DNA of 64,000 nucleotides from Moraxella nasibovis (GTDB taxonomy: Bacteria > Pseudomonadota > Gammaproteobacteria > Pseudomonadales > Moraxellaceae). This document shows, in pieces, positions 1-64,000 of this stretch; within the stretch, counting starts at the first letter, position 1; the number at the start of each line of letters is the position of its first letter. Position numbers and translations under genes: made by a program. Location: assembly GCF_029581575.1 (NCBI RefSeq), contig NZ_CP089975.1, positions 682,001-746,000 on the forward strand. The letters run 5' to 3'. A model generated the notes under the pieces. The model saw only the letters and a program-made list of their open reading frames with translations. It searched no databases and was not told the DNA's origin.

Positions 1-198
1 GTGGTGCAAACCGCCCGTCAAAAAGCACAACAGATTGCGACCAAGTCAGCCCAAGCGGTGCGATACACCAAGTCTTTGATGCGTGATTCTGCCAAAATCA
101 TCTCGCAGATGACCGCAGAAAAAGACTGCTTTGCCAAGTGCCTTGCAAGCGATGATGCTCGGATGATTTTTGAAAAATTTTTGAATAAATCAAAATGA
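1..198 (+). CDS. C-terminal end of an enoyl-CoA hydratase/isomerase family protein (5' truncated by window)
   Basis: The open frame is already running at base 1, so only the last 65 residues are visible. They resemble the C-terminal helical tail of crotonase-fold enzymes: a stretch like SAQAVRYTKSLMR, then a helix ending near ASDDARMIFEKFLNK, the usual family ending. These enzymes hydrate or isomerise acyl-CoA thioesters. The active site lies upstream of the window, so the exact reaction cannot be told. It ends 49 bases before rsmG. Confidence 0.6.
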   Translation: MVQTARQKAQQIATKSAQAVRYTKSLMRDSAKIISQMTAEKDCFAKCLASDDARMIFEKFLNKSK

Positions 199-247
199 TG
201 CGGCGCTTCACCCATCCATTTACCGCTTGTACCTGAGTGACGATACC

Positions 248-913
248 ATGACTTACCATAAAATTTCTGCTTATGCAGACGACTTTGCCCGTGATTTACA
301 GCGATTTGCCCATGAACTGCAATTGTCTTTTAGTCAGACGCAAATCGAGCAGCTGCTTAGATACTTAGACAATCTACTTTTGTGGACAAAGGCGTATAAT
401 TTGACCGCCATTACCGCCCCAAAAGAGGCGTTCGTTAAGCATATTTTGGATTGTTTGGCGATTGTGGCGGATTTGCCAAAGAGCGAATCATCAAATGTCA
501 GCGTGCTAGACATCGGCACGGGCGCAGGCTTGCCGTCTGTCATCATTGCCATCATGCGACCTGACTGGCAAGTGACCGCCCTTGACAGCAATGGCAAAAA
601 AGTGCGTTTTATTCGTCAGATGGCAGGCGAGCTAAAACTTACCAACATCGCGCCTGTGGCAAGTCGCATTGAGGAATTTGAGGGCGAGTTTGATGTCATT
701 ACTTCTCGTGCCTTTGCCAGCCTTGAAGATTTTGTGATGCTTGCCAAGCCCTATTTAAAGGCAGATGGCGTGCTGTATGCCATGAAAGGCAAAGTGCCAA
801 GCGATGACGACAAAAAAGCCCTTAGCGACTGGCAAATAGCCGTCAAGCCTGTCGTTGTGCCGACTTTGCCTGATGAGCGTTGTGTGGTGTATCTGCACAA
901 ACTTGGTGCGTGA
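248..913 (+). CDS. rsmG: 16S rRNA (guanine-527-N7)-methyltransferase RsmG
   Basis: About 221 residues, normal for RsmG (GidB), which transfers methyl from S-adenosylmethionine to G527 of 16S rRNA. The family NLTAI motif is near residue 50. The SAM-binding motif VLDIGTGAGLPSVIIA lies near residues 90-105, followed by an acidic ribose-binding loop (ALDSNGKK). A TTG start 21 bases upstream is possible; I chose the ATG because family proteins start close to this helix. rsmG next to parA-parB is a widespread bacterial order. Confidence 0.95.
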   Translation: MTYHKISAYADDFARDLQRFAHELQLSFSQTQIEQLLRYLDNLLLWTKAYNLTAITAPKEAFVKHILDCLAIVADLPKSESSNVSVLDIGTGAGLPSVIIAIMRPDWQVTALDSNGKKVRFIRQMAGELKLTNIAPVASRIEEFEGEFDVITSRAFASLEDFVMLAKPYLKADGVLYAMKGKVPSDDDKKALSDWQIAVKPVVVPTLPDERCVVYLHKLGA

Positions 914-968
914 TTTTATCATTTTGTACGATTTATCATTTATAAGCTATTGATTTTGAAGGTATTTT

Positions 969-1787
969 ATGGAAATTATTGCAATCGCCAACCAAAAAGG
1001 CGGTGTGGGTAAGACGACGACGGCGGTGAACCTTGCCGCAGCGCTGTCTGTGATTGGCAAAAAAAAGGTCTTGCTCATCGACTTAGACCCACAAGGCAAC
1101 GCCACGACAGGTGCGGGGCTTGACAAAAATGAGCTTGAAAATAGCATCGTAGATGTGCTGCTTGACGGCGTCAAATTGCACAAAGTCATCGAAAAAGACA
1201 CGCAAGCTGGCTTTGACATGGTGGGGGCGAACCGTGATTTGGCAGGGATTGACATGTCTTTGGCAGATGTGGAAGATGCGCCATTTTTATTAAAAAAAGC
1301 CATCAAAGCCGCCAAAAAAAGCGGAAAATTTGGCTATGATTATGTCATCATGGACTGTGCGCCAAGCCTGAGCATCTTGACGGTGAACGCCTTTGCGGTG
1401 GCAAAAAATGTCATCATCCCCATGCAGTGTGAGTATTATGCCTTGGAGGGTGTGGTGGATTTGATTGACACCATCAAGCGCCTAAAATCCATCAATGAAG
1501 AGCTGCATGTGCGTGGTGTGGTGCGCACGATGTTCGATGGGCGAAACACGCTGGCGCAAGATGTCTCTGCTGAGCTTGAAAGCTACTTTGGGCAGCTGCT
1601 GTATAAGACCGCCATTCCCAGAAGTGTGCGTCTGGCGGAGGCGCCAAGCTTTGGGCAGTCGATTTTTGGCTACGAAAAATCGTCCAAAGGGGCGATCGCT
1701 TATCATGCCTTGATGAATGAAGTTATGGAGCAGTCTGACAGACCTGAGCTATTTAAAGCGAAAGTGCGTGCGCAGTTTGACTGGTAG
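969..1787 (+). CDS. parA: chromosome partitioning ATPase ParA (Soj)
   Basis: 272 residues of the deviant-Walker MinD/ParA family. The P-loop KGGVGKTTT with the signature lysine is at about residues 10-18, the switch I aspartate in DLDPQGN near 40, and the Walker B-like VIMDCAPS near 128. No N-terminal helix-turn-helix, as in chromosomal (type Ib-like) Soj proteins. It binds ATP and DNA non-specifically and moves ParB-parS complexes. It is 153 bases upstream of parB. Confidence 0.97.
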   Translation: MEIIAIANQKGGVGKTTTAVNLAAALSVIGKKKVLLIDLDPQGNATTGAGLDKNELENSIVDVLLDGVKLHKVIEKDTQAGFDMVGANRDLAGIDMSLADVEDAPFLLKKAIKAAKKSGKFGYDYVIMDCAPSLSILTVNAFAVAKNVIIPMQCEYYALEGVVDLIDTIKRLKSINEELHVRGVVRTMFDGRNTLAQDVSAELESYFGQLLYKTAIPRSVRLAEAPSFGQSIFGYEKSSKGAIAYHALMNEVMEQSDRPELFKAKVRAQFDW

Positions 1788-1940
1788 TATTCGGTTGGCA
1801 AAAATTCATCAAAATCATAAAACAATGACAAAAATTGTGCTAAAATGTCGGTTTTGTTTTAAGCGATTATTGATTGAAGTGGCTTGATTGGCTGATTGGC
1901 TAAAAGTTGGTTCAGAGTTGGTTAAAAACTGGAAAATGAC

Positions 1941-3014
1941 ATGAAAAAGCGTGGACTTGGTGCAAAGCGTGGCTTAGATGCGCTGATGGGTAGCCTAAAA
2001 AAAGAACGACAAATCGTCAGTGGCGAAATCACGCCGCCGCTTGCACCAAAGGGTTTGGGCGATGAGGTGGCAGTGAAGTTTGACTTGCTTGATGACGAGA
2101 CCGACATTCCCACCATTCAAGCCGACAAAACCAAAAAAGCCAAGAAAAAATCAAAAAATAAATCTGCCGACACCCACGAGGATGGTAAAGGCGAGCAGGT
2201 CACGCTCATTGAGATCGGCACTGAGCGCTTGCAGTCTGGCAAATATCAGCCACGCCGAGACATGAATGAAGAGGCGCTGGGCGAGCTTGCCAACTCTATC
2301 CGTCAGCATGGCATCATGCAGCCGATCGTCATTCGCCCTTTGTTGTCTGGCGAGGATAAGACCAGTGATGCCGTCACGCACGAGATCATCGCAGGCGAGC
2401 GTCGCTGGCGTGCGGCAAAGATGGCGGGGCTTGCCAGTATCCCTGCCATTGAGCGAGTGCTGTCTGATGAGATTGCCATTGCGCTGGCGCTGATTGAGAA
2501 CATTCAGCGTGAGGATTTGAATGTCTTGGAGCAGGCGGCGGCTTTACAAAGATTTCATAGTGAATTTGGCATGAGCCATGCGATGATTGCCGATGTGGTG
2601 GGCAAAGCACGGGCTACGGTGTCTAATTTGCTGCGCCTAAACAATCTGCACGATACGGTCAAAGACTATATGCAAGAGGGCTTGCTTGACATGGGTCATG
2701 CACGCACACTCCTGTCTTTATCTGCCAAACAACAGCCCATCATCGCCAAAAAAATCATCGATGCCAAGATGACAGTGCGTGATGCTGAAAAACTGGTCAA
2801 ATCTATTTTAAACCCAGAGCCTGCCAAAAAAGACAAGACGGACAGCCATGAGATCAAGGCGCTGAGCCAAAAAATCTCCGATGCGCTCGGTGCGTCTGTC
2901 AAGATTAAGCAAGGTCAAGATGGCAAGGGTAGTGTGGAGATATTTTTCCATGATGATGACGAGTTGCAAGGCTTGCTGGCTCAATTTGGGCTAGATTTGA
3001 GCGCATTGGGCTGA
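1941..3014 (+). CDS. parB: chromosome partitioning protein ParB (Spo0J)
   Basis: 357 residues. The N-terminal 75 residues are lysine-rich and likely disordered, with a ParA-stimulating basic start (MKKRGLGAKRGLDALMG). The ParB/Srx core follows: LIEIGTERLQSGKYQPR, the CTP-binding GERRWRAAK motif and LIENIQREDLN. A helix-turn-helix (MIADVVGKARATVSNLLRL) reads parS, and the C-terminal ~60 residues form the dimer domain. It acts with ParA. No parS palindrome was recognised in the window. Confidence 0.96.
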   Translation: MKKRGLGAKRGLDALMGSLKKERQIVSGEITPPLAPKGLGDEVAVKFDLLDDETDIPTIQADKTKKAKKKSKNKSADTHEDGKGEQVTLIEIGTERLQSGKYQPRRDMNEEALGELANSIRQHGIMQPIVIRPLLSGEDKTSDAVTHEIIAGERRWRAAKMAGLASIPAIERVLSDEIAIALALIENIQREDLNVLEQAAALQRFHSEFGMSHAMIADVVGKARATVSNLLRLNNLHDTVKDYMQEGLLDMGHARTLLSLSAKQQPIIAKKIIDAKMTVRDAEKLVKSILNPEPAKKDKTDSHEIKALSQKISDALGASVKIKQGQDGKGSVEIFFHDDDELQGLLAQFGLDLSALG

Positions 3015-3290
3015 TGGATATTCTAAGGTGCTTAAAGTTCATTGATTAAAAAGTGCTTGGAGATTTAAGCTTAGAGATTTGGGTTTAGAGATTTAAAAAG
3101 CGCCTAGATTTTTACCATCTTTTTTTTTAAAAAAGTGTGATGGGTGGCGATAACGAGCAAACGCCGCCTGTCACAAGCCGCATTAAGCGCTTTGCTTGGA
3201 ACTTCGAGTCATTTTACCCACGCATCATCAAACAATCTCGTCAAAACCACCACACCAATCAAAACCACCACAATCATAAAAAGACACGCC

Positions 3291-5069
3291 ATGCACACAG
3301 CCCATCATCAATCCAAACGCCAAGAAGACTTTGAAAAAGCGGACAAATTCGCCGTCTTTTTGCGCCTGATGTCCTACCTAAAACCCTATTGGTGGGCGTT
3401 CATCTTGGTCATCATCGGCTTTGTCATCAGCGCAGGCGGCGAGGTGGCAAGCGCCAAGCTCTTTGAATACATCATCGAGGCGATCAATAATAACGACGAC
3501 AAACGCAAGTTTTGGTTCCCTTTTTTGGTGATTTTGCTGTTTGTTTTTCGTGGTATTGGCTCGTTTTTGGGTGGGTATTATGCGGCGCTGATGGCACGCA
3601 GTTTGGTATATCATCTGCGAGTTGAGGTGTTTAATAAGCTTTTGCGTCTGCCGTCTAAGTTTTATCTGAACAACCCAGCAGGCACGATTTCATCTAAGCT
3701 GATTTTTGATGTCGAGCAAGTCACCGCTGCCACCACTGACTCCATTACTACGCTATTAAAAGACGGCTTGACGGTGATTGCGTTGTTTGGGTTTTTGTTT
3801 TATACCAACTGGCGACTGACTTTGGTGCTGATGGTCATCGTGCCGCCGATTTTTTGGATCATTAGGCGTGTGTCAAAGCGCTTCGCTCAGCTGTCGATGG
3901 ATGTCCAAGACACGATGAGTGCGGTCAGCCACATCACCAATGAGGCGATCACAGGCTATCAAGTGGTGAAAAACTATGGCGGTCAGGCGTACGAATCGGC
4001 AAGATTTGACAAGGCATCTTTGGAAAACCTGAATAAGGGATTAAAGATTACGGTGCTTGCTGCCATCAATTCGCCAGTGATTCAGCTGCTCATGGCGACG
4101 GGTATGTGCTTTGTCATCTGGCTGTCTTTGCGCCCTGAGGTGCTGGGCGATACGAGCGCTGGCGAGTTTGCGTCTTATTTGGTGGCGGCAGGTCTTTTGG
4201 CTCGCCCTGTCAAGGCATTGACCGATGTCAATCAAAGACTGCAACGAGGCATCGCAGCAGGTGTGTCCATCTTTGCGCTCATCGATGAGGTCGAAGAGGC
4301 GGACCAAGGCACGCTGACCCCTGTCATCACAGGCAATATCAGCTTTCAAAAAGTGGGCTTGACTTATGACAGCGGCACGCAGGCGATCAAGGATTTTAGC
4401 CTTGACATCAAGGCAGGCGAGACGGTCGCTGTGGTGGGGCGTTCAGGCTCTGGCAAGACAACGCTTGTCAATCTTTTGACTCGCTCGCTTAGCCCAACGC
4501 AGGGGCGGATTTTGATTGATGGCACGCCCATTGATGAGATTAAGCTGTCGTGTTTGCGTGAGCAGATTGCGATGGTCAATCAGCAGGTTACGCTGTTTTT
4601 GGATACGGTCGCTCACAACATCGCTTATGGGGCATTATCCAGCAAATCTCGTGATGACATCATTTCTGCCAGCAAATCCGCCTACGCCCATGACTTTATT
4701 ATGGATTTGCCCAACGGTTATGACAGCTTTATTGGGGCGGACGGTTTGCAGTTGTCAGGCGGGCAACGACAAAGACTCTCCATTGCTCGTGCTTTGTTAA
4801 AAGACGCACCGATTTTGATATTGGATGAGGCGACTTCTGCTCTTGATAATGAAAGCGAATTTTATATCCAAAAAGCATTGGAGGCGGTCATGCAAGGTCG
4901 CACCACGCTGGTCATCGCCCATCGTTTATCCACCATTGCCAATGCCGATCGCATCATCGTCATGGACAAAGGGCAAATCGTGGAGATGGGTACGCATAAT
5001 GAGCTGTTGGCCAAAGGTGGTGTGTATCGCACCATGTATGAACGCACTTTTGATGAGCAAAGTGATTGA
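3291..5069 (+). CDS. msbA: lipid A/phospholipid exporter ABC transporter MsbA
   Basis: 592 residues, a half-transporter with an N-terminal six-helix membrane domain and a C-terminal nucleotide-binding domain. Visible motifs: Walker A GRSGSGKTT, Q-loop in AMVNQQV, signature LSGGQRQRLSIARALL, Walker B ILILDEATSALD and H-loop VIAHRLS. MsbA flips lipid A core across the inner membrane. The frame is open 147 bases further upstream, but that part encodes low-complexity KTTTPIKTTT-like sequence; the ATG at 3291 gives the usual family length. The immediately following lpxK supports MsbA over other exporters. Confidence 0.93.
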   Translation: MHTAHHQSKRQEDFEKADKFAVFLRLMSYLKPYWWAFILVIIGFVISAGGEVASAKLFEYIIEAINNNDDKRKFWFPFLVILLFVFRGIGSFLGGYYAALMARSLVYHLRVEVFNKLLRLPSKFYLNNPAGTISSKLIFDVEQVTAATTDSITTLLKDGLTVIALFGFLFYTNWRLTLVLMVIVPPIFWIIRRVSKRFAQLSMDVQDTMSAVSHITNEAITGYQVVKNYGGQAYESARFDKASLENLNKGLKITVLAAINSPVIQLLMATGMCFVIWLSLRPEVLGDTSAGEFASYLVAAGLLARPVKALTDVNQRLQRGIAAGVSIFALIDEVEEADQGTLTPVITGNISFQKVGLTYDSGTQAIKDFSLDIKAGETVAVVGRSGSGKTTLVNLLTRSLSPTQGRILIDGTPIDEIKLSCLREQIAMVNQQVTLFLDTVAHNIAYGALSSKSRDDIISASKSAYAHDFIMDLPNGYDSFIGADGLQLSGGQRQRLSIARALLKDAPILILDEATSALDNESEFYIQKALEAVMQGRTTLVIAHRLSTIANADRIIVMDKGQIVEMGTHNELLAKGGVYRTMYERTFDEQSD

Positions 5070-5080
5070 GTGAAACTGAC

Positions 5081-6088
5081 ATGAAAAAAGCCGAACTTTT
5101 CATCACAAAAGCGTGGCAAAATCAGTCTGCGTGGCTGACCGCTCTCGCCCCCTTGTCGGCATTGTACGGGGTGGTGGGGCGTGTGCGTAAATCATTGTAT
5201 GATAACGATAAACTTGCCAAGTACCACGCCCCCATTCCTGTGATGGTGGTGGGTAACATCACGGTGGGTGGGTCTGGCAAGACACCGCTCATCATTGCTT
5301 TGGTTAAGTATCTACAAAGTAAAGGCGTGGCGGTCGGGGTCATCAGTCGTGGCTATGGGCGAGAGGGGAGCGAGCCTGCCCTTGTCCATGCCGACAGCAC
5401 GCCCAGTGAAGTGGGCGATGAGCCGTGTCTGATTGTGGGTGAAACAGGTGTGCCAATGGCGGTGGGGGCAAATCGTGGGCAGGTGATTGATTTACTTATA
5501 AAAAATTATCCCAATTTACAACTCATCATCAGCGATGACGGACTGCAACATCATGCCTTGCACCGTGATGTAGAATGGATAGTGGTGGACGGGGTGCGTG
5601 GCTTTGGTAATGGTAAGCTGTTTCCGCAAGGGTTTTTGCGTGAGCCTATAGACCGCCTAGATGGAGCGACCGTCATCTATCATGACGCACGAGCCGAGCG
5701 ATATGCCGATGATGCTCTGCTCATGCACTTAGCTCCCAGTACGCCTGCACCGCTTTTGGGTGGCGAGAAAATTTTACCACCCCAAAAGGTTTATGGCGTG
5801 AGCGGTATCGGCTATCCTGCCAGATTTTTTAACACCTTGACCGATTTGGGTTTTGATGTGGTGGAAAAGCCCTTTGGCGACCACCATGATTTTGCCCTTG
5901 ATGAGCTGACGGATTTGGCGGATTTGCCCATCATCATTACCAGTAAAGATGCGGTAAAAATCCGTGAGCTTGCCAAACGCACACCCCATGCGATTTTTGA
6001 CAATGTATGGATTTTGCCTGTGCAGGCGGTGTTGTCGCAGAGTGTTTATCAGGAAATGGATAGGGTGCTTGGGAAGTTGGGGGTTTGA
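5081..6088 (+). CDS. lpxK: tetraacyldisaccharide 4'-kinase LpxK
   Basis: 335 residues. LpxK phosphorylates the 4' position of the lipid A disaccharide at the inner membrane. The N-terminal hydrophobic segment around WLTALAPLSALYGVV is typical, followed by the Walker A loop GNITVGGSGKT and conserved SRGYGR and DDGLQHHAL motifs. The ATG at 5081 follows the msbA stop by 11 bases; a TTG at 5066 overlapping that stop is the alternative. msbA-lpxK is the classical operon. Confidence 0.95.
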   Translation: MKKAELFITKAWQNQSAWLTALAPLSALYGVVGRVRKSLYDNDKLAKYHAPIPVMVVGNITVGGSGKTPLIIALVKYLQSKGVAVGVISRGYGREGSEPALVHADSTPSEVGDEPCLIVGETGVPMAVGANRGQVIDLLIKNYPNLQLIISDDGLQHHALHRDVEWIVVDGVRGFGNGKLFPQGFLREPIDRLDGATVIYHDARAERYADDALLMHLAPSTPAPLLGGEKILPPQKVYGVSGIGYPARFFNTLTDLGFDVVEKPFGDHHDFALDELTDLADLPIIITSKDAVKIRELAKRTPHAIFDNVWILPVQAVLSQSVYQEMDRVLGKLGV

Positions 6089-6102
6089 AAAGGTAAAAGG
6101 GT

Positions 6103-6570
6103 ATGCAAAAGATCAAGAAAGAGAATATCATTCAGACTCTAGTTGTCATTCCTTTTATTCTTGCTGGCTTATTTTTTATTTCAAGAGCTGAAATGCCATC
6201 GGAGCATCAAAAACAAATCGGTTTGGATTTTAGAAAATGGCTTGATGATATTACCGTCAATGAAAGTGGCTATATATTGGACGAATATAAAAAATCAAAC
6301 CTTTATGTTCTATCAAAACATTACGACCATCCACAAGAAATTACTGTTATCAACATCCATCAAAACATTGAAAAAATAGGTATTTGGGAAAAAATTTATG
6401 TTGAAAATGAGTCTGCTGGTATCATAGGTAGATATTGTTATCTTGGCTATATGTTGATCACTTATAAAGGTTATTATGCCGATAGTTTTACGAGAAACTC
6501 AAGGACGAGATTTACTGTGAGTATAAAGTGGAATAAAGATGGTAATTTTGAATGCCGTAATGCCCAATAA
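6103..6570 (+). CDS. hypothetical membrane-anchored protein
   Basis: 155 residues, no family recognised. One N-terminal hydrophobic helix (residues ~10-26, IIQTLVVIPFILAGLFFI) is followed by a soluble region with many aromatic and charged residues, suggesting a periplasmic domain anchored by an uncleaved signal. It is clearly more A+T-rich than lpxK and kdsB, which may indicate later acquisition. It starts 14 bases after lpxK. Function unknown. Confidence 0.7.
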   Translation: MQKIKKENIIQTLVVIPFILAGLFFISRAEMPSEHQKQIGLDFRKWLDDITVNESGYILDEYKKSNLYVLSKHYDHPQEITVINIHQNIEKIGIWEKIYVENESAGIIGRYCYLGYMLITYKGYYADSFTRNSRTRFTVSIKWNKDGNFECRNAQ

Positions 6571-6686
6571 GTTTAGGATTTGGATTTAACTTATGGTCAA
6601 ATTTACCTAAAAAAATCAAAAATTTTCCCCAAAACTATCATACAATAGACAAGTTAATTTGTATTTCTTAACTTATAGGAACAACC

Positions 6687-7463
6687 ATGACCGCTCCCAA
6701 AACCCACATCATCATTCCTGCCCGCTACAAATCCACCCGCCTACCTGCCAAGCCGTTGCTAGAAATTCACGGCAAACCAATGATTTTATGGACAGCCCAA
6801 AAAGCCTTGCAAGCCACCTTTGCTGACAGCGTGTGTGTGGCGACTGACGATGACAGGATTTATCAGGTGTGCCAAAATGCAGGCGTGCCTGTGGTGATGA
6901 CAGGCGAACACGCCTCGGGTACGGACAGATTGGGCGAAGTCGCACGGCTTTTGGGATTTGCCGATGATGACATCGTGGTCAATATGCAAGGCGATGAACC
7001 GCTTGTGCCGCCAATTCTTTTGGAGCAAGTCAAAAATCTGCTCATTGACAATCCCCATTGTGTCATGGCGACTTTGTGCGAAGTGATTGACAATTTTGAG
7101 GATTTTTATAAAAATTCAGTGGTCAAAGTCGTCAAAGCAGGCACTCAGGCTCTGTATTTTAGCCGCAGCCCCATGCCGTACGATAGGGACGGTCATTTAA
7201 AAGATGAGCTTGGCGATAAACCCAAAAACGCTTACCGTCATTTGGGACTTTATGCCTACCGAGTTAAACTGCTCAAAGAATTTGGCACATGGGAGCAAGG
7301 CGAGCTTGAAGTGTTAGAAAGCCTAGAACAATTACGCATTTTAGAAAATCACCAGCAAATCGCCATTGATGTGGCAACGGTCAGCCTACCACTTGGTGTG
7401 GACACACAGGACGATTTGGATAGGCTCAACGCCATGCCGGTTGAGGAATTTTTGAAGTTTTAA
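6687..7463 (+). CDS. kdsB: 3-deoxy-manno-octulosonate cytidylyltransferase KdsB
   Basis: 258 residues. It activates KDO with CTP to CMP-KDO for the lipooligosaccharide inner core. The nucleotide-binding IIPARYKSTRLPAKPL start, the CVATDDDRI region, the metal-binding VNMQGDEPL motif and the SRSPMPYDR segment are all present. A ribosome-binding site (AGGAAC) precedes the ATG. The upstream ~115 bases are A+T-rich and contain a possible -10 (TACAAT). Together with msbA and lpxK it forms a lipid A/LOS cluster. Confidence 0.97.
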   Translation: MTAPKTHIIIPARYKSTRLPAKPLLEIHGKPMILWTAQKALQATFADSVCVATDDDRIYQVCQNAGVPVVMTGEHASGTDRLGEVARLLGFADDDIVVNMQGDEPLVPPILLEQVKNLLIDNPHCVMATLCEVIDNFEDFYKNSVVKVVKAGTQALYFSRSPMPYDRDGHLKDELGDKPKNAYRHLGLYAYRVKLLKEFGTWEQGELEVLESLEQLRILENHQQIAIDVATVSLPLGVDTQDDLDRLNAMPVEEFLKF

Positions 7464-7464
7464 G

Positions 7465-8487
7465 ATGAGCGAGCAATCACAACAATTACCCTATTTTGCA
7501 CCGCTACTGCCTTGGCAAAACAAGGCTTGGGAGCAGGTTACTTGCCAGTTTTTTGACGGCAAATTACCGCATGGCATTTTGGCAAGTGGCATGGCAGGCA
7601 TTGGCAAGCGAGCGTTTGTTTGGCGATTTGTGGCGTGGCTACTTTGTCATGACAAGGGCGAGCATGGGGCGTGTGGGTCTTGCCAAAGCTGTGGGTGGCT
7701 TAGGGCGGGTACGCACCCTGATTTGATGGTGTTGCCGAGCATTCATCTGCCGACCGCCGAGCCTACCGACAAAACTTCTGCACCAAGTAGCATTAAAATT
7801 GACGAAGTGCGAGCCTTGCAAGAATACAGCCACATCAAGGGGCAGGGCGTGCGTCTGATGGTGCTAGACGGAGCGGATACGCTGACCGTTGGGGCGAGCA
7901 ATGCTCTTTTAAAGACCTTAGAAGAACCCCGTGCAGGCGTGCATTTGATTCTCATTAGCGACAATCCGACGCGTCTTTTACCCACCATCAAAAGCCGTGT
8001 GCAGACTTTGCCTTTGCATCACATAAGGCATGAAGCGGCGTTGTCGTTTGTGGCGGATAAGTTGGGCGATGAATCTTTGGCGTATCTTGCCTTGGATTTG
8101 GCGGACGGTGCGGTACTAAAAGCGGTGGATTTGCCAAAAGAGGCTTGGTTTGACAAACGCACGCTGTGGCTCAAGACTTGGCTGGCATTGCGAATGGGGC
8201 AGAGATTGCCAATGGCGGCAAGCGACTACTGGCAGGGCGTGCTTGGCTTTGATGAATTTGTAATCCTGACACGGCTGATGCTTATTGATGTGGTGCGAGT
8301 GGGTTTGGGTTTGCCAAGTCGCCATACGGACATGGATGTGGAAAATCTCATTAAAAATCAAGCGCTTAATTTGCAAGCGATGGAGAATTTTTTGCTTTAT
8401 TTGGACGATGTGGTGCTGTCCGTTCGTCAAAATGTCCAAGAAAAATTGGCGTATGATGGGCTGTTTGTGGCGCTTGCCAAGCTATAA
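7465..8487 (+). CDS. holB: DNA polymerase III subunit delta'
   Basis: 340 residues, the clamp-loader delta' subunit. The AAA+ fold is seen in a P-loop-like GMAGIGKRAF, a four-cysteine zinc module (CHDKGEHGACGSCQSC) and LDGADTLTVGASNALLKTLEEP. The P-loop is degenerate, as expected for the non-hydrolysing delta' subunit. It starts one base after the kdsB stop, so co-transcription is likely. Confidence 0.94.
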   Translation: MSEQSQQLPYFAPLLPWQNKAWEQVTCQFFDGKLPHGILASGMAGIGKRAFVWRFVAWLLCHDKGEHGACGSCQSCGWLRAGTHPDLMVLPSIHLPTAEPTDKTSAPSSIKIDEVRALQEYSHIKGQGVRLMVLDGADTLTVGASNALLKTLEEPRAGVHLILISDNPTRLLPTIKSRVQTLPLHHIRHEAALSFVADKLGDESLAYLALDLADGAVLKAVDLPKEAWFDKRTLWLKTWLALRMGQRLPMAASDYWQGVLGFDEFVILTRLMLIDVVRVGLGLPSRHTDMDVENLIKNQALNLQAMENFLLYLDDVVLSVRQNVQEKLAYDGLFVALAKL

Positions 8488-8498
8488 AATGTGAGTAA

Positions 8499-9236
8499 AT
8501 GCCAATGATAAAGCCTGTGCTTGAAATCTTATATCAAGACGATGATTTGGTGGTGGTTAATAAACCTGCCAAAATGCTCGTTCATCGCTCGTGGCTGGAT
8601 AAGCACGAGACGGTGTTTGTGATGACGACTTTGCGAGACATGCTTGGGACTTATGTGTATCCTGTACATCGCCTTGACCGCCCAACTTCAGGCGTTTTGT
8701 TGTTTGCCAAATCAAGCGAGGCGGCAAGGATTTTGTCTTTGCAATTTGAACAGCACACGGTAGAAAAGTCATATCTGGCGGTGGTGCGTGGTCATCTTTT
8801 GGGGTGTGGGCGAGTGGATTATCCTTTAAAGGTCAAATTGGACAAAATCGCCGATAAATTTGCCAACACCGACAAAGCCCCAGAGACGGCAATCACCGAT
8901 TATGAAAATCTGGCAACTTGCGAACTGCCCATCGTCTCCACGCCACGCTACGCCACTTCTCGCTACAGCCTGATGAAACTGACCCCAATCACAGGTCGCA
9001 AGCACCAGCTTAGACGGCACATGACACACCTATTCCACCCTATCGTGGGCGACACCACGCACGGCGACACCGCCCAAAACCGTACGGTGGCGGACTTCAC
9101 AGGCGTATCACGGCTGCTCTTGCACGCACACTCGCTCGCCTTTGATGACCTAAGTGGCGAGCGCATCTCGGTGGTCGCACCATTGGATGTAGATTTTCAA
9201 AAAGTGATGAGCGACTTTGGCTGGCTGTGTGCCTAG
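8499..9236 (+). CDS. truC: tRNA pseudouridine(65) synthase TruC
   Basis: 245 residues of the RluA/TruC family. The catalytic aspartate lies in VHRLDRPTSGVLL (near residue 66). The early segment VVVNKPAKMLVHRSWLD matches TruC rather than RluC/D, and the HQLRRHMTHLFHPIVGD motif is present. There is no S4 domain, consistent with TruC, which isomerises U65 of some tRNAs. It lies 11 bases after holB. Confidence 0.87.
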   Translation: MPMIKPVLEILYQDDDLVVVNKPAKMLVHRSWLDKHETVFVMTTLRDMLGTYVYPVHRLDRPTSGVLLFAKSSEAARILSLQFEQHTVEKSYLAVVRGHLLGCGRVDYPLKVKLDKIADKFANTDKAPETAITDYENLATCELPIVSTPRYATSRYSLMKLTPITGRKHQLRRHMTHLFHPIVGDTTHGDTAQNRTVADFTGVSRLLLHAHSLAFDDLSGERISVVAPLDVDFQKVMSDFGWLCA

Positions 9237-9566
9237 GCGTCCAAGTGCTTTGATTGGCTAATATTTAAATCGGCGATGAATTTCAATCAGTATTAAAATC
9301 TTTGCTGAAAAATACTTACATTTGTCATAAAAAATGCTAAAATATGCGCATTTTATCAAAACATTTCTATCAGGCTTAACTCTATTAGGCTTAATAGGGC
9401 AATCATCAAAAAACTCTCTTTTTTCCTTTGATTTTTAGGCGGCAAGAGTGACGGTCGCTTGTGGCTCTGTGTGGCAAAATTTTGTGTTTTTGAGTGATTG
9501 TTGGCAAATGAAAATGTTTTGAAATATATTGATTATTCATAAAGGGCGTAAGCCTTGAGGGTTGTT
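9237..9566 (+). promoter_or_regulatory. fru operon upstream region with candidate promoter
   Basis: This 330-base gap carries no gene. The best promoter is TTACAT (9316-9321), 16 bases, TAAAAT (9338-9343), leaving a long leader of about 215 bases before fruB. An SD-like TTGAGG sits just before the fruB ATG. I could not identify a FruR/Cra-type operator, but the long leader leaves room for regulation. Confidence 0.4.
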
Positions 9567-12425
9567 ATGCAATTAACCGCAAAAGATGTACGCATGAATC
9601 TGCGTGCCACTGACAAACAAGACGCCTTATCGGTGCTGGCTGGAATTTTGGTTGAAGATGGTCTGACTGCCGAGGGCTATTTGGCAGGCTTGCAGACTCG
9701 TGAGGCTCAGTCGGCGACTTATTTGGGGCAAGGTATCGCCATTCCGCATGGCACGCCAGATTCTCGTGAATACATTGTAAAGACAGGTGTTCGCTTGGCA
9801 CATTTTGCTGATGGCGTGGTCTGGAATGACGAGGGCGAAAAGGTGTATCTGGCGGCGGTGATTGCTGCAAAATCTGACGAGCATTTGCAGGTTTTAAAAC
9901 AGCTGACCAAAGTCTTGACGGACGATGTGGCGGATAAGATTCGGTTCGCCAAAAGTGCTGACGACATACTTGCCATCATTAACGGCAAGCCCAAATCTTT
10001 GATTTTAAATGAAAATCTGATCAAAATTGACGAAAAAGCCAAAGACACAGACGCTTTGTTCATGACGGCATTAAACGCCCTAAAATCGGCAAATTTGACA
10101 GAGTCGGTCAGCTTGTTGTCATCAAAATCACAAGTGCTGTCTAAATATGTGCAGTGCGTGAGTTTTGTGGGCGATGAAAGTCAGGTTTCCCAGTCGGCAT
10201 TGTCGCTTGCCATCAGTGGTCAAAACATCGCACCAAAGGCGGTGGCGGTGGTCGTGGCAAATGAGCATTTGGACGCCAAAAAACTGGCGGCAGCTTATGA
10301 TGTGCTGATGGATGATGAGTTTGAGACGGCGTTGGCATGTGCAGATAAAGAGGCTATTGCCAAACTTTTGGGCGTGGAGTCTAGCGAGTCTTGGGCGTCT
10401 AAGACGGCAGTGATTTTAAATGAACATGGCTTGCACGCACGCCCTGCCACAGCGTTATCTACGCTTGCCAAAGAAGTGGCAGGCGAGATTAAGGTGTCGG
10501 TTGATGGCGGATTTTTTGTGTCTGCCAAGAGTCTAAGTCGTCTGCTGTCTTTGGGGGCGGTGCGTGGGCAAGTATTAAAGTTCATCGCCGAGCCTAAGAC
10601 GGATGCGGTGGCACATTTGGATAAGCTGGTGCAAGCGGTGGCAGATGGTTTGGGCGAGGAAGTAGAGCCATTTGAAGTGTCGTCTGCTCACCCACAGCAG
10701 GCTGATGCACCGACTGTATTAAATTTTAGCGACACACAAAAAATCGTGGCAGGCGAGAAGGCTGTCGCCATCACAGCGTCATCTGGCGTGGCGGTGGGCG
10801 AGGCGTTCGTGGTGCGTGATGTGCGATTTGATTATCCTGCGACGGCAGATGATCCAGCGGTGGAATTTGAGCGATTGACAAATGCGATTGATGTCGTGAA
10901 AGCAGAGCTGTCGCAGATGGTGTCTGGTGCAAAAAATGCCGACATTGCCAAGATTTTTACCGCTCATTTGGCATTGCTTGATGATGAAGAGATTGTCTTT
11001 GGGGCAAAAGATGGTATGGATGAGGGATTGTCGGCAGAGGCGGCTTGGCATGCTCATATTGAGACGACCGCCAAGATTCAGTCGGCGGTTGCCAATCATC
11101 TGCTTGCTGAGCGTGCGGCAGATTTAAGAGATGTGGGACAAAAAGTGCTGGCAGTGCTGACAGGACAGAGTCTGCACACAGAGCCTACCACGCCTTATGT
11201 GTTGATTAAAGAAGATTTGTTGCCATCAGATGTGGCGCGTCTTGACCCTGCTCGTGTGGCGGGCATCTTGACGGCAGTGGGTGGAGCCAGTTCGCACAGT
11301 GCTATCGTGGCAAGGGCGTTGGGCATTCCTGCATTGGTTGGGGCAGGCAGTGATGTACTGGGTGCGACACAAGGCGTACCAGTATTGATGAATGCGTCTG
11401 AGGGTTGGTTTGTGATTGACCCAAGTGATGAGCTGATCTTGGAGAGTCAAAAAGCCCAAGAGCTATTAAAACAGCGCAAAGAGCTTGCCAATCAGCACGC
11501 CTTAGAGCCTGCCGTCATGACAGATGGTCATCAGGTCGAGGTGGTGGTGAATTTGGGCAATGTCCATAATACCGCCAAGGCAGTGGCAAGCGGTGCAGAA
11601 GGTGTGGGGCTACTTCGTACGGAGTTGGTGTTCATGGCTCATCGCCAAGTGCCTGACATTGACACGCAGATTCGTGATTATGAGCAGGTGTTTGATGCCT
11701 TGGAAGGTCGTCCTTTGGTGGTGCGTACGCTGGATGTGGGGGGCGATAAGCCTTTGCCATATCTGCCCATGCCAAGCGAAGAAAACCCATTTTTAGGCTT
11801 GCGTGGCGTGCGTCTGTCGCTCAAACAGCCTAACATGCTCAAAGATCAGCTCATCGCCTTGATTAAGGCATCAAAAGGGCGGGATCTGCGTATCATGTTC
11901 CCAATGGTGGGGCGACTTGAAGAATGGACGGCAGCCAAAGCGGTCTTGGACGAGGTGCGAGCCGAATATCCGCACGACACCTTACAAGTGGGCATCATGA
12001 TTGAAGTGCCAAGTGCGGCAATCATGGCGAATGCTTTTGCCAAAGAAGTGGATTTTTTTAGTATCGGTACGAACGACTTGACCCAGTATGTGATGGCGAT
12101 TGACCGTGGGCATCCGATCTTATCCAAAGATGCTGACGGTCTGCACCCAAGCGTACTGATGCTGATCCATCACACCGTGCAGGCAGCTCATGCTCATGGC
12201 AAGTGGGTGGGCGTGTGTGGCGAATTGGCAGGCGATGAAAAGGCGGTGCCGATTTTGCTGGGCTTGGGTGTTGATGAGCTCAGCATGTCAGTGTCGAGCA
12301 TTGCACTGGTCAAACAACAAGTGCGTGAGCTGAATATGGCGGATTGCCAGTTTTTAGCCAAGCGTGCTTTGGCTTGCCAAACGGCGGGCGAAGTGCGTGC
12401 GTTGTCTGTGCAAGGTGGTGCGTAA
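9567..12425 (+). CDS. fruB: fructose PTS multiphosphoryl transfer protein (EIIA-HPr-EI fusion)
   Basis: 952 residues, carrying a whole phosphoryl relay in one chain. An N-terminal EIIA-fructose domain has its phospho-histidine at residue 61 in AIPHGTPD. A linker (M-like) domain spans about 145-275. The HPr domain has His290 in EHGLHARPAT. A complete enzyme I follows, with the active His577 in GGASSHSAIV and the C-terminal PEP-binding barrel. It takes phosphate from PEP and passes it to FruA. The ATG at 9567 was chosen for the GAGG site 6 bases upstream; a TTG 12 bases earlier is the alternative. Confidence 0.96.
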   Translation: MQLTAKDVRMNLRATDKQDALSVLAGILVEDGLTAEGYLAGLQTREAQSATYLGQGIAIPHGTPDSREYIVKTGVRLAHFADGVVWNDEGEKVYLAAVIAAKSDEHLQVLKQLTKVLTDDVADKIRFAKSADDILAIINGKPKSLILNENLIKIDEKAKDTDALFMTALNALKSANLTESVSLLSSKSQVLSKYVQCVSFVGDESQVSQSALSLAISGQNIAPKAVAVVVANEHLDAKKLAAAYDVLMDDEFETALACADKEAIAKLLGVESSESWASKTAVILNEHGLHARPATALSTLAKEVAGEIKVSVDGGFFVSAKSLSRLLSLGAVRGQVLKFIAEPKTDAVAHLDKLVQAVADGLGEEVEPFEVSSAHPQQADAPTVLNFSDTQKIVAGEKAVAITASSGVAVGEAFVVRDVRFDYPATADDPAVEFERLTNAIDVVKAELSQMVSGAKNADIAKIFTAHLALLDDEEIVFGAKDGMDEGLSAEAAWHAHIETTAKIQSAVANHLLAERAADLRDVGQKVLAVLTGQSLHTEPTTPYVLIKEDLLPSDVARLDPARVAGILTAVGGASSHSAIVARALGIPALVGAGSDVLGATQGVPVLMNASEGWFVIDPSDELILESQKAQELLKQRKELANQHALEPAVMTDGHQVEVVVNLGNVHNTAKAVASGAEGVGLLRTELVFMAHRQVPDIDTQIRDYEQVFDALEGRPLVVRTLDVGGDKPLPYLPMPSEENPFLGLRGVRLSLKQPNMLKDQLIALIKASKGRDLRIMFPMVGRLEEWTAAKAVLDEVRAEYPHDTLQVGIMIEVPSAAIMANAFAKEVDFFSIGTNDLTQYVMAIDRGHPILSKDADGLHPSVLMLIHHTVQAAHAHGKWVGVCGELAGDEKAVPILLGLGVDELSMSVSSIALVKQQVRELNMADCQFLAKRALACQTAGEVRALSVQGGA

Positions 12426-13381
12426 TGCGTGTGCTTTGTATTACCCTAAATCCTGCCATTGACATGACGGTGTCGGTGGTGGGTCTCAAAGTGGGCGAAG
12501 TCAATCGTGCGACCACTGCCCAATCCGACCCAGCAGGCAAAGGGCTTAACGCTGCTCAGATTTTGGCGGATCTGGGTATGGATGCGGTGGCGTCTGGATT
12601 TTTGGGCGAGCAAAATGCGTCTGTATTTGAAGAGCTGTTTGCTCATCGTCAGCAGTTGGCAAGTGATGAGTCGGTTGGCACTGTTACTGATGAATTTGTC
12701 CGTGTGGCAGGCGAGACTCGCACCAACATCAAATTGACCGACCAAGGCACGACCACCGACATCAACGGCACAGGTTTTGTGGTGGGCGAGCAGGACAAAT
12801 CGGCATTATTGACCAAATTAACCAAGCTTGCCAAAGACTGTCAAGCGGTATTGATTGCAGGCAGTGTGCCACAGGGCTTTGAGATGGCAGATTTTGATGC
12901 ACTGCTGTCGGCTTTGACAGCGGTCAATGATAAAGTGGCGGTTGATGTCAGTGGTAAGGCTTTGAAAGTTGCCTTAAAACATCAGCTGTGGCTAATCAAG
13001 CCTAATGATGACGAGCTTTTTGAGATTTTTGGACAATCTGCAAAAACTTTAAACGAGCAGGCGGCTTTATTGGCAGGCTTGCCGATTGAGCATATTGTCG
13101 TATCCATGGGCGAGCGTGGCGTACATTGGTTCTGTGGCGATGAGATTTATGGATCCTTGCCACCCAAGATGACCGTCAAAAGTACCGTTGGGGCTGGCGA
13201 TACGCTGACCGCTGGCATGATGGCAGGGCTATTGGCAGGCTTAGCACCTACCGATATTTTGGCTCGTGCGACAGCCTTATCCGCCCATGCGGTGAGCATT
13301 GTCGGCTTTAAGGCGGCAAGCCCAGACAGGCTTGATGAGCTGTTGGCAAAGGTGAGTGTACAGCCATTGCAGTTGTCTTGA
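12425..13381 (+). CDS. fruK: 1-phosphofructokinase FruK
   Basis: 318 residues of the PfkB/ribokinase fold. The N-terminus begins LCITLNPAIDMTV, and the C-terminal anion-hole motif with catalytic aspartate is seen in STVGAGDTLTAGMM. It phosphorylates fructose-1-phosphate to fructose-1,6-bisphosphate. Its ATG overlaps the fruB stop by one base (TAATG), so translation is probably coupled. Confidence 0.96.
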   Translation: MRVLCITLNPAIDMTVSVVGLKVGEVNRATTAQSDPAGKGLNAAQILADLGMDAVASGFLGEQNASVFEELFAHRQQLASDESVGTVTDEFVRVAGETRTNIKLTDQGTTTDINGTGFVVGEQDKSALLTKLTKLAKDCQAVLIAGSVPQGFEMADFDALLSALTAVNDKVAVDVSGKALKVALKHQLWLIKPNDDELFEIFGQSAKTLNEQAALLAGLPIEHIVVSMGERGVHWFCGDEIYGSLPPKMTVKSTVGAGDTLTAGMMAGLLAGLAPTDILARATALSAHAVSIVGFKAASPDRLDELLAKVSVQPLQLS

Positions 13382-13523
13382 TGGCTTGTGATTAGACTTG
13401 GCCGTAAGGGCGAATATTATTTGCCCCTACCACACCGCAATAAATGTTAGATTTGTTGAGTGCATCATGCCAAAAAACCGATCATTTTTTTAACCAAAAT
13501 TTTATAAACAATAGGGAAAACCT

Positions 13524-15218
13524 ATGCAATTTTTAACCGCTTCTTATGTGATTGTGCCTGAGCAAAACGCACCGCACACATTATTGATTGCCAAAAAACT
13601 GGCAAAAGCCTTGCAAAATCAAGGCGTACCGGCAACTGTCTCATTGACCGAGCAGGCAAATCAAGCTCATAAAGTCATCATTGGCGACAAGTCCGCCGTT
13701 GATGGCAAAACCATTTATCTAAACCAAAACGAGCTGGACATCACTCGCTTTGATGATGAAAATTATCTACAATCGCTGTTTGCTTTGGCATCATTTGACC
13801 AAGCGCCAAGCACAGCGGCGGCATCAGCACCGCAGGCAGGCAAGGCATTTAATGTGGTGGCAGTTACCGCTTGCCCAACTGGTGTGGCACATACTTTTAT
13901 GTCGGCAGAGGCGATTGAAAACTACGCCAAAGCACAAGGTTGGGATATTAAGGTTGAGACTCGTGGTCAGGTCGGTGCTGGTAATCCAATCAGTGCGGAC
14001 GAAGTGGCGGCGGCAGATTTGGTGTTCGTGGCGGCAGACATTGATGTGGATTTGGCAAAATTTGCTGGCAAAAAAATGTACCGCACTTCGACAGGTCTTG
14101 CCCTGAAAAAAACCGCCCAAGAATTTGACAAGGCATTGGCGGAGGCGAAAATCTATCAAGGCGGTGCGGCGGCAAGTTCGGCAGGTAATGAAACCGCCAG
14201 CCAAGAGAAAAAAGGCGTGTATCAGCACCTGATGACTGGTGTGTCGCACATGCTACCGCTTGTCGTGGCGGGTGGTTTGCTCATTGCCATGTCGTTCATG
14301 TTTGGCGTGGAAGCCTTTAAAGATGCGGCGATCGCTTATGGCTTGCCAAAAGCGTTGATGGACATCGGTGGTGGTAGTGCGTTTGCTTTGATGATTGCGG
14401 TGTTCTCTGGCTATGTGGCGTATTCTATCGCTGATCGCCCAGGTCTTGCGGTGGGTCTGATCGGCGGTATGCTTGCCAATACAGCAGGGGCTGGTATTTT
14501 GGGCGGTATCGTGGCAGGCTTTTTGGCAGGTTATACCGTCAAATTTCTAAACGATGCGATTAAATTGCCACCAAGTTTATCTGCATTAAAGCCGATTTTG
14601 ATTTTGCCGTTATTGGGTTCGCTGATTGTTGGTTTGTTGATGATTTATGCGATCAACCCACCTGTGGCAGCGTTGATGGAAATGCTGACAAACTGGCTAA
14701 AATCAATGAATGATGCCAATGCAATCATTTTAGGCTTGATTTTGGGCTTGATGATGTGTGCCGATATGGGTGGTCCAATTAACAAGGCGGCTTATACTTT
14801 CTCGGTGGGTATGATCGCCTCAGGCGTTTATACACCGATTGCGGCGGCGATGGCGGCAGGTATGGTACCGCCGATTGGTATGGCGATTGCTACTTGGATT
14901 GCTGCCAAAAAATTCAACGACAACCAAAAAAATGCTGGCAAAGCATCATTCGTACTGGGTCTGTGCTTTATCTCTGAAGGGGCGTTGCCGTTCGTAGCGG
15001 CAGATCCTGCCCGTGTGATTATCGCATCATTGATTGGCGGGGCGATTACTGGTGCGATTTCTATGAGTCTTGGCATTGCTCTGCAAGCACCACATGGCGG
15101 TCTGTTTGTGATTCCGTTCGTCTCACAGCCTTTGATGTATTTGGTGGCGATTGCGGTCGGTTCGGTGGCGACTGGCGTGATTTATGCGACCATCAAGCCA
15201 AAAATTGCTACGGCTTAA
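13524..15218 (+). CDS. fruA: fructose-specific PTS enzyme IIBC
   Basis: 564 residues. A degenerate IIB-like domain lacking the catalytic cysteine occupies residues 1-90. The active IIB domain has Cys117 in VTACPTGVAHT. The membrane IIC domain (about 230-560) has many helices and the GLMMCADMGGPINKAAY signature. It imports and phosphorylates fructose to fructose-1-phosphate, using phosphate from FruB. An SD (AGGG) lies 8-9 bases upstream. It lies 142 bases after fruK. Confidence 0.95.
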   Translation: MQFLTASYVIVPEQNAPHTLLIAKKLAKALQNQGVPATVSLTEQANQAHKVIIGDKSAVDGKTIYLNQNELDITRFDDENYLQSLFALASFDQAPSTAAASAPQAGKAFNVVAVTACPTGVAHTFMSAEAIENYAKAQGWDIKVETRGQVGAGNPISADEVAAADLVFVAADIDVDLAKFAGKKMYRTSTGLALKKTAQEFDKALAEAKIYQGGAAASSAGNETASQEKKGVYQHLMTGVSHMLPLVVAGGLLIAMSFMFGVEAFKDAAIAYGLPKALMDIGGGSAFALMIAVFSGYVAYSIADRPGLAVGLIGGMLANTAGAGILGGIVAGFLAGYTVKFLNDAIKLPPSLSALKPILILPLLGSLIVGLLMIYAINPPVAALMEMLTNWLKSMNDANAIILGLILGLMMCADMGGPINKAAYTFSVGMIASGVYTPIAAAMAAGMVPPIGMAIATWIAAKKFNDNQKNAGKASFVLGLCFISEGALPFVAADPARVIIASLIGGAITGAISMSLGIALQAPHGGLFVIPFVSQPLMYLVAIAVGSVATGVIYATIKPKIATA

Positions 15219-15247
15219 TTGTTACAGCCTAAGCCGCATTTTTTGAC

Positions 15248-15291
15248 AAAAAAACACAAAACCTGTCCTTTGATGGGTTTTGTGTTTTTTA
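15248..15291 (+). terminator. intrinsic terminator after fruA
   Basis: Stem AAACACAAAACC / GGGTTTTGTGTTT followed by a T run; it closes the fructose operon. Confidence 0.85.
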
Positions 15292-15354
15292 TTGGTGTGT
15301 TACAATAAAAAGCTTGTTCTACATCTGCTGAATTTTTAAAGTCCTTGAGAATTT

Positions 15355-15386
15355 TGGGTTTCGTTCCACTCAACCCAGCCTACGAC
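15355..15386. repeat. possible dispersed repeat fragment (GGGTTTCGTTCC...AACCC type)
   Basis: A short imperfect hairpin (GGGTT / AACCC) with a TTTCG...CAGCCTACG context resembles small intergenic repeats common in many bacterial genomes. It occurs only once here, so this is recognition by resemblance and not proof. Confidence 0.3.
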
Positions 15387-15463
15387 ATCACATAATTTTG
15401 TGGCAAACTTTAATATTTGATGGGTGTAATTATTGATTGATTGACAAAAGGGGAGTGATTGTG

Positions 15464-16336
15464 ATGAGTGTTATGAATTATCAGTCAAAAACCAAGCCAG
15501 TGCTGATGTTGTCTGGTCTTTGTGGGGTGTTGTTATTGTCAGCTTGTGCCAGTAAGCCCACCTATCAGCAAGGCAGCAGTAAGGCGGTCGGCGGCTCAAA
15601 TGCCCCGAAAGTCGTGATGAATAACAAAGGTGTACCCAGTCATCATCTGGTCAAGCAAGGCGACACGGTAAGTAAAATCGCTGAGCGCTATGGACTCAAC
15701 TGGCGTGACATCGGTCGCATCAATAATCTGAATTCCCAGTACACCATCTACACAGGACAGTGGCTGACACTTTGGCAAGGCAATGCCAGCAGCAACACGA
15801 CAGCGGCCACCACGCCACCACGCCAAAGCACCACGGCACGCTCTCAGGTCACAGCGACACCAACACCCCCAGCTGTGACGACCACGACCAGTACACCTTC
15901 TTACACACCGCCACCAGTCACCGCCAGTGCGCCACCTTCTGTGGGCAGTGCAGGCTTGATGCAGTTTCGCTATCCTGTGGGTAGTGGCAACCCTGTGGTG
16001 CGCCGCTTTGGCACCACCACCATCAATGGTCAGGCAGTGACCAGTCAGGGCATGTGGTTCTCTGGTCGAGCGGGGGATGCGGTGCTGGCAAGCCGTACGG
16101 GCACGGTACTGCACGCCGATGGCAATATTGACGGAGCGATGATCGCCATTGCGCATACTGACGGCTTTGTGAGTAATTATTTCCATATCCAAAATGCGCA
16201 GGTCAAATCAGGGCAGACCGTGCAGGCAGGGCAGCAGATCGCCACCATGCGTGCGCAAGCCGATGGTGCGGCACTGCTTGAATTTCGTATCGCTCGCAAT
16301 TCAAGCTACATTGATCCATTGTCTGTTTTAAAATAA
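15464..16336 (+). CDS. NlpD-like lipoprotein: LysM plus degenerate LytM (M23) domain
   Basis: About 290 residues. A lipoprotein signal peptide ends in the lipobox LLSAC. A LysM domain (HHLVKQGDTVSKIAERYGLNW) binds peptidoglycan, a long Thr/Pro-rich linker follows, and a C-terminal LytM fold ends the protein. The LytM zinc ligands look lost: the first histidine region reads GMWFSGRAGD and the usual HxH reads LLEFRI. This matches amidase activators such as NlpD/EnvC and not active endopeptidases. SD AGGGGAG lies about 9 bases before the ATG. Confidence 0.85.
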   Translation: MSVMNYQSKTKPVLMLSGLCGVLLLSACASKPTYQQGSSKAVGGSNAPKVVMNNKGVPSHHLVKQGDTVSKIAERYGLNWRDIGRINNLNSQYTIYTGQWLTLWQGNASSNTTAATTPPRQSTTARSQVTATPTPPAVTTTTSTPSYTPPPVTASAPPSVGSAGLMQFRYPVGSGNPVVRRFGTTTINGQAVTSQGMWFSGRAGDAVLASRTGTVLHADGNIDGAMIAIAHTDGFVSNYFHIQNAQVKSGQTVQAGQQIATMRAQADGAALLEFRIARNSSYIDPLSVLK

Positions 16337-16342
16337 TTTGCC

Positions 16343-17257
16343 ATGATCGTCCGTGATAAAAGCAACCGCTTAAAGCTGTTGTTTGTATGGCGTGGCACGG
16401 TGCTACCAAAGGTGCTGCCGCTTGTGCTTGCGCTGATGGCGATATCGATGGTGGCTTGGGGCTTGACGCATTATAAGGTCTATGCCGTGACGGGCGTGCC
16501 TGCGGTGGGCTTTACGGTGTTTGGCGTGGTGCTCTCCATATTTTTGGGCTTTCGCAATACCGCTTGCTATGAAAGATGGTGGGAAGGGCGTAAGCTGTGG
16601 GGTGCGATGATCGCCAACACACGCCATCTGACACGAGACAGTCATTTTTTACCCAATGACGAACGAAAGCAGCTACTCATTGAGATGCTGCTTTTTGTGG
16701 GACTCTTACGCAACCGCCTGCGTGGACAGACGGCGGATAGGGCGCAGTTTGCACATTTTCATGATTTGGCTGATGATGAGCTTGACGCCCTGAATCATCA
16801 TGTCAATGCGCCACAGGTCATGCTTGAAAAGATGCAGCTGCGCTTGATGAGAGCGGTGCAGACAGGGCAGGTGAGCGACATTGTTTATACGAGCATTCAG
16901 CGCCATGTGATTGAGATGGGTAATATTCAGGCGGGCTGTGATCGTATCGCCAGTACGCCTTTGCCGTTTCCGTATTCGGTGCTGCTGCATCGTGCGGTAT
17001 TTTGTTTTTGTTGGATGTTGCCCTTTGGTCTTGAATCGGTGATGGGTATTTGGACGCCGTTTTTGGTGGGGTTTTTGTCGTATTTATTGCTTGGGCTTGA
17101 TGAGCTTAGCCATCAGCTAGAAGAGCCATTTGGCACGGCTGACAATGATCTGCCGCTAGATACGATGGTGCGACTGATGGAGCGTGAGACCTTATCTTTG
17201 CTGGATTTGCCACTGCCTGCACCCATCAATGCTGATGCGTCTTATAATTTTTCCTAA
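16343..17257 (+). CDS. bestrophin-family anion channel protein
   Basis: 304 residues of the bacterial bestrophin (formerly UPF0187) family. The N-terminal basic stretch, an early transmembrane helix and the conserved FLGFRNTACYERWWEGRKLWG segment are diagnostic. Further hydrophobic helices lie near residues 210-255 (FCFCWMLPFGLESVMGIWTPFLVGFLSYLLLG). Bacterial members are pentameric channels. It starts 6 bases after the NlpD-like gene, so the two are probably co-transcribed. Confidence 0.88.
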   Translation: MIVRDKSNRLKLLFVWRGTVLPKVLPLVLALMAISMVAWGLTHYKVYAVTGVPAVGFTVFGVVLSIFLGFRNTACYERWWEGRKLWGAMIANTRHLTRDSHFLPNDERKQLLIEMLLFVGLLRNRLRGQTADRAQFAHFHDLADDELDALNHHVNAPQVMLEKMQLRLMRAVQTGQVSDIVYTSIQRHVIEMGNIQAGCDRIASTPLPFPYSVLLHRAVFCFCWMLPFGLESVMGIWTPFLVGFLSYLLLGLDELSHQLEEPFGTADNDLPLDTMVRLMERETLSLLDLPLPAPINADASYNFS

Positions 17258-17343
17258 GCTTTCGTGCTGAGTGCATCAAAGATTTTCAATGACTGCTGAT
17301 GATTATGATGTCAGCTGGCGACTGTTTGGCTTTTTAATAAAAA

Positions 17344-17384
17344 AAATCAAGGGTTTATGATGTATAAACCCTTGATTTTTTTTG
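17344..17384. terminator. bidirectional intrinsic terminator between bestrophin gene and tRNA-Ile2
   Basis: Perfect 14-bp stem (AATCAAGGGTTTAT / ATAAACCCTTGATT) flanked by A and T runs. It ends the + strand operon and the - strand tRNA transcript. Confidence 0.9.
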
Positions 17385-17394
17385 ACTTTAAATT

Positions 17395-17471
<77 letters not shown>

Positions 17472-17515
17472 AAAAAAAATTATCCAATAATTACAACAAC
17501 TTATTGAATGTTTAT

Positions 17516-17544
17516 ATTGTACATCAATCCAAAAATGATTGCAA
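17516..17544 (-). promoter_or_regulatory. phage-borne promoter replacing the native tRNA-Ile2 promoter
   Basis: On the - strand, TTGCAA (17539-17544), 17-base spacer, TACAAT (17516-17521), pointing at the tRNA 45 bases away. The sequence is phage-side of attL. The displaced original promoter is at 63524-63552. The discriminator after this -10 is A+T-rich. Confidence 0.7.
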
Positions 17545-17551
17545 ATATTTC

Positions 17552-17572
17552 TAGTAGACGCATAGTAGACCA
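17552..17572. repeat. left arm-type integrase site (21-bp repeat)
   Basis: TAGTAGACGCATAGTAGACC plus one A, identical at 63300-63320. It contains two TAGTAGAC octamers 11 bases apart. The two copies flank the core on the phage side, as arm-type integrase sites do; it also overlaps the int -35 region. Confidence 0.65.
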
Positions 17573-17585
17573 CATAGAAATGTTG

Positions 17586-17623
17586 TATAATATCGCTATT
17601 TGTTGCAATATGGCGATATTATA
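17586..17623 (+). promoter_or_regulatory. int promoter -10 inside an 11-bp inverted repeat
   Basis: TATAATATCGC (17586-17596) and GCGATATTATA (17613-17623) are perfect inverted copies just before the int ATG. The left arm includes a TATAAT -10. A protein bound here, or the hairpin itself, could control integrase. Confidence 0.5.
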
Positions 17624-17627
17624 CACA

Positions 17628-18890
17628 ATGACGAGCAAAAACAAAAGAGTTAGACTCACAAAAAATTTGATTGAGTCTCTCCCTGCTGACCCCGCCATTT
17701 ACCGAGACAGTGATTTGATTGGTTTTGCGGTGCGTGTCCAGAAGACCTACAAGACTTACATCGTTGAGAAAAAAGTCAATGGACAAGCCGTCCGCCACAC
17801 ACTCGGCATCGTTGGACAGCTCACATTGCCCCAAGCTCGCCAAAAGGCAAGTGAGACGCTGGCGATGATGGGTCAGGGTATTAACCCAAATGAGCAAAAA
17901 CGCACTGAACAAAAAGCCCACGAGCATGAGCGAGAATTAAATCGCCAACATCCTACCCTTGCCGATGCTTACACCGCTTTTTTGAGTGAACGCACGCTAA
18001 AACCAAATACTCGCCACGATTACGACAAAGTGATGGAAAAATATCTATCAGATTGGCAAAATAAAAAACTTGCCGACATCACAAGAAAAATGGTGCAAGA
18101 CAAACACAAAGCCTTGACCGAAAACAGCCCAGCACAGGCAAATATGGCAATGCGAGTCTTTCGGGCGGTGTATAATTTTGCGGTTGAGCATTATCTTGGT
18201 GATGACGAAAATCCGCTACTGCCCGCCATATCACCCACCAAAACTTTGACCGCAAAAAAGGCGTGGAATAAAATCAAACGCAAAAAGACTTACATCAACG
18301 AAGACAAAATGCCAGATTGGGTAAAAGCGGTTGTAGAGTTTGAAAATCGTGGGCAGTCATTAGAAACGAACAAAGATTTTTTATTGACTTTAATATTAAC
18401 AGGGTTTAGGCGGAGCGAATGCGAAAGCATCGCATGGTCGGCAATCGATTTAAAATATGGTTTTGTATCCTCCATTGACCCAAAAAATAGCGAGGTCCAC
18501 ACCCTGCCAATGGGTGATGTGCTTTGGGCTTTGATGAAAAAAAGACGAAAATATATTACAGGAAATTGGGTATTTCCGTCCGCCAAATCCAAAAGCGGAC
18601 ACATTGTCAATATTTCCAAAGTGCGTGAAAAAATCAATAATGAATGTGGTGTCAAATTTACTTTTCACGATTTACGCCGAACCTTTGCTAGCATTGCCGA
18701 GAATTTAGATTACGGTCAATATACAATTAAACGCCTGCTAAACCACAAAGATGACGATAACGATGTAACGGCAGGATATGTGCAAATCAGCGATAAAAAA
18801 CTACGCCAAGCAATGAATGAAATTGAAAGTACCGTATTGGGAGAATGGCGAGAATTTTTATTAGATGAATACAATAAAAAAGCCCTATGA
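17628..18890 (+). CDS. int: prophage integrase (tyrosine recombinase)
   Basis: 420 residues. The N-terminal arm-binding region (LTKNLIESLP...GFAVRVQ) is followed by a SAM-like core-binding domain (~95-190) and a catalytic domain with Arg in TGFRRSECE, HDLRRTF (HxxR), LNHK and the nucleophile Tyr in TAGYVQIS. It recombines attP with the tRNA-Ile2 attB. The frame opens at 17508, but that part crosses the arm site and inverted repeat; the ATG at 17628 is preferred. Confidence 0.95.
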   Translation: MTSKNKRVRLTKNLIESLPADPAIYRDSDLIGFAVRVQKTYKTYIVEKKVNGQAVRHTLGIVGQLTLPQARQKASETLAMMGQGINPNEQKRTEQKAHEHERELNRQHPTLADAYTAFLSERTLKPNTRHDYDKVMEKYLSDWQNKKLADITRKMVQDKHKALTENSPAQANMAMRVFRAVYNFAVEHYLGDDENPLLPAISPTKTLTAKKAWNKIKRKKTYINEDKMPDWVKAVVEFENRGQSLETNKDFLLTLILTGFRRSECESIAWSAIDLKYGFVSSIDPKNSEVHTLPMGDVLWALMKKRRKYITGNWVFPSAKSKSGHIVNISKVREKINNECGVKFTFHDLRRTFASIAENLDYGQYTIKRLLNHKDDDNDVTAGYVQISDKKLRQAMNEIESTVLGEWREFLLDEYNKKAL

Positions 18891-18903
18891 CAGGGCTTTT
18901 TTG
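18876..18903. terminator. bidirectional terminator between int and the leftward operon
   Basis: AAAAGCCCT / AGGGCTTTT stem with A and T runs on both sides, overlapping the 3' ends of int (+) and the probable xis (-). Confidence 0.85.
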
Positions 18904-19178
18904 TAATTATAATAATTGGGGTCGGAAGTATGTGGCACTTTGTCGAATTTATTTAAGTAGTCTAATACATCTGACTTTTGGTAATAAATCACTTTTTTAC
19001 TGTGTTTAATAAATGGTATGCCGTCGCCATTGCACCGCTTGGCTTGCAGCCACGACAGCGACTTATTCAAAATAATCGCAATCGTAATGGGTGGGAAAAC
19101 AGCGTCATCGCTTGCCGACCAAAAGCGGTCGGACTCGGATTTGGCTTGTTCTGCGGTTAATGTTTTTAGTTTTGACAT
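18885..19178 (-). CDS. probable excisionase / small DNA-binding protein
   Basis: 97 residues with a winged-helix-like centre (PITIAIILNKSLSWLQAKRCNGDGIPFIKHSKKVIYYQKSDVLDYL cut here into parts: an ITIAIILNKSLSWLQ helix pair and an IYYQKSDVLDYL wing) typical of AlpA/excisionase proteins. It is the last gene of the leftward operon, next to int, the usual place for xis. An AGGAG site precedes the ATG. Its first 74 bases overlap the end of thyX. No specific family was verified. Confidence 0.6.
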   Translation of the reverse strand: MSKLKTLTAEQAKSESDRFWSASDDAVFPPITIAIILNKSLSWLQAKRCNGDGIPFIKHSKKVIYYQKSDVLDYLNKFDKVPHTSDPNYYNYKKALS

Positions 19179-20157
19179 TTATACTCCTAATAATTATCGT
19201 GTGGAATAGATAGCGTTGCCATGCGTGTTGTTGTCTTCTCAAACCCTTTGGGGCTATATATCCCTTACAATCATGATTTGGAATCAACTGACGATACTGC
19301 ACCCAGTTTGTGAAGTTACCTGAGTAAGGTATCATTGCACCTCTGCTCCAATGAGTAATACCAGCGTGTGCTTTTCTTGTATTATCAATAGGTGTAGCAC
19401 AATGCTCAAAAGCTGAAGCGTGGACTGGCTCACTGCCGACCAGTCTGTCGTAGAGAGAAATAGCTTTTTCAATACTAGTATCATTCTTACGATATGATAC
19501 TTGGGCTGCACATGAGCATGAGATTTTGATAGCGGTATCTAAATCAACAATGCTAGGTAGTTCTGTCTCGTCTGTTATGATATAGATTAACTGACCATCA
19601 ACATTGCGAGAATGTCTGACATACGGTGTATGCCACTCACCTGCGTACAGTACTTCAGGCTCACTCTCTTGCATAGCACCATACATCAAATCAGCTAACT
19701 GTTTAATCTCAGGTTGGGCATCGGTATGACAACGCAGATTAAAAAAGTTGTCAAAGCTAGTCGCAGTAACGAGCGTTTTCATCATCTGGAATGGCTCTAA
19801 AATCCGATTAACTACTTGCTTATGCAAGCCAAGACGCTCTAATTTGAACGCATAATAAATAGCTGAGTCTGCTGCTTCGCACCATGCTTTTTCACAAGCA
19901 TCAACATCTGCTTGTTCGTCTTTGGCTTGCATACCCGCCTGATTTAACCCCCAGTGAATTGGCATAGCAGGATTTAATCCGACTTGGTCTATTGCTGTAC
20001 GAATAGGAATTGCCCTACTACTAGCAGCATTGCGACTGAACTGACGATGCGTCATAAGCTCGCTGTGGATATAGCGATGATACTCTAATTCAAAAGTAGT
20101 AATACGCTGTCCTGTATGTGCCGACACGCTGTCAGCGATGATAGTTGCTTTAATCAT
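19105..20157 (-). CDS. thyX: flavin-dependent thymidylate synthase ThyX
   Basis: 350 residues. ThyX makes dTMP from dUMP using FAD, NADPH and methylenetetrahydrofolate. The ThyX motif is seen at residues 36-48 as THRQFSRNAASSR; the first Arg of the textbook RHRxxSxNxxSxR is Thr, a variant I associate with phage forms. The core ends around NFTNWVQYRQLIPNHDCKG. About 45 further residues, basic and unlike the family, overlap the next gene. It probably boosts dTMP supply during replication. Confidence 0.88.
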   Translation of the reverse strand: MIKATIIADSVSAHTGQRITTFELEYHRYIHSELMTHRQFSRNAASSRAIPIRTAIDQVGLNPAMPIHWGLNQAGMQAKDEQADVDACEKAWCEAADSAIYYAFKLERLGLHKQVVNRILEPFQMMKTLVTATSFDNFFNLRCHTDAQPEIKQLADLMYGAMQESEPEVLYAGEWHTPYVRHSRNVDGQLIYIITDETELPSIVDLDTAIKISCSCAAQVSYRKNDTSIEKAISLYDRLVGSEPVHASAFEHCATPIDNTRKAHAGITHWSRGAMIPYSGNFTNWVQYRQLIPNHDCKGYIAPKGLRRQQHAWQRYLFHTIIIRSINVKTKNINRRTSQIRVRPLLVGKR

Positions 20158-20567
20158 TTCTTACCTCGTTCTTTGAACATTTGAATTAACTTATCCTTAA
20201 TTTTAGGTACTCCTTTGTCATCACAACCAAACTCATACCTATATACTATGGCATCATGAAACGCTTCTATGGCTCCAATAAATTCTTGAAGTATTGCTAA
20301 ATCCTCAGGAATATCTTCAAGTTTACCATAAACCTGCTCAAGTTTTTCTTTGTTCTCAGGCGTGGCTAGGAAAGCAAATTGCTGTGGTAGGCAAATTCTA
20401 GTACCTGACTTAAACAAACACCCTCCTGCATTTATTCTAAACATCGTACCACCATGAAAAATGAGTAGTTCTTTGCCGTCAGTACCACCAATAGCTCCTA
20501 CTTTATACAACTTATTTGATACTGATGGTAGATAGACTAAATCGTTAAACTTAATTAGTTGTGTCAT
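20154..20567 (-). CDS. hypothetical phage protein, paralogue of the 21275-21772 product
   Basis: 137 residues, no known domain. The start (FNDLVYLPSVSNK) and a middle segment (FLATPENKEKLEQVYGKLEDIP) match the 166-residue protein three genes upstream (GDKVYYPTVSNK; FPATQEWYDKLVHVYPDLENPP). The two look like diverged duplicates. It overlaps thyX by 4 bases, indicating coupled translation. Confidence 0.75.
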   Translation of the reverse strand: MTQLIKFNDLVYLPSVSNKLYKVGAIGGTDGKELLIFHGGTMFRINAGGCLFKSGTRICLPQQFAFLATPENKEKLEQVYGKLEDIPEDLAILQEFIGAIEAFHDAIVYRYEFGCDDKGVPKIKDKLIQMFKERGKK

Positions 20568-20856
20568 CTCGGTTCTCCACTAATTTACATAGGTCATCTA
20601 AGTAGCACCATTCGATTTCAGGTGCATTTGATGGTTCGAAACTCTTGCTCATCTCTACAGAAAAATAATGCTTATATGGAGCATCTCTAAATTCTAAAGT
20701 ATGTTCTACAAGAGGGGTGCGTCTCCCTGTGGGGATTTTATAATCTTCTACAGACATCGCACTATTATATTCATACTCACCATCTTTACTTTGGCGAATG
20801 ATTAACTCCCTATAATGGTCGGGTGTTTCGTCCGCAAATTTATGCCATAGCTTCAT
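20551..20856 (-). CDS. hypothetical phage protein
   Basis: 101 residues, acidic and soluble, with no recognised family. It begins MKLWHKFADETPDHYRELII, a layout seen in small phage proteins whose start contains W..F.DE.P. It overlaps both neighbours by a few bases in the leftward operon. Confidence 0.7.
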   Translation of the reverse strand: MKLWHKFADETPDHYRELIIRQSKDGEYEYNSAMSVEDYKIPTGRRTPLVEHTLEFRDAPYKHYFSVEMSKSFEPSNAPEIEWCYLDDLCKLVENRDDTTN

Positions 20857-21236
20857 TCATCTTTCTCCATCAATTCTTTCTCGTATTCATCAAGTTTGGC
20901 TTGCAAAATACGCATTGCTTGATTGCCTACCTCAACCATTTGTGGTTGTTGCATGACTTGGTTGGCTGTGTATAAGCCTAGTGCGGTGTACATGGTTTGC
21001 TTACTAGGTACTGCGATTTTAAGTAAACCTAATACGCAAAATACAAGCAATGCTGGTATATACACTTTGTATAGGAAAGGTTTCACTTCGTCAAAACCAT
21101 AAATATCAGCGTGCGAAGCCATAATAATAGTCGCTACAGTTAATGCCGCAAGCAAAACAAACAATACAAACATCAGTGCGAATGATAAATTCCCAAAAAT
21201 ATCAATCAAATAAAGGTATAAAATCAAATCGCTCAT
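20853..21236 (-). CDS. hypothetical membrane protein
   Basis: About 127 residues. Three hydrophobic helices are likely (residues ~3-35 and ~55-75), followed by a soluble, charged C-terminal helix (AMRILQAKLDEYEKELMEKDE). The ATG at 21236 has AGGAG 8 bases upstream; a TTG two codons earlier is possible. Role unknown; possibly a superinfection or host-takeover factor. Confidence 0.7.
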   Translation of the reverse strand: MSDLILYLYLIDIFGNLSFALMFVLFVLLAALTVATIIMASHADIYGFDEVKPFLYKVYIPALLVFCVLGLLKIAVPSKQTMYTALGLYTANQVMQQPQMVEVGNQAMRILQAKLDEYEKELMEKDE

Positions 21237-21274
21237 TATCAAACTCCTGATGGTTTATTTTCATTTGACACCAC

Positions 21275-21772
21275 TCAATCCTCCAAAACAATCTCGCCAT
21301 TGACGAAGTCGATAATGTTTTTATTAGTTTGTGGGTCGAATGGAACGGCAAATTTCCACTCTTTACTACCTACATACGATGCGGTACTGGTAAGTATAAT
21401 ACTGTTAATTAAATCCACATAGTCAAAGTCGTCTTCGTCATCACTAACTCTGCAAGGGATATAACCCCAATCAGCCTCAATCATCGCTAGGATAATGTCT
21501 ATAGCCCCTTTTTGCGTTGGTGGGTTCTCAAGGTCAGGATATACATGGACTAACTTGTCATACCATTCCTGTGTTGCGGGGAAAATACTAGGGTTTGGGT
21601 CTGTATGGTAGCGTTTGCCGTCAGCCGTAAAAGAATCTTTGTCGCCGATGCCTCCCCAAACAAGCCCAACGATGTATGGTCCACTACCAACAGAGGCTCT
21701 TAGGGTTAAAGCCTTGTTTGATACTGTTGGATAATAAACCTTATCACCCTCTTTAAAGTTAAAATCAGTCAT
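21275..21772 (-). CDS. hypothetical phage protein, paralogue of the 20154-20567 product
   Basis: 165 residues. The N-terminal KEGDKVYYPTVSNK and the FPATQEWYDKL...YPDLENPP segment are shared with the smaller relative; the C-terminal acidic part (VSDDEDDFDYVD) is its own. A strong AGGAGGAGG site stands 8 bases upstream of the ATG. Function unknown. Confidence 0.75.
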   Translation of the reverse strand: MTDFNFKEGDKVYYPTVSNKALTLRASVGSGPYIVGLVWGGIGDKDSFTADGKRYHTDPNPSIFPATQEWYDKLVHVYPDLENPPTQKGAIDIILAMIEADWGYIPCRVSDDEDDFDYVDLINSIILTSTASYVGSKEWKFAVPFDPQTNKNIIDFVNGEIVLED

Positions 21773-22172
21773 CAACTTTTCCTCCTCCTAATTTAATCAA
21801 TGCTTTAGCATGAGCAATAGCGTTTTCTTTACTTAGATGGATTAAACCCCGCTTAAGTCTAAATCTATCTACTTGGTCATCGTCCCAACTAACTGGAATA
21901 TAGAAGACATCACGCCCTACAGCAGGCATATAATACTCACTTCCTCGTTTTGGTGGTTCGCTCACAGGCTTTGGAAAACTTACATCGCCTACAGTAATCA
22001 TTTCTTGGACTGGACGGAAAACAAAATGACCTCTAAGGATAGCCTCAACAGATACTCCGTTACTTAAACTATAAAAAGGTCGCCAGTCGCTCTGGTTGTA
22101 CCATCTGTACTCTAAATTTTTACCATCAGCAAGGGCTTGCAACGCTTCTTGTGGGGTTAAATTAATTCTCAT
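21765..22172 (-). CDS. hypothetical phage protein
   Basis: 135 residues. The start LTPQEALQALADGKNLEYRW and the end GLIHLSKENAIAHAKALIKL are recurring patterns of small phage proteins of unknown function. It overlaps its upstream neighbour by 4 bases and its downstream neighbour's start. Preceded by AGGAGA. Confidence 0.72.
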   Translation of the reverse strand: MRINLTPQEALQALADGKNLEYRWYNQSDWRPFYSLSNGVSVEAILRGHFVFRPVQEMITVGDVSFPKPVSEPPKRGSEYYMPAVGRDVFYIPVSWDDDQVDRFRLKRGLIHLSKENAIAHAKALIKLGGGKVDD

Positions 22173-22552
22173 TCTCCTAATTTATTCACCGCATTCACCA
22201 GCTCTGCCAAATCCTCTTTGGTGAGTGTGAGGGTCTTTGAGCTGGCACGGCGGTTTAAAAAGATTTTGACTTTGCCTTTTTCTACTTGGTAGCCCATCAA
22301 AGGATTAGGCGTAAAAGGGCGGTTTCGTTTTTTAGCATGCAAGATTTCAGCTTGTGATGAAGTAACATCATTTTCAACTGCTTTTAGCTGATAGCCCACG
22401 CCGTCAAACTCAACGCTCATGTGTTTTAGTGCCGTGGTGATGGTCTTTCTTGACAGTTTGGTAATGGTCATCAGCTCACCCACAGATAGCCCCAAATCGG
22501 CATTTTCTAGGGCTTGGGTGATTTCGGTGATGATGGTTTGTAGTTGGTTCAT
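22169..22552 (-). CDS. predicted winged-helix DNA-binding protein
   Basis: 127 residues. Residues ~20-50 (LSVGELMTITKLSRKTITTALKHM) form a clear helix-turn-helix with a wing after it (SVEFDGVGYQLKAV). It probably binds DNA and regulates or assists recombination. It sits directly downstream of the SSB/Sak4 genes. Confidence 0.7.
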   Translation of the reverse strand: MNQLQTIITEITQALENADLGLSVGELMTITKLSRKTITTALKHMSVEFDGVGYQLKAVENDVTSSQAEILHAKKRNRPFTPNPLMGYQVEKGKVKIFLNRRASSKTLTLTKEDLAELVNAVNKLGE

Positions 22553-22561
22553 GGTTGCTCC

Positions 22562-23263
22562 TTAAAACGGAATGTCGTCATTTTGGTACACTGTATTTTG
22601 CGGTGGTCGTTGCATGGCGGTGGATGGGCTTGGCATCATACCTTGTGGGTACTGGCGTTGCGGTGGGTTGCCATTATTTTTGTTTGCTTCACGCTCGGCT
22701 GCATTGCGACTGTTCTCGGATGACTTTTTGGCATAAGCAATAGAGCCTTCAATTTGCCCTTGTGCTGGCGGTAGATTTTCCAAAAACTGCTTGGCATTTT
22801 GGGTGGATTGGTGATGGTACACGGCGGATAGGTTTAGATTGTGCTTAATGCCATTTTGCCCGTTGTAGTGATTTTCTGACAGGATAATTCCCACAAAAGC
22901 ACCCACAAGCTCAGGGGCAATCAAACCTTGCTTATCCACCACGCCCCCAGCTTCAAAGTCATAGACTTTGTAGGTGCCTTGTGTTTGATTTAGCCCTGCA
23001 ATATTGTTAAATGCTAAGATAGCATTAATCTGACGATAGCCTGACAACTGCTCGCCTTGCGAATTTTCAAAATAAATCTTGATGTCGTCGCTGGTCTCAT
23101 TATTGGCATTGACAAAATTCACGCTTAAAAATTTCGCACCGCCTTGTGATACGCCCCAATAGGCTTGGGTGATTTTGACCGCATGAAATTCATGGGCGGA
23201 TAGTCGGCTTGAACCACCTGCTTTTTTGGCGGATTGGTCGTTGCGTGTGAAAAAATAGCTCAT
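22562..23263 (-). CDS. phage single-stranded-DNA-binding-like protein
   Basis: 233 residues. The N-terminal ~150 residues are beta-rich and OB-like. The tail is disordered, Gln/Pro-rich, and ends NDDIPF, matching the DDDIPF tip by which SSB proteins recruit partners. It lies next to the Sak4-like gene, a common pairing in phage recombination modules. The fold is inferred from the tail and context; no direct family match was made. Confidence 0.7.
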   Translation of the reverse strand: MSYFFTRNDQSAKKAGGSSRLSAHEFHAVKITQAYWGVSQGGAKFLSVNFVNANNETSDDIKIYFENSQGEQLSGYRQINAILAFNNIAGLNQTQGTYKVYDFEAGGVVDKQGLIAPELVGAFVGIILSENHYNGQNGIKHNLNLSAVYHHQSTQNAKQFLENLPPAQGQIEGSIAYAKKSSENSRNAAEREANKNNGNPPQRQYPQGMMPSPSTAMQRPPQNTVYQNDDIPF

Positions 23264-23264
23264 T

Positions 23265-23897
23265 TTATTGCTCCTGTTCTAGGGTTTTGGGTAAGTTGTA
23301 ATATTCGCAAATCGCATTATCCACAAACTCTAAATCATTCGGGATAAGCTCATCATCGAACATCTCAAAAGGGGTTTTAACGGTTGTAAAACCGTTGTTT
23401 TGCGTCAAAAAGAAATGCTTGCCGTTCTCAATGTGTGTTTGTAGCACAATGCCAACCATGCCCTCAGGCGTGATTTTCTCGTCAAGCAATTTACCAATGG
23501 TTTTTAGCTTGGTTTTGCCGTCCACTTCATCGGTATGGCTTAGGATATAAACACGCTGATAAGGCTTCATTTCGTAGTTGATGATGTTTAAAATTTGCCA
23601 AATGTTTTTGCCGTTTTGCGTGTATTTGTCAAAGCCTTTGATGTCGCTATCTCTCATAAACTTATTGCTCATCAGATATTGAAAATCATCAATCACAATG
23701 ATGGGGGCGGTACTGCGCCTTAGTTTTTCAATAATCAAAAATGGGTCATCGCTGACAAGTTGGCGAAAATTAGCCCATCGAAAGGGTAAAAACTTGCCAA
23801 CCACATTGATAAAACCAACATTATTGGGGTCTAAATTTTTAAGCGAAAAGGATTTACCGCTTCCGCTATGACCTAAGATAAATACTCCAATAGCCAT
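23265..23897 (-). CDS. Sak4-like ATP-binding recombination protein
   Basis: 210 residues, a compact P-loop ATPase with Walker A GHSGSGKS (residues 9-16) and Walker B PIIVIDDF (~65-72). Phage Sak4 proteins are short RecA-core ATPases that promote single-strand annealing with a cognate SSB. The neighbouring SSB-like gene and Gp157 fit this. A plain AAA ATPase is the alternative. Confidence 0.72.
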   Translation of the reverse strand: MAIGVFILGHSGSGKSFSLKNLDPNNVGFINVVGKFLPFRWANFRQLVSDDPFLIIEKLRRSTAPIIVIDDFQYLMSNKFMRDSDIKGFDKYTQNGKNIWQILNIINYEMKPYQRVYILSHTDEVDGKTKLKTIGKLLDEKITPEGMVGIVLQTHIENGKHFFLTQNNGFTTVKTPFEMFDDELIPNDLEFVDNAICEYYNLPKTLEQEQ

Positions 23898-24403
23898 TAT
23901 TTAATCCTCAAATGTTCACCTTGCACCAATACCGCACCATCAATCTGAACATCAGCTTGCAAAGCTTTTTTGATGGCAGTTGTGTCGGCGGTGATGGTGT
24001 GTTTTTGGTATTCTTCTGGCAGATGCTCGGGGCTTATGTCCAATCGTACGCTTGGCGCCGATGCCTGCACCCACATCTTGCCTGTCTCAAACTCAAATTT
24101 GTTTTGACCGCTGGTCTTGATAGCCAAAAATACGGCATTTTTAAGCCGTTCTAGGCTGTTATCAATGGCTTTTTTACGCTTGGTTAAGCGGTCAATCTCA
24201 GCCTCGTAAGCACTCGCTTGTGCGTCAAGATTGAGCATGACATGGCGATAGCTTGCCAGCTTATCCGTCAAATCGCCATCTATCAGCCCCAAAATGGCTT
24301 GCACCTCGTCATCATCAGCGGTGGGGCTGTCGCCATCATCTAAGCGTGCTTGTAGTGCGTCCATTCGCTCTTGAATGTCGGTTGTGATTTGATACAAGTT
24401 CAT
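23897..24403 (-). CDS. Gp157-family phage protein
   Basis: 168 residues starting MNLYQITTDIQERMDAL. Two coiled-coil stretches (about 45-95, with IDRLTKRKKAIDNSLERLKNAV) precede a small beta domain (KFEFETGKMWVQ). This matches the siphovirus Gp157 family, known from Streptococcus thermophilus phage-resistance work. The ATG at 24403 is one base after the stop of a 45-codon gene, with GGGAGG 6 bases upstream, so I reject the longer reading. Confidence 0.8.
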   Translation of the reverse strand: MNLYQITTDIQERMDALQARLDDGDSPTADDDEVQAILGLIDGDLTDKLASYRHVMLNLDAQASAYEAEIDRLTKRKKAIDNSLERLKNAVFLAIKTSGQNKFEFETGKMWVQASAPSVRLDISPEHLPEEYQKHTITADTTAIKKALQADVQIDGAVLVQGEHLRIK

Positions 24404-24404
24404 T

Positions 24405-24542
24405 TCATTCCTCCCAAGGTAATCCAAATTCATGTTCAAGCTGATAAAAATAATCCGCCATTTCTTGCTCAAACAAGGCTTTTTCTTCATCGCTAAACGC
24501 TTGTTCTTGCCAGTCTAAATAAGCATCGTTACTTAAACTCAT
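24405..24542 (-). CDS. small phage protein, 45 residues
   Basis: An open frame of 45 codons with GGAGAGA before its ATG. It starts MSLSNDAYLDWQEQAFSDEE and ends GLPWEE, a very acidic helical peptide. It fills exactly the space between its neighbours, with a 4-base overlap upstream and a 1-base gap downstream, the mark of a real operon member. Function unknown. Confidence 0.65.
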   Translation of the reverse strand: MSLSNDAYLDWQEQAFSDEEKALFEQEMADYFYQLEHEFGLPWEE

Positions 24543-24790
24543 CTTGTCTCTCCATTTTGACGATAAATTTTGATAAATTGGGCGATGAGCTTGTCATCAC
24601 CGCTCATCACAACTTTATGAAAGCCAGTAAACAACTTAACAAAGCGTTGGTTTTCTTTTGCTAGAATGCCAACTTTGACATTTAAGTCATTGATGGTGGC
24701 AATGTTTGCATGGTAGCACTGCCACAGCTCCTTGTTTTCTTTGTAAAGCCGTGCCAGCTCTTGCTTTTGTATGTGTTTTTGGCTAAGCAT
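24539..24790 (-). CDS. small coiled-coil phage protein
   Basis: 83 residues, mostly helical (ELARLYKENKELWQCYHANI; NVKVGILAKENQRFVKLF). No family recognised. The start overlaps the end of the 44-residue gene upstream. Confidence 0.65.
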   Translation of the reverse strand: MLSQKHIQKQELARLYKENKELWQCYHANIATINDLNVKVGILAKENQRFVKLFTGFHKVVMSGDDKLIAQFIKIYRQNGETR

Positions 24791-24917
24791 GATTCCGTAG
24801 CTCCATCAGTTCTTCATGCTGCAATCTGTTAATAAATTCCAACTGTGCAATTTTTTGCAAGGCTTCTAAATAAAGGGCGGTAAGCTGCGCCATTTGTTCA
24901 GCATTGTATTGTGGCAT
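24783..24917 (-). CDS. small phage protein, 44 residues
   Basis: Open frame of 44 codons starting MPQYNAEQMAQLTALYLEAL and ending ELMELRNHA. AAGGAGA lies 7 bases before the ATG. It overlaps the end of the HNH gene and the start of the 83-residue gene. A single amphipathic helix is likely. Confidence 0.6.
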   Translation of the reverse strand: MPQYNAEQMAQLTALYLEALQKIAQLEFINRLQHEELMELRNHA

Positions 24918-25461
24918 GGTTTTCTCCTTGGTATTTTTTAGCAATCTCTTCAAGCTCGCTTTGGGTGTGCTTGGCTTGTTTTTGGTTTTTTAGGCTAATT
25001 AAGCGGTCAATCTTGTCTTTGCCGATTTTACTTTCAAGCCATCTTGCCGCCTCTGGAATGTCTTTTTGATACCAATACACATGGCAGTGATAGCATAGGG
25101 CAAGGGCGTTGTCTGGCTCATAGCGAATGTTGTAGTAACGCCGTGAGAAGTGGTGGCTGCATTGCAGGCTGTTAGAATTTGGCTCGTATTGTTTGCCGCA
25201 TCGCTCACAGCAGTAATTTGCACGCCTACGAATGAAGTCGCTAAATGCCTTATCCGCCACATTCCAAGTAAAGCCTTCCTTGACCGTTTTGCCTTCATCG
25301 CTTAGGGCTTTTTCGCACTTTTTGATAAAGGTTACCGTCTCGGACAACAGGTCATACAAAGAAGTCTGCCCAAATTTTTTGGCATCTCGCCTCCAAGTGC
25401 CAAGCTCTTTTAAGAGCTTTTCGCCAGCCGTCATTTGCACGGTTGTTGTATCAATAATCAT
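24898..25461 (-). CDS. HNH/NinG-like endonuclease
   Basis: 187 residues. The nuclease core carries two zinc pairs (YCCERCGKQYE and LCYHCHVYW) around a His-rich LQCSHHFSRRYYNIRYEPDN segment. This arrangement resembles lambda NinG (Rap) and other HNH recombination nucleases. It lies in the leftward recombination operon. Its ATG overlaps the upstream small membrane protein's stop. Confidence 0.72.
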   Translation of the reverse strand: MIIDTTTVQMTAGEKLLKELGTWRRDAKKFGQTSLYDLLSETVTFIKKCEKALSDEGKTVKEGFTWNVADKAFSDFIRRRANYCCERCGKQYEPNSNSLQCSHHFSRRYYNIRYEPDNALALCYHCHVYWYQKDIPEAARWLESKIGKDKIDRLISLKNQKQAKHTQSELEEIAKKYQGENHATIQC

Positions 25462-25601
25462 CGTTTAGCCTCCAAAGATGCTTTATATTCAGCGATGCGC
25501 TCTCGTTCTATCTCGTACTCTTTGTCCCATGCCATTAGCATGAGCGACATGAAAGCCCACATCACAAGTGTGAGTAGCGCCCAACCGATTACATAACGCA
25601 T
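25458..25601 (-). CDS. small single-TM phage protein, 47 residues
   Basis: Starts MRYVIGWALLTLVMWAFMSL: one N-terminal transmembrane helix followed by a charged helix (WDKEYEIERERIAEYKASLEAKR). AAGGAG precedes the ATG by 8 bases. It ends in an ATGA overlap with the HNH gene. Confidence 0.6.
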   Translation of the reverse strand: MRYVIGWALLTLVMWAFMSLMLMAWDKEYEIERERIAEYKASLEAKR

Positions 25602-25912
25602 GATGTTTTCTCCTTTTTAAATTCCGTCACCACATATTCCGCAACAAATTCTCTTAATTCATTCTCAATCTGTCGCATCTGCATTGGGGTGGGTCGCCAG
25701 TCAGAATCTGTGATGATAATGCTGTGAAGGCTTGATAATTCATAGCTTTCACGAGCATACACCGCCTTAAATCCGCCGTGGTATTCGTACTCTTCGGGCT
25801 GATAATCCACTTCAAACTCAAAGCCAAATTCACAATATCGCTCATCATCTTCATCAGCATAGACGATGAATGAGCCTTGCTGCCCTTTGATGACTACTTC
25901 ATCTAGTATCAT
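25589..25912 (-). CDS. hypothetical phage protein
   Basis: 107 residues, very acidic (DEDDERYCEFGFEFEVDYQPEE in part), beta-rich. The frame is open for 55 more codons upstream, but the ATG at 25912 has GGAG 7 bases before it, and the upstream part looks non-coding. Possible role as a DNA mimic because of its charge, without further evidence. Confidence 0.65.
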   Translation of the reverse strand: MILDEVVIKGQQGSFIVYADEDDERYCEFGFEFEVDYQPEEYEYHGGFKAVYARESYELSSLHSIIITDSDWRPTPMQMRQIENELREFVAEYVVTEFKKEKTSCVM

Positions 25913-26025
25913 GGTTTTACTCCAAAAGTTAATCCGACACTTGCAACTGATATGCCTTGTTTTTTTGGGGTTTACCCACATTGCCAAACTCACAAGAATT
26001 TGGCAAAATTGGTAAACTTTCTGAC

Positions 26026-26274
26026 TTAGGCAAACATCATCATTTGTTGTCTGTCTGTACCGCCCATCATTTGGCAAGCTCTTTGTTTTGCGGTGGCTAG
26101 TGCGTCAGCGGTTGTGCCTGCCATCGCTTGCTTGATGTATTGCACTCTTAGGTGTTTTAAGTAGTCAGCTGCTGGGTTGTATTCATCAGCGATTGTGCAG
26201 TTGTTTTGTACCAGCTCATAGACCGCATCGAAGTTTGCGGCTTTGGTCAGTTTGGCGAATAATGCGTGTTTCAT
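26026..26274 (-). CDS. first gene of the P_L operon, hypothetical
   Basis: 82 residues, helical, beginning MKHALFAKLTKAANFDAVYE and ending DRQQMMMFA. AAGGAG lies 7 bases before the ATG. It is the first gene after the leftward promoter, where lambda has N, but no arginine-rich RNA-binding start is seen, so I do not call it an antiterminator. Confidence 0.7.
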   Translation of the reverse strand: MKHALFAKLTKAANFDAVYELVQNNCTIADEYNPAADYLKHLRVQYIKQAMAGTTADALATAKQRACQMMGGTDRQQMMMFA

Positions 26275-26313
26275 GGGTTGCTCCTTTTAGGGTTGTTTGC
26301 TGTTGATGGGTGT

Positions 26314-26342
26314 ATTATAAGCAAACTTATATTTTATGTCAA
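26314..26342 (-). promoter_or_regulatory. P_L, leftward early promoter
   Basis: Consensus TTGACA (26337-26342), 17 bases, TATAAT (26314-26319) on the - strand. Operator 26317-26330 lies across the spacer and -10, so CI/Cro binding should block RNA polymerase. Confidence 0.9.
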
Positions 26343-26385
26343 TAAAAAAATAAGCAAATTCATCAAAAATAATAAATTTGCTTAT
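26317..26385. promoter_or_regulatory. left operator cluster (OL-like), three sites
   Basis: Sites of the form ATAAG-N4-CTTAT: ATAAGCAAACTTAT (26317-26330), the weaker ATAAGCAAATTCAT (26350-26363) and ATAAATTTGCTTAT (26372-26385). The first is the exact reverse complement of the site at 29101-29114 in the cI-cro region, so one repressor should bind both clusters. Confidence 0.82.
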
Positions 26386-26412
26386 AAATCATTGATAAGT
26401 AAGATTATTTTT

Positions 26413-26498
26413 TTACAAGAAAATTAAAAAACCTGCTATAATATCCCCACAAAGCAAAAAAACCTGCCACCCCGAAGGGTAGCAGGTTTTTTATTTGA
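26413..26498 (+). ncRNA. candidate tiny transcript: promoter to terminator with no gene
   Basis: An extended -10 TGCTATAAT (TATAAT 26437-26442) with TTACAA 18 bases upstream is followed, without any reading frame, by an intrinsic terminator (AACCTGCCACCC / GGGTAGCAGGTT, T run to about 26496). Predicted RNA about 50 bases. Alternatively the terminator only insulates the toxin operon. Confidence 0.35.
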
Positions 26499-26505
26499 TA
26501 AGGTG

Positions 26506-26534
26506 TTGACAATATGTAGCCTATAAGCTACAAT
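26506..26534 (+). promoter_or_regulatory. toxin-antitoxin promoter with palindromic operator
   Basis: TTGACA (26506-26511), 17 bases, TACAAT (26529-26534). TGTAGC (26515-26520) and GCTACA (26527-26532) form an inverted repeat over the spacer and -10, a likely autoregulatory site for the antitoxin. Confidence 0.82.
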
Positions 26535-26559
26535 TAACCAAAAATAAGAGTGTTTATCT

Positions 26560-26880
26560 ATGTATCAGATATTGCAAACAGATGAATTTATTGATTGGCT
26601 TGGCGGTCTAAAAGATGGTAAAAGCCGAATGCGACTAATTAGGCGTTTGCAAAAAGTCGAACAAGGCAATTTTGGCGACATTAAGCCTGTGGGTGATGGC
26701 GTGTGGGAGATGAGAGAGTTTTTTGGTGGTGGTTTTCGTATGTATTATATACAAAAAGGCTCAACCATCATTGTCATGCTAGGCGGTGGCGACAAATCTA
26801 CACAAAAACAAGATATTATTAAAGCGATTGAGCTTTCAAAAACAGTGGAGTTGAACGATGAAGCAACTGACGAAATTTGA
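26560..26880 (+). CDS. RelE/HigB-type toxin
   Basis: 106 residues of the phage-derived Gp49/HigB-like RelE group: start YQILQTDEFIDWLGGLKDGKSRMRLIRRLQKVEQGN, with the GVWEMREFFGGGFRMYYI strand core and IIVMLGGGDKSTQ ending typical of addiction-module killer proteins. These are usually ribosome-dependent mRNA interferases. The antitoxin gene follows with 23-base overlap (toxin first). Confidence 0.88.
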   Translation: MYQILQTDEFIDWLGGLKDGKSRMRLIRRLQKVEQGNFGDIKPVGDGVWEMREFFGGGFRMYYIQKGSTIIVMLGGGDKSTQKQDIIKAIELSKTVELNDEATDEI

Positions 26881-27139
26881 TGTCATTGATTATCTACAAG
26901 ACGAACAAGCCATTGCGGATTATTTGGCGGTGGTGCTTGAAGAAAATGACATGAATGCTTTTTTAGAAGCATTAGGCACGGTGGCAAAAGCTCGTAGCAT
27001 GACCCAAGTTGCCCAGCAAACAGGATTAAATAGAGAAAGTCTGTATAAGGCACTAAATACCGACGGTAGCCCAAAATTTGATACCATCGCTAAGGTGGTG
27101 CAGGCATTGGGGCTTAGATTGACCGTGCAACCAGCATAA
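26858..27139 (+). CDS. HigA-like helix-turn-helix antitoxin
   Basis: 93 residues. The C-terminal half holds the Xre-type helix-turn-helix MTQVAQQTGLNRESLYKALN followed by SPKFDTIAKVVQALGLRL, characteristic of addiction-module antitoxins. It neutralises the upstream toxin and probably represses the promoter at 26506-26534. The pair is independent of CI and would stabilise the lysogen. Confidence 0.88.
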   Translation: MKQLTKFDVIDYLQDEQAIADYLAVVLEENDMNAFLEALGTVAKARSMTQVAQQTGLNRESLYKALNTDGSPKFDTIAKVVQALGLRLTVQPA

Positions 27140-27150
27140 TTCCCAGTCGG

Positions 27151-27182
27151 TAAAAAGCTCTGATTTATTCAGGGCTTTTTTC
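27151..27182. terminator. bidirectional terminator between antitoxin and the membrane protein gene
   Basis: AAAAAGCTCTGA / TCAGGGCTTTTTT hairpin between converging genes; it overlaps the last codons of the - strand gene. Confidence 0.8.
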
Positions 27183-28226
27183 TATTTCGTCCTGCTCATC
27201 ATCAAATATAATGCTTCTATCTACCTTATCAATGTCAATAATCTGTGCATCTTTGATTTCATCGCCTTTCATTTTTGCCTTAATTTTTAGATGGGCGGGG
27301 TGTAAATTCCATTCAGCAACCCCAAGAAACTCCAAGTGTTCCTTTTTGATATTGCCATCTTCTAAGCTGGCGGTGAGCTGATTTCCTGTGCTTAAATTAC
27401 GCAAGGTTACTTTTCTTTGTCTGGTATTTGATGAATTAACATTCAATACCCGATATGCACCATCCATGCGAATAGGCGTCCACTCATCCATTGTTCTTGT
27501 GGTATAAAACTCCGCTGCATCTCCTGTAATGGCAACTGATTGGTTGATTTCAGCTCTATCAGCATATTTTAAACTTCTGATTAACTTATTTCGTGTCTCG
27601 TATGCTCTGTCTTGAATTTGCTGAGCTTGTGGGTGGATTTCAGCAAACTTTTGTAGGGTTTTAATGGTTGTTTCATTACTTTGGGATAATATCTTGGTTT
27701 GCTCAATCATGGCATCAGCCAGTATCTTTTGCCGTGAAGTTTCTTCTTCGGCGGCTTTGTCATTTTGAGCTTTTTCAATATGGCGTACCCATATTGTTTT
27801 GCCAAAGTATAATACTATGGCAAAGATGATAATGCCTAAAACTTGCTCGGAACTCATTTTTGTTAATGCCTGCTCTAATGCATTGCTTGCTATTTCATTG
27901 ACATCTATGGATAGTATAGATGACCCTTGTGTTACTACAACTGTCAGTTCCAGCCTTGATTTTTCTTCATGTGTTAAGCGATTGATATTTTTATCTTGGT
28001 ATCTGGCAATCGCATACGCTTCATAAATCGCCTGCTGTAGAGATATTATACCACGCATGACGGATGGTGTGATGCTATTATCAAACTTTTCACCATGAAT
28101 ATGAATAACAAAATCATCCCAACCCTCAATTTTGATATTGGAGAAATCAATAGTTTTTGGATTTTTTATAATTCTGTCAAGTAATGCAATTGCACTTTCT
28201 TCATTAGAAATAACAATTTTTTCCAT
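27165..28226 (-). CDS. unknown membrane protein in the cI transcription unit
   Basis: 353 residues, not recognised. An N-terminal domain of ~125 residues has alternating strands (FVIHIHGE, ELTVVVTQGSSILSIDV) and precedes one transmembrane helix (~128-146). A charged coiled coil (~150-215) and a C-terminal beta domain with R-Q-R-K-V-T-L-R-N-L and an acidic end follow. It lies downstream of cI on the same strand with its own GGAG site, the position of lambda rexAB, so it is probably expressed in lysogens. A phage-exclusion role is inferred from position only. Confidence 0.8.
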   Translation of the reverse strand: MEKIVISNEESAIALLDRIIKNPKTIDFSNIKIEGWDDFVIHIHGEKFDNSITPSVMRGIISLQQAIYEAYAIARYQDKNINRLTHEEKSRLELTVVVTQGSSILSIDVNEIASNALEQALTKMSSEQVLGIIIFAIVLYFGKTIWVRHIEKAQNDKAAEEETSRQKILADAMIEQTKILSQSNETTIKTLQKFAEIHPQAQQIQDRAYETRNKLIRSLKYADRAEINQSVAITGDAAEFYTTRTMDEWTPIRMDGAYRVLNVNSSNTRQRKVTLRNLSTGNQLTASLEDGNIKKEHLEFLGVAEWNLHPAHLKIKAKMKGDEIKDAQIIDIDKVDRSIIFDDEQDEIEKSPE

Positions 28227-28238
28227 CCAATTTCTCCA

Positions 28239-28364
28239 TCACCATACCATCAAACTAGACCAATTCCACACCCAGCCAATGATTTGGATGTTTTCATTTT
28301 TTGCCATTTGTAAGTATGCAGATAATTCATTGACCGCCACATTATAAAATCTCTCGCTTCCCAT
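28239..28364 (-). CDS. possible 41-residue protein coupled to cI
   Basis: Starts one base after the cI stop (TAACATG) and ends 12 bases before the next ATG. It begins MGSERFYNVAVNELSAYLQM and contains NENIQIIGWVWNW. The tight packing suggests a real coupled gene; no family assigned. Confidence 0.45.
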   Translation of the reverse strand: MGSERFYNVAVNELSAYLQMAKNENIQIIGWVWNWSSLMVW

Positions 28365-28365
28365 G

Positions 28366-29040
28366 TTACACTAACACCCTTTTATGTTCCAACACCACGC
28401 CAATCACTTCAAACGCCTTGGCACGGCTATCAATGGTAGGGTAAAACTCATTTAGGGCGATAAGCTGATGATAGGGCTTGTCGCCATCAAAGCATTCACG
28501 GTATTTTTTAAAGGTGGCTTTGGGGTCATCTGCCACCAGTGCCACAACATAATTGCCCGTTACCGCTACTCTATTTCTGCCTATCAATATCAAATCGCCC
28601 TGGTTAAAATCAGGGGTCATGCTATCGCCCTTGACCCTAAGCCAATAATCCCCGTCCTTGTGGTGAGCAGGTTCGTACTCATCAAACACATCATCGCCAA
28701 TCTCGGTAAAATGTCCTGCCTGCACTTCATTGATGATGGGCAACATCTTAACAGGATTGGCATGCTCCACGCCATTTTCCCGACCTTGTATCTCATTCAT
28801 TTTTTGGCGTAAATCATCAATGCTTGGCTTGGTGGACATCTCGCCTTGACCTGTGGCGAGCCAATCAGCATTAACACCAAATAATCTTGCCAGTTCAATC
28901 ATTTTTGTGGTGGTTTTACTCTTTCCACTTTCAAGCTGACTATATGCTGATTGAGAAAGACCATCAATACGCTCAGCTACTTCTGCTTGGCTGAATTTCT
29001 TGGCTTTGCGTGCCGATTTCAATCTGTCTGACAAGCTCAT
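28366..29040 (-). CDS. cI: CI-type repressor with LexA-like autoprotease
   Basis: 224 residues. An Xre helix-turn-helix at ~18-40 (FSQAEVAERIDGLSQSAYSQLESGK) precedes an S24 peptidase domain. The Ala-Gly cleavage site is at 108-109 (EVQAGHF), the catalytic Ser140 in GDSM, and the catalytic Lys178 in ATFKK. RecA-stimulated self-cleavage, hence SOS induction, is expected. Transcribed leftward from P_RM and opposite to cro, it should bind the ATAAG-N4-CTTAT operators. Confidence 0.93.
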   Translation of the reverse strand: MSLSDRLKSARKAKKFSQAEVAERIDGLSQSAYSQLESGKSKTTTKMIELARLFGVNADWLATGQGEMSTKPSIDDLRQKMNEIQGRENGVEHANPVKMLPIINEVQAGHFTEIGDDVFDEYEPAHHKDGDYWLRVKGDSMTPDFNQGDLILIGRNRVAVTGNYVVALVADDPKATFKKYRECFDGDKPYHQLIALNEFYPTIDSRAKAFEVIGVVLEHKRVLV

Positions 29041-29071
29041 AACGAACCCCTAAAAGTGAATTTATGGATTT

Positions 29072-29100
29072 ATTATATAAGAAATCTTATATATTAACAA
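29072..29100 (-). promoter_or_regulatory. P_RM, cI promoter
   Basis: TTGTTA (29095-29100), 17 bases, TATAAT (29072-29077) on the - strand, with operator 29077-29090 across spacer and -10, allowing cI autorepression. Confidence 0.8.
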
Positions 29101-29147
29101 ATAAGTTTGCTTATTTTATTGTTGATTTTTTTGATGAGTTATCTTAT
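29077..29147. promoter_or_regulatory. right operator cluster (OR-like), three sites
   Basis: ATAAGAAATCTTAT (29077-29090), ATAAGTTTGCTTAT (29101-29114) and ATGAGTTATCTTAT (29134-29147). Centre-to-centre distances are 24 and 33 bases. They cover P_RM, the gap and P_R respectively. Confidence 0.85.
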
Positions 29148-29150
29148 AAT
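29122..29150 (+). promoter_or_regulatory. P_R, rightward early promoter
   Basis: TTGATT (29122-29127), 17 bases, TATAAT (29145-29150); operator 29134-29147 overlaps the -10. It drives cro and the replication operon. Confidence 0.83.
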
Positions 29151-29178
29151 TTGTAATTATTTTGATAAGTGAGTTAAT

Positions 29179-29400
29179 ATGCCTGAATTTAAGAAAAACA
29201 AACTTATCCGAGAATTGATTGATTTTTTTGGTGGTCAAGCAAAATTGGCGCAAGCATTGGATATTTCACAATCAGCGGTAAGCCAATGGCTAAACAATCA
29301 ATCAAAGGTAAGTGCAGACAACGCAGAGGATATTGAGCGCTTAACTGGCGGTAAATTTACCAAAGCCATGTTAAGACCAAGAAAAACAAAAACCCCCTAG
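29179..29400 (+). CDS. cro: Cro-like repressor
   Basis: 73 residues with an Xre/YdaS-type helix-turn-helix: GGQAKLAQALDISQSAVSQW, then VSADNAEDIERLTGGKFT and a basic tail. First gene from P_R, divergent from cI, as expected of Cro. The stop codon lies in a strong hairpin. Confidence 0.9.
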   Translation: MPEFKKNKLIRELIDFFGGQAKLAQALDISQSAVSQWLNNQSKVSADNAEDIERLTGGKFTKAMLRPRKTKTP

Positions 29401-29414
29401 CAGTAACTAGGGGG
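29380..29414 (-). terminator. hairpin at the cro stop, terminator on the - strand
   Basis: CCCCCTAG / CTAGGGGG with loop CAGTAA. On the + strand no T run follows; on the - strand the stem is followed by TTTTTGTTTTT, so it should stop antisense transcripts heading toward cI. Confidence 0.6.
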
Positions 29415-29455
29415 CAAATGTCCATTTTCGGATTAACTTATTAGGAACAAGTTAA

Positions 29456-29695
29456 ATGAACACATCTACTATACCAAAACCCAAGCCAAAAAGCAAGAAA
29501 CAGCAGATAACAGAACATCTGCTGTCAGGCAGACCGCTCACCCAGTGGGAATGTATCCAGCTTTACCGCCACACACGACTAGGGGCGGTGGTACATGAGC
29601 TACGACAGCAGGGCTACAACATTCGCACCGTCAATCAGCGAAACTCAAACGATGACGGCACGCACGCCATGTATGTGCTGGGGGGTAAGTCATGA
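29456..29695 (+). CDS. small helix-turn-helix phage protein
   Basis: 79 residues. Basic start (PKPKPKSKKQQ) then a winged-helix pattern: ITEHLLSGRPLTQWECIQLY and LGAVVHELRQQGYNIRTV, common in phage replication-region proteins. Overlaps the next gene by 4 bases. Confidence 0.75.
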   Translation: MNTSTIPKPKPKSKKQQITEHLLSGRPLTQWECIQLYRHTRLGAVVHELRQQGYNIRTVNQRNSNDDGTHAMYVLGGKS

Positions 29696-30045
29696 CTGAC
29701 GATATTTTAGACAATCGCCCAAAACGACAAGCTGACGAAGCGGTCGAAGAATGGCTAAAACACAATAAGCCGACCGTGCTACAAGATTTTGAGCATGTCG
29801 CACCCAAACACAAAGCAAAACCAGCAATAGACGCAAAGGTGCGCAAAAAAGCGGACGCCATCGTCAATAGAATACGCAATGAGGGCTTGACTTACAGCAG
29901 ATTTTCAGTGCAATGCGGGCATAGTGCGCAGATGATGACGCAGGTCAAACGAGCGATTAAAGAGCAGTATGGTCTCAAATTAACAGATGTTGTTAAAACA
30001 ACCACAACAACCAAGCAAGTGCGAGTGATGGAGTTATCAAGATGA
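29692..30045 (+). CDS. hypothetical phage protein
   Basis: 117 residues, basic and helical (KVRKKADAIVNRIRNEGLTYSRF); the C-terminal part may fold as a helix-turn-helix (YSRFSVQCGHSAQMMTQVKRAI). No family recognised. Overlaps both neighbours by 4 bases. Confidence 0.7.
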   Translation: MTDDILDNRPKRQADEAVEEWLKHNKPTVLQDFEHVAPKHKAKPAIDAKVRKKADAIVNRIRNEGLTYSRFSVQCGHSAQMMTQVKRAIKEQYGLKLTDVVKTTTTTKQVRVMELSR

Positions 30046-30521
30046 GTTTTAAAGCAATGGCATGGGCGACCGAGCAAGAGATGACGCACCCAAATCAAGC
30101 AAGGGATAACACCGTTATATCACAAATGAAACCTAAAGATATTATTAAAAAATGGGAAAAGGGTTCGGTCGTATTTACAAAAGAGTTTAGATATGAACTA
30201 TGGAAAGCTCATCATGAAAAATGTGCTTATTGTGGTATGAGTTTGGAAAGTTCGGCAATTATGTGTATAGACCATTTTATTCCACAATCCAAGATTTTAA
30301 ATAATGATGTTGAAAACCTAATTGCGTCTTGTAAGCGGTGCAATTCCATTAAGGGCAAAAACGATATGGAGTATTTTAGGTTTTCGCTGGCTGTGTCCAA
30401 TTCTGTGCTTTGCGGTGTAATCCTGCCAAATGTCGCTAAGAAACTCATCGATATTGGTGTTGAATTACCAATTACAGAAAAAACTTTTTATTTTGAAACT
30501 CTGCTAGGTGGTGCAAAATGA
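30042..30521 (+). CDS. HNH endonuclease, possible mosaic with a replication-protein start
   Basis: 159 residues. The HNH/zinc core is clear: CAYCGMSLE, the catalytic IDHFIPQSK, then NLIASCKRCNSIKG. The first ~12 residues (MSFKAMAWATEQ) look like the start of phage replication initiators and not of HNH enzymes, suggesting a fusion or replacement event. It lies between helix-turn-helix genes and the RepO-like gene. Confidence 0.83.
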   Translation: MSFKAMAWATEQEMTHPNQARDNTVISQMKPKDIIKKWEKGSVVFTKEFRYELWKAHHEKCAYCGMSLESSAIMCIDHFIPQSKILNNDVENLIASCKRCNSIKGKNDMEYFRFSLAVSNSVLCGVILPNVAKKLIDIGVELPITEKTFYFETLLGGAK

Positions 30522-31486
30522 GCAAATTCATCGCAAACAGCTTTCAAGTGCCAAACGCCTTAATTGATGAGGTCTTAGACAAGATGAGCGGTAATGCCTG
30601 CAAAATCTACCTGCTCATCGTCCGCAAAACTCGTGGTTGGAACAAAGAAGCCGACCGCATCAGTTACACACAAATCCAAAAATACACTGGCATCAATCAT
30701 CGTGCAACCATCAGCAAAGCGATTGATGAATTGCTAGAAATGGGGTTGATTATCGTGGCAAAAGGCAATGAAAAATCGTCCAATGAGTATCGCCTAAATG
30801 ATGATTTTTGTTCAAAAAATGAACAAGAACCTAGTTCAAAAAATGAACAAGATAACAAATGCACTAGTTCAAAAAATGAACCAGCTAGTTCAAAAAATGA
30901 ACAAGAACCTAGTTCAAAAAATGAACACACAGAAATACATATATTTAAAAACACTAGAATTAAAAACAAGAGTGTTAGCACGCATGAACACACGCACGAG
31001 AACCAAGATTTTCAAACTCAAAAAAATCATGGTGAAAAACAAACGACATTGGATAATTCAAAATCCAAGAAAAACAATTCATCAGATAAAAAATCAAAAT
31101 CAGAATTAAGATTAAATCCCAATGGTATTGAAAAACCTGATGAATTGGATAATCAAATTTGGCTTGATTTTTTGAAAATTAAAAAACAACGAACCAGAGA
31201 AGATTTATCCGTTACCGCTTGGAATAGATTCATCAATCAAGTTGTATTGGCTCAGCAAAAAACAAACCATTCGCTTGATGAACTATTTGGTTATTGGATT
31301 GGCGAAACGAATTGGAAAGGTTTTAATTGTGATTGGTATTTACAACGTCAGCAACCACAAAATAATTTTTCTCAGCCAAACCGCATGAACGAATTGCGGC
31401 AAATGGCAAATGCCAACCCGGTCACAGATGTATTTATCAATGACTTACCGCCACAATTTTACGCACTAGGAGCAAACCATGAATAA
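30518..31486 (+). CDS. RepO-like replication initiator with internal iterons
   Basis: 322 residues. The N-terminal ~95 residues form the RepO winged helix (FQVPNALIDEVLDKMSGNACKIYLLIV, GWNKEADRISYTQIQKYTG). Residues ~95-140 hold repeated SSKNEQ units, produced by five DNA repeats that may be the origin. A low-complexity Asn/Lys linker and a C-terminal helical domain (WLDFLKIKKQRTREDLS) follow, which may contact the loader. A lambda O analogue. Confidence 0.87.
   Translation: MSKFIANSFQVPNALIDEVLDKMSGNACKIYLLIVRKTRGWNKEADRISYTQIQKYTGINHRATISKAIDELLEMGLIIVAKGNEKSSNEYRLNDDFCSKNEQEPSSKNEQDNKCTSSKNEPASSKNEQEPSSKNEHTEIHIFKNTRIKNKSVSTHEHTHENQDFQTQKNHGEKQTTLDNSKSKKNNSSDKKSKSELRLNPNGIEKPDELDNQIWLDFLKIKKQRTREDLSVTAWNRFINQVVLAQQKTNHSLDELFGYWIGETNWKGFNCDWYLQRQQPQNNFSQPNRMNELRQMANANPVTDVFINDLPPQFYALGANHE
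30810..30926. repeat. five iterons, candidate phage replication origin
   Basis: Five exact copies of the 15-mer GTTCAAAAAATGAAC (itself an inverted repeat GTTCA-N5-TGAAC) start at 30810, 30834, 30867, 30888 and 30912. An A+T-rich stretch follows (about 30927-30970), a plausible unwinding element. The layout copies lambda ori inside gene O. Confidence 0.78.
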
Positions 31487-32123
31487 TCTTGTCAAAATCA
31501 ACAGCGTTGAACACCTAACCGCCATGATTAAAGCGATAGTACCTCGCTCATTTGAAAAAACCTTTGGCGGACTATCAACTGAGGAAGTGGTGGCAGGGTT
31601 TATGTTTTGTGTGGCAGGGCTTAGCCAAACCGAACTTAACACAGGCTTAGCCAAAATCCAAGAAATGGGTTATTGCCCAGACCCTGCAATGTTTGCCAAG
31701 TGGTGCAAGGGGCTTGATGGCTTTGACAATTCCGATGCCATCGCTGACAGCTACATCGGTAAAAATGCGGCATTGGCAAATATTTTGGCGTGGCTGGATG
31801 ACCCAAAAACACGCATTACCGTAGCCCAAAAACAGGCTTATGATGCGGTCTATCACATGTTTAGAGACATTCACAGCGACTATGACAAAAACCACGCTTA
31901 CAGTGCATTCAAAGACCAGTACGAGTTCATCGTACAAGCCCTTGTGAGCGATAGAGAGCCTTGCCAGTACTATGAGCCGCCTGTAACGCTACAAGCACCA
32001 CAGAACGCACCACAGGCTCATGTAGCGGTATCTAACGACAGAGCAAAAGAAATTTTGGCAGGCTTAACAGGTAGATTGTACAAAAATCCAAAAAATGCAC
32101 AGACGATGGGGCTAACCGCATGA
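31479..32123 (+). CDS. replication protein P-like helicase loader (inferred)
   Basis: 214 residues, overlapping the RepO-like gene by 8 bases. A helical N-terminal domain (TAMIKAIVPRSFEKTFGGLSTEE) and the segment MGYCPDPAMFAKWCKGLDGFD with NAALANILAWLDDPKT resemble phage P-type loaders. No P-loop, as in lambda P. Assigned mainly by position and pattern. Confidence 0.7.
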   Translation: MNNLVKINSVEHLTAMIKAIVPRSFEKTFGGLSTEEVVAGFMFCVAGLSQTELNTGLAKIQEMGYCPDPAMFAKWCKGLDGFDNSDAIADSYIGKNAALANILAWLDDPKTRITVAQKQAYDAVYHMFRDIHSDYDKNHAYSAFKDQYEFIVQALVSDREPCQYYEPPVTLQAPQNAPQAHVAVSNDRAKEILAGLTGRLYKNPKNAQTMGLTA

Positions 32124-32536
32124 TTTTAATCGGTATAGACCCAGGTGTAAATACAGGCTTTGCTAAATCTTATGATGGGGAACTTGTGGAGGTAAAAACC
32201 TGCTCAATCATTGAAGCGATGAAGTGGGTTGGGTTTACCGCAGTTCAAGCACGAGAGCATGACCATCAATTAACCATCTACATTGAGGACGCACGCAAAC
32301 GCAAATGGGTAACAGGCGGTCGTGAGAAGTTGCAGGGCGTAGGGTCGGTCAAGCGAGACGCTGTGATTTGGGAAGAGTTTTGTGTTTATCATGGCATAGC
32401 CTATGAACTGGTTGCACCTAAAAACAACAACACCAAACTTGATAAAGAGACCTTTAAACGCTTGACGGGGTGGCAGGGTCGGACAAGTCAGCACGCTAGA
32501 GACGCAGTAATGCTTGTGTGGGGAAGAAAAAGATGA
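32120..32536 (+). CDS. RuvC-like Holliday junction resolvase
   Basis: 138 residues with the RNase H fold of RuvC-type nucleases: Asp7 in IGIDPGVNTG, Glu56 in YIEDAR, and a C-terminal Asp128 in QHARDAVML. It probably resolves branched phage DNA before packaging, in the role of lambda Rap or RusA. Overlaps both neighbours by 4 bases. Confidence 0.82.
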   Translation: MILIGIDPGVNTGFAKSYDGELVEVKTCSIIEAMKWVGFTAVQAREHDHQLTIYIEDARKRKWVTGGREKLQGVGSVKRDAVIWEEFCVYHGIAYELVAPKNNNTKLDKETFKRLTGWQGRTSQHARDAVMLVWGRKR

Positions 32537-32769
32537 AATTTAAAATCCCGCAAATTCACTGGCAACAAATCCCCAAAGACGGCTGGACGAAATACAAAAG
32601 CACCAACACGATGCACGATTACCACATCAATGCCTTAGATGGCGAATATCTGGTGTGGTACAAGGACGGCGGACACAAAGTCTTTGATAGCCTTGATAAA
32701 GCAAAAGACTGGGTGCAAAACACGCATTACCCCGCCCAAGTCGCCAAATATTTTGAGGTGGCGGCATGA
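32533..32769 (+). CDS. hypothetical phage protein
   Basis: 78 residues, aromatic-rich (WQQIPKDGWTKYK; GEYLVWYKDGGHKVFDSLDKAKDWV). The strand-strand-helix at the end looks like a small alpha/beta domain. The ATG overlaps the resolvase stop (ATGA). Confidence 0.65.
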   Translation: MKFKIPQIHWQQIPKDGWTKYKSTNTMHDYHINALDGEYLVWYKDGGHKVFDSLDKAKDWVQNTHYPAQVAKYFEVAA

Positions 32770-32924
32770 CTTGCTACTACAACCCAAAGACAGGACAAAC
32801 CGCCAAAGTCAATAAAGCCGACAAAGACGGCAAAGTGTGGGTGGAGATAGATGGAGGAATGCCTGTAAAAATGAATTGGCGTGAGTTTTTAAGAGAGTTT
32901 AGGACTTTAGGAGTAAGTAAATGA
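32766..32924 (+). CDS. small phage protein, 52 residues
   Basis: Starts MTCYYNPKTGQTAKVNKADK and ends FRTLGVSK. It bridges its neighbours with 4-base overlaps on both sides, strong evidence for a coding gene. Likely a small beta fold (VWVEIDGGMPVKMNWREF). Confidence 0.65.
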   Translation: MTCYYNPKTGQTAKVNKADKDGKVWVEIDGGMPVKMNWREFLREFRTLGVSK

Positions 32925-33379
32925 GAAAATTTAAAGTAACTTTTTATACCAATGACCGCACAAGAGAGCGTTTATCTGAAATCGTTGAGGCAGTTGATGA
33001 AGATAATGCTGAACTTGCAATTTTTGCAATGTATCACGACAGCGTCATTGTTGATGAAATTTTCGATTATTTTGATACGCCGTTAAATGACAAGCGTATT
33101 TATGTAGATATGCCAGATGGTTTGACCTATGCAATTCCCGTAATGGTCGTAGCAGAACATAAGGCAATGAAAATGGCACGCTATGCTGATGATTTATTGT
33201 TTTATGACGCAATGTTGCAGGTTTTGTCTGAATTTGAAAATGACGAATGGGCGATTAAACATTGGGCGACGGGCGAGATGTATTGGCAAGATGTCAAAAA
33301 ACACGCTGTTATTTTCAAGAAAAAAGTAGAAGTTGACTATCAACTGCACTGGGCGAATGGCAAATTGGATATTAAGTGA
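32921..33379 (+). CDS. hypothetical phage protein
   Basis: 152 residues, acidic; begins MRKFKVTFYTNDRTRERLSE with a beta-alpha layout. No family recognised. ATGA overlap upstream, GTGA overlap downstream. Confidence 0.68.
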   Translation: MRKFKVTFYTNDRTRERLSEIVEAVDEDNAELAIFAMYHDSVIVDEIFDYFDTPLNDKRIYVDMPDGLTYAIPVMVVAEHKAMKMARYADDLLFYDAMLQVLSEFENDEWAIKHWATGEMYWQDVKKHAVIFKKKVEVDYQLHWANGKLDIK

Positions 33380-33645
33380 GACGCTTAACCACAATCCGAC
33401 AGCTACCCTGCATCCGTTGCCAAGCACCGCCACCGTCCCAAGCTTGTCATGCTAATTGGCAGGAATTTGGCAAGGGTATGGGCAAAAAGGCAGATGATAG
33501 CTACACAATTCCCCTTTGCCTATCCTGTCATCAGTGGCTAGACCAGTATTGGCAGATGAGCAGAGATGAAGCGAAAGAATGGTTTTTGGAGAAGTGGGCG
33601 TTTGTGAATGGGGCGTTGGAGATGGGCAATGAGACAGCGTTTTAG
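33376..33645 (+). CDS. small HNH-type nuclease (YbcO-like)
   Basis: 89 residues with GTG start overlapping the previous stop. Two cysteine pairs (CIRCQ, CLSCHQWLD) enclose SQACHANWQEFGKGMGKKADD, the compact zinc-bound fold of small phage recombination nucleases. Confidence 0.65.
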   Translation: MRRLTTIRQLPCIRCQAPPPSQACHANWQEFGKGMGKKADDSYTIPLCLSCHQWLDQYWQMSRDEAKEWFLEKWAFVNGALEMGNETAF

Positions 33646-34096
33646 AATCATCAATGATGGCATCTTGTCAAACTGCGTCGCTGAGATTCTAACAAGAAAG
33701 CAAGCAGGCGAGATTGTCAATGTCTATATCACAGACAAAGACGAAACCAGAAGCCAAGCCCAAAACCGCCTTTACTGGCAATGGGTGCATATCCTGGCGG
33801 AGAAAAAGGGCTGGTCGGACGATGAGATGCACTTGTATTTAAAACGCAAATTTTTGGCACTGATTTTGGCAAGAGATGACGGCGAGATGCTGGATACGAT
33901 AGAAAGTCTAAAAGTCGCCAAAAACAGCTTGCCGCCAGCACATTATGAACGGCTAGCAAGAAATGTCGCAGACGGCATCAGAAGTAGCAGGGTAAATACG
34001 AAACAGTTTACCGAATATTTAAACAACATAGAGCAATGGGCGTACTTACAAGGCGTGACATTGCCAGTACCAGAGGATTTGAAATGGGTGAGATAA
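33629..34096 (+). CDS. NinB-family recombination protein
   Basis: 155 residues. The segment VYITDKDETRSQAQNRLYWQWVHILAEKKGWSDDEMH and SSRVNTKQFTEYLNNIEQWA are typical of NinB (YbcN), a ssDNA-binding recombination mediator. The internal ATG at 33629 fits the family start better than the longer frame. Overlaps the upstream nuclease gene by 17 bases. Confidence 0.85.
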   Translation: MRQRFRIINDGILSNCVAEILTRKQAGEIVNVYITDKDETRSQAQNRLYWQWVHILAEKKGWSDDEMHLYLKRKFLALILARDDGEMLDTIESLKVAKNSLPPAHYERLARNVADGIRSSRVNTKQFTEYLNNIEQWAYLQGVTLPVPEDLKWVR

Positions 34097-34164
34097 ATCC
34101 AATGATTGCTTTATTTTTCTCGACATTTGCGTTGTTTGTGGTTTTGTTTTATTCAAAGAGATGA
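34084..34164 (+). CDS. possible 26-residue single-TM peptide
   Basis: Starts MGEINPMIALFFSTFALFVV and ends LFYSKR: one hydrophobic helix with a basic end. Overlaps the NinB stop. Too short to be sure. Confidence 0.35.
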   Translation: MGEINPMIALFFSTFALFVVLFYSKR

Positions 34165-34169
34165 GTTAG

Positions 34170-34520
34170 ATGAATTCTATAATGATTGATACCAAGCCAA
34201 CCACCATCGGTGGCGTTGCACTTGGCAATTTTACAAAAGAGGGACAAAAACACGACCAAAACAAGCCAAGATTTAGCCTAATGCCACATCAAGCCCTTTG
34301 GCAAGTGGTGGCAGTTTTGGAGTTTGGAGCGGGCAAATATGGAGCGAATAACTGGCGTCATGTGCCAAACGCCCGTGAGCGGTATTTTAACGCCTGCCAT
34401 CGTCATTTAAATGCGTGGTGGGCAGGCGAGACGGTAGATAGTGAAAGCGGATTGCCGCACCTTGCTCATGCGGTGTGCTGTTTGATGTTTTTGATGTGGT
34501 TTGATGGGGAATATAAATGA
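34170..34520 (+). CDS. dATP/dGTP diphosphohydrolase-like protein (DUF5664 / MazZ-like)
   Basis: 116 residues. KHDQNKPRFSLMPHQALWQVV, FGAGKYGANNWRHV, RYFNACHRHLNAWWAGE and GLPHLAHAVCCLMFL match the all-alpha NTP pyrophosphatase-like phage family. Together with ThyX it indicates phage control of the dNTP pool. No PurZ gene is present, so there is no sign of diaminopurine DNA. Confidence 0.75.
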   Translation: MNSIMIDTKPTTIGGVALGNFTKEGQKHDQNKPRFSLMPHQALWQVVAVLEFGAGKYGANNWRHVPNARERYFNACHRHLNAWWAGETVDSESGLPHLAHAVCCLMFLMWFDGEYK

Positions 34521-35914
34521 AAATAACCGAAATTCTAAATTTAAAATGGAATTATCAAATGACAGAAAATTTAATGGAGCTGTTATTTGATAAATCAAAA
34601 CGCCTAGAAGTATTTGAGCGGTATCTTGCCACTAATCCAGATTTAACACAAGATTGTTTTTTGGCGGAATTTCAAGAAAATTTTGCCGAGCGGTCAAACT
34701 TAAAACAGGACTATACACCATCAAGCATTTGTCAAATCTTGGCTCATCTTTGCCCCACCGCCCAAAGTGTGCTTGATGTTTGCTGTGGTACAGGGGCTTT
34801 GACCATTGCCAAATGGTCGTTTAATCCCAACGCCACATTTTATCTTGAAGAATATTCCAAAGAAGCTATTGCTATTTTGTTATTTAATTTGTCGGTGCGT
34901 GGTATTAACGCCGAAGTAAGAAATTGTGATGTACTGACAGGCGAAACATTTGCTACTTATAAATTAACCAAAAATGGGCAATTTAGCGATATTGAAAAAG
35001 TGGCATTGGATTGGACAAATTTAAAGGTAGATTGTGTAATTAGCAACCCGCCTTATTCTCTGATTTGGCAACCCAAAGACGATGTGCGATTTAATGGCTA
35101 TCCCTTACCGCCAAAAAGCAAGGCGGATTATGCGTTTGTCTTACACGGCTTATATCATTTAAAAGACACAGGCACGGCAAGTTATATTTTGCCCCACGGT
35201 GTTTTGTTTCGGGGCAATGCAGAAGGCAAAATCCGCCAATCATTGATTGATAACAATCATTTGGACGCTGTTATTGGACTGCCCAATAAGCTATTTTTGG
35301 CAACCGATATTCCTGTGGCGATTTTAAATTTTAAAAAGAGCCGAGACAGACAAAATGTGCTAATGATGAACGCTGATGATTTGTTTGAAAAAGCAAAGAA
35401 TAACAATGTAATGAATGAAACGCACATTAAAACCGTTATTCAAGCCATTAACGAGCGTAAATTTATTGACAAATTGGCAAATATTATTACACCGCAAGAC
35501 ATTAAATCCAATGGTTATAATTTAAATTTGCCAAGATATGTGGATAAAAGCGAACCTGCTGTTATTCCAAATTTCTTGCAAGAAGCCAAAGAGCTTTTGG
35601 AGATTACACAATCATTAGACAAAAGCACCCAAACGCTTTTGCAGATGATGAATGGTTTACAGCTTAACGGCACAACACAAGAAGTGTTGGAGTTTGAAGA
35701 AGCTAAAAAAATCCTAGCCCAAGCCCTAGCACCACGACAAATAAAAACCGCAGTCATTAAAAAATTGCAAAATCTAACCCCTGCCAATTATCAAGATATG
35801 CTATTTGACGAAAGTGAATTGGCTGAGCTTGATAGTTTGATGACCGCAAAAAAAAAGCAAATTGAAATTTTGCAAAATATGAAACAATTTTTTATGGCGA
35901 AAATGTTTGCATGA
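34517..35914 (+). CDS. type I-like N6-adenine DNA methyltransferase (HsdM-like) with S-like C-terminal helix
   Basis: 465 residues. A SAM-binding motif (VLDVCCGTGALT) and catalytic NPPY (CVISNPPYSL) place it in the HsdM group; SYILPHGVLFRG and LDAVIGLPNKLF are further M-subunit signatures. The C-terminal ~90 residues are a long helix ending KKKQIEILQNMKQFFMAKMF, which resembles the conserved coiled coil of HsdS. No HsdR gene follows. Probable self-protection against host restriction. Confidence 0.85.
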   Translation: MKITEILNLKWNYQMTENLMELLFDKSKRLEVFERYLATNPDLTQDCFLAEFQENFAERSNLKQDYTPSSICQILAHLCPTAQSVLDVCCGTGALTIAKWSFNPNATFYLEEYSKEAIAILLFNLSVRGINAEVRNCDVLTGETFATYKLTKNGQFSDIEKVALDWTNLKVDCVISNPPYSLIWQPKDDVRFNGYPLPPKSKADYAFVLHGLYHLKDTGTASYILPHGVLFRGNAEGKIRQSLIDNNHLDAVIGLPNKLFLATDIPVAILNFKKSRDRQNVLMMNADDLFEKAKNNNVMNETHIKTVIQAINERKFIDKLANIITPQDIKSNGYNLNLPRYVDKSEPAVIPNFLQEAKELLEITQSLDKSTQTLLQMMNGLQLNGTTQEVLEFEEAKKILAQALAPRQIKTAVIKKLQNLTPANYQDMLFDESELAELDSLMTAKKKQIEILQNMKQFFMAKMFA

Positions 35915-36264
35915 TACAGATGATGAATTTAACGCAAGTGGCTGATATTGAGTTACGCCCAACCAAAGGCAAAATTTACCCCAAAGGCACAATTACCATT
36001 CAAATATCGGCAACTCGTGGGCAAATTGTAATGCTTGATAAACCACGAGAAATAGAAAGCCATTATGCGGTAATTTTGCCCAAAATAAACGCTGATTATT
36101 TATATGCGGTAATACAAAAATTCTTTCCACGCTTTTTTAATCAGCGAGTACAAGGGCTAAATCTTAGGTCGGAAGAATTACAGTATTTTAATTTGCCAAT
36201 TCACACTTGCAAAAATATACAAAAAAGAATTGGCGAGATTATAAAATTGTTCGGAGATGAATAA
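35911..36264 (+). CDS. half-size specificity subunit (HsdS-like, single target-recognition domain)
   Basis: 117 residues, ATGA overlap with the methylase. DIELRPTKGKIYPKGTITIQISATRGQI and YLYAVIQKFFPRFFNQRVQGLNLRSEELQYFNLPI follow the target-recognition domain pattern of type I S subunits, but only one domain is present. Two copies would be needed for a bipartite site, or the site is short. Confidence 0.75.
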   Translation: MIQMMNLTQVADIELRPTKGKIYPKGTITIQISATRGQIVMLDKPREIESHYAVILPKINADYLYAVIQKFFPRFFNQRVQGLNLRSEELQYFNLPIHTCKNIQKRIGEIIKLFGDE

Positions 36265-36635
36265 TGAACTGGCATAAATACACCCTTAACGAATGGCTGG
36301 AACAGTTCGGAGCGTGGTGCTACAAACAGGGTAGGGTCATGCCAAGCCGCCTTGAAACGAACCAAATTTATCATCTCATGCAGTCAGTTCGCCCCACGCC
36401 AAAAACTGTCAGATATTGCTGCATCACAGACGATGAGGCGCTGGCGGTTAATCGTGTGTTGTGTGAGACAGCTGTTTTTATGCCTGATGGCGTTGAGCTT
36501 TTAGTGCTTAATAAGTGTGATGGTATGACCGTTCGGGCTATTGAGCAGGTAAAAGGGCAAAAATTTAATCACATTTTAAAGATGATTGATAATACAAGGC
36601 ACTATTTGGCAGGTTATTTAGGATTACCCCCTTGA
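36264..36635 (+). CDS. antitermination protein Q-like
   Basis: 123 residues. LNEWLEQFGAWCYKQ, YCCITDDEALAVNRVLCE and the end LKMIDNTRHYLAGYLGL match the small Q antiterminator family of gamma-proteobacterial prophages. It is the last rightward early gene, directly before a late promoter and terminator. It should let RNA polymerase pass the terminators of the late operon. Confidence 0.82.
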   Translation: MNWHKYTLNEWLEQFGAWCYKQGRVMPSRLETNQIYHLMQSVRPTPKTVRYCCITDDEALAVNRVLCETAVFMPDGVELLVLNKCDGMTVRAIEQVKGQKFNHILKMIDNTRHYLAGYLGLPP

Positions 36636-36660
36636 CTGATTAATCAGAAAATGCTATATT
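36632..36660 (+). promoter_or_regulatory. P_R'-like late promoter
   Basis: TTGACT (36632-36637), 17 bases, TATATT (36655-36660), overlapping the Q stop codon. The spacer has the palindrome TGATTAATCA. An inverted repeat GTTATGGT (36664-36671) / ACCATAAC (36692-36699) follows in the early transcribed part. Confidence 0.8.
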
Positions 36661-36761
36661 TATGTTATGGTGGTCGTATTATATAGATGATACCATAACA
36701 ATTTTCCCACAATAGTACGCCTTTGATGTGCATATTCAAAGAGCCGAGCTTTTGGGACTTT

Positions 36762-36796
36762 TAACCCCTTTTGCAGGCTTAGCAAAAGGGGTTTTT
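36762..36796 (+). terminator. tR'-like terminator downstream of the late promoter
   Basis: AACCCCTTTTGC / GCAAAAGGGGTT stem with a T run. About 100 bases after the late promoter start, so without Q a short leader RNA would result. Confidence 0.88.
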
Positions 36797-36876
36797 CGTT
36801 GGGCAAGGCGGTAAGTCCAAATGACTGCTATTAGCGATCCGTTACGCCCAACACTTTTTGCCCAAAAGGAGGGCTT
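36797..36876. other. gap before terS, candidate cos region
   Basis: 80 bases with no gene; contains GTTGGGC (36799-36805) and its inverse GCCCAAC (36846-36852), plus GGAGGG before terS. cos sites of HK97/lambda types lie here, but nothing proves it. Confidence 0.3.
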
Positions 36877-37296
36877 ATGGCAGCAAATAAGCCCAAAATG
36901 GGCAGACCAACGATTTACAGCGATGAACTCATCACAGAGTTTCTGTATCGCATTGCAAAGGGGCGTTCGGTGGCGAGCGTGTGCGGCGATGATGACATGC
37001 CGCACCGTGCCACGATTTATGAATGGCTTGCCCAAAATGGCGACTTTTCCGACAGATACGCGCGCGCAAGCGAACAAAGAGCCGACCATTATTTTGATGA
37101 AATGCTGGATATTGCAGACAAGGCATTGCCCGAAGAAGTGCAAAAAGCCAAATTGCAGATTGATACCCGTAAATGGGTGTTGGCACGCATGAACCCTAAG
37201 AAGTACAGCGACAAAGGGCAAGACGACAACACCGACAATGCCATTTCACTGATGGCAAAATTCATGAAAGAGCTGGGGGAAGATAAGGGGGAGTAA
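36877..37296 (+). CDS. terS: terminase small subunit
   Basis: 139 residues. GRPTIYSDELITEFLYRIAKGRSVASVCGDDDMPHRATIYEWLAQN is the DNA-binding helix-turn-helix of phage TerS, followed by a central oligomerisation helix (RADHYFDEMLDIADKAL) and an acidic tail. It recognises the packaging start. Its stop overlaps the terL start. Confidence 0.9.
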   Translation: MAANKPKMGRPTIYSDELITEFLYRIAKGRSVASVCGDDDMPHRATIYEWLAQNGDFSDRYARASEQRADHYFDEMLDIADKALPEEVQKAKLQIDTRKWVLARMNPKKYSDKGQDDNTDNAISLMAKFMKELGEDKGE

Positions 37297-38762
37297 TGTT
37301 CGACAAGCTAGCAGACCCCTTATACAGACTAAATAACCTGTACTACATCACAGATAAGACAGGTAAAAAAGTTAAATTTCGCATGACCGCCGAGCAGCTG
37401 GCGTATTGGCAAAACGAACACAGTCGCAACATCATTTTAAAGGCTCGTCAGCTCGGCTTTACCACGCAAGTGTGCATCATTCAGCTGGACAAGGCATTAT
37501 TTGAAAGTGATAAATGCGCTTTGATTGCTCATACCTTGCACGATGCCAAAAGGCTTTTTCGGGAAAAGGTCAAATTCGCTTATGACAACCTGCCAGAACT
37601 CATCAGGCTTGCCAATCCTGTCAAGATTGAGACCAAAGAAGAGCTGGTATTTGACAACGGTGGTAGTGTTACTGTATCAACCAGCTTTCGTGGTGGTACG
37701 CTGCAACGCTTGCACATTTCTGAATTTGGTAAAATCTGTGCAAAATACCCCGATAAAGCCCGTGAGATTGTCACAGGTGCATTTGAAGCTGTACCATTAA
37801 ACGGCAAAATTACCCTTGAGAGTACCGCAGAAGGTAGGCAGGGTTATTTTTTTGATTATTGCCAAACGGCTGAAAAATTAGCGAATAAAGATTTAACCGC
37901 CCAAGATTGGCGGTTTTTCTTTTTTGCATGGTGGCAAAACAAAGATTATCAGATGCCATCGGTAGAGCTACCAGAGCGTCTTGTAAGCTATTTTAGCGAG
38001 CTTAAAAGCAAACATGGTATTAGCACCACAGCCGAACAACAAGCGTGGTATTACGCCAAAGAGAAAACGCTTGGCGAGGACATGAAACGAGAATACCCGT
38101 CAATCCCAAGCGAAGCATTCGCCCAGTCTATTGAAGGGGCGTATTATGCCAAGCAATTGACTTGGCTGTATGCCAACAATCGCATTGGTGCATTGCCCGA
38201 TAACAGCCATTTGCCTGTATCTACCTTTTGGGATTTGGGTGTGTCAGACAGCACGACGATTTGGTTTGTGCGAGCCGTGGGCGATGAATTTCATATCATT
38301 GATTATTATGAAAATAGCGGTGAAGGCTTGAATCATTATTTTAAAGTCTTAAAAGACAAGGGCTATCACTATGATAGGCACATCGCACCGCATGACATTG
38401 ACAATAGGCAATTAGGGGCGAGTCGTGCTAAGAGCTTGCGTGAGCTTGCCTATGATGGCTATGAGATAGACGGTGCAATTTACAGCGTGCGTTTTGATGT
38501 TGTGCCACGCACCAGTAATGTCAATGAAGACATTGAAAAAGTACGGCAGATTTTGCCTAAGTGTGCGTTTGATGCCATCAAATGCGAACAAGGCATCAAG
38601 GCGCTTGAAAGCTATCGCAAAGAATGGAACGACAAATTGGGCGTATGGCGAGATAAGCCGTTACACGATTGGTCGTCGCACGGTGCGGACGCATTTCGTT
38701 ATTTTGCTGTGTATCATAGCAAGCCTGTGATGGTGACTGATTTGAAAGTGAGTATGTACTAA
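37296..38762 (+). CDS. terL: terminase large subunit
   Basis: 488 residues. The ATPase domain has a deviant Walker A (LKARQLGFTT) and Walker B with glutamate (LHISEFGK). The C-terminal nuclease has acidic ligands in TFWDLGVSD, APHDIDNR and HGADAFRYF. It cuts and pumps DNA into the prohead. It overlaps the portal gene start by one base. Confidence 0.94.
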   Translation: MFDKLADPLYRLNNLYYITDKTGKKVKFRMTAEQLAYWQNEHSRNIILKARQLGFTTQVCIIQLDKALFESDKCALIAHTLHDAKRLFREKVKFAYDNLPELIRLANPVKIETKEELVFDNGGSVTVSTSFRGGTLQRLHISEFGKICAKYPDKAREIVTGAFEAVPLNGKITLESTAEGRQGYFFDYCQTAEKLANKDLTAQDWRFFFFAWWQNKDYQMPSVELPERLVSYFSELKSKHGISTTAEQQAWYYAKEKTLGEDMKREYPSIPSEAFAQSIEGAYYAKQLTWLYANNRIGALPDNSHLPVSTFWDLGVSDSTTIWFVRAVGDEFHIIDYYENSGEGLNHYFKVLKDKGYHYDRHIAPHDIDNRQLGASRAKSLRELAYDGYEIDGAIYSVRFDVVPRTSNVNEDIEKVRQILPKCAFDAIKCEQGIKALESYRKEWNDKLGVWRDKPLHDWSSHGADAFRYFAVYHSKPVMVTDLKVSMY

Positions 38763-40180
38763 TGAACGCTGATTATATCTTACCCGAACTTGTTGCCATG
38801 TTACCCAAATGGCAACTGGTGGCGGATTGCTATGCAGGCGAGCAGGTGGTGAAAAGCCGTGGCGAGCTGTATTTGCCAAACCCCAGCCCACAAAGCGAGC
38901 CTGTCGCTGTAAAAGCCAAACGATACCAAGACTACCAAACAAGGGCAGTGTTTTATAACGCCACCCGTAAGACCGCCAAAGCATTGGCAGGCATGGCATT
39001 TGCCAAATACCCTTTGCTTGATTTGCCCAGTGCTTTGCAGGGCGTGGAGCGAGATGTGGACGGTGCAGGCACGGACCTAACCCAGCACGCACGCCGTGCC
39101 TTGACCATGCTACTAATTAAAGGGCGTGGTGGGCTGTTGGCTGATTTTCCGACATCAAACGGCGGCACAAAAAACGACACCAAGCATCTAAAACCTGTCA
39201 TCAAATTATACGAGCCTGAGCAAATCATCAACTGGCGTGTAACGACTGTGAACGGACAAAAAAAACTCACGCTCGTTGTCATCCAAGAAAGCTATTTAAA
39301 GCAAGATGATGGCTTTCGTGCTGAATATGGCGAACAGCTTTTGGTGTTAAGACTTCTTGACGGTGTGGCGACAAGCCAAATCTGGCAAAAAGATGGGGTG
39401 AAGTTTGCGCCCATTGATGCGCCATCTGTCATCTTAAATCATCGCAAAAAAGCGATGGATACTTTGCCGTTTACTTTCATCGGTGCCGATGATAATGATG
39501 AAACGATAGACGATGCGCCGCTTTATGATTTGGCAATGCTAAACCTTGCCCATTTCCGTGACAGCGCTGATTATCAAGAATCCAACTTCATCGCAGGTCA
39601 GCCCACGCTATTCATCACAGGTGTAACCAATGAATGGTATCGTGATGTGCTACAGCCTAATGGCGGTGTGCATCTGGGGTCAAGGGTGGGGCAAATCCTA
39701 GGCGTGGGGGCAACCGCTCAACTATTGCAGGCAAGCACCAACAACGCCAACTTTGAAGCCATGCAGCACAAAGAGCAGCAGATGGTCGCCATCGGTGCAA
39801 GGCTCATTGGCAACAATGGCAATAAAACCGCCACCGAGGCAAATGCTGAGATTGCTGAGCAGACTTCCACCCTTGCTACATTGTGCAATAACTTATCAGA
39901 CGCATATAGCCGCTGTTTTGGCTTTTTGGGTGAGTTTGTGGGCGCTGATGGCGTGCCTACTGTATCGTTTAACACCAACTTTGCGACCAATAAGATGACC
40001 GCCCAAGAGCGCACTCAGCTTATCAGTGAATGGCAAGCAGGGGCGATTACTTGGGGCGAGATGCGTGCTAAACTCGTGGAAGACGAGATTGCAACCATTG
40101 AAGATGATGATGAGGCACGGGGAATTATTGAGAGTGAATTACAAGGGTACGGCATAAATGAAGAGACTCATCAACCTTGA
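38762..40180 (+). CDS. portal protein (DUF4055 family)
   Basis: 472 residues. YNATRKTAKALAGMAFAKYP, LTMLLIKGRGGLLADFP, DDAPLYDLAMLNLAHFRDSADY and the AMQHKEQQMVAIGARLI helix are typical of DUF4055 portals, which form the dodecameric DNA channel. Position between terL and the MuF gene agrees. Confidence 0.85.
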   Translation: MNADYILPELVAMLPKWQLVADCYAGEQVVKSRGELYLPNPSPQSEPVAVKAKRYQDYQTRAVFYNATRKTAKALAGMAFAKYPLLDLPSALQGVERDVDGAGTDLTQHARRALTMLLIKGRGGLLADFPTSNGGTKNDTKHLKPVIKLYEPEQIINWRVTTVNGQKKLTLVVIQESYLKQDDGFRAEYGEQLLVLRLLDGVATSQIWQKDGVKFAPIDAPSVILNHRKKAMDTLPFTFIGADDNDETIDDAPLYDLAMLNLAHFRDSADYQESNFIAGQPTLFITGVTNEWYRDVLQPNGGVHLGSRVGQILGVGATAQLLQASTNNANFEAMQHKEQQMVAIGARLIGNNGNKTATEANAEIAEQTSTLATLCNNLSDAYSRCFGFLGEFVGADGVPTVSFNTNFATNKMTAQERTQLISEWQAGAITWGEMRAKLVEDEIATIEDDDEARGIIESELQGYGINEETHQP

Positions 40181-41918
40181 ACGCCTAAAACAATCCTTGG
40201 TCAATGATTTTGGTAAAACCTTAAAGTCAGTAGATGAATACTTGCAAAAAGCGGTATTTAACCGTGAGGTAAAAAGCCTAAACAACCGTGAAATCAAGCA
40301 ACTGACGACCAATGCTGATAAAGAATTGCAAGGGCTATTTACGGCATACATGGACGGCTTAAAGGCAAATTGGCGTGGGCTGTTTAGTCATCGCTACAAG
40401 GTGCAGAATGATGAGGCATACAGCGCCATCAGAAAAAGGCTAAATACGCCAAAATCATTGCTGGCGTATGCAGATAAAGCCTTTGCCAAGCCGCTGAATT
40501 TAACTGCCAATGTCGGTATAACCTTAGATGATTTAACCAAATCATTTGGCAAGACCGAAAGCGAGCGGATTATTCGTGCCATTCGCTTTGCTCATAGTGA
40601 TGGATTGACGAATGATAAACTGGTGCAGATGATTCGTGGCAGCCGTGCTAGGCGTTATCAAGACGGCATATTAAATACCACAACCCGTAACGCCCAAACC
40701 ATCGCACGCACAGGCACAGCCATTATGGCAAGTGAGGCACAGCAAGCCTTTATCCGTGATAATGCTGGCATCATCAAGGGCATTAAGGTGCTTGCCACGC
40801 TAGACAGACGCACAAGCCCCATTTGTCGGCATTTGGATGGTCAGTTTATGCCGATTGATAAGGCAAAATATCCACCTTATCACTTCAACTGTCGCTCAAG
40901 CTTTGAGATTGTTTATGACGGCTATACACCACCCAAACAGCGTGCAAGTGAGCATGGGGTGGTGGAAAATCAAAGCTATTATGAATGGTTAAAGCGTCAG
41001 GCGCCAGAGTATCAAGATGAAGTACTTGGCAAAACTCGGGGCAAGCTGTTTCGTGATGGCGGCATGAGTGTGGAAAAGTTTAAATCCTTGCAACTGGATA
41101 AAAACTTTACGCCTTTAACGCTGGATGAAATGGCAAGGCTTGAGCCTGTGGTGTTTGAAAAGGCGTTTGGTGCTGTGTTAAAATTAGACAATACAAAAGA
41201 TAGAGTATTGTCTATGACACGCACCGATTGGGGGGATTTACCCAATACCATTATTGATAGAAAACTTGGCGATGCGACCAGTCATTTGCTTTATGAACAA
41301 GCCAAAGCTGGCGATGTGGTTAGTGCTTATAGGCTGGCACAAGATTTGGTCAGTGATGAGGCAGTTCAAAAATTAAAAGACCTAATTGGCAATAAAGTAG
41401 TTGTTTTTGCCCCTGTTCACGCCGAAGAAAGTACAGGACGAAATATGATACCTGTGGCTGTAGCAACGGTTTTGGCAAAGAAGATTGGTGGACAAGTGGA
41501 TTTAAATGTTGTGCAAGCGGTCAAAGTCTCTCGCACAGGGGGCGATGGTTGGCACAGATTGGCGAATCCACCATTTTTTGACGGTAGCATACCAAAGGGT
41601 AATTATGTTATAATGGTCGATGATACTCAAACGCAAGGTGGCACACTTGCTTCATTTAAGGGACATATTGAACAAAGCGGTGCAACCGTGATTGGTGCAT
41701 ATGCCTTAACTGGCAAACAATATTCGGCACAGCTACGACTTGGTAGTGATACTTTAACCACTTTGAGAGAAAAATATGGCACACTTGAACCATTCTGGCA
41801 ACAAACATTCGGCTACGACTTCTCAAAACTCACCGAGTGGGAAGCTAAATTCATCATCAATTCAGGTAAAAGCATTGACGAAGTCCGAGATAGAATCCTT
41901 GCGTCAAAGCAAAATTAA
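40158..41918 (+). CDS. minor head protein (MuF/SPP1 gp7-like) fused to a phosphoribosyltransferase-like domain
   Basis: 586 residues. Residues ~1-265 form the head morphogenesis domain: the TTRNAQTIARTGTAIMASEAQ helix, the CRHLDGQFMP and YPPYHFNCRSSFE cysteine/histidine elements. After a linker, residues ~370-560 carry a type I phosphoribosyltransferase-like fold, with the PRPP loop at 485-497 (IMVDDTQTQGGTL) preceded by VVVFAPVHAEES. MuF proteins sit inside the capsid and may be ejected with DNA, so the second domain is a candidate delivered effector. Overlaps the portal gene by 23 bases. Confidence 0.85.
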   Translation: MKRLINLERLKQSLVNDFGKTLKSVDEYLQKAVFNREVKSLNNREIKQLTTNADKELQGLFTAYMDGLKANWRGLFSHRYKVQNDEAYSAIRKRLNTPKSLLAYADKAFAKPLNLTANVGITLDDLTKSFGKTESERIIRAIRFAHSDGLTNDKLVQMIRGSRARRYQDGILNTTTRNAQTIARTGTAIMASEAQQAFIRDNAGIIKGIKVLATLDRRTSPICRHLDGQFMPIDKAKYPPYHFNCRSSFEIVYDGYTPPKQRASEHGVVENQSYYEWLKRQAPEYQDEVLGKTRGKLFRDGGMSVEKFKSLQLDKNFTPLTLDEMARLEPVVFEKAFGAVLKLDNTKDRVLSMTRTDWGDLPNTIIDRKLGDATSHLLYEQAKAGDVVSAYRLAQDLVSDEAVQKLKDLIGNKVVVFAPVHAEESTGRNMIPVAVATVLAKKIGGQVDLNVVQAVKVSRTGGDGWHRLANPPFFDGSIPKGNYVIMVDDTQTQGGTLASFKGHIEQSGATVIGAYALTGKQYSAQLRLGSDTLTTLREKYGTLEPFWQQTFGYDFSKLTEWEAKFIINSGKSIDEVRDRILASKQN

Positions 41919-41968
41919 CGCCTACAAGCAAATGATGGCGATGTAGTTCGCACTTTAACCTTTAATCT

Positions 41969-42003
41969 CAAAAACCCTTGCAAATTGCAAGGGTTTTTTT
42001 ATT
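41969..42003 (+). terminator. terminator after the head-PRTase gene
   Basis: CCCTTGC-AAATT-GCAAGGG with T run. Confidence 0.85.
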
Positions 42004-42039
42004 GTCCGCCGTTCGTAACGGCTAACGGAGAGCATAGTA

Positions 42040-42666
42040 ATGACGACCGAAACCCAAGAAACCAAACAAGAAACCCAAGAAATTACCGCCGAACAATTCA
42101 GTGAATTGCAGGCAGAAGTTGAGCGCTTGCGTAAGCACAACGAGACTTTGTTATCAGAAAAGAAAACAGAGACCGAAAAGCGCAAAGCCGAACAAGCCGA
42201 AAAAGACCGCTTGGCTGAGGAGACCGCACGCAAAAAAGGCGACTTTGAGACTTTGGAGGCGCAATATCAAGACAAGATTGCCAAGCTTGAAAAACAGCTT
42301 GCTGACCAAGTCGCTGAGCGCAATCAAGATTTGATTAAATCGCAATCTTTAAAAATCGCAAGCCAATTATCCAGCAATCCGCACAATCAAGAGATTTTGC
42401 AGATGCTCATTGAAAAGCGCTTGGTGGCTGAAAATGGCGCGGTAAAAGTCACCGACGGCAACGGCAATGTCACCATTTCCACTTTGGACGATTTGGTAAA
42501 AGAGTTCAAAGATGGGGGCAAATATGACAGTCTGGTGGACGGTACAGGCGCCAGTGGCACAGGCAGTACAGGGCAAGCGGTGAAAACCGCCAAGGATTAT
42601 ACAGAAGCTGAGCGTGTCGCATTGGCTACCTCTAATCCAAATTTATTCAATCAATTATTTTCATAA
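42040..42666 (+). CDS. capsid scaffolding protein
   Basis: 208 residues, a long charged coiled coil (about 20-105; repeated E, K, Q and R) and a C-terminal domain ending TSNPNLFNQLFS. It stands just before the capsid gene, the usual scaffold position. Begins MTTETQETKQETQE, low complexity. Confidence 0.8.
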   Translation: MTTETQETKQETQEITAEQFSELQAEVERLRKHNETLLSEKKTETEKRKAEQAEKDRLAEETARKKGDFETLEAQYQDKIAKLEKQLADQVAERNQDLIKSQSLKIASQLSSNPHNQEILQMLIEKRLVAENGAVKVTDGNGNVTISTLDDLVKEFKDGGKYDSLVDGTGASGTGSTGQAVKTAKDYTEAERVALATSNPNLFNQLFS

Positions 42667-42675
42667 GGATAACAC

Positions 42676-43692
42676 ATGGCTAAGCTTTTAGAAGTGTTTA
42701 ACAAAAATGTGGTTTTGTCTTATCAAGACAAAGAAAACCTAGAAAAATCGGTGTTTTTTGACTCTGGCGCATTTGTCTCTGACAGCCGTTTGCGTCCGTT
42801 ATTGACCAGTGGCTCAAAGACTTTTGAAGTGCCGTTCATTCATCCGATTGATGGCAATTTGGAGGCAAATTATTCCAACACCATCATGACAGACATTGCG
42901 ATGCCACGCTCTATTGAAGCAAGTAAGTCAAAAGGGCGTTTGGCGTTTTTAAACGAAGGCTTTATTGAAAGCCGTTTGGAGACTTATTTATCAGGGCAAT
43001 CACCGCTACAACACATTGCCCGTATGCTGGATAAATTTTGGCTGACGCAAATTGAAAATCGTGCGATTGCGACTTTGTTTGGCTTGTACAATCATGATGT
43101 CGCCAACGGCAAAAAGCTGATTACCGACATTTCAAAAACGACCGCTGATGATACCTCTGGCTTTGATGTCAATGCCTTTATTGATGCAGAAGGCACGATG
43201 AATGCAGCGCATCAAGGGCGTGGGGTCATCATTGTACACCCTTTGATTGCCACCAAAATGCGCAAACAAAAACTTGTGGAAAAAGTCACCACATCGGACA
43301 ATCTAACGCCTGTGGAGACTTATAACGGTCGCACGGTCATTCAATCCACCAAAGGCACCATTTTGGGTACGGGCAAAAATGCCAAATATGTCAGCTATCT
43401 TTTGGGCGGTGGTGCGTTCGCCGCTGACATGGTCGCAGGCTATGACGACTTAGAAGTGGAACGCACGGCGAACACGGGCAACGGTGGCGGTCATACCACG
43501 CTTTGGACTCGCCGTCATGCGCTCATCCACCCACAAGGCTTTTCTTTCATCGCAGAGGACAGCGCACTGACAGGCGGCACGACCAATGAGGCGCCATCAG
43601 CAAGCTGGGCTGACCTTGCCAAAGCTGAAAACTGGCGCATGGACGCATCTGCTGACAGTGTGGCAGTGCGATTCTTAATCACCAATCTATAA
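42676..43692 (+). CDS. major capsid protein
   Basis: 338 residues. The pattern FDSGAFVSDSRLRPLLTSGSKTFEVPFIHPIDG, LARMLDKFWLTQIENRAIATL-like helix and IIVHPLIATKMRKQKL with a TRRHALIHPQGFSF end belongs to phage coat proteins of the HK97 fold. Position after the scaffold gene confirms it. Spaced 9 bases after the scaffold stop. Confidence 0.9.
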   Translation: MAKLLEVFNKNVVLSYQDKENLEKSVFFDSGAFVSDSRLRPLLTSGSKTFEVPFIHPIDGNLEANYSNTIMTDIAMPRSIEASKSKGRLAFLNEGFIESRLETYLSGQSPLQHIARMLDKFWLTQIENRAIATLFGLYNHDVANGKKLITDISKTTADDTSGFDVNAFIDAEGTMNAAHQGRGVIIVHPLIATKMRKQKLVEKVTTSDNLTPVETYNGRTVIQSTKGTILGTGKNAKYVSYLLGGGAFAADMVAGYDDLEVERTANTGNGGGHTTLWTRRHALIHPQGFSFIAEDSALTGGTTNEAPSASWADLAKAENWRMDASADSVAVRFLITNL

Positions 43693-43702
43693 GGAGTGAA
43701 AC

Positions 43703-43867
43703 ATGGCTAAACAACCTGACTACAAATACAGCTATCCTAGCGATAAAGCGTATTTTGACGATAAGACATCAACCGCTACCAAGCTTGTGCCATCTGACCC
43801 TGCCAAAACAGGCAAGGATTATGGCATTAAAGATGTGGAAAAGGTTAAAGAAGGCGCAGCAGGCTGA
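43703..43867 (+). CDS. small protein after capsid, 54 residues
   Basis: Starts MAKQPDYKYSYPSDKAYFDD, ends EKVKEGAAG. AAGGAG lies 7-8 bases before the ATG. Hydrophilic and lysine-rich, likely a head decoration or connector peptide. Not recognised. Confidence 0.6.
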   Translation: MAKQPDYKYSYPSDKAYFDDKTSTATKLVPSDPAKTGKDYGIKDVEKVKEGAAG

Positions 43868-43879
43868 TATTAGGCAAAA

Positions 43880-43917
43880 TAAAATACCCAGTAACGGCAA
43901 ATTACTGGGTATTTTTG
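43880..43917 (+). terminator. terminator after capsid genes
   Basis: AAATACCCAGTAA / TTACTGGGTATTT with T run. Confidence 0.88.
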
Positions 43918-43950
43918 CATTTCTTAATAAGAAACATCACAGGATATGGC

Positions 43951-44103
43951 ATGAATTTTAACATAGATTTTGGGGAATGGGTAGATAGAATGCTAGAAAA
44001 ATATGAAAAATCTACTAAGTCAAGATTTTTAATAAATTGGCTGGTTGTTTGTCTGACATTATTTGCTTTAGCCAGTTTTATCAATGCAATCAAATGGTGG
44101 TAA
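43951..44103 (+). CDS. mini-TM protein A (50 residues)
   Basis: Starts MNFNIDFGEWVDRMLEKYEK; the C-terminal half is one transmembrane helix ending ASFINAIKWW. AGGA precedes the ATG. The ending AIKWW recurs in the 49427-49570 product and the NFNI start in the 53730-53891 product. Preceded by a terminator, as are its relatives. Confidence 0.6.
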   Translation: MNFNIDFGEWVDRMLEKYEKSTKSRFLINWLVVCLTLFALASFINAIKWW

Positions 44104-44105
44104 CG

Positions 44106-44468
44106 ATGATAACTTTGGAATCGGCAAGTCTAAGCCTACAGGCGCCTTTTGACAATGAGCGTGCTGTGATGTTGGCTAATGCTTGGCTAAAATCGCACAA
44201 CTTGCCTGACTTTGACAAAGTGCCTGATGATGTCTTATTGGCAGGGGCGCTCATTGCTTTGGCGGTGGATAATGATGAGATGTATCAAGGGCGCTCTGAG
44301 GGCGTGGTCGTCTCAAAGTCTGTCAAGGCAGGCGAGGTGTCCACTTCTAAGACTTACGCAGGGGGTGCTGATGGGGTGCCAATTAGCGCAAATGAACAAA
44401 TGGCGTTGGCGCTGATTGAACCTTATAAGCAAAAACTGGTGGCACAAGTCACCGTAGGGCGCTGCTGA
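44106..44468 (+). CDS. head-tail connector / adaptor protein (inferred)
   Basis: 120 residues. RAVMLANAWLKSHNLPDFDKVPDDVLLAGALIALAVDN matches the helical adaptor layout that follows capsid genes, with VSKSVKAGEVSTSKTYAGG in the middle, as in gp6/gp15-like connectors. ATG three bases after mini-TM A. Confidence 0.7.
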   Translation: MITLESASLSLQAPFDNERAVMLANAWLKSHNLPDFDKVPDDVLLAGALIALAVDNDEMYQGRSEGVVVSKSVKAGEVSTSKTYAGGADGVPISANEQMALALIEPYKQKLVAQVTVGRC

Positions 44469-44815
44469 TGAGAAGTGAAATCACAAACGAAATCAAGCAA
44501 GCGTTTGATACCGACTTAAAAGATGCAGTGAAAGACTTCACCATCGTGCGTGAGAGCGTCGTAGATGACGATTGGGCAAGCAATGGGGCAACAGTAGCCA
44601 ATACCATCATCACAAGCGGTAGGGGCGTTTTTATGGGCTATTCGTCGCATGAGATTGATGGTGAGACAATCAAGCGTGATGATGTCAAGCTAATTGCATT
44701 ACAAGCTGAGACAGCCGAGATTAAGCTTAATGACAAGATTAATGGCATGGCTGTCATCAATATCACCAAAGACCCTGCTGATGTGGCGTGGTTTGTGCAA
44801 TTAAGGGGAATTTGA
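44468..44815 (+). CDS. head closure protein (inferred)
   Basis: 115 residues, beta-rich: GRGVFMGYSSHEIDGETIKRDDVKLIALQAE and DPADVAWFVQLRGI fit stopper/head-closure proteins at this position. One-base overlap with both neighbours. Confidence 0.65.
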   Translation: MRSEITNEIKQAFDTDLKDAVKDFTIVRESVVDDDWASNGATVANTIITSGRGVFMGYSSHEIDGETIKRDDVKLIALQAETAEIKLNDKINGMAVINITKDPADVAWFVQLRGI

Positions 44816-45234
44816 TGGGCATTACTTGGGATTTTGACCCTGGTCAAATCAAAGATGATATTGATAAAGAGATTAACAAGAAAATCAATGCGTTTTTGAC
44901 GACTTGTTATAACAACTTGGTCGCTTTATCACCTGTTGATACTGGACGCTATCGCAATGCCCATCATTTTAGCCTAAATGCACCAAGCTATGCAGAGAGT
45001 GGGGCAACATCAATTCGTATTCCTGTGGGTGATTATCCGACGGTCTATTTACAAAACAACCTGTCGTACGCAAGTATTATTGAGCATGGTGGCTATCCAA
45101 ACCCTGTCAAATATGGCACATGGCGCAAAGATAAAAAAATGTATGAAGTGCGCTCAGTGGGCGGATATAGCTATCAAGCACCACAAGGAGTTTATCAAGT
45201 AGCCTTTGAATCGGCATTAGCATCACTGGGATGA
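44815..45234 (+). CDS. HK97 gp10-like tail completion protein
   Basis: 139 residues. LSPVDTGRYRNAHHFSLNAPS, YASIIEHGGYPN and VGGYSYQAPQGVYQVAFESAL are hallmarks of the gp10/neck family. AAGGGGAA precedes the ATG; TGATG overlap upstream. Confidence 0.82.
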   Translation: MGITWDFDPGQIKDDIDKEINKKINAFLTTCYNNLVALSPVDTGRYRNAHHFSLNAPSYAESGATSIRIPVGDYPTVYLQNNLSYASIIEHGGYPNPVKYGTWRKDKKMYEVRSVGGYSYQAPQGVYQVAFESALASLG

Positions 45235-45241
45235 TTAAGCA

Positions 45242-45631
45242 ATGAACAGCGTAGATATTGAAAATAAAGTGCTTAAGCATTTAACCGCATGGGAGCACTT
45301 TGACAAAACAAGGTTTTTTCGCAGCAATCGTAAGTTTGAGCCGCCGAACAACGGTATCTGGCAGGTTGTCAGCATTGTTGGTGGTATCAACCGCATACAA
45401 AGCATGAGCGATAAACCTTGTATATTACAGCTTGGCACGGTGATTGTACAAGTCTTTGCACATATTGGACTTGGTACACAAGGCATCAAAATGCAGGCGG
45501 ATAGCTTGGCAAACCATTTGGCTTGCTATACAGACGGTAAACTTGAGCTACTAGCGCCAAGCATCATCAATGCAGACGCCAGCAACGGCTTTTATCAAAT
45601 CAATGTATCAGTCCCATATAGGTACTACTGA
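45242..45631 (+). CDS. tail terminator-like protein
   Basis: 129 residues. WEHFDKTRFFRSNRKFEPPNNGIWQ, QLGTVIVQVFAHIGLGTQGIKMQADSLANHL and FYQINVSVPYRYY follow the tail terminator pattern (lambda U-like). It caps the finished tail tube. Confidence 0.75.
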   Translation: MNSVDIENKVLKHLTAWEHFDKTRFFRSNRKFEPPNNGIWQVVSIVGGINRIQSMSDKPCILQLGTVIVQVFAHIGLGTQGIKMQADSLANHLACYTDGKLELLAPSIINADASNGFYQINVSVPYRYY

Positions 45632-45687
45632 TGTTAGACAGATTGTAGAAGCAACCATTATAGCTAACATTTAAGTTTTATTAACCA

Positions 45688-45718
45688 CAAAAGCCTTGCA
45701 TTTGCAGGGCTTTTTTTA
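45688..45718 (+). terminator. terminator before the major tail gene
   Basis: AAAGCCTTGCA / TGCAGGGCTTT with T run. Confidence 0.83.
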
Positions 45719-45731
45719 TTGGAGTAAATTT

Positions 45732-46634
45732 ATGAGTCGTGGTTCAAAAATCCAAATCGCTTATGCGCCACAAACCACCGAAGAAGTGCCACAAACAGGT
45801 TGGAAAATCTTGCCTTATAAATCAAACGGTTTAACGGCAAGTTTTGAAAACACGGACAGCGAAACCATCACTGACAGCCGTATTCAGCAGGCAGGGTTGG
45901 TGACTAGCGGCAGTCTGTCGGGTGATATTGAAGTTGAATTTGCCAAAGATGCTTATGATGACTTCTTGTCAGCAGTGGCGTGTAACGAATGGGATGATAA
46001 TACACTTACCTTTGGCGGTGATGTGGTCAAAAAATTTGCCGTAGAAGTAGCATTTAAAGATGTTGGGATTTTCCACTATTACGGTGGTACACGCATTAAC
46101 ACGCTTGAACTGGCATTGTCTGACAGTGGTTATGCTTCAGCCAAATTCGGCTTTATGGGTAGTGATTACAAAAACCAAAACGACACTGCTTATTCAAAAT
46201 CACCGACCAATGCAGGCAAATTACAGCGTGTAACGGCGTTATCAGTAGAAGATATTCAGATTGATGGTGTAACAACTAAGGGTGTTGCTTGTGCGACTGA
46301 GTTTAGTTTTAAGATTGATAACAACATTCAAGAACAAAAATGCTTAGGCGGTGGGATTTTTGCTAAAAATCTGCTTGAGATGATGGCAAAAATGGAAGGT
46401 TCATTAACCCTAGCATACGGCAAAAAGGCACAAGAAATCATCAATAAGCAGATGACAGGTGCAACTGTCGCTATCGCCATCACCTTTAAATTCCCTGATG
46501 GCTCAAAATACACGCTGAATATTCCAAAGGCACAGGTTAATGGCGAAACGCCAAGCGGCGGTATGAACGACCTAATCACGCAGGCAGTCAATTACACTGT
46601 GGTTGAGCAAGCACCAACCATCACCAAAGCATAA
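45732..46634 (+). CDS. major tail tube protein
   Basis: 300 residues starting MSRGSKIQIAYAPQTTEEVPQTGWKILPYKS, with the tube fold features TSGSLSGDIEVEF, GGTRINTLELALSDSGYASAKFGFMG. The C-terminal part carries FKFPDGSKYTLNIPKAQVNGETP. GGAG precedes the ATG; the longer frame upstream runs through the terminator and is rejected. Confidence 0.88.
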   Translation: MSRGSKIQIAYAPQTTEEVPQTGWKILPYKSNGLTASFENTDSETITDSRIQQAGLVTSGSLSGDIEVEFAKDAYDDFLSAVACNEWDDNTLTFGGDVVKKFAVEVAFKDVGIFHYYGGTRINTLELALSDSGYASAKFGFMGSDYKNQNDTAYSKSPTNAGKLQRVTALSVEDIQIDGVTTKGVACATEFSFKIDNNIQEQKCLGGGIFAKNLLEMMAKMEGSLTLAYGKKAQEIINKQMTGATVAIAITFKFPDGSKYTLNIPKAQVNGETPSGGMNDLITQAVNYTVVEQAPTITKA

Positions 46635-46645
46635 AGGAGTAAAAG

Positions 46646-47068
46646 ATGATTGTTAAAAAACGAGAAAAACAAACCATTGCCCAAACACCGTGCCAATGGG
46701 TGGATTATCGTGACGGTGTCAGTTTTGAGCTGTACGGTATGTCGCATCCGCTGTATGTACAAGCATATATCAAGCTTGGTATTCGTGAAGCGAAAGAAGA
46801 TTTGCTGAATCTTAGTGAAGATGTCAATAGCATCGAGCAGTACGCACTAATCATCGGTCAATATCTGGTCAAAGACTGGGCAGGTATTAAAGATGAAGAT
46901 GGCGAAGACTTGGCGTGCAACGCTGATCATTTTGTTGATTTGCTGACGGCTGAAGATGGCTTGATGGGTTGGATTTTGGATAAATCCCGTGAAATCCAAG
47001 AACAACACGCAAACAGTGTGGTGCAAGCCAAAAAAAAGCCGTCGAAAGGTGGCAATTCGAAAGGCTAG
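46646..47068 (+). CDS. tail assembly chaperone G
   Basis: 140 residues. Acidic helical protein at the lambda G position. It ends with a lysine-rich tail encoded over a run of eight A. The heptamer A AAA AAG (47032-47038) in frame allows a -1 shift into the T-like frame. Confidence 0.85.
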   Translation: MIVKKREKQTIAQTPCQWVDYRDGVSFELYGMSHPLYVQAYIKLGIREAKEDLLNLSEDVNSIEQYALIIGQYLVKDWAGIKDEDGEDLACNADHFVDLLTAEDGLMGWILDKSREIQEQHANSVVQAKKKPSKGGNSKG

Positions 47069-47349
47069 GTCTTACACCTTTTACGCTCTCGGTCATGCAG
47101 TATGTTGGCGTTGATGTACCGCATGAGCCTGAGACCAATATTGTGATTGATAACATTATTCACATTTTTTACCTTGCGTCACGCTCACGGCGATACATTG
47201 GCGGTATGGCTGTATCGCCACTGCCTTTGTCCGTGGCTGATATTAATGATGTGCTTATGGCTCATCACTGCTACACTGACCGTGAGACTTTGGATGCGTG
47301 TGTATTTGCGATAGATGATGCGTGGTTGCAAGAAAATCAAAAGTTGTAG
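46646..47349 (+). CDS. tail assembly chaperone G-T fusion by -1 ribosomal frameshift
   Basis: After the shift at 47032-47038 the frame reads AVERWQFERLGLTPFTLSV, then MQYVGVDVPHEP, and stays open to 47349. The joined product is 234 residues. This is the conserved siphovirus G/GT scheme, in which the fusion wraps the tape measure. The T part has FYLASRSRRYIGGMAVSPLPLSVADIND. Confidence 0.88.
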
Positions 47350-47405
47350 AATGATGATATACAACACAAGGTGTTAGACTGGTACGAATGATACAAGCAT
47401 AATAA

Positions 47406-47443
47406 GCAAAAATCCCCAGACTGTGGCGGTCTAGGGATTTTCT
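47406..47443 (+). terminator. terminator after the chaperone genes
   Basis: AAAATCCCCAGAC / GTCTAGGGATTTT. Preceded by ATAAGCAAAAATCCC, also found at the terminator 49364-49398. Confidence 0.83.
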
Positions 47444-47478
47444 GTATTCAACCCTTAGAGCAGATAAGGATTAAATCA

Positions 47479-47628
47479 TTGGAATATTTTAGCATAGTTG
47501 CAGGCTTGATGAAATACACAATTGAAAAATATGGGCTATGGCAAACAATCATAGCATTTTTATTGTTATTTAGCATACCAATATTTATTTACAAACTAGA
47601 TGTCATCATTATGGCAGTCAAGGCATAA
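47479..47628 (+). CDS. mini-TM protein B (49 residues)
   Basis: TTG start with AAGGA 8 bases before. Begins MEYFSIVAGLMKYTIEKYGL, then one helix FLLLFSIPIFIYKL. Follows a terminator. Relation to the other mini-TM proteins is by position and design; sequence similarity is weaker. Confidence 0.5.
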   Translation: MEYFSIVAGLMKYTIEKYGLWQTIIAFLLLFSIPIFIYKLDVIIMAVKA

Positions 47629-47635
47629 AAATAGC

Positions 47636-47664
47636 TTAACAAATTAGCAAAAATGTTGTAAAAT
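47636..47664 (+). promoter_or_regulatory. moron promoter for the lipoprotein
   Basis: TTAACA (47636-47641), 17 bases, TAAAAT (47659-47664). The inverted repeat AATAACTCC (47665-47673) / GGAGTTATT (47686-47694) follows; the second arm holds the SD of the gene. Confidence 0.65.
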
Positions 47665-47697
47665 AATAACTCCCCATAGTTAAACGGAGTTATTACC

Positions 47698-48222
47698 ATG
47701 AAAAAACTTTTAATTGCAGGTGTATTCGGTCTATCATTGGTTGGCTGTGCAACCACAAGTGGCACAGTAAGCGAGCCAATGAACACCTATCAGCGCATTG
47801 TTGATGTGCCCAATGTCAAGCAAGATATGGTTTATGAGGGTTCAAGACAGTGGGTGGCAAAAAACTTTAAATCTGCCAACTCTGTAATTCAATACCAAGA
47901 CAAAGAAACTGGTAGTGTGATTGGTAAAGGTAACATGAGTTACCCTTGCTCATTCTTAAGATGTTCAGGTGGTACAAGCCCAGTCTTGCAATTTACTTTC
48001 CAAGTGGATTCAAAGGATAACAGAGCTCGTGTTTCATTCTCTGATTTAACCATTCATACGCCATCAGCTGTATCACCAATTACTGGTATACGTTCGCCAG
48101 AGATGAATGAAAAAGTTATCAAAGAAAATGACAAGACGCAAACAAAAGCAATTTTGGATAAAGTGATTGATGACTTGGCTCAAGATATCGCATCACCAAG
48201 CGTTGGTTCAAAAGATTGGTAA
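47698..48222 (+). CDS. prophage lipoprotein (probable lysogenic conversion gene)
   Basis: 174 residues. Signal peptide with lipobox LSLVGCAT, so an outer or inner membrane lipoprotein. The body (NTYQRIVDVPNVKQDMVYEGSRQWVAKNFKSAN ... FTFQVDSKDNRARVSFSDLTIH) resembles the DUF4468 (TBP-like fold) pattern of lipoproteins. It has its own promoter and terminator inside the late operon, a moron design. It may alter the surface or exclude other phages; that is inference. Confidence 0.8.
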   Translation: MKKLLIAGVFGLSLVGCATTSGTVSEPMNTYQRIVDVPNVKQDMVYEGSRQWVAKNFKSANSVIQYQDKETGSVIGKGNMSYPCSFLRCSGGTSPVLQFTFQVDSKDNRARVSFSDLTIHTPSAVSPITGIRSPEMNEKVIKENDKTQTKAILDKVIDDLAQDIASPSVGSKDW

Positions 48223-48242
48223 ATAATCTTATACAACTAAAC

Positions 48243-48273
48243 AAAAACCCCACTTTACATAGTGGGGTTTTTA
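48243..48273 (+). terminator. terminator of the lipoprotein moron
   Basis: AAAAACCCCACT / AGTGGGGTTTTT with T run. Its loop also holds the -35 of the c4 promoter. Confidence 0.86.
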
Positions 48274-48282
48274 TTGTATGAT
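48254..48282 (+). promoter_or_regulatory. c4/ant operon promoter
   Basis: TTTACA (48254-48259), 17 bases, TATGAT (48277-48282). Confidence 0.6.
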
Positions 48283-48288
48283 ACACAT

Positions 48289-48375
48289 AGAGCCTCGAAA
48301 ACTCGTTGAAAGCGTTACCCACAAGCGACATCTGTGGTATTTTTATGTCTAAATCTAGACAATCTCTTTGCATAG
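48289..48375 (+). ncRNA. c4: C4-type antisense RNA
   Basis: Two segments are complementary to the downstream operon leader. CTCGAAA (48294-48300) plus TTGAAAG (48306-48312) pair with CTTTCAG...TTTCGAG (48463-48479); GTTACCC (48314-48320) pairs perfectly with GGGTAAC (48498-48504). Hairpins CCACA/TGTGG and GTCTA/TAGAC follow. This is the a'/b'-a/b arrangement of phage P1 c4 RNA, which silences the antirepressor. The 3' end is approximate. Confidence 0.75.
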
Positions 48376-48503
48376 CTCCTAAAAAGTTAATCCGAAATCT
48401 TTTGCGATTATGCCGAGAGGGTGGCGGTCATACAATACCGAAAGGAAAAGCCGCCCGCCGTACTTTCAGCGGTTTCGAGCCTCTTGGCACCCTATTTGGG
48501 TAA
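48345..48503 (+). CDS. Icd/Ash-like small ORF, target of C4 RNA
   Basis: 52 residues, basic: starts MSKSRQSLCIAPKKLIRNLL and ends RRTFSGFEPLGTLFG. The last codons and the stop are the C4 target. In P1 an icd frame (cell division inhibitor) lies at this place. A longer start at 48306 is possible. The frame may be mainly a leader. Confidence 0.4.
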   Translation: MSKSRQSLCIAPKKLIRNLLRLCREGGGHTIPKGKAARRTFSGFEPLGTLFG

Positions 48504-48532
48504 CTTTAATCGAAAAAATTGAAAGGTGTCTT

Positions 48533-49282
48533 ATGACAAATCAAATCCAAACCGTGAATTTTCACAACCAATCCCTAATCACTCTACAAAAAGACAATGT
48601 CGCTTATGTGGCAATGAAGCCCATTTGCGAAAATATCGGTCTTGATTGGGAGGCTCAACGCCAACGCATTAGCCGTGATGAAGTGCTAAATTCAGTTGCC
48701 TGTATGATAAAGGCAACTGGCACAGACAACAAAATTTACAAAATGCTATGCCTACCAATCCACTACTTAAACGGTTGGCTATTCGGTGTAGATACAAACC
48801 GTGTCAAAGCGGAAATCAAAGAAACGCTGATTACTTACAAAAAAGAATGCTATCAAGCGTTATTTGATTATTGGAAGAATGGCGTGGCGGTCAACCCACG
48901 AGCAACCAAAGACGAAAGAAAGCCACTGGTGCAAGCGGTAAATATGCTCGTTGCCGAGACAGGGGCGATTTATAGCAATGTGTGGAAAATGATACACCAA
49001 CGCTTTGATGTGGGCTGTGTCGATGAGCTGACAGGTGAGCAGGTACATCAAGCGGTGGAGTATGTGCATAAACTCATGTTGCAGGCAGGAAGCAAGGTCA
49101 ATGCCCCCTTTGTCCAAAACATCATCGCTGACACCGCTCATCAAAACCGCATGGCAAAAGATGAACTGGGGCAGATGATGGCACACTTTGGCAAAGCCTT
49201 AGACCATATCGCCGAACTCCAAAACCGTCTAAAACGCCAAGAAGTGCTGATAGACGGTGCAAAAAGACAGTTGGTTGCTTGA
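48533..49282 (+). CDS. P22_AR_N-type antirepressor (Ant)
   Basis: 249 residues. The N-terminal ~115 residues are the antirepressor domain (IQTVNFHNQSLITLQKDNVAYVAMKPICENIGLDW, LPIHYLNGWLFGVD). The C-terminal half is helical and its end (AKDELGQMMAHFGKALDHIAELQNRLKRQEV) is a coiled coil. It would block the CI repressor and promote induction. SD AAGGTG before the ATG. The frame extends 123 bases upstream but starts inside the Icd-like region. Confidence 0.83.
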   Translation: MTNQIQTVNFHNQSLITLQKDNVAYVAMKPICENIGLDWEAQRQRISRDEVLNSVACMIKATGTDNKIYKMLCLPIHYLNGWLFGVDTNRVKAEIKETLITYKKECYQALFDYWKNGVAVNPRATKDERKPLVQAVNMLVAETGAIYSNVWKMIHQRFDVGCVDELTGEQVHQAVEYVHKLMLQAGSKVNAPFVQNIIADTAHQNRMAKDELGQMMAHFGKALDHIAELQNRLKRQEVLIDGAKRQLVA

Positions 49283-49363
49283 TACTTGTTAAAAAAAACA
49301 CCCTGCTCATCGGATGGTGGGCGGGGTATTGGTGTTTGTGAAAAATGACAAGATAAAATAAGC

Positions 49364-49398
49364 AAAAATCCCAAAGATTGCCGTCTTTGGGATTTTTA
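49364..49398 (+). terminator. terminator after ant
   Basis: AAAAATCCCAAAGA / TCTTTGGGATTTTT with T run. Confidence 0.88.
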
Positions 49399-49426
49399 TT
49401 ACAACCCATTATAGGGGTTAAAGTAA

Positions 49427-49570
49427 ATGGGATATGGCGATTTTATCAAATTTTTAACCTTTTGTCTAAAGGTATTTAATGATATGAAAACTTGCAGATT
49501 TTGGGCGATTTGGTTTTTAGGATTGTTATTGTGCTTGTCTGTATTTTTTACAGCAATTAAATGGTGGTAA
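49427..49570 (+). CDS. mini-TM protein C (47 residues)
   Basis: Starts MGYGDFIKFLTFCLKVFNDM, one helix FLGLLLCLSVFFTAIKWW at the end. The last five residues AIKWW are identical to mini-TM A. AGGGG lies upstream. Between two terminators. Confidence 0.55.
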   Translation: MGYGDFIKFLTFCLKVFNDMKTCRFWAIWFLGLLLCLSVFFTAIKWW

Positions 49571-49573
49571 TTT

Positions 49574-49596
49574 CCGTCCGAAAGGGCGGTTTTTTT
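49574..49596 (+). terminator. terminator before the tape measure gene
   Basis: CCGTCC-GAAA-GGGCGG with seven T. Confidence 0.82.
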
Positions 49597-49609
49597 ATGG
49601 GTGAAAATT

Positions 49610-52600
49610 ATGTCAGCAGTAGAACGCAGAGTTGAGATTGTCGTAGGTGCAGCAAGTGCTGAACAACGCATCAAAGCACTAGTAAAGCAGTTTGCAAGCC
49701 TAAAAGGTGCGTCAAACAATGCCAGTGATGCCATTGACGATTTGGCGAAATCTGCAACCAATCTTGGCACATCCATTGATAAGAACGGTCGTTTGCGTGA
49801 TGCCAATGGTCGATTTGTCAAAATGGGTCAAGATGCCAAGCAAGCAAGCCAAGGCGTGGATAAATTGGCACAATCCACACGCAAACTGGGTGATAGTGCT
49901 GATTACACAAATAAGCTTCTTGGCGGTCTAAAAGGCATGATGGCAGGCTATTTTAGCCTTGCAGGGCTTGGCAGTGTGTTAAAAACAGCTGATGCGATGC
50001 AGACGCAGAACGCCCAAATTAAGCAAGTTACTGAATCAACTGAGCAATACATCGCTGTCAAAAAACAGCTGTTTCAAATCGCTCAAAGTACACACCAAGA
50101 CATTGAAGCAACAACAACAGCTTACACCAATAACGCTCGCTCACTTCAACATCTGGGCAAAAACCAAGCTGAAATCCTAAAATTTACAGAATCAGTGTCA
50201 CTGGCGATGGCAGTGGGTGGTAAATCAGCCCAAGAGCAAGCATCGGCATTGGTGCAGCTAGGTCAAGCGATGCAATCGGGCGTATTGCAGGGTGATGAAT
50301 TTCGCTCAATCGCCGAAAATGCACCCATTCTACTAGACTTGGTGGCACAATCCCTGAACAAAACCCGTGCAGAAGTTAAAGAGCTTGCCAGTGATGGCAA
50401 AATCAGTGCTGAAGTCATCTATAACGCCATGGCAGGAGCATCAGAAGAGCTAAAAGCCAAATATGCTGCTATGCCTGTGACGATGAATCAAGCCTTGACT
50501 ACGGTGCAAAACCAGTACAAACGCTTGGTTGATGAGTTTATGAATGGCACGGGCGGACTGAGCGAAAAAATCGCCAGTGCTATCTTGTGGGTCAATGAGC
50601 ATTTTAATTCAATCATTCCTACATTGGCAGGGCTGACCGCTATTTATGGTAGCTATCTGGTGATGAATTCAGCGTTTGTGGCTTCTATTCCTGCCAAAGT
50701 AGCAGGATTGGCGGCTAGTACGACAGCGTTTTATCAAGAGTCTGTGGCGATGAACGCCAATGCAGCTGCTAAGGCTCGTGCGGTGATGGCAAATGTCACA
50801 CTGACTAATGCGGCATCAGCTATGGCAATCGGTGTATCTCGTGCAGGTATTGCAGTGATGAATGCGGCTAGATTTATTGACCGAAAAACTGCATCTGTGA
50901 TGAATGCAAGCCGTTCACTAGCCACTTACTCAGCCAATCTGGTGCGAACAAATGGCGTACTGGGTGCGACACGACTAGCAGTAGCAGGCACGACAACAGC
51001 ACTGGTTGCACAAGCCAGAGCTGTTGCGACATCTAATGCTGCAAAAGTGGCACTGACGGCAACGACACGCACCATGGCAGGCGTGATGACTACGGCAGGG
51101 CGGGCAATCGCTTCTGTGGGTGCTATCATCAAAGCGCATCCGATTATGATTTTGGCAGGCATCATCACGACGGTTATTACAGCCACGATGGGGCTAGAAG
51201 AAGCGATGAAAAGCTTTGGCGACGCAGTGACTATTGTGGGATATGGCATTCAAGATTTTGTCAAATGGTCGGTAGATGGCTTTACTAACAAAATGGGTAA
51301 AGCGATTGACTGGATGTCAAAATTTTTCAGCAAATCATCACAGGACGGCTCAAACAAAGCATCAGCAGCGTTTTTTGGGTTTTTTAAGACTCAAGAGGGT
51401 GGATTTGTAGGCTTATTGCGTGTCGTTGCTCGTTCATTTGATGGTATCACAACAGTTGCTAAGGCTGCCATGTTGTATGCAGGGTCGCAGGTAGAGGCAA
51501 TCGGTGCAAGGTTTAAAAACGCCTACAACGCCATGGTACCTGAGTTTTTGGGCGGTGGTGGACCTGAGATTGCCGTCAACGCAATCAGTTTTGGCGATGC
51601 AATGGCACAATCTCGCTCAAACTATTTTGAAGGTTTGATGAATGGTTATGTCTCAAGATTGTCAGTTGCCAAAGAAGAAAAGGCAGCCGCTGCTAATATT
51701 GGTACACTAGGCTCAGTCGCTGGTACTGCTGCCACAAACCTAGGTAAGCTAGGCGAAGAGACGAAAAAGGCTAAGAAAGGTAGTAGTGATAAGTTAAACC
51801 CAAGCTTAAGCTCGCAAACGGGGCGTATGCACATGGTATTCACTGCCTTTAAAAACGCAGGGTTTAGTGATGAGCAGGCACGCCAATTGACCGCACAAGT
51901 TGGTCGGGAAAACGAGTACAATTCAAAATACTTGTTTGGCACTCATACTGATGCTAATAATGGCTTGACCAATATTGGTATGATTAGCTGGCAGGGTGGT
52001 CGTGGCACAAAACTACGACAAGAAATGCAACAGCAAGGCTTGATTAAAAATGGCAAAATGGTTCAAAGCCAAGAAGCGTTAGACTATCAGGCTAAATATC
52101 TTGCTAGAGAAATGGCAAATGAAAGAATCTATGAGCGCACGCGTCGTGACTTCATGCAAAATCCAAACCCAACTTATGAAAAGGGTATGGGTGCACTGAA
52201 TGATAATTTCATTCGGTGGGATTCAGCAGGTAAAAAAATTAATGCTAGACCACATCATGAGAAACAACGCCGTTTTTATGATCAAATCAGCAATAGCACT
52301 AAAAATATGGTGCAAGAGGTTCAGGAGGATGTAAAAACCCAAGAGGAGCTACTAAAAGCCCAACAGGAATTAATCCTAAAATATTCTGACCATACCACTC
52401 GTCAATTAGCAGCATTGGCGGCAGAGAAAAAAGCTGTCAATGATGCGTTTGGGGAAAACAGCGAGGATGGTCGCAAGCTCAATGAGATTATTGAAACCAG
52501 ATACAGACTGGCTGGCGAGCTTAGACAGCGTGAACAGTTGCTTGAAATGCAAGGCTATCAGATGTCTTCGCAAGACCGTATGGCATTAGAGCATGAAATC

Positions 52601-53656
52601 CATGACCTTAAAATTCAGCTGAGCGATGAGTATGGCGTCGCTGATAAAGAAATTTATCGAAAAGCAACTGCTCAAAAATATCAGCATGATTTGGAGATGT
52701 TTAAACGCCTACAACAACAAAAAATCCAAGAGCTTGAAAAACCCATCAAAGCAGCACTAGGGGAGCAAGAACACATCGCCATTGCACGCATGAACCAAAA
52801 AACCATGCGACCTGATGACTACCGACGATGGGAGCTATCACAAGAGATGGCAGGTTCTAAGCGAGCGGCGGACGATACTTATAGTAGCCAATTTCGTGAA
52901 ATTTTCAAGCAGAATGATAGTGGGCAGTATGAGATTGAGAGTCAAGAAGAGCGACTTAGATTGTGGGAGGAAGCATACCGACTGCACAAAGAGACGATAG
53001 CCAATATTGATGCTGAATATGGCGAAAAATCCAAAACTTTGGAAAATGAGCTACTCTCTGCCAAGCTGGGTGCGTACGGTAGTGCGGCAGGGGCTTTGGC
53101 TGGTCTGTTTAAAGACATGAGCGGTGAGCAATCTCGTGCCTACCGTGCGATGTTTGCGGTGTCAAAAGCCTTTGCCATCGCAGATACTGGGATTAAGATG
53201 GGTAATGCAATAGCACAAGCATGGGCTGACCCATCAGCTGTAACCACTTGGCAGAAAATGGCAAATGTGGCGAAAGTAACCATACAGCAGGGGCATTTGG
53301 TATCCATGATTAACGCCATCAATCCCAAAGGCTTTAAAACTGGTGGTTATACTGGTAACGGCGGCATCAATGATGTTGCAGGCGTGGTACATGGCAAAGA
53401 GTATGTACTCAATGCCCGTGCCACAAAACGCATCGGCACAGGTACGCTTGATAAGCTTAATAATGGCGGTGATATTGGCGGCGGTGTCAATGTCATCATC
53501 AATAACTATTCTAGCGAAAAAGCCACCGCCCAACAAATGCCAAACGGCGATGTTTTGGTAACCATTGGCAAGATGATTGATGACAAAGTAGATGCAAAAG
53601 TCAATCAACGATTTATCCAAGCACGCCGTCAAGGCGGTGAATTATACGGCAGATAA
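49610..53656 (+). CDS. tail tape measure protein with lysozyme-like domain
   Basis: 1348 residues. The N-terminal tape measure region has DIEATTTAYTNNARSLQHLG and ALVQLGQAMQSGVLQGDEFRSIAENAP. Hydrophobic segments lie at ~345-370 and ~500-525. Residues ~738-893 look like a phage tail lysozyme (HMVFTAFKNAGFSDEQARQLTAQVGRENEY; NIGMISWQGGRGTKL), for local cell wall opening during injection. A long coiled coil follows, then a Gly-rich end. A GTG 9 bases upstream is an alternative start. Confidence 0.92.
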   Translation: MSAVERRVEIVVGAASAEQRIKALVKQFASLKGASNNASDAIDDLAKSATNLGTSIDKNGRLRDANGRFVKMGQDAKQASQGVDKLAQSTRKLGDSADYTNKLLGGLKGMMAGYFSLAGLGSVLKTADAMQTQNAQIKQVTESTEQYIAVKKQLFQIAQSTHQDIEATTTAYTNNARSLQHLGKNQAEILKFTESVSLAMAVGGKSAQEQASALVQLGQAMQSGVLQGDEFRSIAENAPILLDLVAQSLNKTRAEVKELASDGKISAEVIYNAMAGASEELKAKYAAMPVTMNQALTTVQNQYKRLVDEFMNGTGGLSEKIASAILWVNEHFNSIIPTLAGLTAIYGSYLVMNSAFVASIPAKVAGLAASTTAFYQESVAMNANAAAKARAVMANVTLTNAASAMAIGVSRAGIAVMNAARFIDRKTASVMNASRSLATYSANLVRTNGVLGATRLAVAGTTTALVAQARAVATSNAAKVALTATTRTMAGVMTTAGRAIASVGAIIKAHPIMILAGIITTVITATMGLEEAMKSFGDAVTIVGYGIQDFVKWSVDGFTNKMGKAIDWMSKFFSKSSQDGSNKASAAFFGFFKTQEGGFVGLLRVVARSFDGITTVAKAAMLYAGSQVEAIGARFKNAYNAMVPEFLGGGGPEIAVNAISFGDAMAQSRSNYFEGLMNGYVSRLSVAKEEKAAAANIGTLGSVAGTAATNLGKLGEETKKAKKGSSDKLNPSLSSQTGRMHMVFTAFKNAGFSDEQARQLTAQVGRENEYNSKYLFGTHTDANNGLTNIGMISWQGGRGTKLRQEMQQQGLIKNGKMVQSQEALDYQAKYLAREMANERIYERTRRDFMQNPNPTYEKGMGALNDNFIRWDSAGKKINARPHHEKQRRFYDQISNSTKNMVQEVQEDVKTQEELLKAQQELILKYSDHTTRQLAALAAEKKAVNDAFGENSEDGRKLNEIIETRYRLAGELRQREQLLEMQGYQMSSQDRMALEHEIHDLKIQLSDEYGVADKEIYRKATAQKYQHDLEMFKRLQQQKIQELEKPIKAALGEQEHIAIARMNQKTMRPDDYRRWELSQEMAGSKRAADDTYSSQFREIFKQNDSGQYEIESQEERLRLWEEAYRLHKETIANIDAEYGEKSKTLENELLSAKLGAYGSAAGALAGLFKDMSGEQSRAYRAMFAVSKAFAIADTGIKMGNAIAQAWADPSAVTTWQKMANVAKVTIQQGHLVSMINAINPKGFKTGGYTGNGGINDVAGVVHGKEYVLNARATKRIGTGTLDKLNNGGDIGGGVNVIINNYSSEKATAQQMPNGDVLVTIGKMIDDKVDAKVNQRFIQARRQGGELYGR

Positions 53657-53657
53657 A

Positions 53658-53693
53658 CAAAAAACCCAACTGGTGCAAACAGTTGGGTTTTTC
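53658..53693 (+). terminator. terminator after the tape measure gene
   Basis: AAAACCCAACT / AGTTGGGTTTTT. Confidence 0.87.
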
Positions 53694-53729
53694 TATTTAC
53701 CCCTTTAACCGTACTTAAAAGGATAATTT

Positions 53730-53891
53730 ATGGTAAATTTTAACATAGAATTGGCAAAAATTGGAGAAATATCTATGCAAAATATCGTTGTAATAGGAAT
53801 TTTTGCTATTGTATTGGTGTTGATTTGGCAATTTAGCGACATCTTAAATGCTGTGGTCAATTTTCTAAAATTTAGAGATGGCAAAAAATGA
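53730..53891 (+). CDS. mini-TM protein D (53 residues)
   Basis: Starts MVNFNIELAKIGEISMQNIV; helix VVIGIFAIVLVLIW. AAGGA 6 bases before ATG. Shares the AATTTTAACATAGA start sequence with mini-TM A at DNA level. Ends in an ATGA overlap with the next gene. Confidence 0.6.
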   Translation: MVNFNIELAKIGEISMQNIVVIGIFAIVLVLIWQFSDILNAVVNFLKFRDGKK

Positions 53892-54220
53892 AAACATTCA
53901 CATGGGACATCAGCCAAGACAGCACTGAGACCACCACAATCAACGCCAAAACAGTGGCATTCGGTGATGGCTACGAGCAGGCGGTATCATTTGGCATTAA
54001 CCCAAACCGCAAAACATGGCAATGTAGCAAAACAGACACAAAAGCGGTGATTGATGAGATTTACCGCTTTTTAATTGGCACAAAGGGCGTGGAAGCCTTT
54101 AATTTTCAGCCCATCAAAAGCGAACCTATCATCAAAGTCCGATTAGATGGCGATGTAACACGCAATCAAGAAGGGGGTGATGCCTGGAAAATATCATTTG
54201 CCCTAAAACAAGTTTTTTAA
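53888..54220 (+). CDS. minor tail protein M-like
   Basis: 110 residues. FGDGYEQAVSFGINPNRKTW, GVEAFNFQP and DAWKISFALKQVF are typical of lambda gpM family tail-tip proteins. Confidence 0.87.
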   Translation: MKTFTWDISQDSTETTTINAKTVAFGDGYEQAVSFGINPNRKTWQCSKTDTKAVIDEIYRFLIGTKGVEAFNFQPIKSEPIIKVRLDGDVTRNQEGGDAWKISFALKQVF

Positions 54221-54221
54221 C

Positions 54222-54243
54222 CGCCCCAAATGGGGCTTTTTTA
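54222..54243 (+). terminator. terminator after M-like gene
   Basis: GCCCC-AAAT-GGGGC with six T. Confidence 0.82.
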
Positions 54244-54256
54244 ATGGAGAAACGCC

Positions 54257-54664
54257 ATGAGCGAACAAAACTTAACCACCCTAAACCGCCTTGAAGCCAA
54301 GACCTTGCAAGATTTTATCTATCAGGTTGATAGCTGGCAAGCCCGTCACGGCGACAAAGCAAACACCATTGAAATCGTGTACTACCCAGAGGATGAAGGC
54401 TTTGAGGTGGCAAACGGCGAAGAAAACAACGGCATTTTGCGCCGCAATCGTGCCACCTTGTTTCGCACCGATATTTTGGCATGGGGCGCAAATCAGCTAA
54501 GAGGGCTTGAAGGCTGGAATAATGATAAGACCGTCACCGCTTTTACTTGCGTGTATAAAGATGGCGAATTTGGCATCAAAGTGGCGGTGCAGGATTCAAT
54601 TGAAACAGAAACTGGTCACGGCGCTATTGAATTTGATGAGGGCTCTGGCGCAATCGGTGACTGA
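54257..54664 (+). CDS. hypothetical tail-region protein
   Basis: 135 residues, acidic. Begins MSEQNLTTLNRLEAKTLQDF and ends GAIEFDEGSGAIGD. No family recognised. GGAG 7-8 bases before the ATG. Its place between M and L suggests a tail or accessory role. Confidence 0.7.
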   Translation: MSEQNLTTLNRLEAKTLQDFIYQVDSWQARHGDKANTIEIVYYPEDEGFEVANGEENNGILRRNRATLFRTDILAWGANQLRGLEGWNNDKTVTAFTCVYKDGEFGIKVAVQDSIETETGHGAIEFDEGSGAIGD

Positions 54665-54666
54665 TT

Positions 54667-55332
54667 ATGAGTTTTAACAGCGATATTCAAAAAGACAGTG
54701 TGCAAGGCTTTATCACCTTGTACGAACTGGACGCACGCAAATTAGGCGGTGAGATTTACCGTTTTCATGGACACAATGACGGCGTTATCCGCTGGCAAGG
54801 GCAAGATTTTACCCCCATTGCCATCAAAGCAGATGGGCTAGAAGTCCGCTCGGACGGTAAAGCCTCCGCCCCAACGCTCACCATTCATAACGACATCGGC
54901 GGTGTATCACAAGCCTTACGGTTTTTGTGTTTACGCTATGGAGACTTTGCAGGGGCAAAACTCAAAGTCATCCATACCCTTGCCGAATATTTGGGCAGCA
55001 CAGACGAGCAAAACTACCGCACCGCCATCTGGTACATCGAGCAAAAGACCAGTGAAACCAACGCAACCACCACCTTTGAGCTGTCAAACCCTGTGGACTT
55101 TGAGGGGTTAAAAATCCCTGTTCGTCAGATTACCAGCTATTGCCATTGGGCGGTGTGTGGGCGTTATCGGGGCGAAGAATGCGGTTATCTTGGTACGGCA
55201 AGATTTACCAATGACGGCAAGCCAACGGATAATCCAGAACTGGATAAATGCGGTGGTCGCTTGTCGGATTGCAAATTGCGGAACAATGAACAGCGATTTG
55301 GTGGGTTTCCTGCAAGTTCATTGGTGGGGTAA
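54667..55332 (+). CDS. minor tail protein L-like
   Basis: 221 residues. The C-terminal cysteine set (CHWAVCGRYRGEECGYLG and DKCGGRLSDCKLR) matches lambda gpL, whose C-terminal domain binds an iron-sulfur cluster. QGFITLYELDARKLGG and IYRFHGHN at the start are family features. It forms the tail tip with K, I and J. Confidence 0.9.
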   Translation: MSFNSDIQKDSVQGFITLYELDARKLGGEIYRFHGHNDGVIRWQGQDFTPIAIKADGLEVRSDGKASAPTLTIHNDIGGVSQALRFLCLRYGDFAGAKLKVIHTLAEYLGSTDEQNYRTAIWYIEQKTSETNATTTFELSNPVDFEGLKIPVRQITSYCHWAVCGRYRGEECGYLGTARFTNDGKPTDNPELDKCGGRLSDCKLRNNEQRFGGFPASSLVG

Positions 55333-55335
55333 AAA

Positions 55336-56118
55336 ATGAGACTAACAAAAAACCTAAAAAACCAAATCACCGCCCACGCTTGGGAAAATTACCCAAATGA
55401 GTGTTGTGGCGTGATTGTGGGCGGTCAATATCGCCCTTGCACCAATATTGCCCACGACCCTGCCAACGCCTTTGAAATTGACCCTGCTGAATGGGTGGCG
55501 TTGGCAGAATTGGGCGACATTGGGGCGATTGTTCATTCACACCCCAATGGCGAACCCTTGCCTAGTGAAGTGGACAAAGTGCAAATGGGGCTACACGATG
55601 TGGATTGGGTCATTGTTGGGCTTGGCATTAGTCCCACAGGGGCGGAATATTGCGACATCAAAAGTCACAAGCCCACCAATTACACCGCCCCACTTTTGGG
55701 GCGTGAGTATTATCACGGTACACAGGATTGCTATAGCTTGGTGTGTGATTATTATAGCCGAGAATTGGGGCTTGATTTGCCTGATTTTGCAAGGGTTGAT
55801 GACTGGTGGGAAGATGAAAAGCACGAGCCACTTTATGAAAACAACTTTAAAAAAGCTGGCTTTGAAGTCGTGGACGACCTACAAAAGCACGATGTCATCT
55901 TGTGCCGTGTCGGTCGCACTCATCACATTAACCATGCCCTTGTTTTTGTTGGCGATGGCAAATTGCAATCAGAAAATACGCCCGATTGTGTGGGGGATTG
56001 CCTAGTTTTGCACCACCCACACGGCAGGCTAAGCGTGCGTGAAATCTATGGCGACAGTTGGCAAAAACGCACCGCCCTAATTGTACGGCATAAGGAGTTA
56101 ATCAGTGAAAACCATTGA
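55336..56118 (+). CDS. tail tip protein K-like: JAB/MPN plus NlpC/P60 peptidase
   Basis: 260 residues. The JAMM zinc motif is in VHSHPNGEPLPSEVD (residues ~67-80) with the upstream Glu in NECCG. The NlpC/P60 domain has catalytic Cys in GTQDCYSL and His in HINHALVF. A peptidoglycan-active tail tip component. Overlaps the I-like gene by 14 bases. Confidence 0.9.
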   Translation: MRLTKNLKNQITAHAWENYPNECCGVIVGGQYRPCTNIAHDPANAFEIDPAEWVALAELGDIGAIVHSHPNGEPLPSEVDKVQMGLHDVDWVIVGLGISPTGAEYCDIKSHKPTNYTAPLLGREYYHGTQDCYSLVCDYYSRELGLDLPDFARVDDWWEDEKHEPLYENNFKKAGFEVVDDLQKHDVILCRVGRTHHINHALVFVGDGKLQSENTPDCVGDCLVLHHPHGRLSVREIYGDSWQKRTALIVRHKELISENH

Positions 56119-56671
56119 ACTACACGGCATTCTCGCCAAAAAATTTGGCAGATTTTTTAAATTGGATGTCAAAACGGCAAAAGAAGCCTGTCATGCCATC
56201 GCCGTGCAAATCCCTGCATTTCAAAAATTTATGCTTGATGGTGAAAAATTGGGCTATCGCTTTGCCGTATTCAATGGCAAAAAACGCAATCAAAGCACCA
56301 ACATCAGCGAAGACCAATTAGACGACATCACCACCGCCAACCACATTCATATCGTGCCAAAAGTGGTGGGCTCGGGCGGTAAGGCGATGGGGTGGCTGCA
56401 AGTCATTGCGGGGGCGGTGATGGTGGCGGTGGGGGTGTTTGTGCCTGGTATGCAAGCGTTAATCGGTGCGGGGGTTGGTTTGATGATTGGTGGCGTATCA
56501 AGCCTACTAATGCCCACGCCAAAACTAGACCCTGCCAATGAGGACGGCAATAAGCCAAACAACGGCTTTGGCGGTGCGGTGACGACCGTCGCACAGGGCA
56601 ACCCCGTCCCCATTCTCTATGGCGAGCGAGAAGTGGGTGGATTTATTGTGTCGGCTGGGATTGATACTTAG
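56105..56671 (+). CDS. tail assembly protein I-like
   Basis: 188 residues. N-terminal ubiquitin-like region (IELHGILAKKFGRFFKLDV, IHIVPKVVG) followed by two hydrophobic helices (GWLQVIAGAVMVAVGVFVPG; LIGAGVGLMIGGVSSLL) and GNPVPILYGEREVGGFIVSAG, all typical of gpI. Overlaps brnA on the opposite strand by 4 bases. Confidence 0.88.
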   Translation: MKTIELHGILAKKFGRFFKLDVKTAKEACHAIAVQIPAFQKFMLDGEKLGYRFAVFNGKKRNQSTNISEDQLDDITTANHIHIVPKVVGSGGKAMGWLQVIAGAVMVAVGVFVPGMQALIGAGVGLMIGGVSSLLMPTPKLDPANEDGNKPNNGFGGAVTTVAQGNPVPILYGEREVGGFIVSAGIDT

Positions 56672-56931
56672 CGGTGGGCAAGCACATACTCTAACAGCAC
56701 TTGATTGATGCGTGTCTGATAGCCTTTGCCGTCTTTTTTAAAAAACTCCAAAATGACAGGGTCAAGGCGTAAGGTGGTGGCGGTTTTGGTTGGTTCTTTT
56801 TGTTTGCCACGAGTTTTTACCATGTTTAAAAAATCACTTGGTAAAACATCGCTGGCTGGCTTAAATTTGGCAAAATCCGCTTGGGTTAATTCTCTGACTT
56901 CGCCATGTTCGTCAATTAAAGGTCTGTTCAT
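56668..56931 (-). CDS. brnA: BrnA antitoxin
   Basis: 87 residues. C-terminal ribbon-helix-helix-like region TTLRLDPVILEFFKKDGKGYQTRINQVLLEYV, the BrnA signature. Translationally overlaps brnT by 20 bases. It binds BrnT and represses the operon. Confidence 0.9.
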   Translation of the reverse strand: MNRPLIDEHGEVRELTQADFAKFKPASDVLPSDFLNMVKTRGKQKEPTKTATTLRLDPVILEFFKKDGKGYQTRINQVLLEYVLAHR

Positions 56932-57184
56932 AATCTTTGATCTCTCGTTTGTTGGCTTTTCTAAAACTGATGACACGAATGCCATCACAAATCGGTGTAA
57001 AAACCAAAACATGAAGGCGGCTGCCTAAAAACCCCACGGCAATGTAGCGTGTTTCACCATAATCAAAACGCTCATCAACGGCAACTTTGGCGGTTAAAAA
57101 TTCAAAATCAATCGCTTCATCAAAGCTAAGTCCACGCTCATCAATGTTTCTTTGGTTTTTAGCAGGGTCATAAGTAATTTTCAT
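56912..57184 (-). CDS. brnT: BrnT toxin
   Basis: 90 residues. ITYDPAKNQRNIDERGLSFDEA, ETRYIAVGFLGSRLHVLVFT and IRVISFRKANKREIKDYE are diagnostic of BrnT ribonuclease toxins (RelE fold). The pair sits antisense between tail genes I and J. Confidence 0.92.
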   Translation of the reverse strand: MKITYDPAKNQRNIDERGLSFDEAIDFEFLTAKVAVDERFDYGETRYIAVGFLGSRLHVLVFTPICDGIRVISFRKANKREIKDYEQTFN

Positions 57185-57208
57185 TGCTAACTTCTTAATT
57201 TTTATTAT

Positions 57209-57237
57209 ATTGTACTAACAATTTAATATTTTGTCAA
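57209..57237 (-). promoter_or_regulatory. brnTA promoter and operator
   Basis: TTGACA (57232-57237), 17 bases, TACAAT (57209-57214) on the - strand. ATTGT-ACTA-ACAAT (57209-57222) overlaps the -10 and is a likely BrnA operator. Confidence 0.82.
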
Positions 57238-57254
57238 TACAAAAAGGTAAAAAA

Positions 57255-60200
57255 ATGCACATTCACGGCGCAAAAAAACAAAAGGGCGGTGGGCAAAAGC
57301 CGCACATTGCCCCTGATGACTTGGTCGCTACCAGTTATGCTAACATCATGTATGGCTTGGCTGAGGGTGAGATTATGGGGCTGGCGGATGGTGGTAAGTC
57401 TATCCGACTTGACGGCACGCCCTTAATCAACGACAACGGACAGCCTAATTTTACAAATGTAAACTGGGATTTTCGCACAGGCACGCTGGATCAGACGCAC
57501 ATCGCAGGTTTTCCTGCGGTTGAAAATGAGACCAATGTCGGTGTGGAGCTTCGTTCTGACCGCCCATGGGTCAAAGCCATCAATAACCGTGAACTCTCCG
57601 CCGTGCGTGTGCGTCTAAACTTCAACGCCCTGCGTGAGCAAGATGACAGTGGGAACATCAAAGGCTATGCCATCAGTTACGCCATTGATGTGCAGACGGA
57701 CGGTGGCAGTTTTGTTGAAGTCTTGACCGATACTGTGCGTGGTAAGGCAAGCCAAGGCTATAAAAAATCACACCGCATTGACCTGCCTAATGCTGGCACA
57801 GCAAAACGCTGGACAATCCGTGTCCGCCGTATCACGCCCAACCGTAACAGTGATTTAATCGCTGATACCGTGCATATTGACGCACTGACCGAAATCATTG
57901 ACGCAAAACTCGCTTATCCAGCAACAGCACTTTTGAGCTTGTCTTATGACGCCAAAACTTTCTCCAACATCGCTAAAATTGCCGTGCGTCTAAAAGGCAA
58001 AATTATCCAAGTACCGACGAACTACGACCCCATCGCACGCACCTATACAGGGCTGTGGGACGGTACATTTAAAATGGCGTATAGCAATAACCCTGCGTGG
58101 GTGTTTTATGACCTATGCACTCATAAACGCTATGGACTTGGTGAGCGACTGGCTGGCATGGTGGACAAATGGCGACTGTATCAGATTGGGCAATATTGCG
58201 ATGAGCTGGTGGATGACGGCAAAGGCGGTCAAGAACCCCGTTTTACCTGCAATGTCTATATCCAAAAAGCCGATGATGCCTATCGTGTCTTACAAAACTT
58301 GGCAAGCGTGTTTCGTGGGCTGTCGTTTTGGGACGGAGCTAACATCATCGTGGATAGCGACACGCCAAAAGAGCCTGTATATACATTTAGCCCTGCTAAT
58401 GTCGTGGGCGGTGAATTTGCTTATACAGGCACACGGCAAAGAGACCGCCATACACTTACCAAAGTCGCATGGGACAATCCAGAAAACGGCTTTAGCACTG
58501 AGTATGAGCTGATTCCAGATGAGGCAGCCATCGCCAGATATGGCGTAAAAGTGCTAGACATTGCTGCCTTTGGCTGTACCAGTCAAGGGCAAGCACAACG
58601 AGCAGGACTGTGGGCATTGAAAGCCGAGCAACTAGAAACCCAAACCGTGAGTTTTAAAACTGGCTTGATGGGCTTTATCCCACAAGTGGGGCAAATCATC
58701 AATGTGGCAGATAATGTCTTTGCAGGGCGTGCCATCTCTGGCAAAATCGTCAATGTTTCCACCAACAAGCGTGTCATCACCCTTGACCGTGTGGCGGGTA
58801 AAGTGGGCGATACTTTAATCGTCAATGGCACGGACGGCGCACAAAGTGCCAAAATCAGTGCCGTGCGTGGGCAGGTTTTGACCCTTGACAAGCCAATCAA
58901 TGCCGAGCCTGAGCATATTTGGGCAGTCATTAGTGATGATCTAAAATTAAAGCAGTTTCGTATTTTAACCATTGCACAAAACGATGACGCAACCTTTGAC
59001 ATCACCGCCTTAGAATACAACGCCCAAAAATATGCGGTGGTGGACACAGGAGCGGTGGTTGTGCCACAGCCTTACACCGTGCTAAATGCCACGCCAATCA
59101 CCGCCCCAAACTCAGTAACACTGAGTGCCAACACTCGCACACACCAAGGACAAGCGGTTACCACGCTCACCATCAACTGGGAACAAGTGACTGGTGCAAC
59201 CGCCTACATTGTCGAATGGCGAAAAGATGATGGCAACTGGCAAACCTTGCCCAAAGTGTCAGGGCAAAGCATGGATATTGACGGCGTGTATGCCGGCAAC
59301 TACCAAGCCCGTGTGCGTGCAGTTGATGCCTTTGACAATGAAAGCCTAGCCACATCAAGCCAATTAACCAATATCGCAGGTAAAGTGGGCAAACCACCAC
59401 GCCTTGCACGCCTTGTCATCAAAGGCTTGTTGTTTGGTATGGAGCTTGGCTGGATTTTTAATGCTGGTAGCGATGACACCAACTTTACAGAAATCCAAGT
59501 GTCGCCTGACGGTCGCTCAAACATTGCCACGCTTGGTACATTTGCCTATCCGACAAATAAGCACGAAATCACAGGCTTACAAGGCAATTTGACCCAGTTT
59601 TATCGGGGGCGGATTGTGGACAAATTGGGTAATACATCGGACTGGACGGACTGGGTCAGTGGCACGACATCGGCAGACGCCGACAAAGTGCTTAATCTGA
59701 TTAGTGGGCAAATCAACCAAAGCCATCTGGATCAGACTTTGCGGACACCGATTGCCAAGATTGGCGGGCTTGAAAGTGCAGTTAATGCCGTAAACAGCCA
59801 ACTGCCACAGCTTAATCAGCAGATTGCCACCGCCATGCGAGATATTGGCACGGAGCGAAGCCGCATCACAGGGGCAATCCGTGACATTGGCACTTTGCAG
59901 ACCGCCAATAATGCCAAAACGCAGGAATTGGCGAACTTAACGCAAACGGTGGGCGGACATACCTCATCTATCCGTGAGCTTGGCGTAACAACTGGTGATT
60001 TATCGCAAAAATACACCGCTTTAAAATCGGCAAGCGATACTGCAAATAGCGAAATCACGGCGATAAAGCAGACCCAAAGCGGACAGGCGACAACCATTAA
60101 CCGCTTAAACAGCGAGATGAACGGCAAAGCAAGCACAGCCGACCTAACCGCCGAACAACAGGCACGAGCGGATGCTGATGGTGCATTAGGTCAAAGGATT

Positions 60201-61649
60201 AGTGCGATTGATACCGCCTACAAAAAGTCCGATACTGACATCACGGCACGCTTGGCAAGAGAAGAAACCGCACGAGCAACTGGCGACGCCGCCAACAGTC
60301 AAGCAATCCGCACGCTAGAAAGCGGTCTAGGTGGCAAGGCAAACGCCACGGCTTTGAATAATTACTACACCAAAGCCCAGACCGATGAGGCTATTAGTGG
60401 GCGTGTGGAGCGATTTGAAGCCAGTCTTAAACGCCAAGAAATTAATGCCGTTACCGACCTAAACACGCTAACCACTCAGGGGCAGTATTTTATCAAAGCT
60501 GGTAATAATCCCAATGCCCCTGCGACTAACTGGTTATTTGTCGATGTTGAAACATCAAACGACCAGTGGATTGTCATGCAGACTGTCAGACAAGACAACA
60601 ATGCTAAAAACCAATGGGTGCGTCAGCGGCATAACGGCAACTGGTCAGCGTGGGAAAAGGTGGCAACAGGTAGTGAGCTGAATGACAAAGCCAACGCCAC
60701 CGCCTTAAACGACCTAAGTGCCCGTGTCACACAAGTGGACGGCAGAATTACCGCAGAAGCTCAGAAAGTCAGTCATCTCCAAACCACCGTAGGCGGTCAA
60801 ACGGCAAGCATTCGCAGTGTGGAGCAGTCGGTCAATGGCGTGCGTGCGATTAAAGCGGTAACGGTGGACAATAACGGCTTTATCAGCGGTTATGGTCTGA
60901 TGAGCGAGCTACAAAATGGTCGTGTTACTTCTCGTTTTGGCATCAACGCCGACCAAATCTACTTTGGGGCGACAACGAGTGCTAAAAAGCCGTTTGTCTT
61001 TACGACACGCACCACCACCATCGATGGCGTAAGCTATCCTGCGGGGGCGTGGCTTAATAGTGCCAGTATTGCCAATGCGAGTATCACCAATGCCCATATT
61101 GCCAATGCTACGATAACATCGGCTAAGATTGCCAACGGTGCTATCGATAACGCTAAGATTGCCAATGGTGCGATTGACAGCGCCAAGATTGGAGAAGCGG
61201 CAATTACCACCGCGAAAATCGGTGTAGCACAAGTTGATACCTTGCAGATTGCAGGTGAGGCGGTAATTTCGCCAAGGTATCAAGAAACAGATTGGGGAAG
61301 CCAGTATCAAGCAGGGGTTGAACACACTGTATTAAGATTCACGATGAATACGCAGGGTTCAGCTGTTTGCCTGCTTTTTGGCTGGAAAAAAATCTTGGCG
61401 AGTGCATGGCATCAGTCTAGCGCAACGGTAATAATCAAAATAAAGCGAGATGACTTGGTTTTGCATGAAGATGGGTTTTCGTTCTCATCGGCTTGGAACT
61501 CAGCAAACTCCAACCAAAGCTCACCACCGATTTTTGATTTTAATCCACCCAACAATCCTGTATATACTGTCGTGATAAGTTATCATGGCGATAGACCATC
61601 TGTAAGAGCAGAAGGCATTAGAATACTAGGCTTAGCAATCAAGAGGTAA
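57255..61649 (+). CDS. tail tip / host specificity protein J-like
   Basis: 1464 residues. N-terminal DDLVATSYANIMYGLAEGEIMGL, tail-hub domains, a fibronectin III-like module near 615-705, long helical coiled regions (790-990) and a C-terminal segment of near-repeats (SITNAHIANATITSAKIANG). The last ~115 residues are a separate beta domain, probably receptor binding. SD AAAGG before ATG. Confidence 0.9.
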   Translation: MHIHGAKKQKGGGQKPHIAPDDLVATSYANIMYGLAEGEIMGLADGGKSIRLDGTPLINDNGQPNFTNVNWDFRTGTLDQTHIAGFPAVENETNVGVELRSDRPWVKAINNRELSAVRVRLNFNALREQDDSGNIKGYAISYAIDVQTDGGSFVEVLTDTVRGKASQGYKKSHRIDLPNAGTAKRWTIRVRRITPNRNSDLIADTVHIDALTEIIDAKLAYPATALLSLSYDAKTFSNIAKIAVRLKGKIIQVPTNYDPIARTYTGLWDGTFKMAYSNNPAWVFYDLCTHKRYGLGERLAGMVDKWRLYQIGQYCDELVDDGKGGQEPRFTCNVYIQKADDAYRVLQNLASVFRGLSFWDGANIIVDSDTPKEPVYTFSPANVVGGEFAYTGTRQRDRHTLTKVAWDNPENGFSTEYELIPDEAAIARYGVKVLDIAAFGCTSQGQAQRAGLWALKAEQLETQTVSFKTGLMGFIPQVGQIINVADNVFAGRAISGKIVNVSTNKRVITLDRVAGKVGDTLIVNGTDGAQSAKISAVRGQVLTLDKPINAEPEHIWAVISDDLKLKQFRILTIAQNDDATFDITALEYNAQKYAVVDTGAVVVPQPYTVLNATPITAPNSVTLSANTRTHQGQAVTTLTINWEQVTGATAYIVEWRKDDGNWQTLPKVSGQSMDIDGVYAGNYQARVRAVDAFDNESLATSSQLTNIAGKVGKPPRLARLVIKGLLFGMELGWIFNAGSDDTNFTEIQVSPDGRSNIATLGTFAYPTNKHEITGLQGNLTQFYRGRIVDKLGNTSDWTDWVSGTTSADADKVLNLISGQINQSHLDQTLRTPIAKIGGLESAVNAVNSQLPQLNQQIATAMRDIGTERSRITGAIRDIGTLQTANNAKTQELANLTQTVGGHTSSIRELGVTTGDLSQKYTALKSASDTANSEITAIKQTQSGQATTINRLNSEMNGKASTADLTAEQQARADADGALGQRISAIDTAYKKSDTDITARLAREETARATGDAANSQAIRTLESGLGGKANATALNNYYTKAQTDEAISGRVERFEASLKRQEINAVTDLNTLTTQGQYFIKAGNNPNAPATNWLFVDVETSNDQWIVMQTVRQDNNAKNQWVRQRHNGNWSAWEKVATGSELNDKANATALNDLSARVTQVDGRITAEAQKVSHLQTTVGGQTASIRSVEQSVNGVRAIKAVTVDNNGFISGYGLMSELQNGRVTSRFGINADQIYFGATTSAKKPFVFTTRTTTIDGVSYPAGAWLNSASIANASITNAHIANATITSAKIANGAIDNAKIANGAIDSAKIGEAAITTAKIGVAQVDTLQIAGEAVISPRYQETDWGSQYQAGVEHTVLRFTMNTQGSAVCLLFGWKKILASAWHQSSATVIIKIKRDDLVLHEDGFSFSSAWNSANSNQSSPPIFDFNPPNNPVYTVVISYHGDRPSVRAEGIRILGLAIKR

Positions 61650-61657
61650 GAAACTAT

Positions 61658-61828
61658 ATGTTAGTGCGATTGTATATCTACAACAAACACACAGGCGAAT
61701 ATCTATATACAGACATCGGCAACCCAAAGTATGTCATCGCAGACTTAGGCAATGACAAAGATTTTACGCTGACCGCACCGCCTGACAGCTCTAAGCAGTG
61801 GCGCTGGATTGATGGTGCTTGGATTTAA
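61658..61828 (+). CDS. small protein after J, 56 residues
   Basis: Starts MLVRLYIYNKHTGEYLYTDI, ends WRWIDGAWI. The W.W.....W ending is common in small tail-fibre-associated proteins. AGAGG upstream. Preceded by J by 8 bases. Confidence 0.6.
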   Translation: MLVRLYIYNKHTGEYLYTDIGNPKYVIADLGNDKDFTLTAPPDSSKQWRWIDGAWI

Positions 61829-61842
61829 TTTTTTTAACCCAC

Positions 61843-61864
61843 ACCGCCAAAAGGCGGTTTTTTA
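61843..61864 (+). terminator. terminator before lysis genes
   Basis: CCGCC-AAAA-GGCGG with six T. Confidence 0.84.
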
Positions 61865-61875
61865 TTGGAGTTATT

Positions 61876-62247
61876 ATGACCGACATTTCGGGGCTATCAG
61901 CCCCTTTTTTATTGAGCTGGTTGCCTTTTTGGGTGTTCTGCGCCTTTGGTGGCTTTGCCAGCGCATTTATCATGATTGGCGATATCGATAATCGGCTTAA
62001 ATATCCGTTTATCTCCAAGCCTTTGATTGGCATGATGTCTGGCATGGCGATGGTTTTGTATCTTAATCAAAACGCCGAGCCGCCGCCAAGCACACTGCTG
62101 TTTTGGGGGTTTGTCACATCGCTGTTAAGTACGCCAATCATTACAGGTTTTCTTGTATTTGTAAGCGACCAGAAACGCCAAGATGCGCTTTATAAGTCAG
62201 CGCAAGATAAGTTTGTGCCTTGGTCAAAATCAGACAAAGGGGGTTAA
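61876..62247 (+). CDS. putative holin
   Basis: 123 residues with three hydrophobic helices (PFLLSWLPFWVFCAFGGFASAFIMIG; PLIGMMSGMAMVLYL; LLFWGFVTSLLSTPIITGFLVFV) and a charged C-terminal tail. GGAG before the ATG. Position before the endolysin supports a holin. Confidence 0.7.
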   Translation: MTDISGLSAPFLLSWLPFWVFCAFGGFASAFIMIGDIDNRLKYPFISKPLIGMMSGMAMVLYLNQNAEPPPSTLLFWGFVTSLLSTPIITGFLVFVSDQKRQDALYKSAQDKFVPWSKSDKGG

Positions 62248-62248
62248 T

Positions 62249-62551
62249 ATGCTAACGATTAACATCATCTTATGTGTGATTGGGTTTACCTTGGGCGGAT
62301 ATACTTTTATCCGCCATCTTAAAGGCTTTAATAAGCGTGTCAAAACACCCACGGCAGACGCATGGCTTACCGCCGTTGGCACACTTGGCTGGTCGGTCTT
62401 GCTATATGCAAGCCTTGACGAGCATGGGCTAACCGCAGTCGATGTGTTTAGCCATGGCTTATTGCTTATTTCTTGGGTGGGCAATCTGCTCAAAGTACAA
62501 AAACACTGTTTGCGATTTCGCAAGAGATTTAGACATTCAAGCCCCAACTGA
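62249..62551 (+). CDS. second small membrane protein of the lysis cassette
   Basis: 100 residues with two to three helices (INIILCVIGFTLGGYTF; AVGTLGWSVLLYASL; GLLLISWVGNLL) and a very basic end (RFRKRFRHSS). Possibly a second holin or antiholin. One base after the putative holin. Confidence 0.65.
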   Translation: MLTINIILCVIGFTLGGYTFIRHLKGFNKRVKTPTADAWLTAVGTLGWSVLLYASLDEHGLTAVDVFSHGLLLISWVGNLLKVQKHCLRFRKRFRHSSPN

Positions 62552-62564
62552 GGGGCTTTTTTTG
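62539..62564 (+). terminator. terminator between membrane protein and endolysin
   Basis: AGCCCC / GGGGCT with seven T; the stop codon is in the loop. Confidence 0.82.
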
Positions 62565-62573
62565 GAGTAAATT

Positions 62574-63230
62574 ATGAGTAGTTATATTAGACAAATTCAA
62601 ACCACGCTTAAAAAAGCAGGGTATTATAAGGGCGACATTGACGGCATCGCTGGCAAAATGACGGTCGAAGCAGTCAATCTGGCAAGTCAAGTCAAAGCCT
62701 GCACACATGACGAAATCCGCGCTGTCGCTGAACAATCCAAATCGCACCCAGAATACAACGAGCCAACCGCCACGCCGCCAACGACAGTAAACAAGAGCGG
62801 TTTTGTGCTGGGCGAACGAAGCCTAAACAATCTAAAAGGCGTCAATGATAACTTGGTCAAAGTGGTGAAGCGTGCGATTGAAATCAGCAGCCTTGATTTT
62901 GCGGTCATCGAAGGTGTACGCACCAAAGCACGACAAGCCGAACTTGTCAAAAAAGGCGCAAGTAAAACGATGAACTCACGCCACTTGACAGGTCATGCCG
63001 TAGATATTGTGCCTATTGTTGCTGGCAAGGTGAGTTGGGATTTTAACCATTATTATCCGCTTGCCAAAGCAATGGCACAAGCTGCAAACGAACTGGGCGT
63101 AAGATTGCGTTGGGGTGGGGCGTGGTCGGTCATCACAGGCAGGGCAGGCACACCACAAGAGTGGGTCAAGGCTTATCGCAATGGCGGTGGGCGTTTTCTT
63201 GATGGTCCACATTTTGAAATCCCTGCCTAA
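62574..63230 (+). CDS. endolysin: peptidoglycan-binding plus M15-type peptidase
   Basis: 218 residues. N-terminal PG_binding_1 domain (IRQIQTTLKKAGYYKGDIDGIAGKMT), a linker with TATPPTT, then the VanY/M15 metallopeptidase with zinc ligands in SRHLTGHAVDI and GPHFEI. It cuts stem peptides at lysis. No spanin gene was found after it. Confidence 0.88.
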   Translation: MSSYIRQIQTTLKKAGYYKGDIDGIAGKMTVEAVNLASQVKACTHDEIRAVAEQSKSHPEYNEPTATPPTTVNKSGFVLGERSLNNLKGVNDNLVKVVKRAIEISSLDFAVIEGVRTKARQAELVKKGASKTMNSRHLTGHAVDIVPIVAGKVSWDFNHYYPLAKAMAQAANELGVRLRWGGAWSVITGRAGTPQEWVKAYRNGGGRFLDGPHFEIPA

Positions 63231-63267
63231 AAAAATCCCCCAGCCGTTTTGGTTGGGGGATTTTTAT
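63229..63267 (+). terminator. final terminator of the late operon
   Basis: AATCCCCCAGCC / GGTTGGGGGATT with T run. Confidence 0.9.
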
Positions 63268-63273
63268 TTTGTC

Positions 63274-63299
63274 AAAAAACCCACTCAAAGAGCGGGTTG
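63274..63299 (-). terminator. inward-facing terminator at the right end
   Basis: On the - strand AACCCGCTC-TTT-GAGTGGGTT with T run; it blocks host transcripts, including those from the displaced tRNA promoter. Confidence 0.7.
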
Positions 63300-63320
63300 T
63301 AGTAGACGCATAGTAGACCA
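63300..63320. repeat. right arm-type integrase site (21-bp repeat)
   Basis: Identical to 17552-17572. Further right, GTTATTTGTTGT occurs at 63351-63362 and 63414-63425, with a variant GCTATTTGTTGC at 17595-17606, possibly extra integrase or Xis sites. Confidence 0.65.
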
Positions 63321-63448
63321 AAAATTTGTTATTATGCCTTTTTATATGTCGTTATTTGTTGTTATTGTGGCGTGAGTATTAGGTTTAACTCTATGATTTT
63401 GCTGTAAAATGTTGTTATTTGTTGTCATAACAGCACTTTACAATACTA

Positions 63449-63488
63449 ATTATGAGTCCCCTGCTCTAACCGACTGAGCTATAGGCCC
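63449..63488. repeat. attR core: displaced 5' half of tRNA-Ile2
   Basis: 40 bases identical to attL. On the - strand it gives tRNA positions 1-40 and then runs into phage DNA, so it is not a working tRNA. Confidence 0.93.
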
Positions 63489-63523
63489 TAGGGCTGCAAG
63501 GCAAGACCGCCTGCAAGGGCTGT

Positions 63524-63552
63524 ATTGTACAATAAGCCTTGATAAATTACAA
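63524..63552 (-). promoter_or_regulatory. original tRNA-Ile2 promoter, now orphaned
   Basis: TTGTAA (63547-63552), 17 bases, TACAAT (63524-63529), followed by the G+C-rich discriminator ACAGCCC typical of stringently controlled tRNA promoters. It now transcribes only the tRNA fragment. Confidence 0.75.
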
Positions 63553-63607
63553 TCCATTTGGCAATAAAATTTGGCAAATGGCGCAAGTTGGCAGGAATGG
63601 TAAAGAG

Positions 63608-63646
63608 ATAGAAAATAAAAAAACCGATGACATCAATCATCGGCTT
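63608..63646 (-). terminator. terminator of tRNA-Leu
   Basis: On the - strand AGCCGATGAT / ATCATCGG-type stem (GCCGATGATTGATGTCATCGG) followed by a T run. Confidence 0.85.
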
Positions 63647-63655
63647 TTTGAAATA

Positions 63656-63740
63656 TGGTGGGGTCGGAGAGACTCGAACTCTCACACCTCGCGGCGCCAG
63701 AACCTAAATCTGGTGCGTCTACCAATTTCGCCACGACCCC
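63656..63740 (-). tRNA. tRNA-Leu (anticodon UAG)
   Basis: 85 bases with encoded CCA. Acceptor GGGGTCG / CGACCCC, anticodon stem CCAGA-TTTAGGT-TCTGG and a long variable arm (class II), as in tRNA-Leu. Confidence 0.95.
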
Positions 63741-63804
63741 AAGTTGTTCATCAAGCCACATCCAAGAATTTAAATCATCTTGCGATGTCGTCTTGATGGG
63801 CGGT

Positions 63805-63832
63805 ATTATACTTGGATTTGAAAATTTGGCAA
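63805..63832 (-). promoter_or_regulatory. tRNA-Leu promoter
   Basis: TTGCCA (63827-63832), 16 bases, TATAAT (63805-63810), with G+C-rich discriminator ACCGCCC. Confidence 0.75.
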
Positions 63833-63901
63833 GTGATTTTTGCCATATTTTTAAAAATAATTTTTAAATCATTGATTTTTATGAAATTTTTATCAATAAT
63901 T

Positions 63902-64000
63902 TTACCAATCATTCTGGGTGATTTGCCACATTTTTAGCGCCTGAGCCATGCTTGCTGCATCATGCACACGCACGATGTTCGCCCCTTTTTGAATGGCGAG
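63902..64000 (-). CDS. folP: dihydropteroate synthase FolP, C-terminal end (truncated by window)
   Basis: The last 32 residues are visible: KGANIVRVHDAASMAQALKMW is the conserved C-terminal strand and helix of dihydropteroate synthase, where the RVHD arginine and histidine bind the pterin phosphate. FolP joins p-aminobenzoate to the pterin in folate synthesis. The gene runs leftward into the tRNA region. Confidence 0.85.
   Translation of the reverse strand, partial: LAIQKGANIVRVHDAASMAQALKMWQITQNDW

Follow-up and report, generated by a model that had tools for sequence, protein, structure and literature searches.

Related antisense switches and the RNA of this locus

The C4 RNA of phage P1 is linked to antirepressor genes (PMC8198154, excerpt), and our account of P1 C4, icd and RNase P is based on this source and on PMC5320573, each in part. 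In Acinetobacter, C4-like RNAs processed from longer transcripts are reported to be abundant (PMC5320573, excerpt). The isrK-orf45-anrP operon of Salmonella Gifsy-1 is bench-tested: it gives a short leader RNA with a Rho-independent terminator and a processed RNA of ~80 nt (STnc1160), its ORF varies in protein sequence, and the leader pairs with the 3' end of this ORF; its authors liken the operon to seqA, CI and seqC of P4 (PMC4825925, in part). The family sRNA-Xcc1 (RF02221) figures in the literature as an sRNA of bacteria, or one linked to virulence, whose targets were predicted genome-wide (excerpts of PMC2996969 and PMC12189769). In the portions of text covered by a literature search, sRNA-Xcc1 was never named with "antirepressor" or "anti-repressor"; in one paper it does occur with "prophage" and "antisense".

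The window analysed here is a stretch of 64,000 nt from Moraxella nasibovis; features are on its forward strand unless stated otherwise. At 48411-48496 it contains an RNA assigned to RF02221 by covariance match, alignment and folding. The match (48412-48496) covers the full length of the model (1-87) with 67.9 bits for a gathering cutoff of 53 (E 3.6e-10), i.e. the RNA is a member of sRNA-Xcc1 by score. The preliminary description of the locus had proposed a search with the C4 covariance model. This model (RF01695) gave no match in 48200-48800 (E up to 1) and none across the own genome; RF02221 matched instead. The isrK (RF01394) and c4-a1b1 (RF03163) models gave no match in 48200-48800 either (E up to 1). 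The Rfam clan CL00128 contains C4 and c4-a1b1; no clan is displayed for RF02221.

The body of the RNA (48411-48489, followed by a short tail) folds into an outer stem (48411-48420 with 48480-48489) that encloses two hairpins, P2 and P3. The loop of P3 (48462-48468) carries the segment b' (CTTTCA, 48463-48468) and the junction carries a' (48473-48479). Folded alone, the RNA has an MFE of -31.5 kcal/mol (z -2.46). The C4 RNA of P1 and P7 is built alike, with an outer stem and two hairpins, b' in the loop of P3, and a' in the junction that precedes the 3' strand of the outer stem. Its 5' flank likewise resembles TTAT or CTAT, and CACC occurs close to its 3' end. It differs in P2, which here includes a AUACAAUACC...GGGAAUA element. 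Across the RF02221 loci TTAT lies immediately 5' of the model match in 37/81 and CTAT in 9/81; these flanks are suggestive of processing from a longer transcript by RNase P. In C4-type RNAs, a' and b' find complementary sites both upstream and downstream of the RNA, and this is what the inverted repeats of the window display. The RNA is RF02221 by score, not C4 by model, and, judged from anatomy and co-variation, C4-like in its working. We read the module, with a probability of about 0.86, as a C4-type antisense-RNA switch that would silence an antirepressor.

Pairing of the RNA with its two neighbouring targets

The upstream target (48294-48312) comprises a1 (CTCGAAA, 48294-48300) and b1 (TTGAAAG, 48306-48312), and was identified by inverted repeats, duplex energy and relatives. 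Its two segments belong to inverted repeats I3 and I10, whose other arms are 48473-48484 and 48463-48471, respectively. The duplex of a1b1 with the 3' half of the RNA reaches -25.7 kcal/mol, a value matched by 0/1000 shuffled targets. The preliminary description had noticed that CTCGAAA/TTGAAAG pair with segments further downstream. This pairing is real, but the partner is the RNA's own 3' half, so the two segments are the upstream site of the RNA.

The downstream target (48510-48526) is formed by a2 (TCGAAA, 48510-48515) and b2 (TTGAAAG, 48519-48525); it was identified by inverted repeat I2, co-variation and the family tests. It is co-linear with the RNA at 48463-48478 (I2), and b2 overlaps the Shine-Dalgarno sequence of ant (AAAGG, 48522-48526), whose ATG is at 48533. 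This site on the ribosome-binding site of ant (a2b2, 48510-48525) had been overlooked at the preliminary stage. The a2b2 duplex reaches -13.6 kcal/mol, with 23/1000 shuffled targets equally good, and among 15994 tiles of 31 nt taken from both strands of the window, 5314 pair no worse. Proof by duplex energy in the window locus alone thus failed for a2b2. As the pairing is weak in this single locus, its support is comparative.

Three sets of loci were submitted to permutation tests in which distinct loops were used; the permutations treat loci as unrelated though they are kin. The RF02221 set started from 83 loci (including, for its class-wide scan part, 28 of 40 non-own matches). Removal of 2 duplicates left 81; folding gave no loop in five of these and another had less than 150 nt upstream, which left 75 usable loci with 66 distinct P3 loops, whose pairing was scored downstream over the next 130 nt. 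The cognate sums were 405 downstream and 408 upstream, versus at most 324 and 350 after re-pairing (0/10,000 in each case). The best 12 loci of C4 (RF01695) behave in the same way, with cognate complementarity both downstream (81 versus at most 72) and upstream (73 versus at most 69).

The second set was collected by an RNA motif only. It comprises at least 236 stretches (at least 116 from genomes and at least 120 viral), of which 196 were used. These yielded 179 motif hits with flanking sequence; our stem or hairpin rule excluded 54, and the 125 usable ones have 86 distinct loops. The sums were 479 downstream (at most 387 when permuted) and 522 upstream (at most 426), with 0/10,000 permutations as good at either site. 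Among the matches listed, an ATG follows a 6-nt b2 within 17 nt in 56/59 loci. In the third set flanking anchors fixed the positions without reference to pairing, and 16 of 17 loci were usable (14 distinct loops). At b2 94/98 bases are complementary (permuted mean 50.3, maximum 76; 0/20,000), b2 being allowed to slide by one base, as in the permutations. At b1 the count is 78/98 (permuted mean 41.1, maximum 63; 0/20,000), four visibly anchor-shifted rows (L031, L036, L045 and L046) being retained. Pairing at both targets is cognate across loci. This family-wide evidence concerns b', the P3 loop; the complementarity of a' is read from the inverted repeats of the window.

The same is seen on a small scale in three near-identical modules: the window, phage Mcat14 (87% identity over 235 nt) and a second copy in the own genome (84% over 252 nt; loop GCTTACA). 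In the window b1, b' and b2 are TTGAAAG, CTTTCA and TTGAAAG; in both others they are TGTAAG, CTTACA and TGTAAG, i.e. the changes are matched at all three sites. Among the five copies of the own genome, two of which are above the RF02221 cutoff, the cognate duplex ranks strictly first in 3, ties for first in 1 and is outranked in 1.

Under a strict loop rule, and among the loci listed, a contiguous 6-nt b2 is present in 112/201 loci and absent in 89/201. Assigning loops by minimum-energy folding is crude, and the missing b2 apparently correspond in part to mis-assigned loops and in part to a real absence. Among the motif matches listed, grouped by record title, the Xanthomonadales have b1 in 12/17 loci and b2 in 1/17, while the other named genomes have b2 in 20/37 and b1 in 18/37. 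The Xanthomonadales thus keep b1 but not b2, and the RF02221 family is not uniform. Several of their loci (L106, L120, L123, L129, L139, L144, L148 and others) have a b1 complementarity of 7-8 nt and no b2. Many b2-less Xanthomonadales loci share a start context resembling CACTTC.TGGAAT..GGAGG before the next gene.

The gene behind a2b2 in the window, ant (48533-49282), encodes a P22-type antirepressor of 249 aa. It matches P22_AR_N (E 8e-40, 136.1 bits for a cutoff of 30.7) and, in PHROGs, phrog_524, anti-repressor Ant (E 8.4e-57). The longest in-frame ORF (48410-49282) begins inside the RNA region, so automatic annotation could misplace the start of ant; the true start is likely 48533. The proposal of a C4-style antisense RNA sharing its transcript with an antirepressor is supported by the RF02221 match, the paired sites and the P22_AR_N domain downstream.

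In 97/112 of the loci listed that have a 6-nt b2, a rightly placed ORF of 40 codons or more is present, its start codon lying 7-12 nt past b2 in 78 of these 97; a Shine-Dalgarno-like sequence is found at b2 in 89/112 (a raw count without control). A Pfam search on 95 distinct products, in which one protein may fall under two domains, gave Bro-N 15, KilA-N 13, P22_AR_N 9, Phage_pRha 9, AntA 6, ORF6N 6 and SymE 3, and phrog_245 (anti-repressor Ant) was matched by 36 of the downstream products. The remaining products are unrecognised or of minor classes. The recognised domains are mainly of the antirepressor type. SymE-toxin-like genes lie behind 3/95 of such RNAs, so genes of other kinds may be under the guard of the address system too.

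These results bear on the proposal made for sRNA-Xcc1 homologues, that the RNA is a general sRNA acting on host genes, ant being nearby by accident. RF02221 was indeed cloned first from Xanthomonas, as an sRNA for which many targets were predicted (PMC2996969, excerpt). But adjoining cognate targets on both sides, in separate sets of loci, and antirepressor-type genes downstream make this explanation scarcely credible.

The leader, its hairpins and the small reading frame

Along the module come the promoter-like hexamers, a1, b1, a hairpin with a U-run (to 48344), an ATG at 48345, the RNA, a2b2 and ant. The elements of the preliminary description (promoter-like hexamers, CTCGAAA/TTGAAAG, GTTACCC and partners, small ORF, ant) were all found again at their positions. 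The promoter-like sequence (48254-48282) reads TTTACA, 17 nt, TATGAT, and was retained for its consensus match and its likeness in Mcat14 and in locus L027. The bare consensus is at chance level, with 7 matches in 47000-49700 versus 7.0 expected. In these two relatives the -35 hexamer TTTACA is unchanged and the -10 hexamer is TATAGT and TATATT, respectively. The -10 region (48272-48281) is also perfectly complementary, over ten bases, to the AUACAAUA element of the RNA (48428-48437; I4). A terminator-like hairpin ahead of the module (48240-48275, no strand assigned) was recognised as an inverted repeat (I1, 15-nt arms, 93%) and by direct reading, and is absent from the list of the terminator scan; the -35 hexamer falls in and beside its loop. 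With its T-run, this hairpin might work against read-through driven by Q.

Immediately 3' of b1, the leader (48313-48344) contains the hairpin CCACA/TGTGG (48319-48323 with 48333-48337) followed by TATTTTT, a terminator-like element identified by folding and in relatives. By energy the hairpin of the window is weak (z -0.9; 35/200 shuffles as good). Among the loci listed, 134 have a 6-nt b1, and a U-run is found 12-62 nt further in 107 of them; a hairpin of at least 4 bp abuts the U-run in 81/92 distinct leaders (shuffled mean 20.1, maximum 30). CGG after b1 is accompanied, at the loop of the hairpin, by CCG in 70 of these 81 leaders (shuffled mean 23.1, maximum 33). The leader of the window is outside these 70; it has instead CGTT/AGCG (by eye, with one G-U), a possible pseudoknot. 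A nested alternative hairpin of at least 4 bp was seen in 1/81 only, and was dropped for the 3-bp CGG/CCG pseudoknot partner. From these sequence comparisons, the element has the appearance of a terminator that includes a small pseudoknot, and it resembles the leaders of Gifsy-1 IsrK and P4 seqA.

The weak leader hairpin and a promoter match not above chance could be taken for a decayed or chance structure, silent in this prophage. The RNA, both targets and ant are nevertheless intact and the changes are matched with Mcat14, and we consider decay or chance very improbable.

This leader also raises the possibility of an activation like that by IsrK, in which a short terminated leader would act in trans, free the message and turn ant on. 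The isrK-orf45-anrP operon has in common with the window a leader ending at a terminator (here a terminator-like element), an overlapping variable ORF, an RNA of ~80 nt, an antirepressor gene and pairing between the leader and the 3' end of the ORF (PMC4825925, excerpt). The frequency of the hairpin and U-run in relatives (the 81/92 above, among loci listed) speaks for such an activation, as does the fold of the full 260-nt leader, where a1b1 is paired with the RNA in cis, recalling "structure A" of isrK-orf45 (PMC4825925, in part). In addition, isrK matches were found just upstream of the C4 RNA in 2/5 C4 loci (L088, 53.5 bits for a cutoff of 50; L090, 37.5 bits, below it). Matches of c4-a1b1 were also found there in 2/5 loci; of the isrK and c4-a1b1 matches all but one are below cutoff. 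On the other hand, b2 lies on the Shine-Dalgarno sequence of ant, which is a blocking position. IsrK activates anrP through translation of orf45 (same source, in part); in the loci studied here the corresponding frame shows no conservation. The RNA belongs to another Rfam family, and the isrK model, which is without match in 48200-48800, gave none in 16 RF02221 loci (E up to 0.1), nor did c4-a1b1. The common plan of these systems therefore rests on anatomy and not on a shared leader model. Activation of this kind, which could coexist with silencing, seems to us unlikely, although it is the most serious of the rivals.

The small ORF (48345-48503, 52 codons) is defined by its reading frame, overlaps the RNA and ends 30 bases before the ATG of ant (48533). 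Such an ORF ahead of ant, like icd in P1, had led to the label P1-type c4-icd-ant, i.e. to a true operon of this type with a real cell-division inhibitor. Its 52-aa product gave no match in Pfam, NCBIfam or PHROGs, the Icd and Ash families included, and a 65-aa form starting at a TTG gave one weak PHROGs match (E 0.086). In Mcat14 the equivalent frame has a stop after 10 codons, and in the second own-genome copy it ends after 22. More generally, 81 loci were inspected for frames from U-run starts, and 28 have no such start by our own rule; in the 53 other leaders the frame ends before the RNA in 26, inside it in 12 and runs through it in 15. Given the absence of a family match and the lack of conservation we reject icd, and the ORF is probably a leader frame. 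As the RNA is moreover RF02221 and not RF01695 (E up to 1 for the C4 model), the label is not supported, and a P1-type operon has very little likelihood. The locus differs from that of C4 in that there is no icd gene and b2 is at ant itself.

The preliminary description had also included GTTACCC/GGGTAAC in the recognition. An exact 8-nt complementarity is present, between GTTACCCA (48314-48321) and TGGGTAAC (48497-48504; I11). The upstream GTTACCC reads GTTATCC in Mcat14 and L027, where a G-U pair is still possible. A local hairpin at the 3' end of the RNA, ACCC-TATTT-GGGT (48489-48501, by folding), is a rival of this pairing; its 4 bp have a z of -1.95, with 12/200 shuffles as good. At this place 89/206 of the loci listed have a local hairpin of 5 bp or more (shuffled mean 20.8, maximum 30), a length of which the 4-bp hairpin of the window falls short. 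Thus the complement stands, but its role as a third recognition segment is doubtful.

Setting, distribution and meaning of the module

The module is flanked by the genes of a tail assembly chaperone and a tape measure protein, as the preliminary description had it when placing the module in the tail operon; small genes and a lipoprotein-like gene also lie between them. The latter (DUF4468, phrog_4002; 47698-48222), between the tail chaperone and the module, may be another cassette that occupies this place. The terminator scan found a terminator-like hairpin 3' of ant (49300-49327), and a CI-like repressor (phrog_4) is encoded at 28366-29040 on the minus strand. In the preliminary description the switch was supposed to be able to overrule CI, and Q-driven read-through to produce it as well; both are conjectures.

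RF02221 matches (E up to 0.001, own genome included) were found in 26/145 related genomes, 17 above cutoff, and in 26/369 genomes of the class, 12 above cutoff; neither scan gave a match in 14 control genomes. Near relatives of the 260-nt module were found in 4/299 genomes of the family, own included, and in one phage record. Named phages with the RNA are Pasteurella phage Pmp3 (78.3 bits), 1152AP2 (62.8) and Mcat14 (59.2); it lies upstream of annotated ant genes in the first two and of a Bro-N gene in Mcat14. Four other RF02221-like modules of the own genome, at 1074124, 1479493, 1496374 and 1499771 (67.1, 33.9, 43.3 and 39.3 bits, the first alone above cutoff), precede KilA-N or Bro-N genes and carry different addresses. 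RF02221 and C4 RNAs also occur side by side, ~280-580 nt apart (G013 C1 845122/845704 and 832247/831966; G009 C3 2406/2123).

In the near-identical trio the gene behind the RNA encodes P22_AR_N in the window, Bro-N in Mcat14 and KilA-N in the second own-genome copy. The Bro-N gene is followed by that of a PhageMin_Tail protein, and the KilA-N gene by the baseplate genes gp25 and J; in Pmp3, two small genes and one for a baseplate spike come after ant. These late genes next to the antirepressor suggest that the module may be a cassette travelling among late genes. The 54 genes scanned after ant in other loci indicate no single insertion context.

In the mechanism that we propose, the own promoter would give a transcript with a1b1 in its leader, then the RF02221 RNA, then a2b2 on the ribosome-binding site of ant, and ant. 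From the example of P1 C4 and RNase P, we expect the RNA to be trimmed out of this transcript; it would then display b' in its P3 loop and a' in its junction. In a lysogen its binding to a2b2 would block translation of ant; the P22-type antirepressor would be absent and the prophage would stay repressed. Pairing at a1b1, directly 5' of the terminator-like hairpin and U-run, may end transcription early, as proposed for P4 and for IsrK of Gifsy-1. Transcription, processing, silencing, termination and immunity are what we infer from this arrangement. It can be likened by description to P4, where the processed CI RNA pairs with sites up- and downstream (seqA and seqC) in its own transcript (PMC4825925, in part); in P4, early termination keeps replication genes off, whereas here b2 overlaps an antirepressor Shine-Dalgarno sequence. 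In P22, the antisense RNA sar also represses translation of a P22-type ant (PMC12197685, excerpt), but it is another RNA, while the RNA described here lies within the leader of the ant transcript itself.

The address would consist of about five variable bases and the two matching AG of the Shine-Dalgarno sequence. Since the address differs between modules, a lysogen would silence only those incoming phages that share it. As a more tentative extension, for which we claim a limited plausibility, RF02221 as a whole could be a hypervariable "address" immunity system of mobile elements; its five free bases would allow about a thousand loop codes, every one tied to a b1 and a b2 of its own. Copies borne by integrons or islands in Xanthomonas and Xylella, where they are described as virulence-linked sRNAs, might then be captured or tandem immunity RNAs, acting in part as an RNA-based defence against phages of the same address, and the b2-less Xanthomonadales loci a second, feedback-only class. 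In Xylella fastidiosa Temecula1 five RF02221 copies, described as vesicle sRNAs, lie 381-386 nt apart at 1,313,466-1,315,082 (PMC12189769, in part); their spacing resembles that of the tandem modules of genome G005 (L014, L045 and L042).

RF02221 modules of the sort described here are probably C4-type antirepressor switches, a known kind in an apparently unrecognised variant. A function, backed by matched changes at many loci, is thereby proposed for an Rfam family whose targets had been guessed genome-wide, and RF02221 can be set beside C4, c4-a1b1 and isrK as one architecture. Before RF02221 copies are called virulence sRNAs, e.g. the five Xylella copies within 1.6 kb (PMC12189769, excerpt), the presence of adjacent cognate targets should be checked. 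Cross-immunity between prophages would become predictable from a short sequence: modules with the same address would silence each other, those with different addresses would not.
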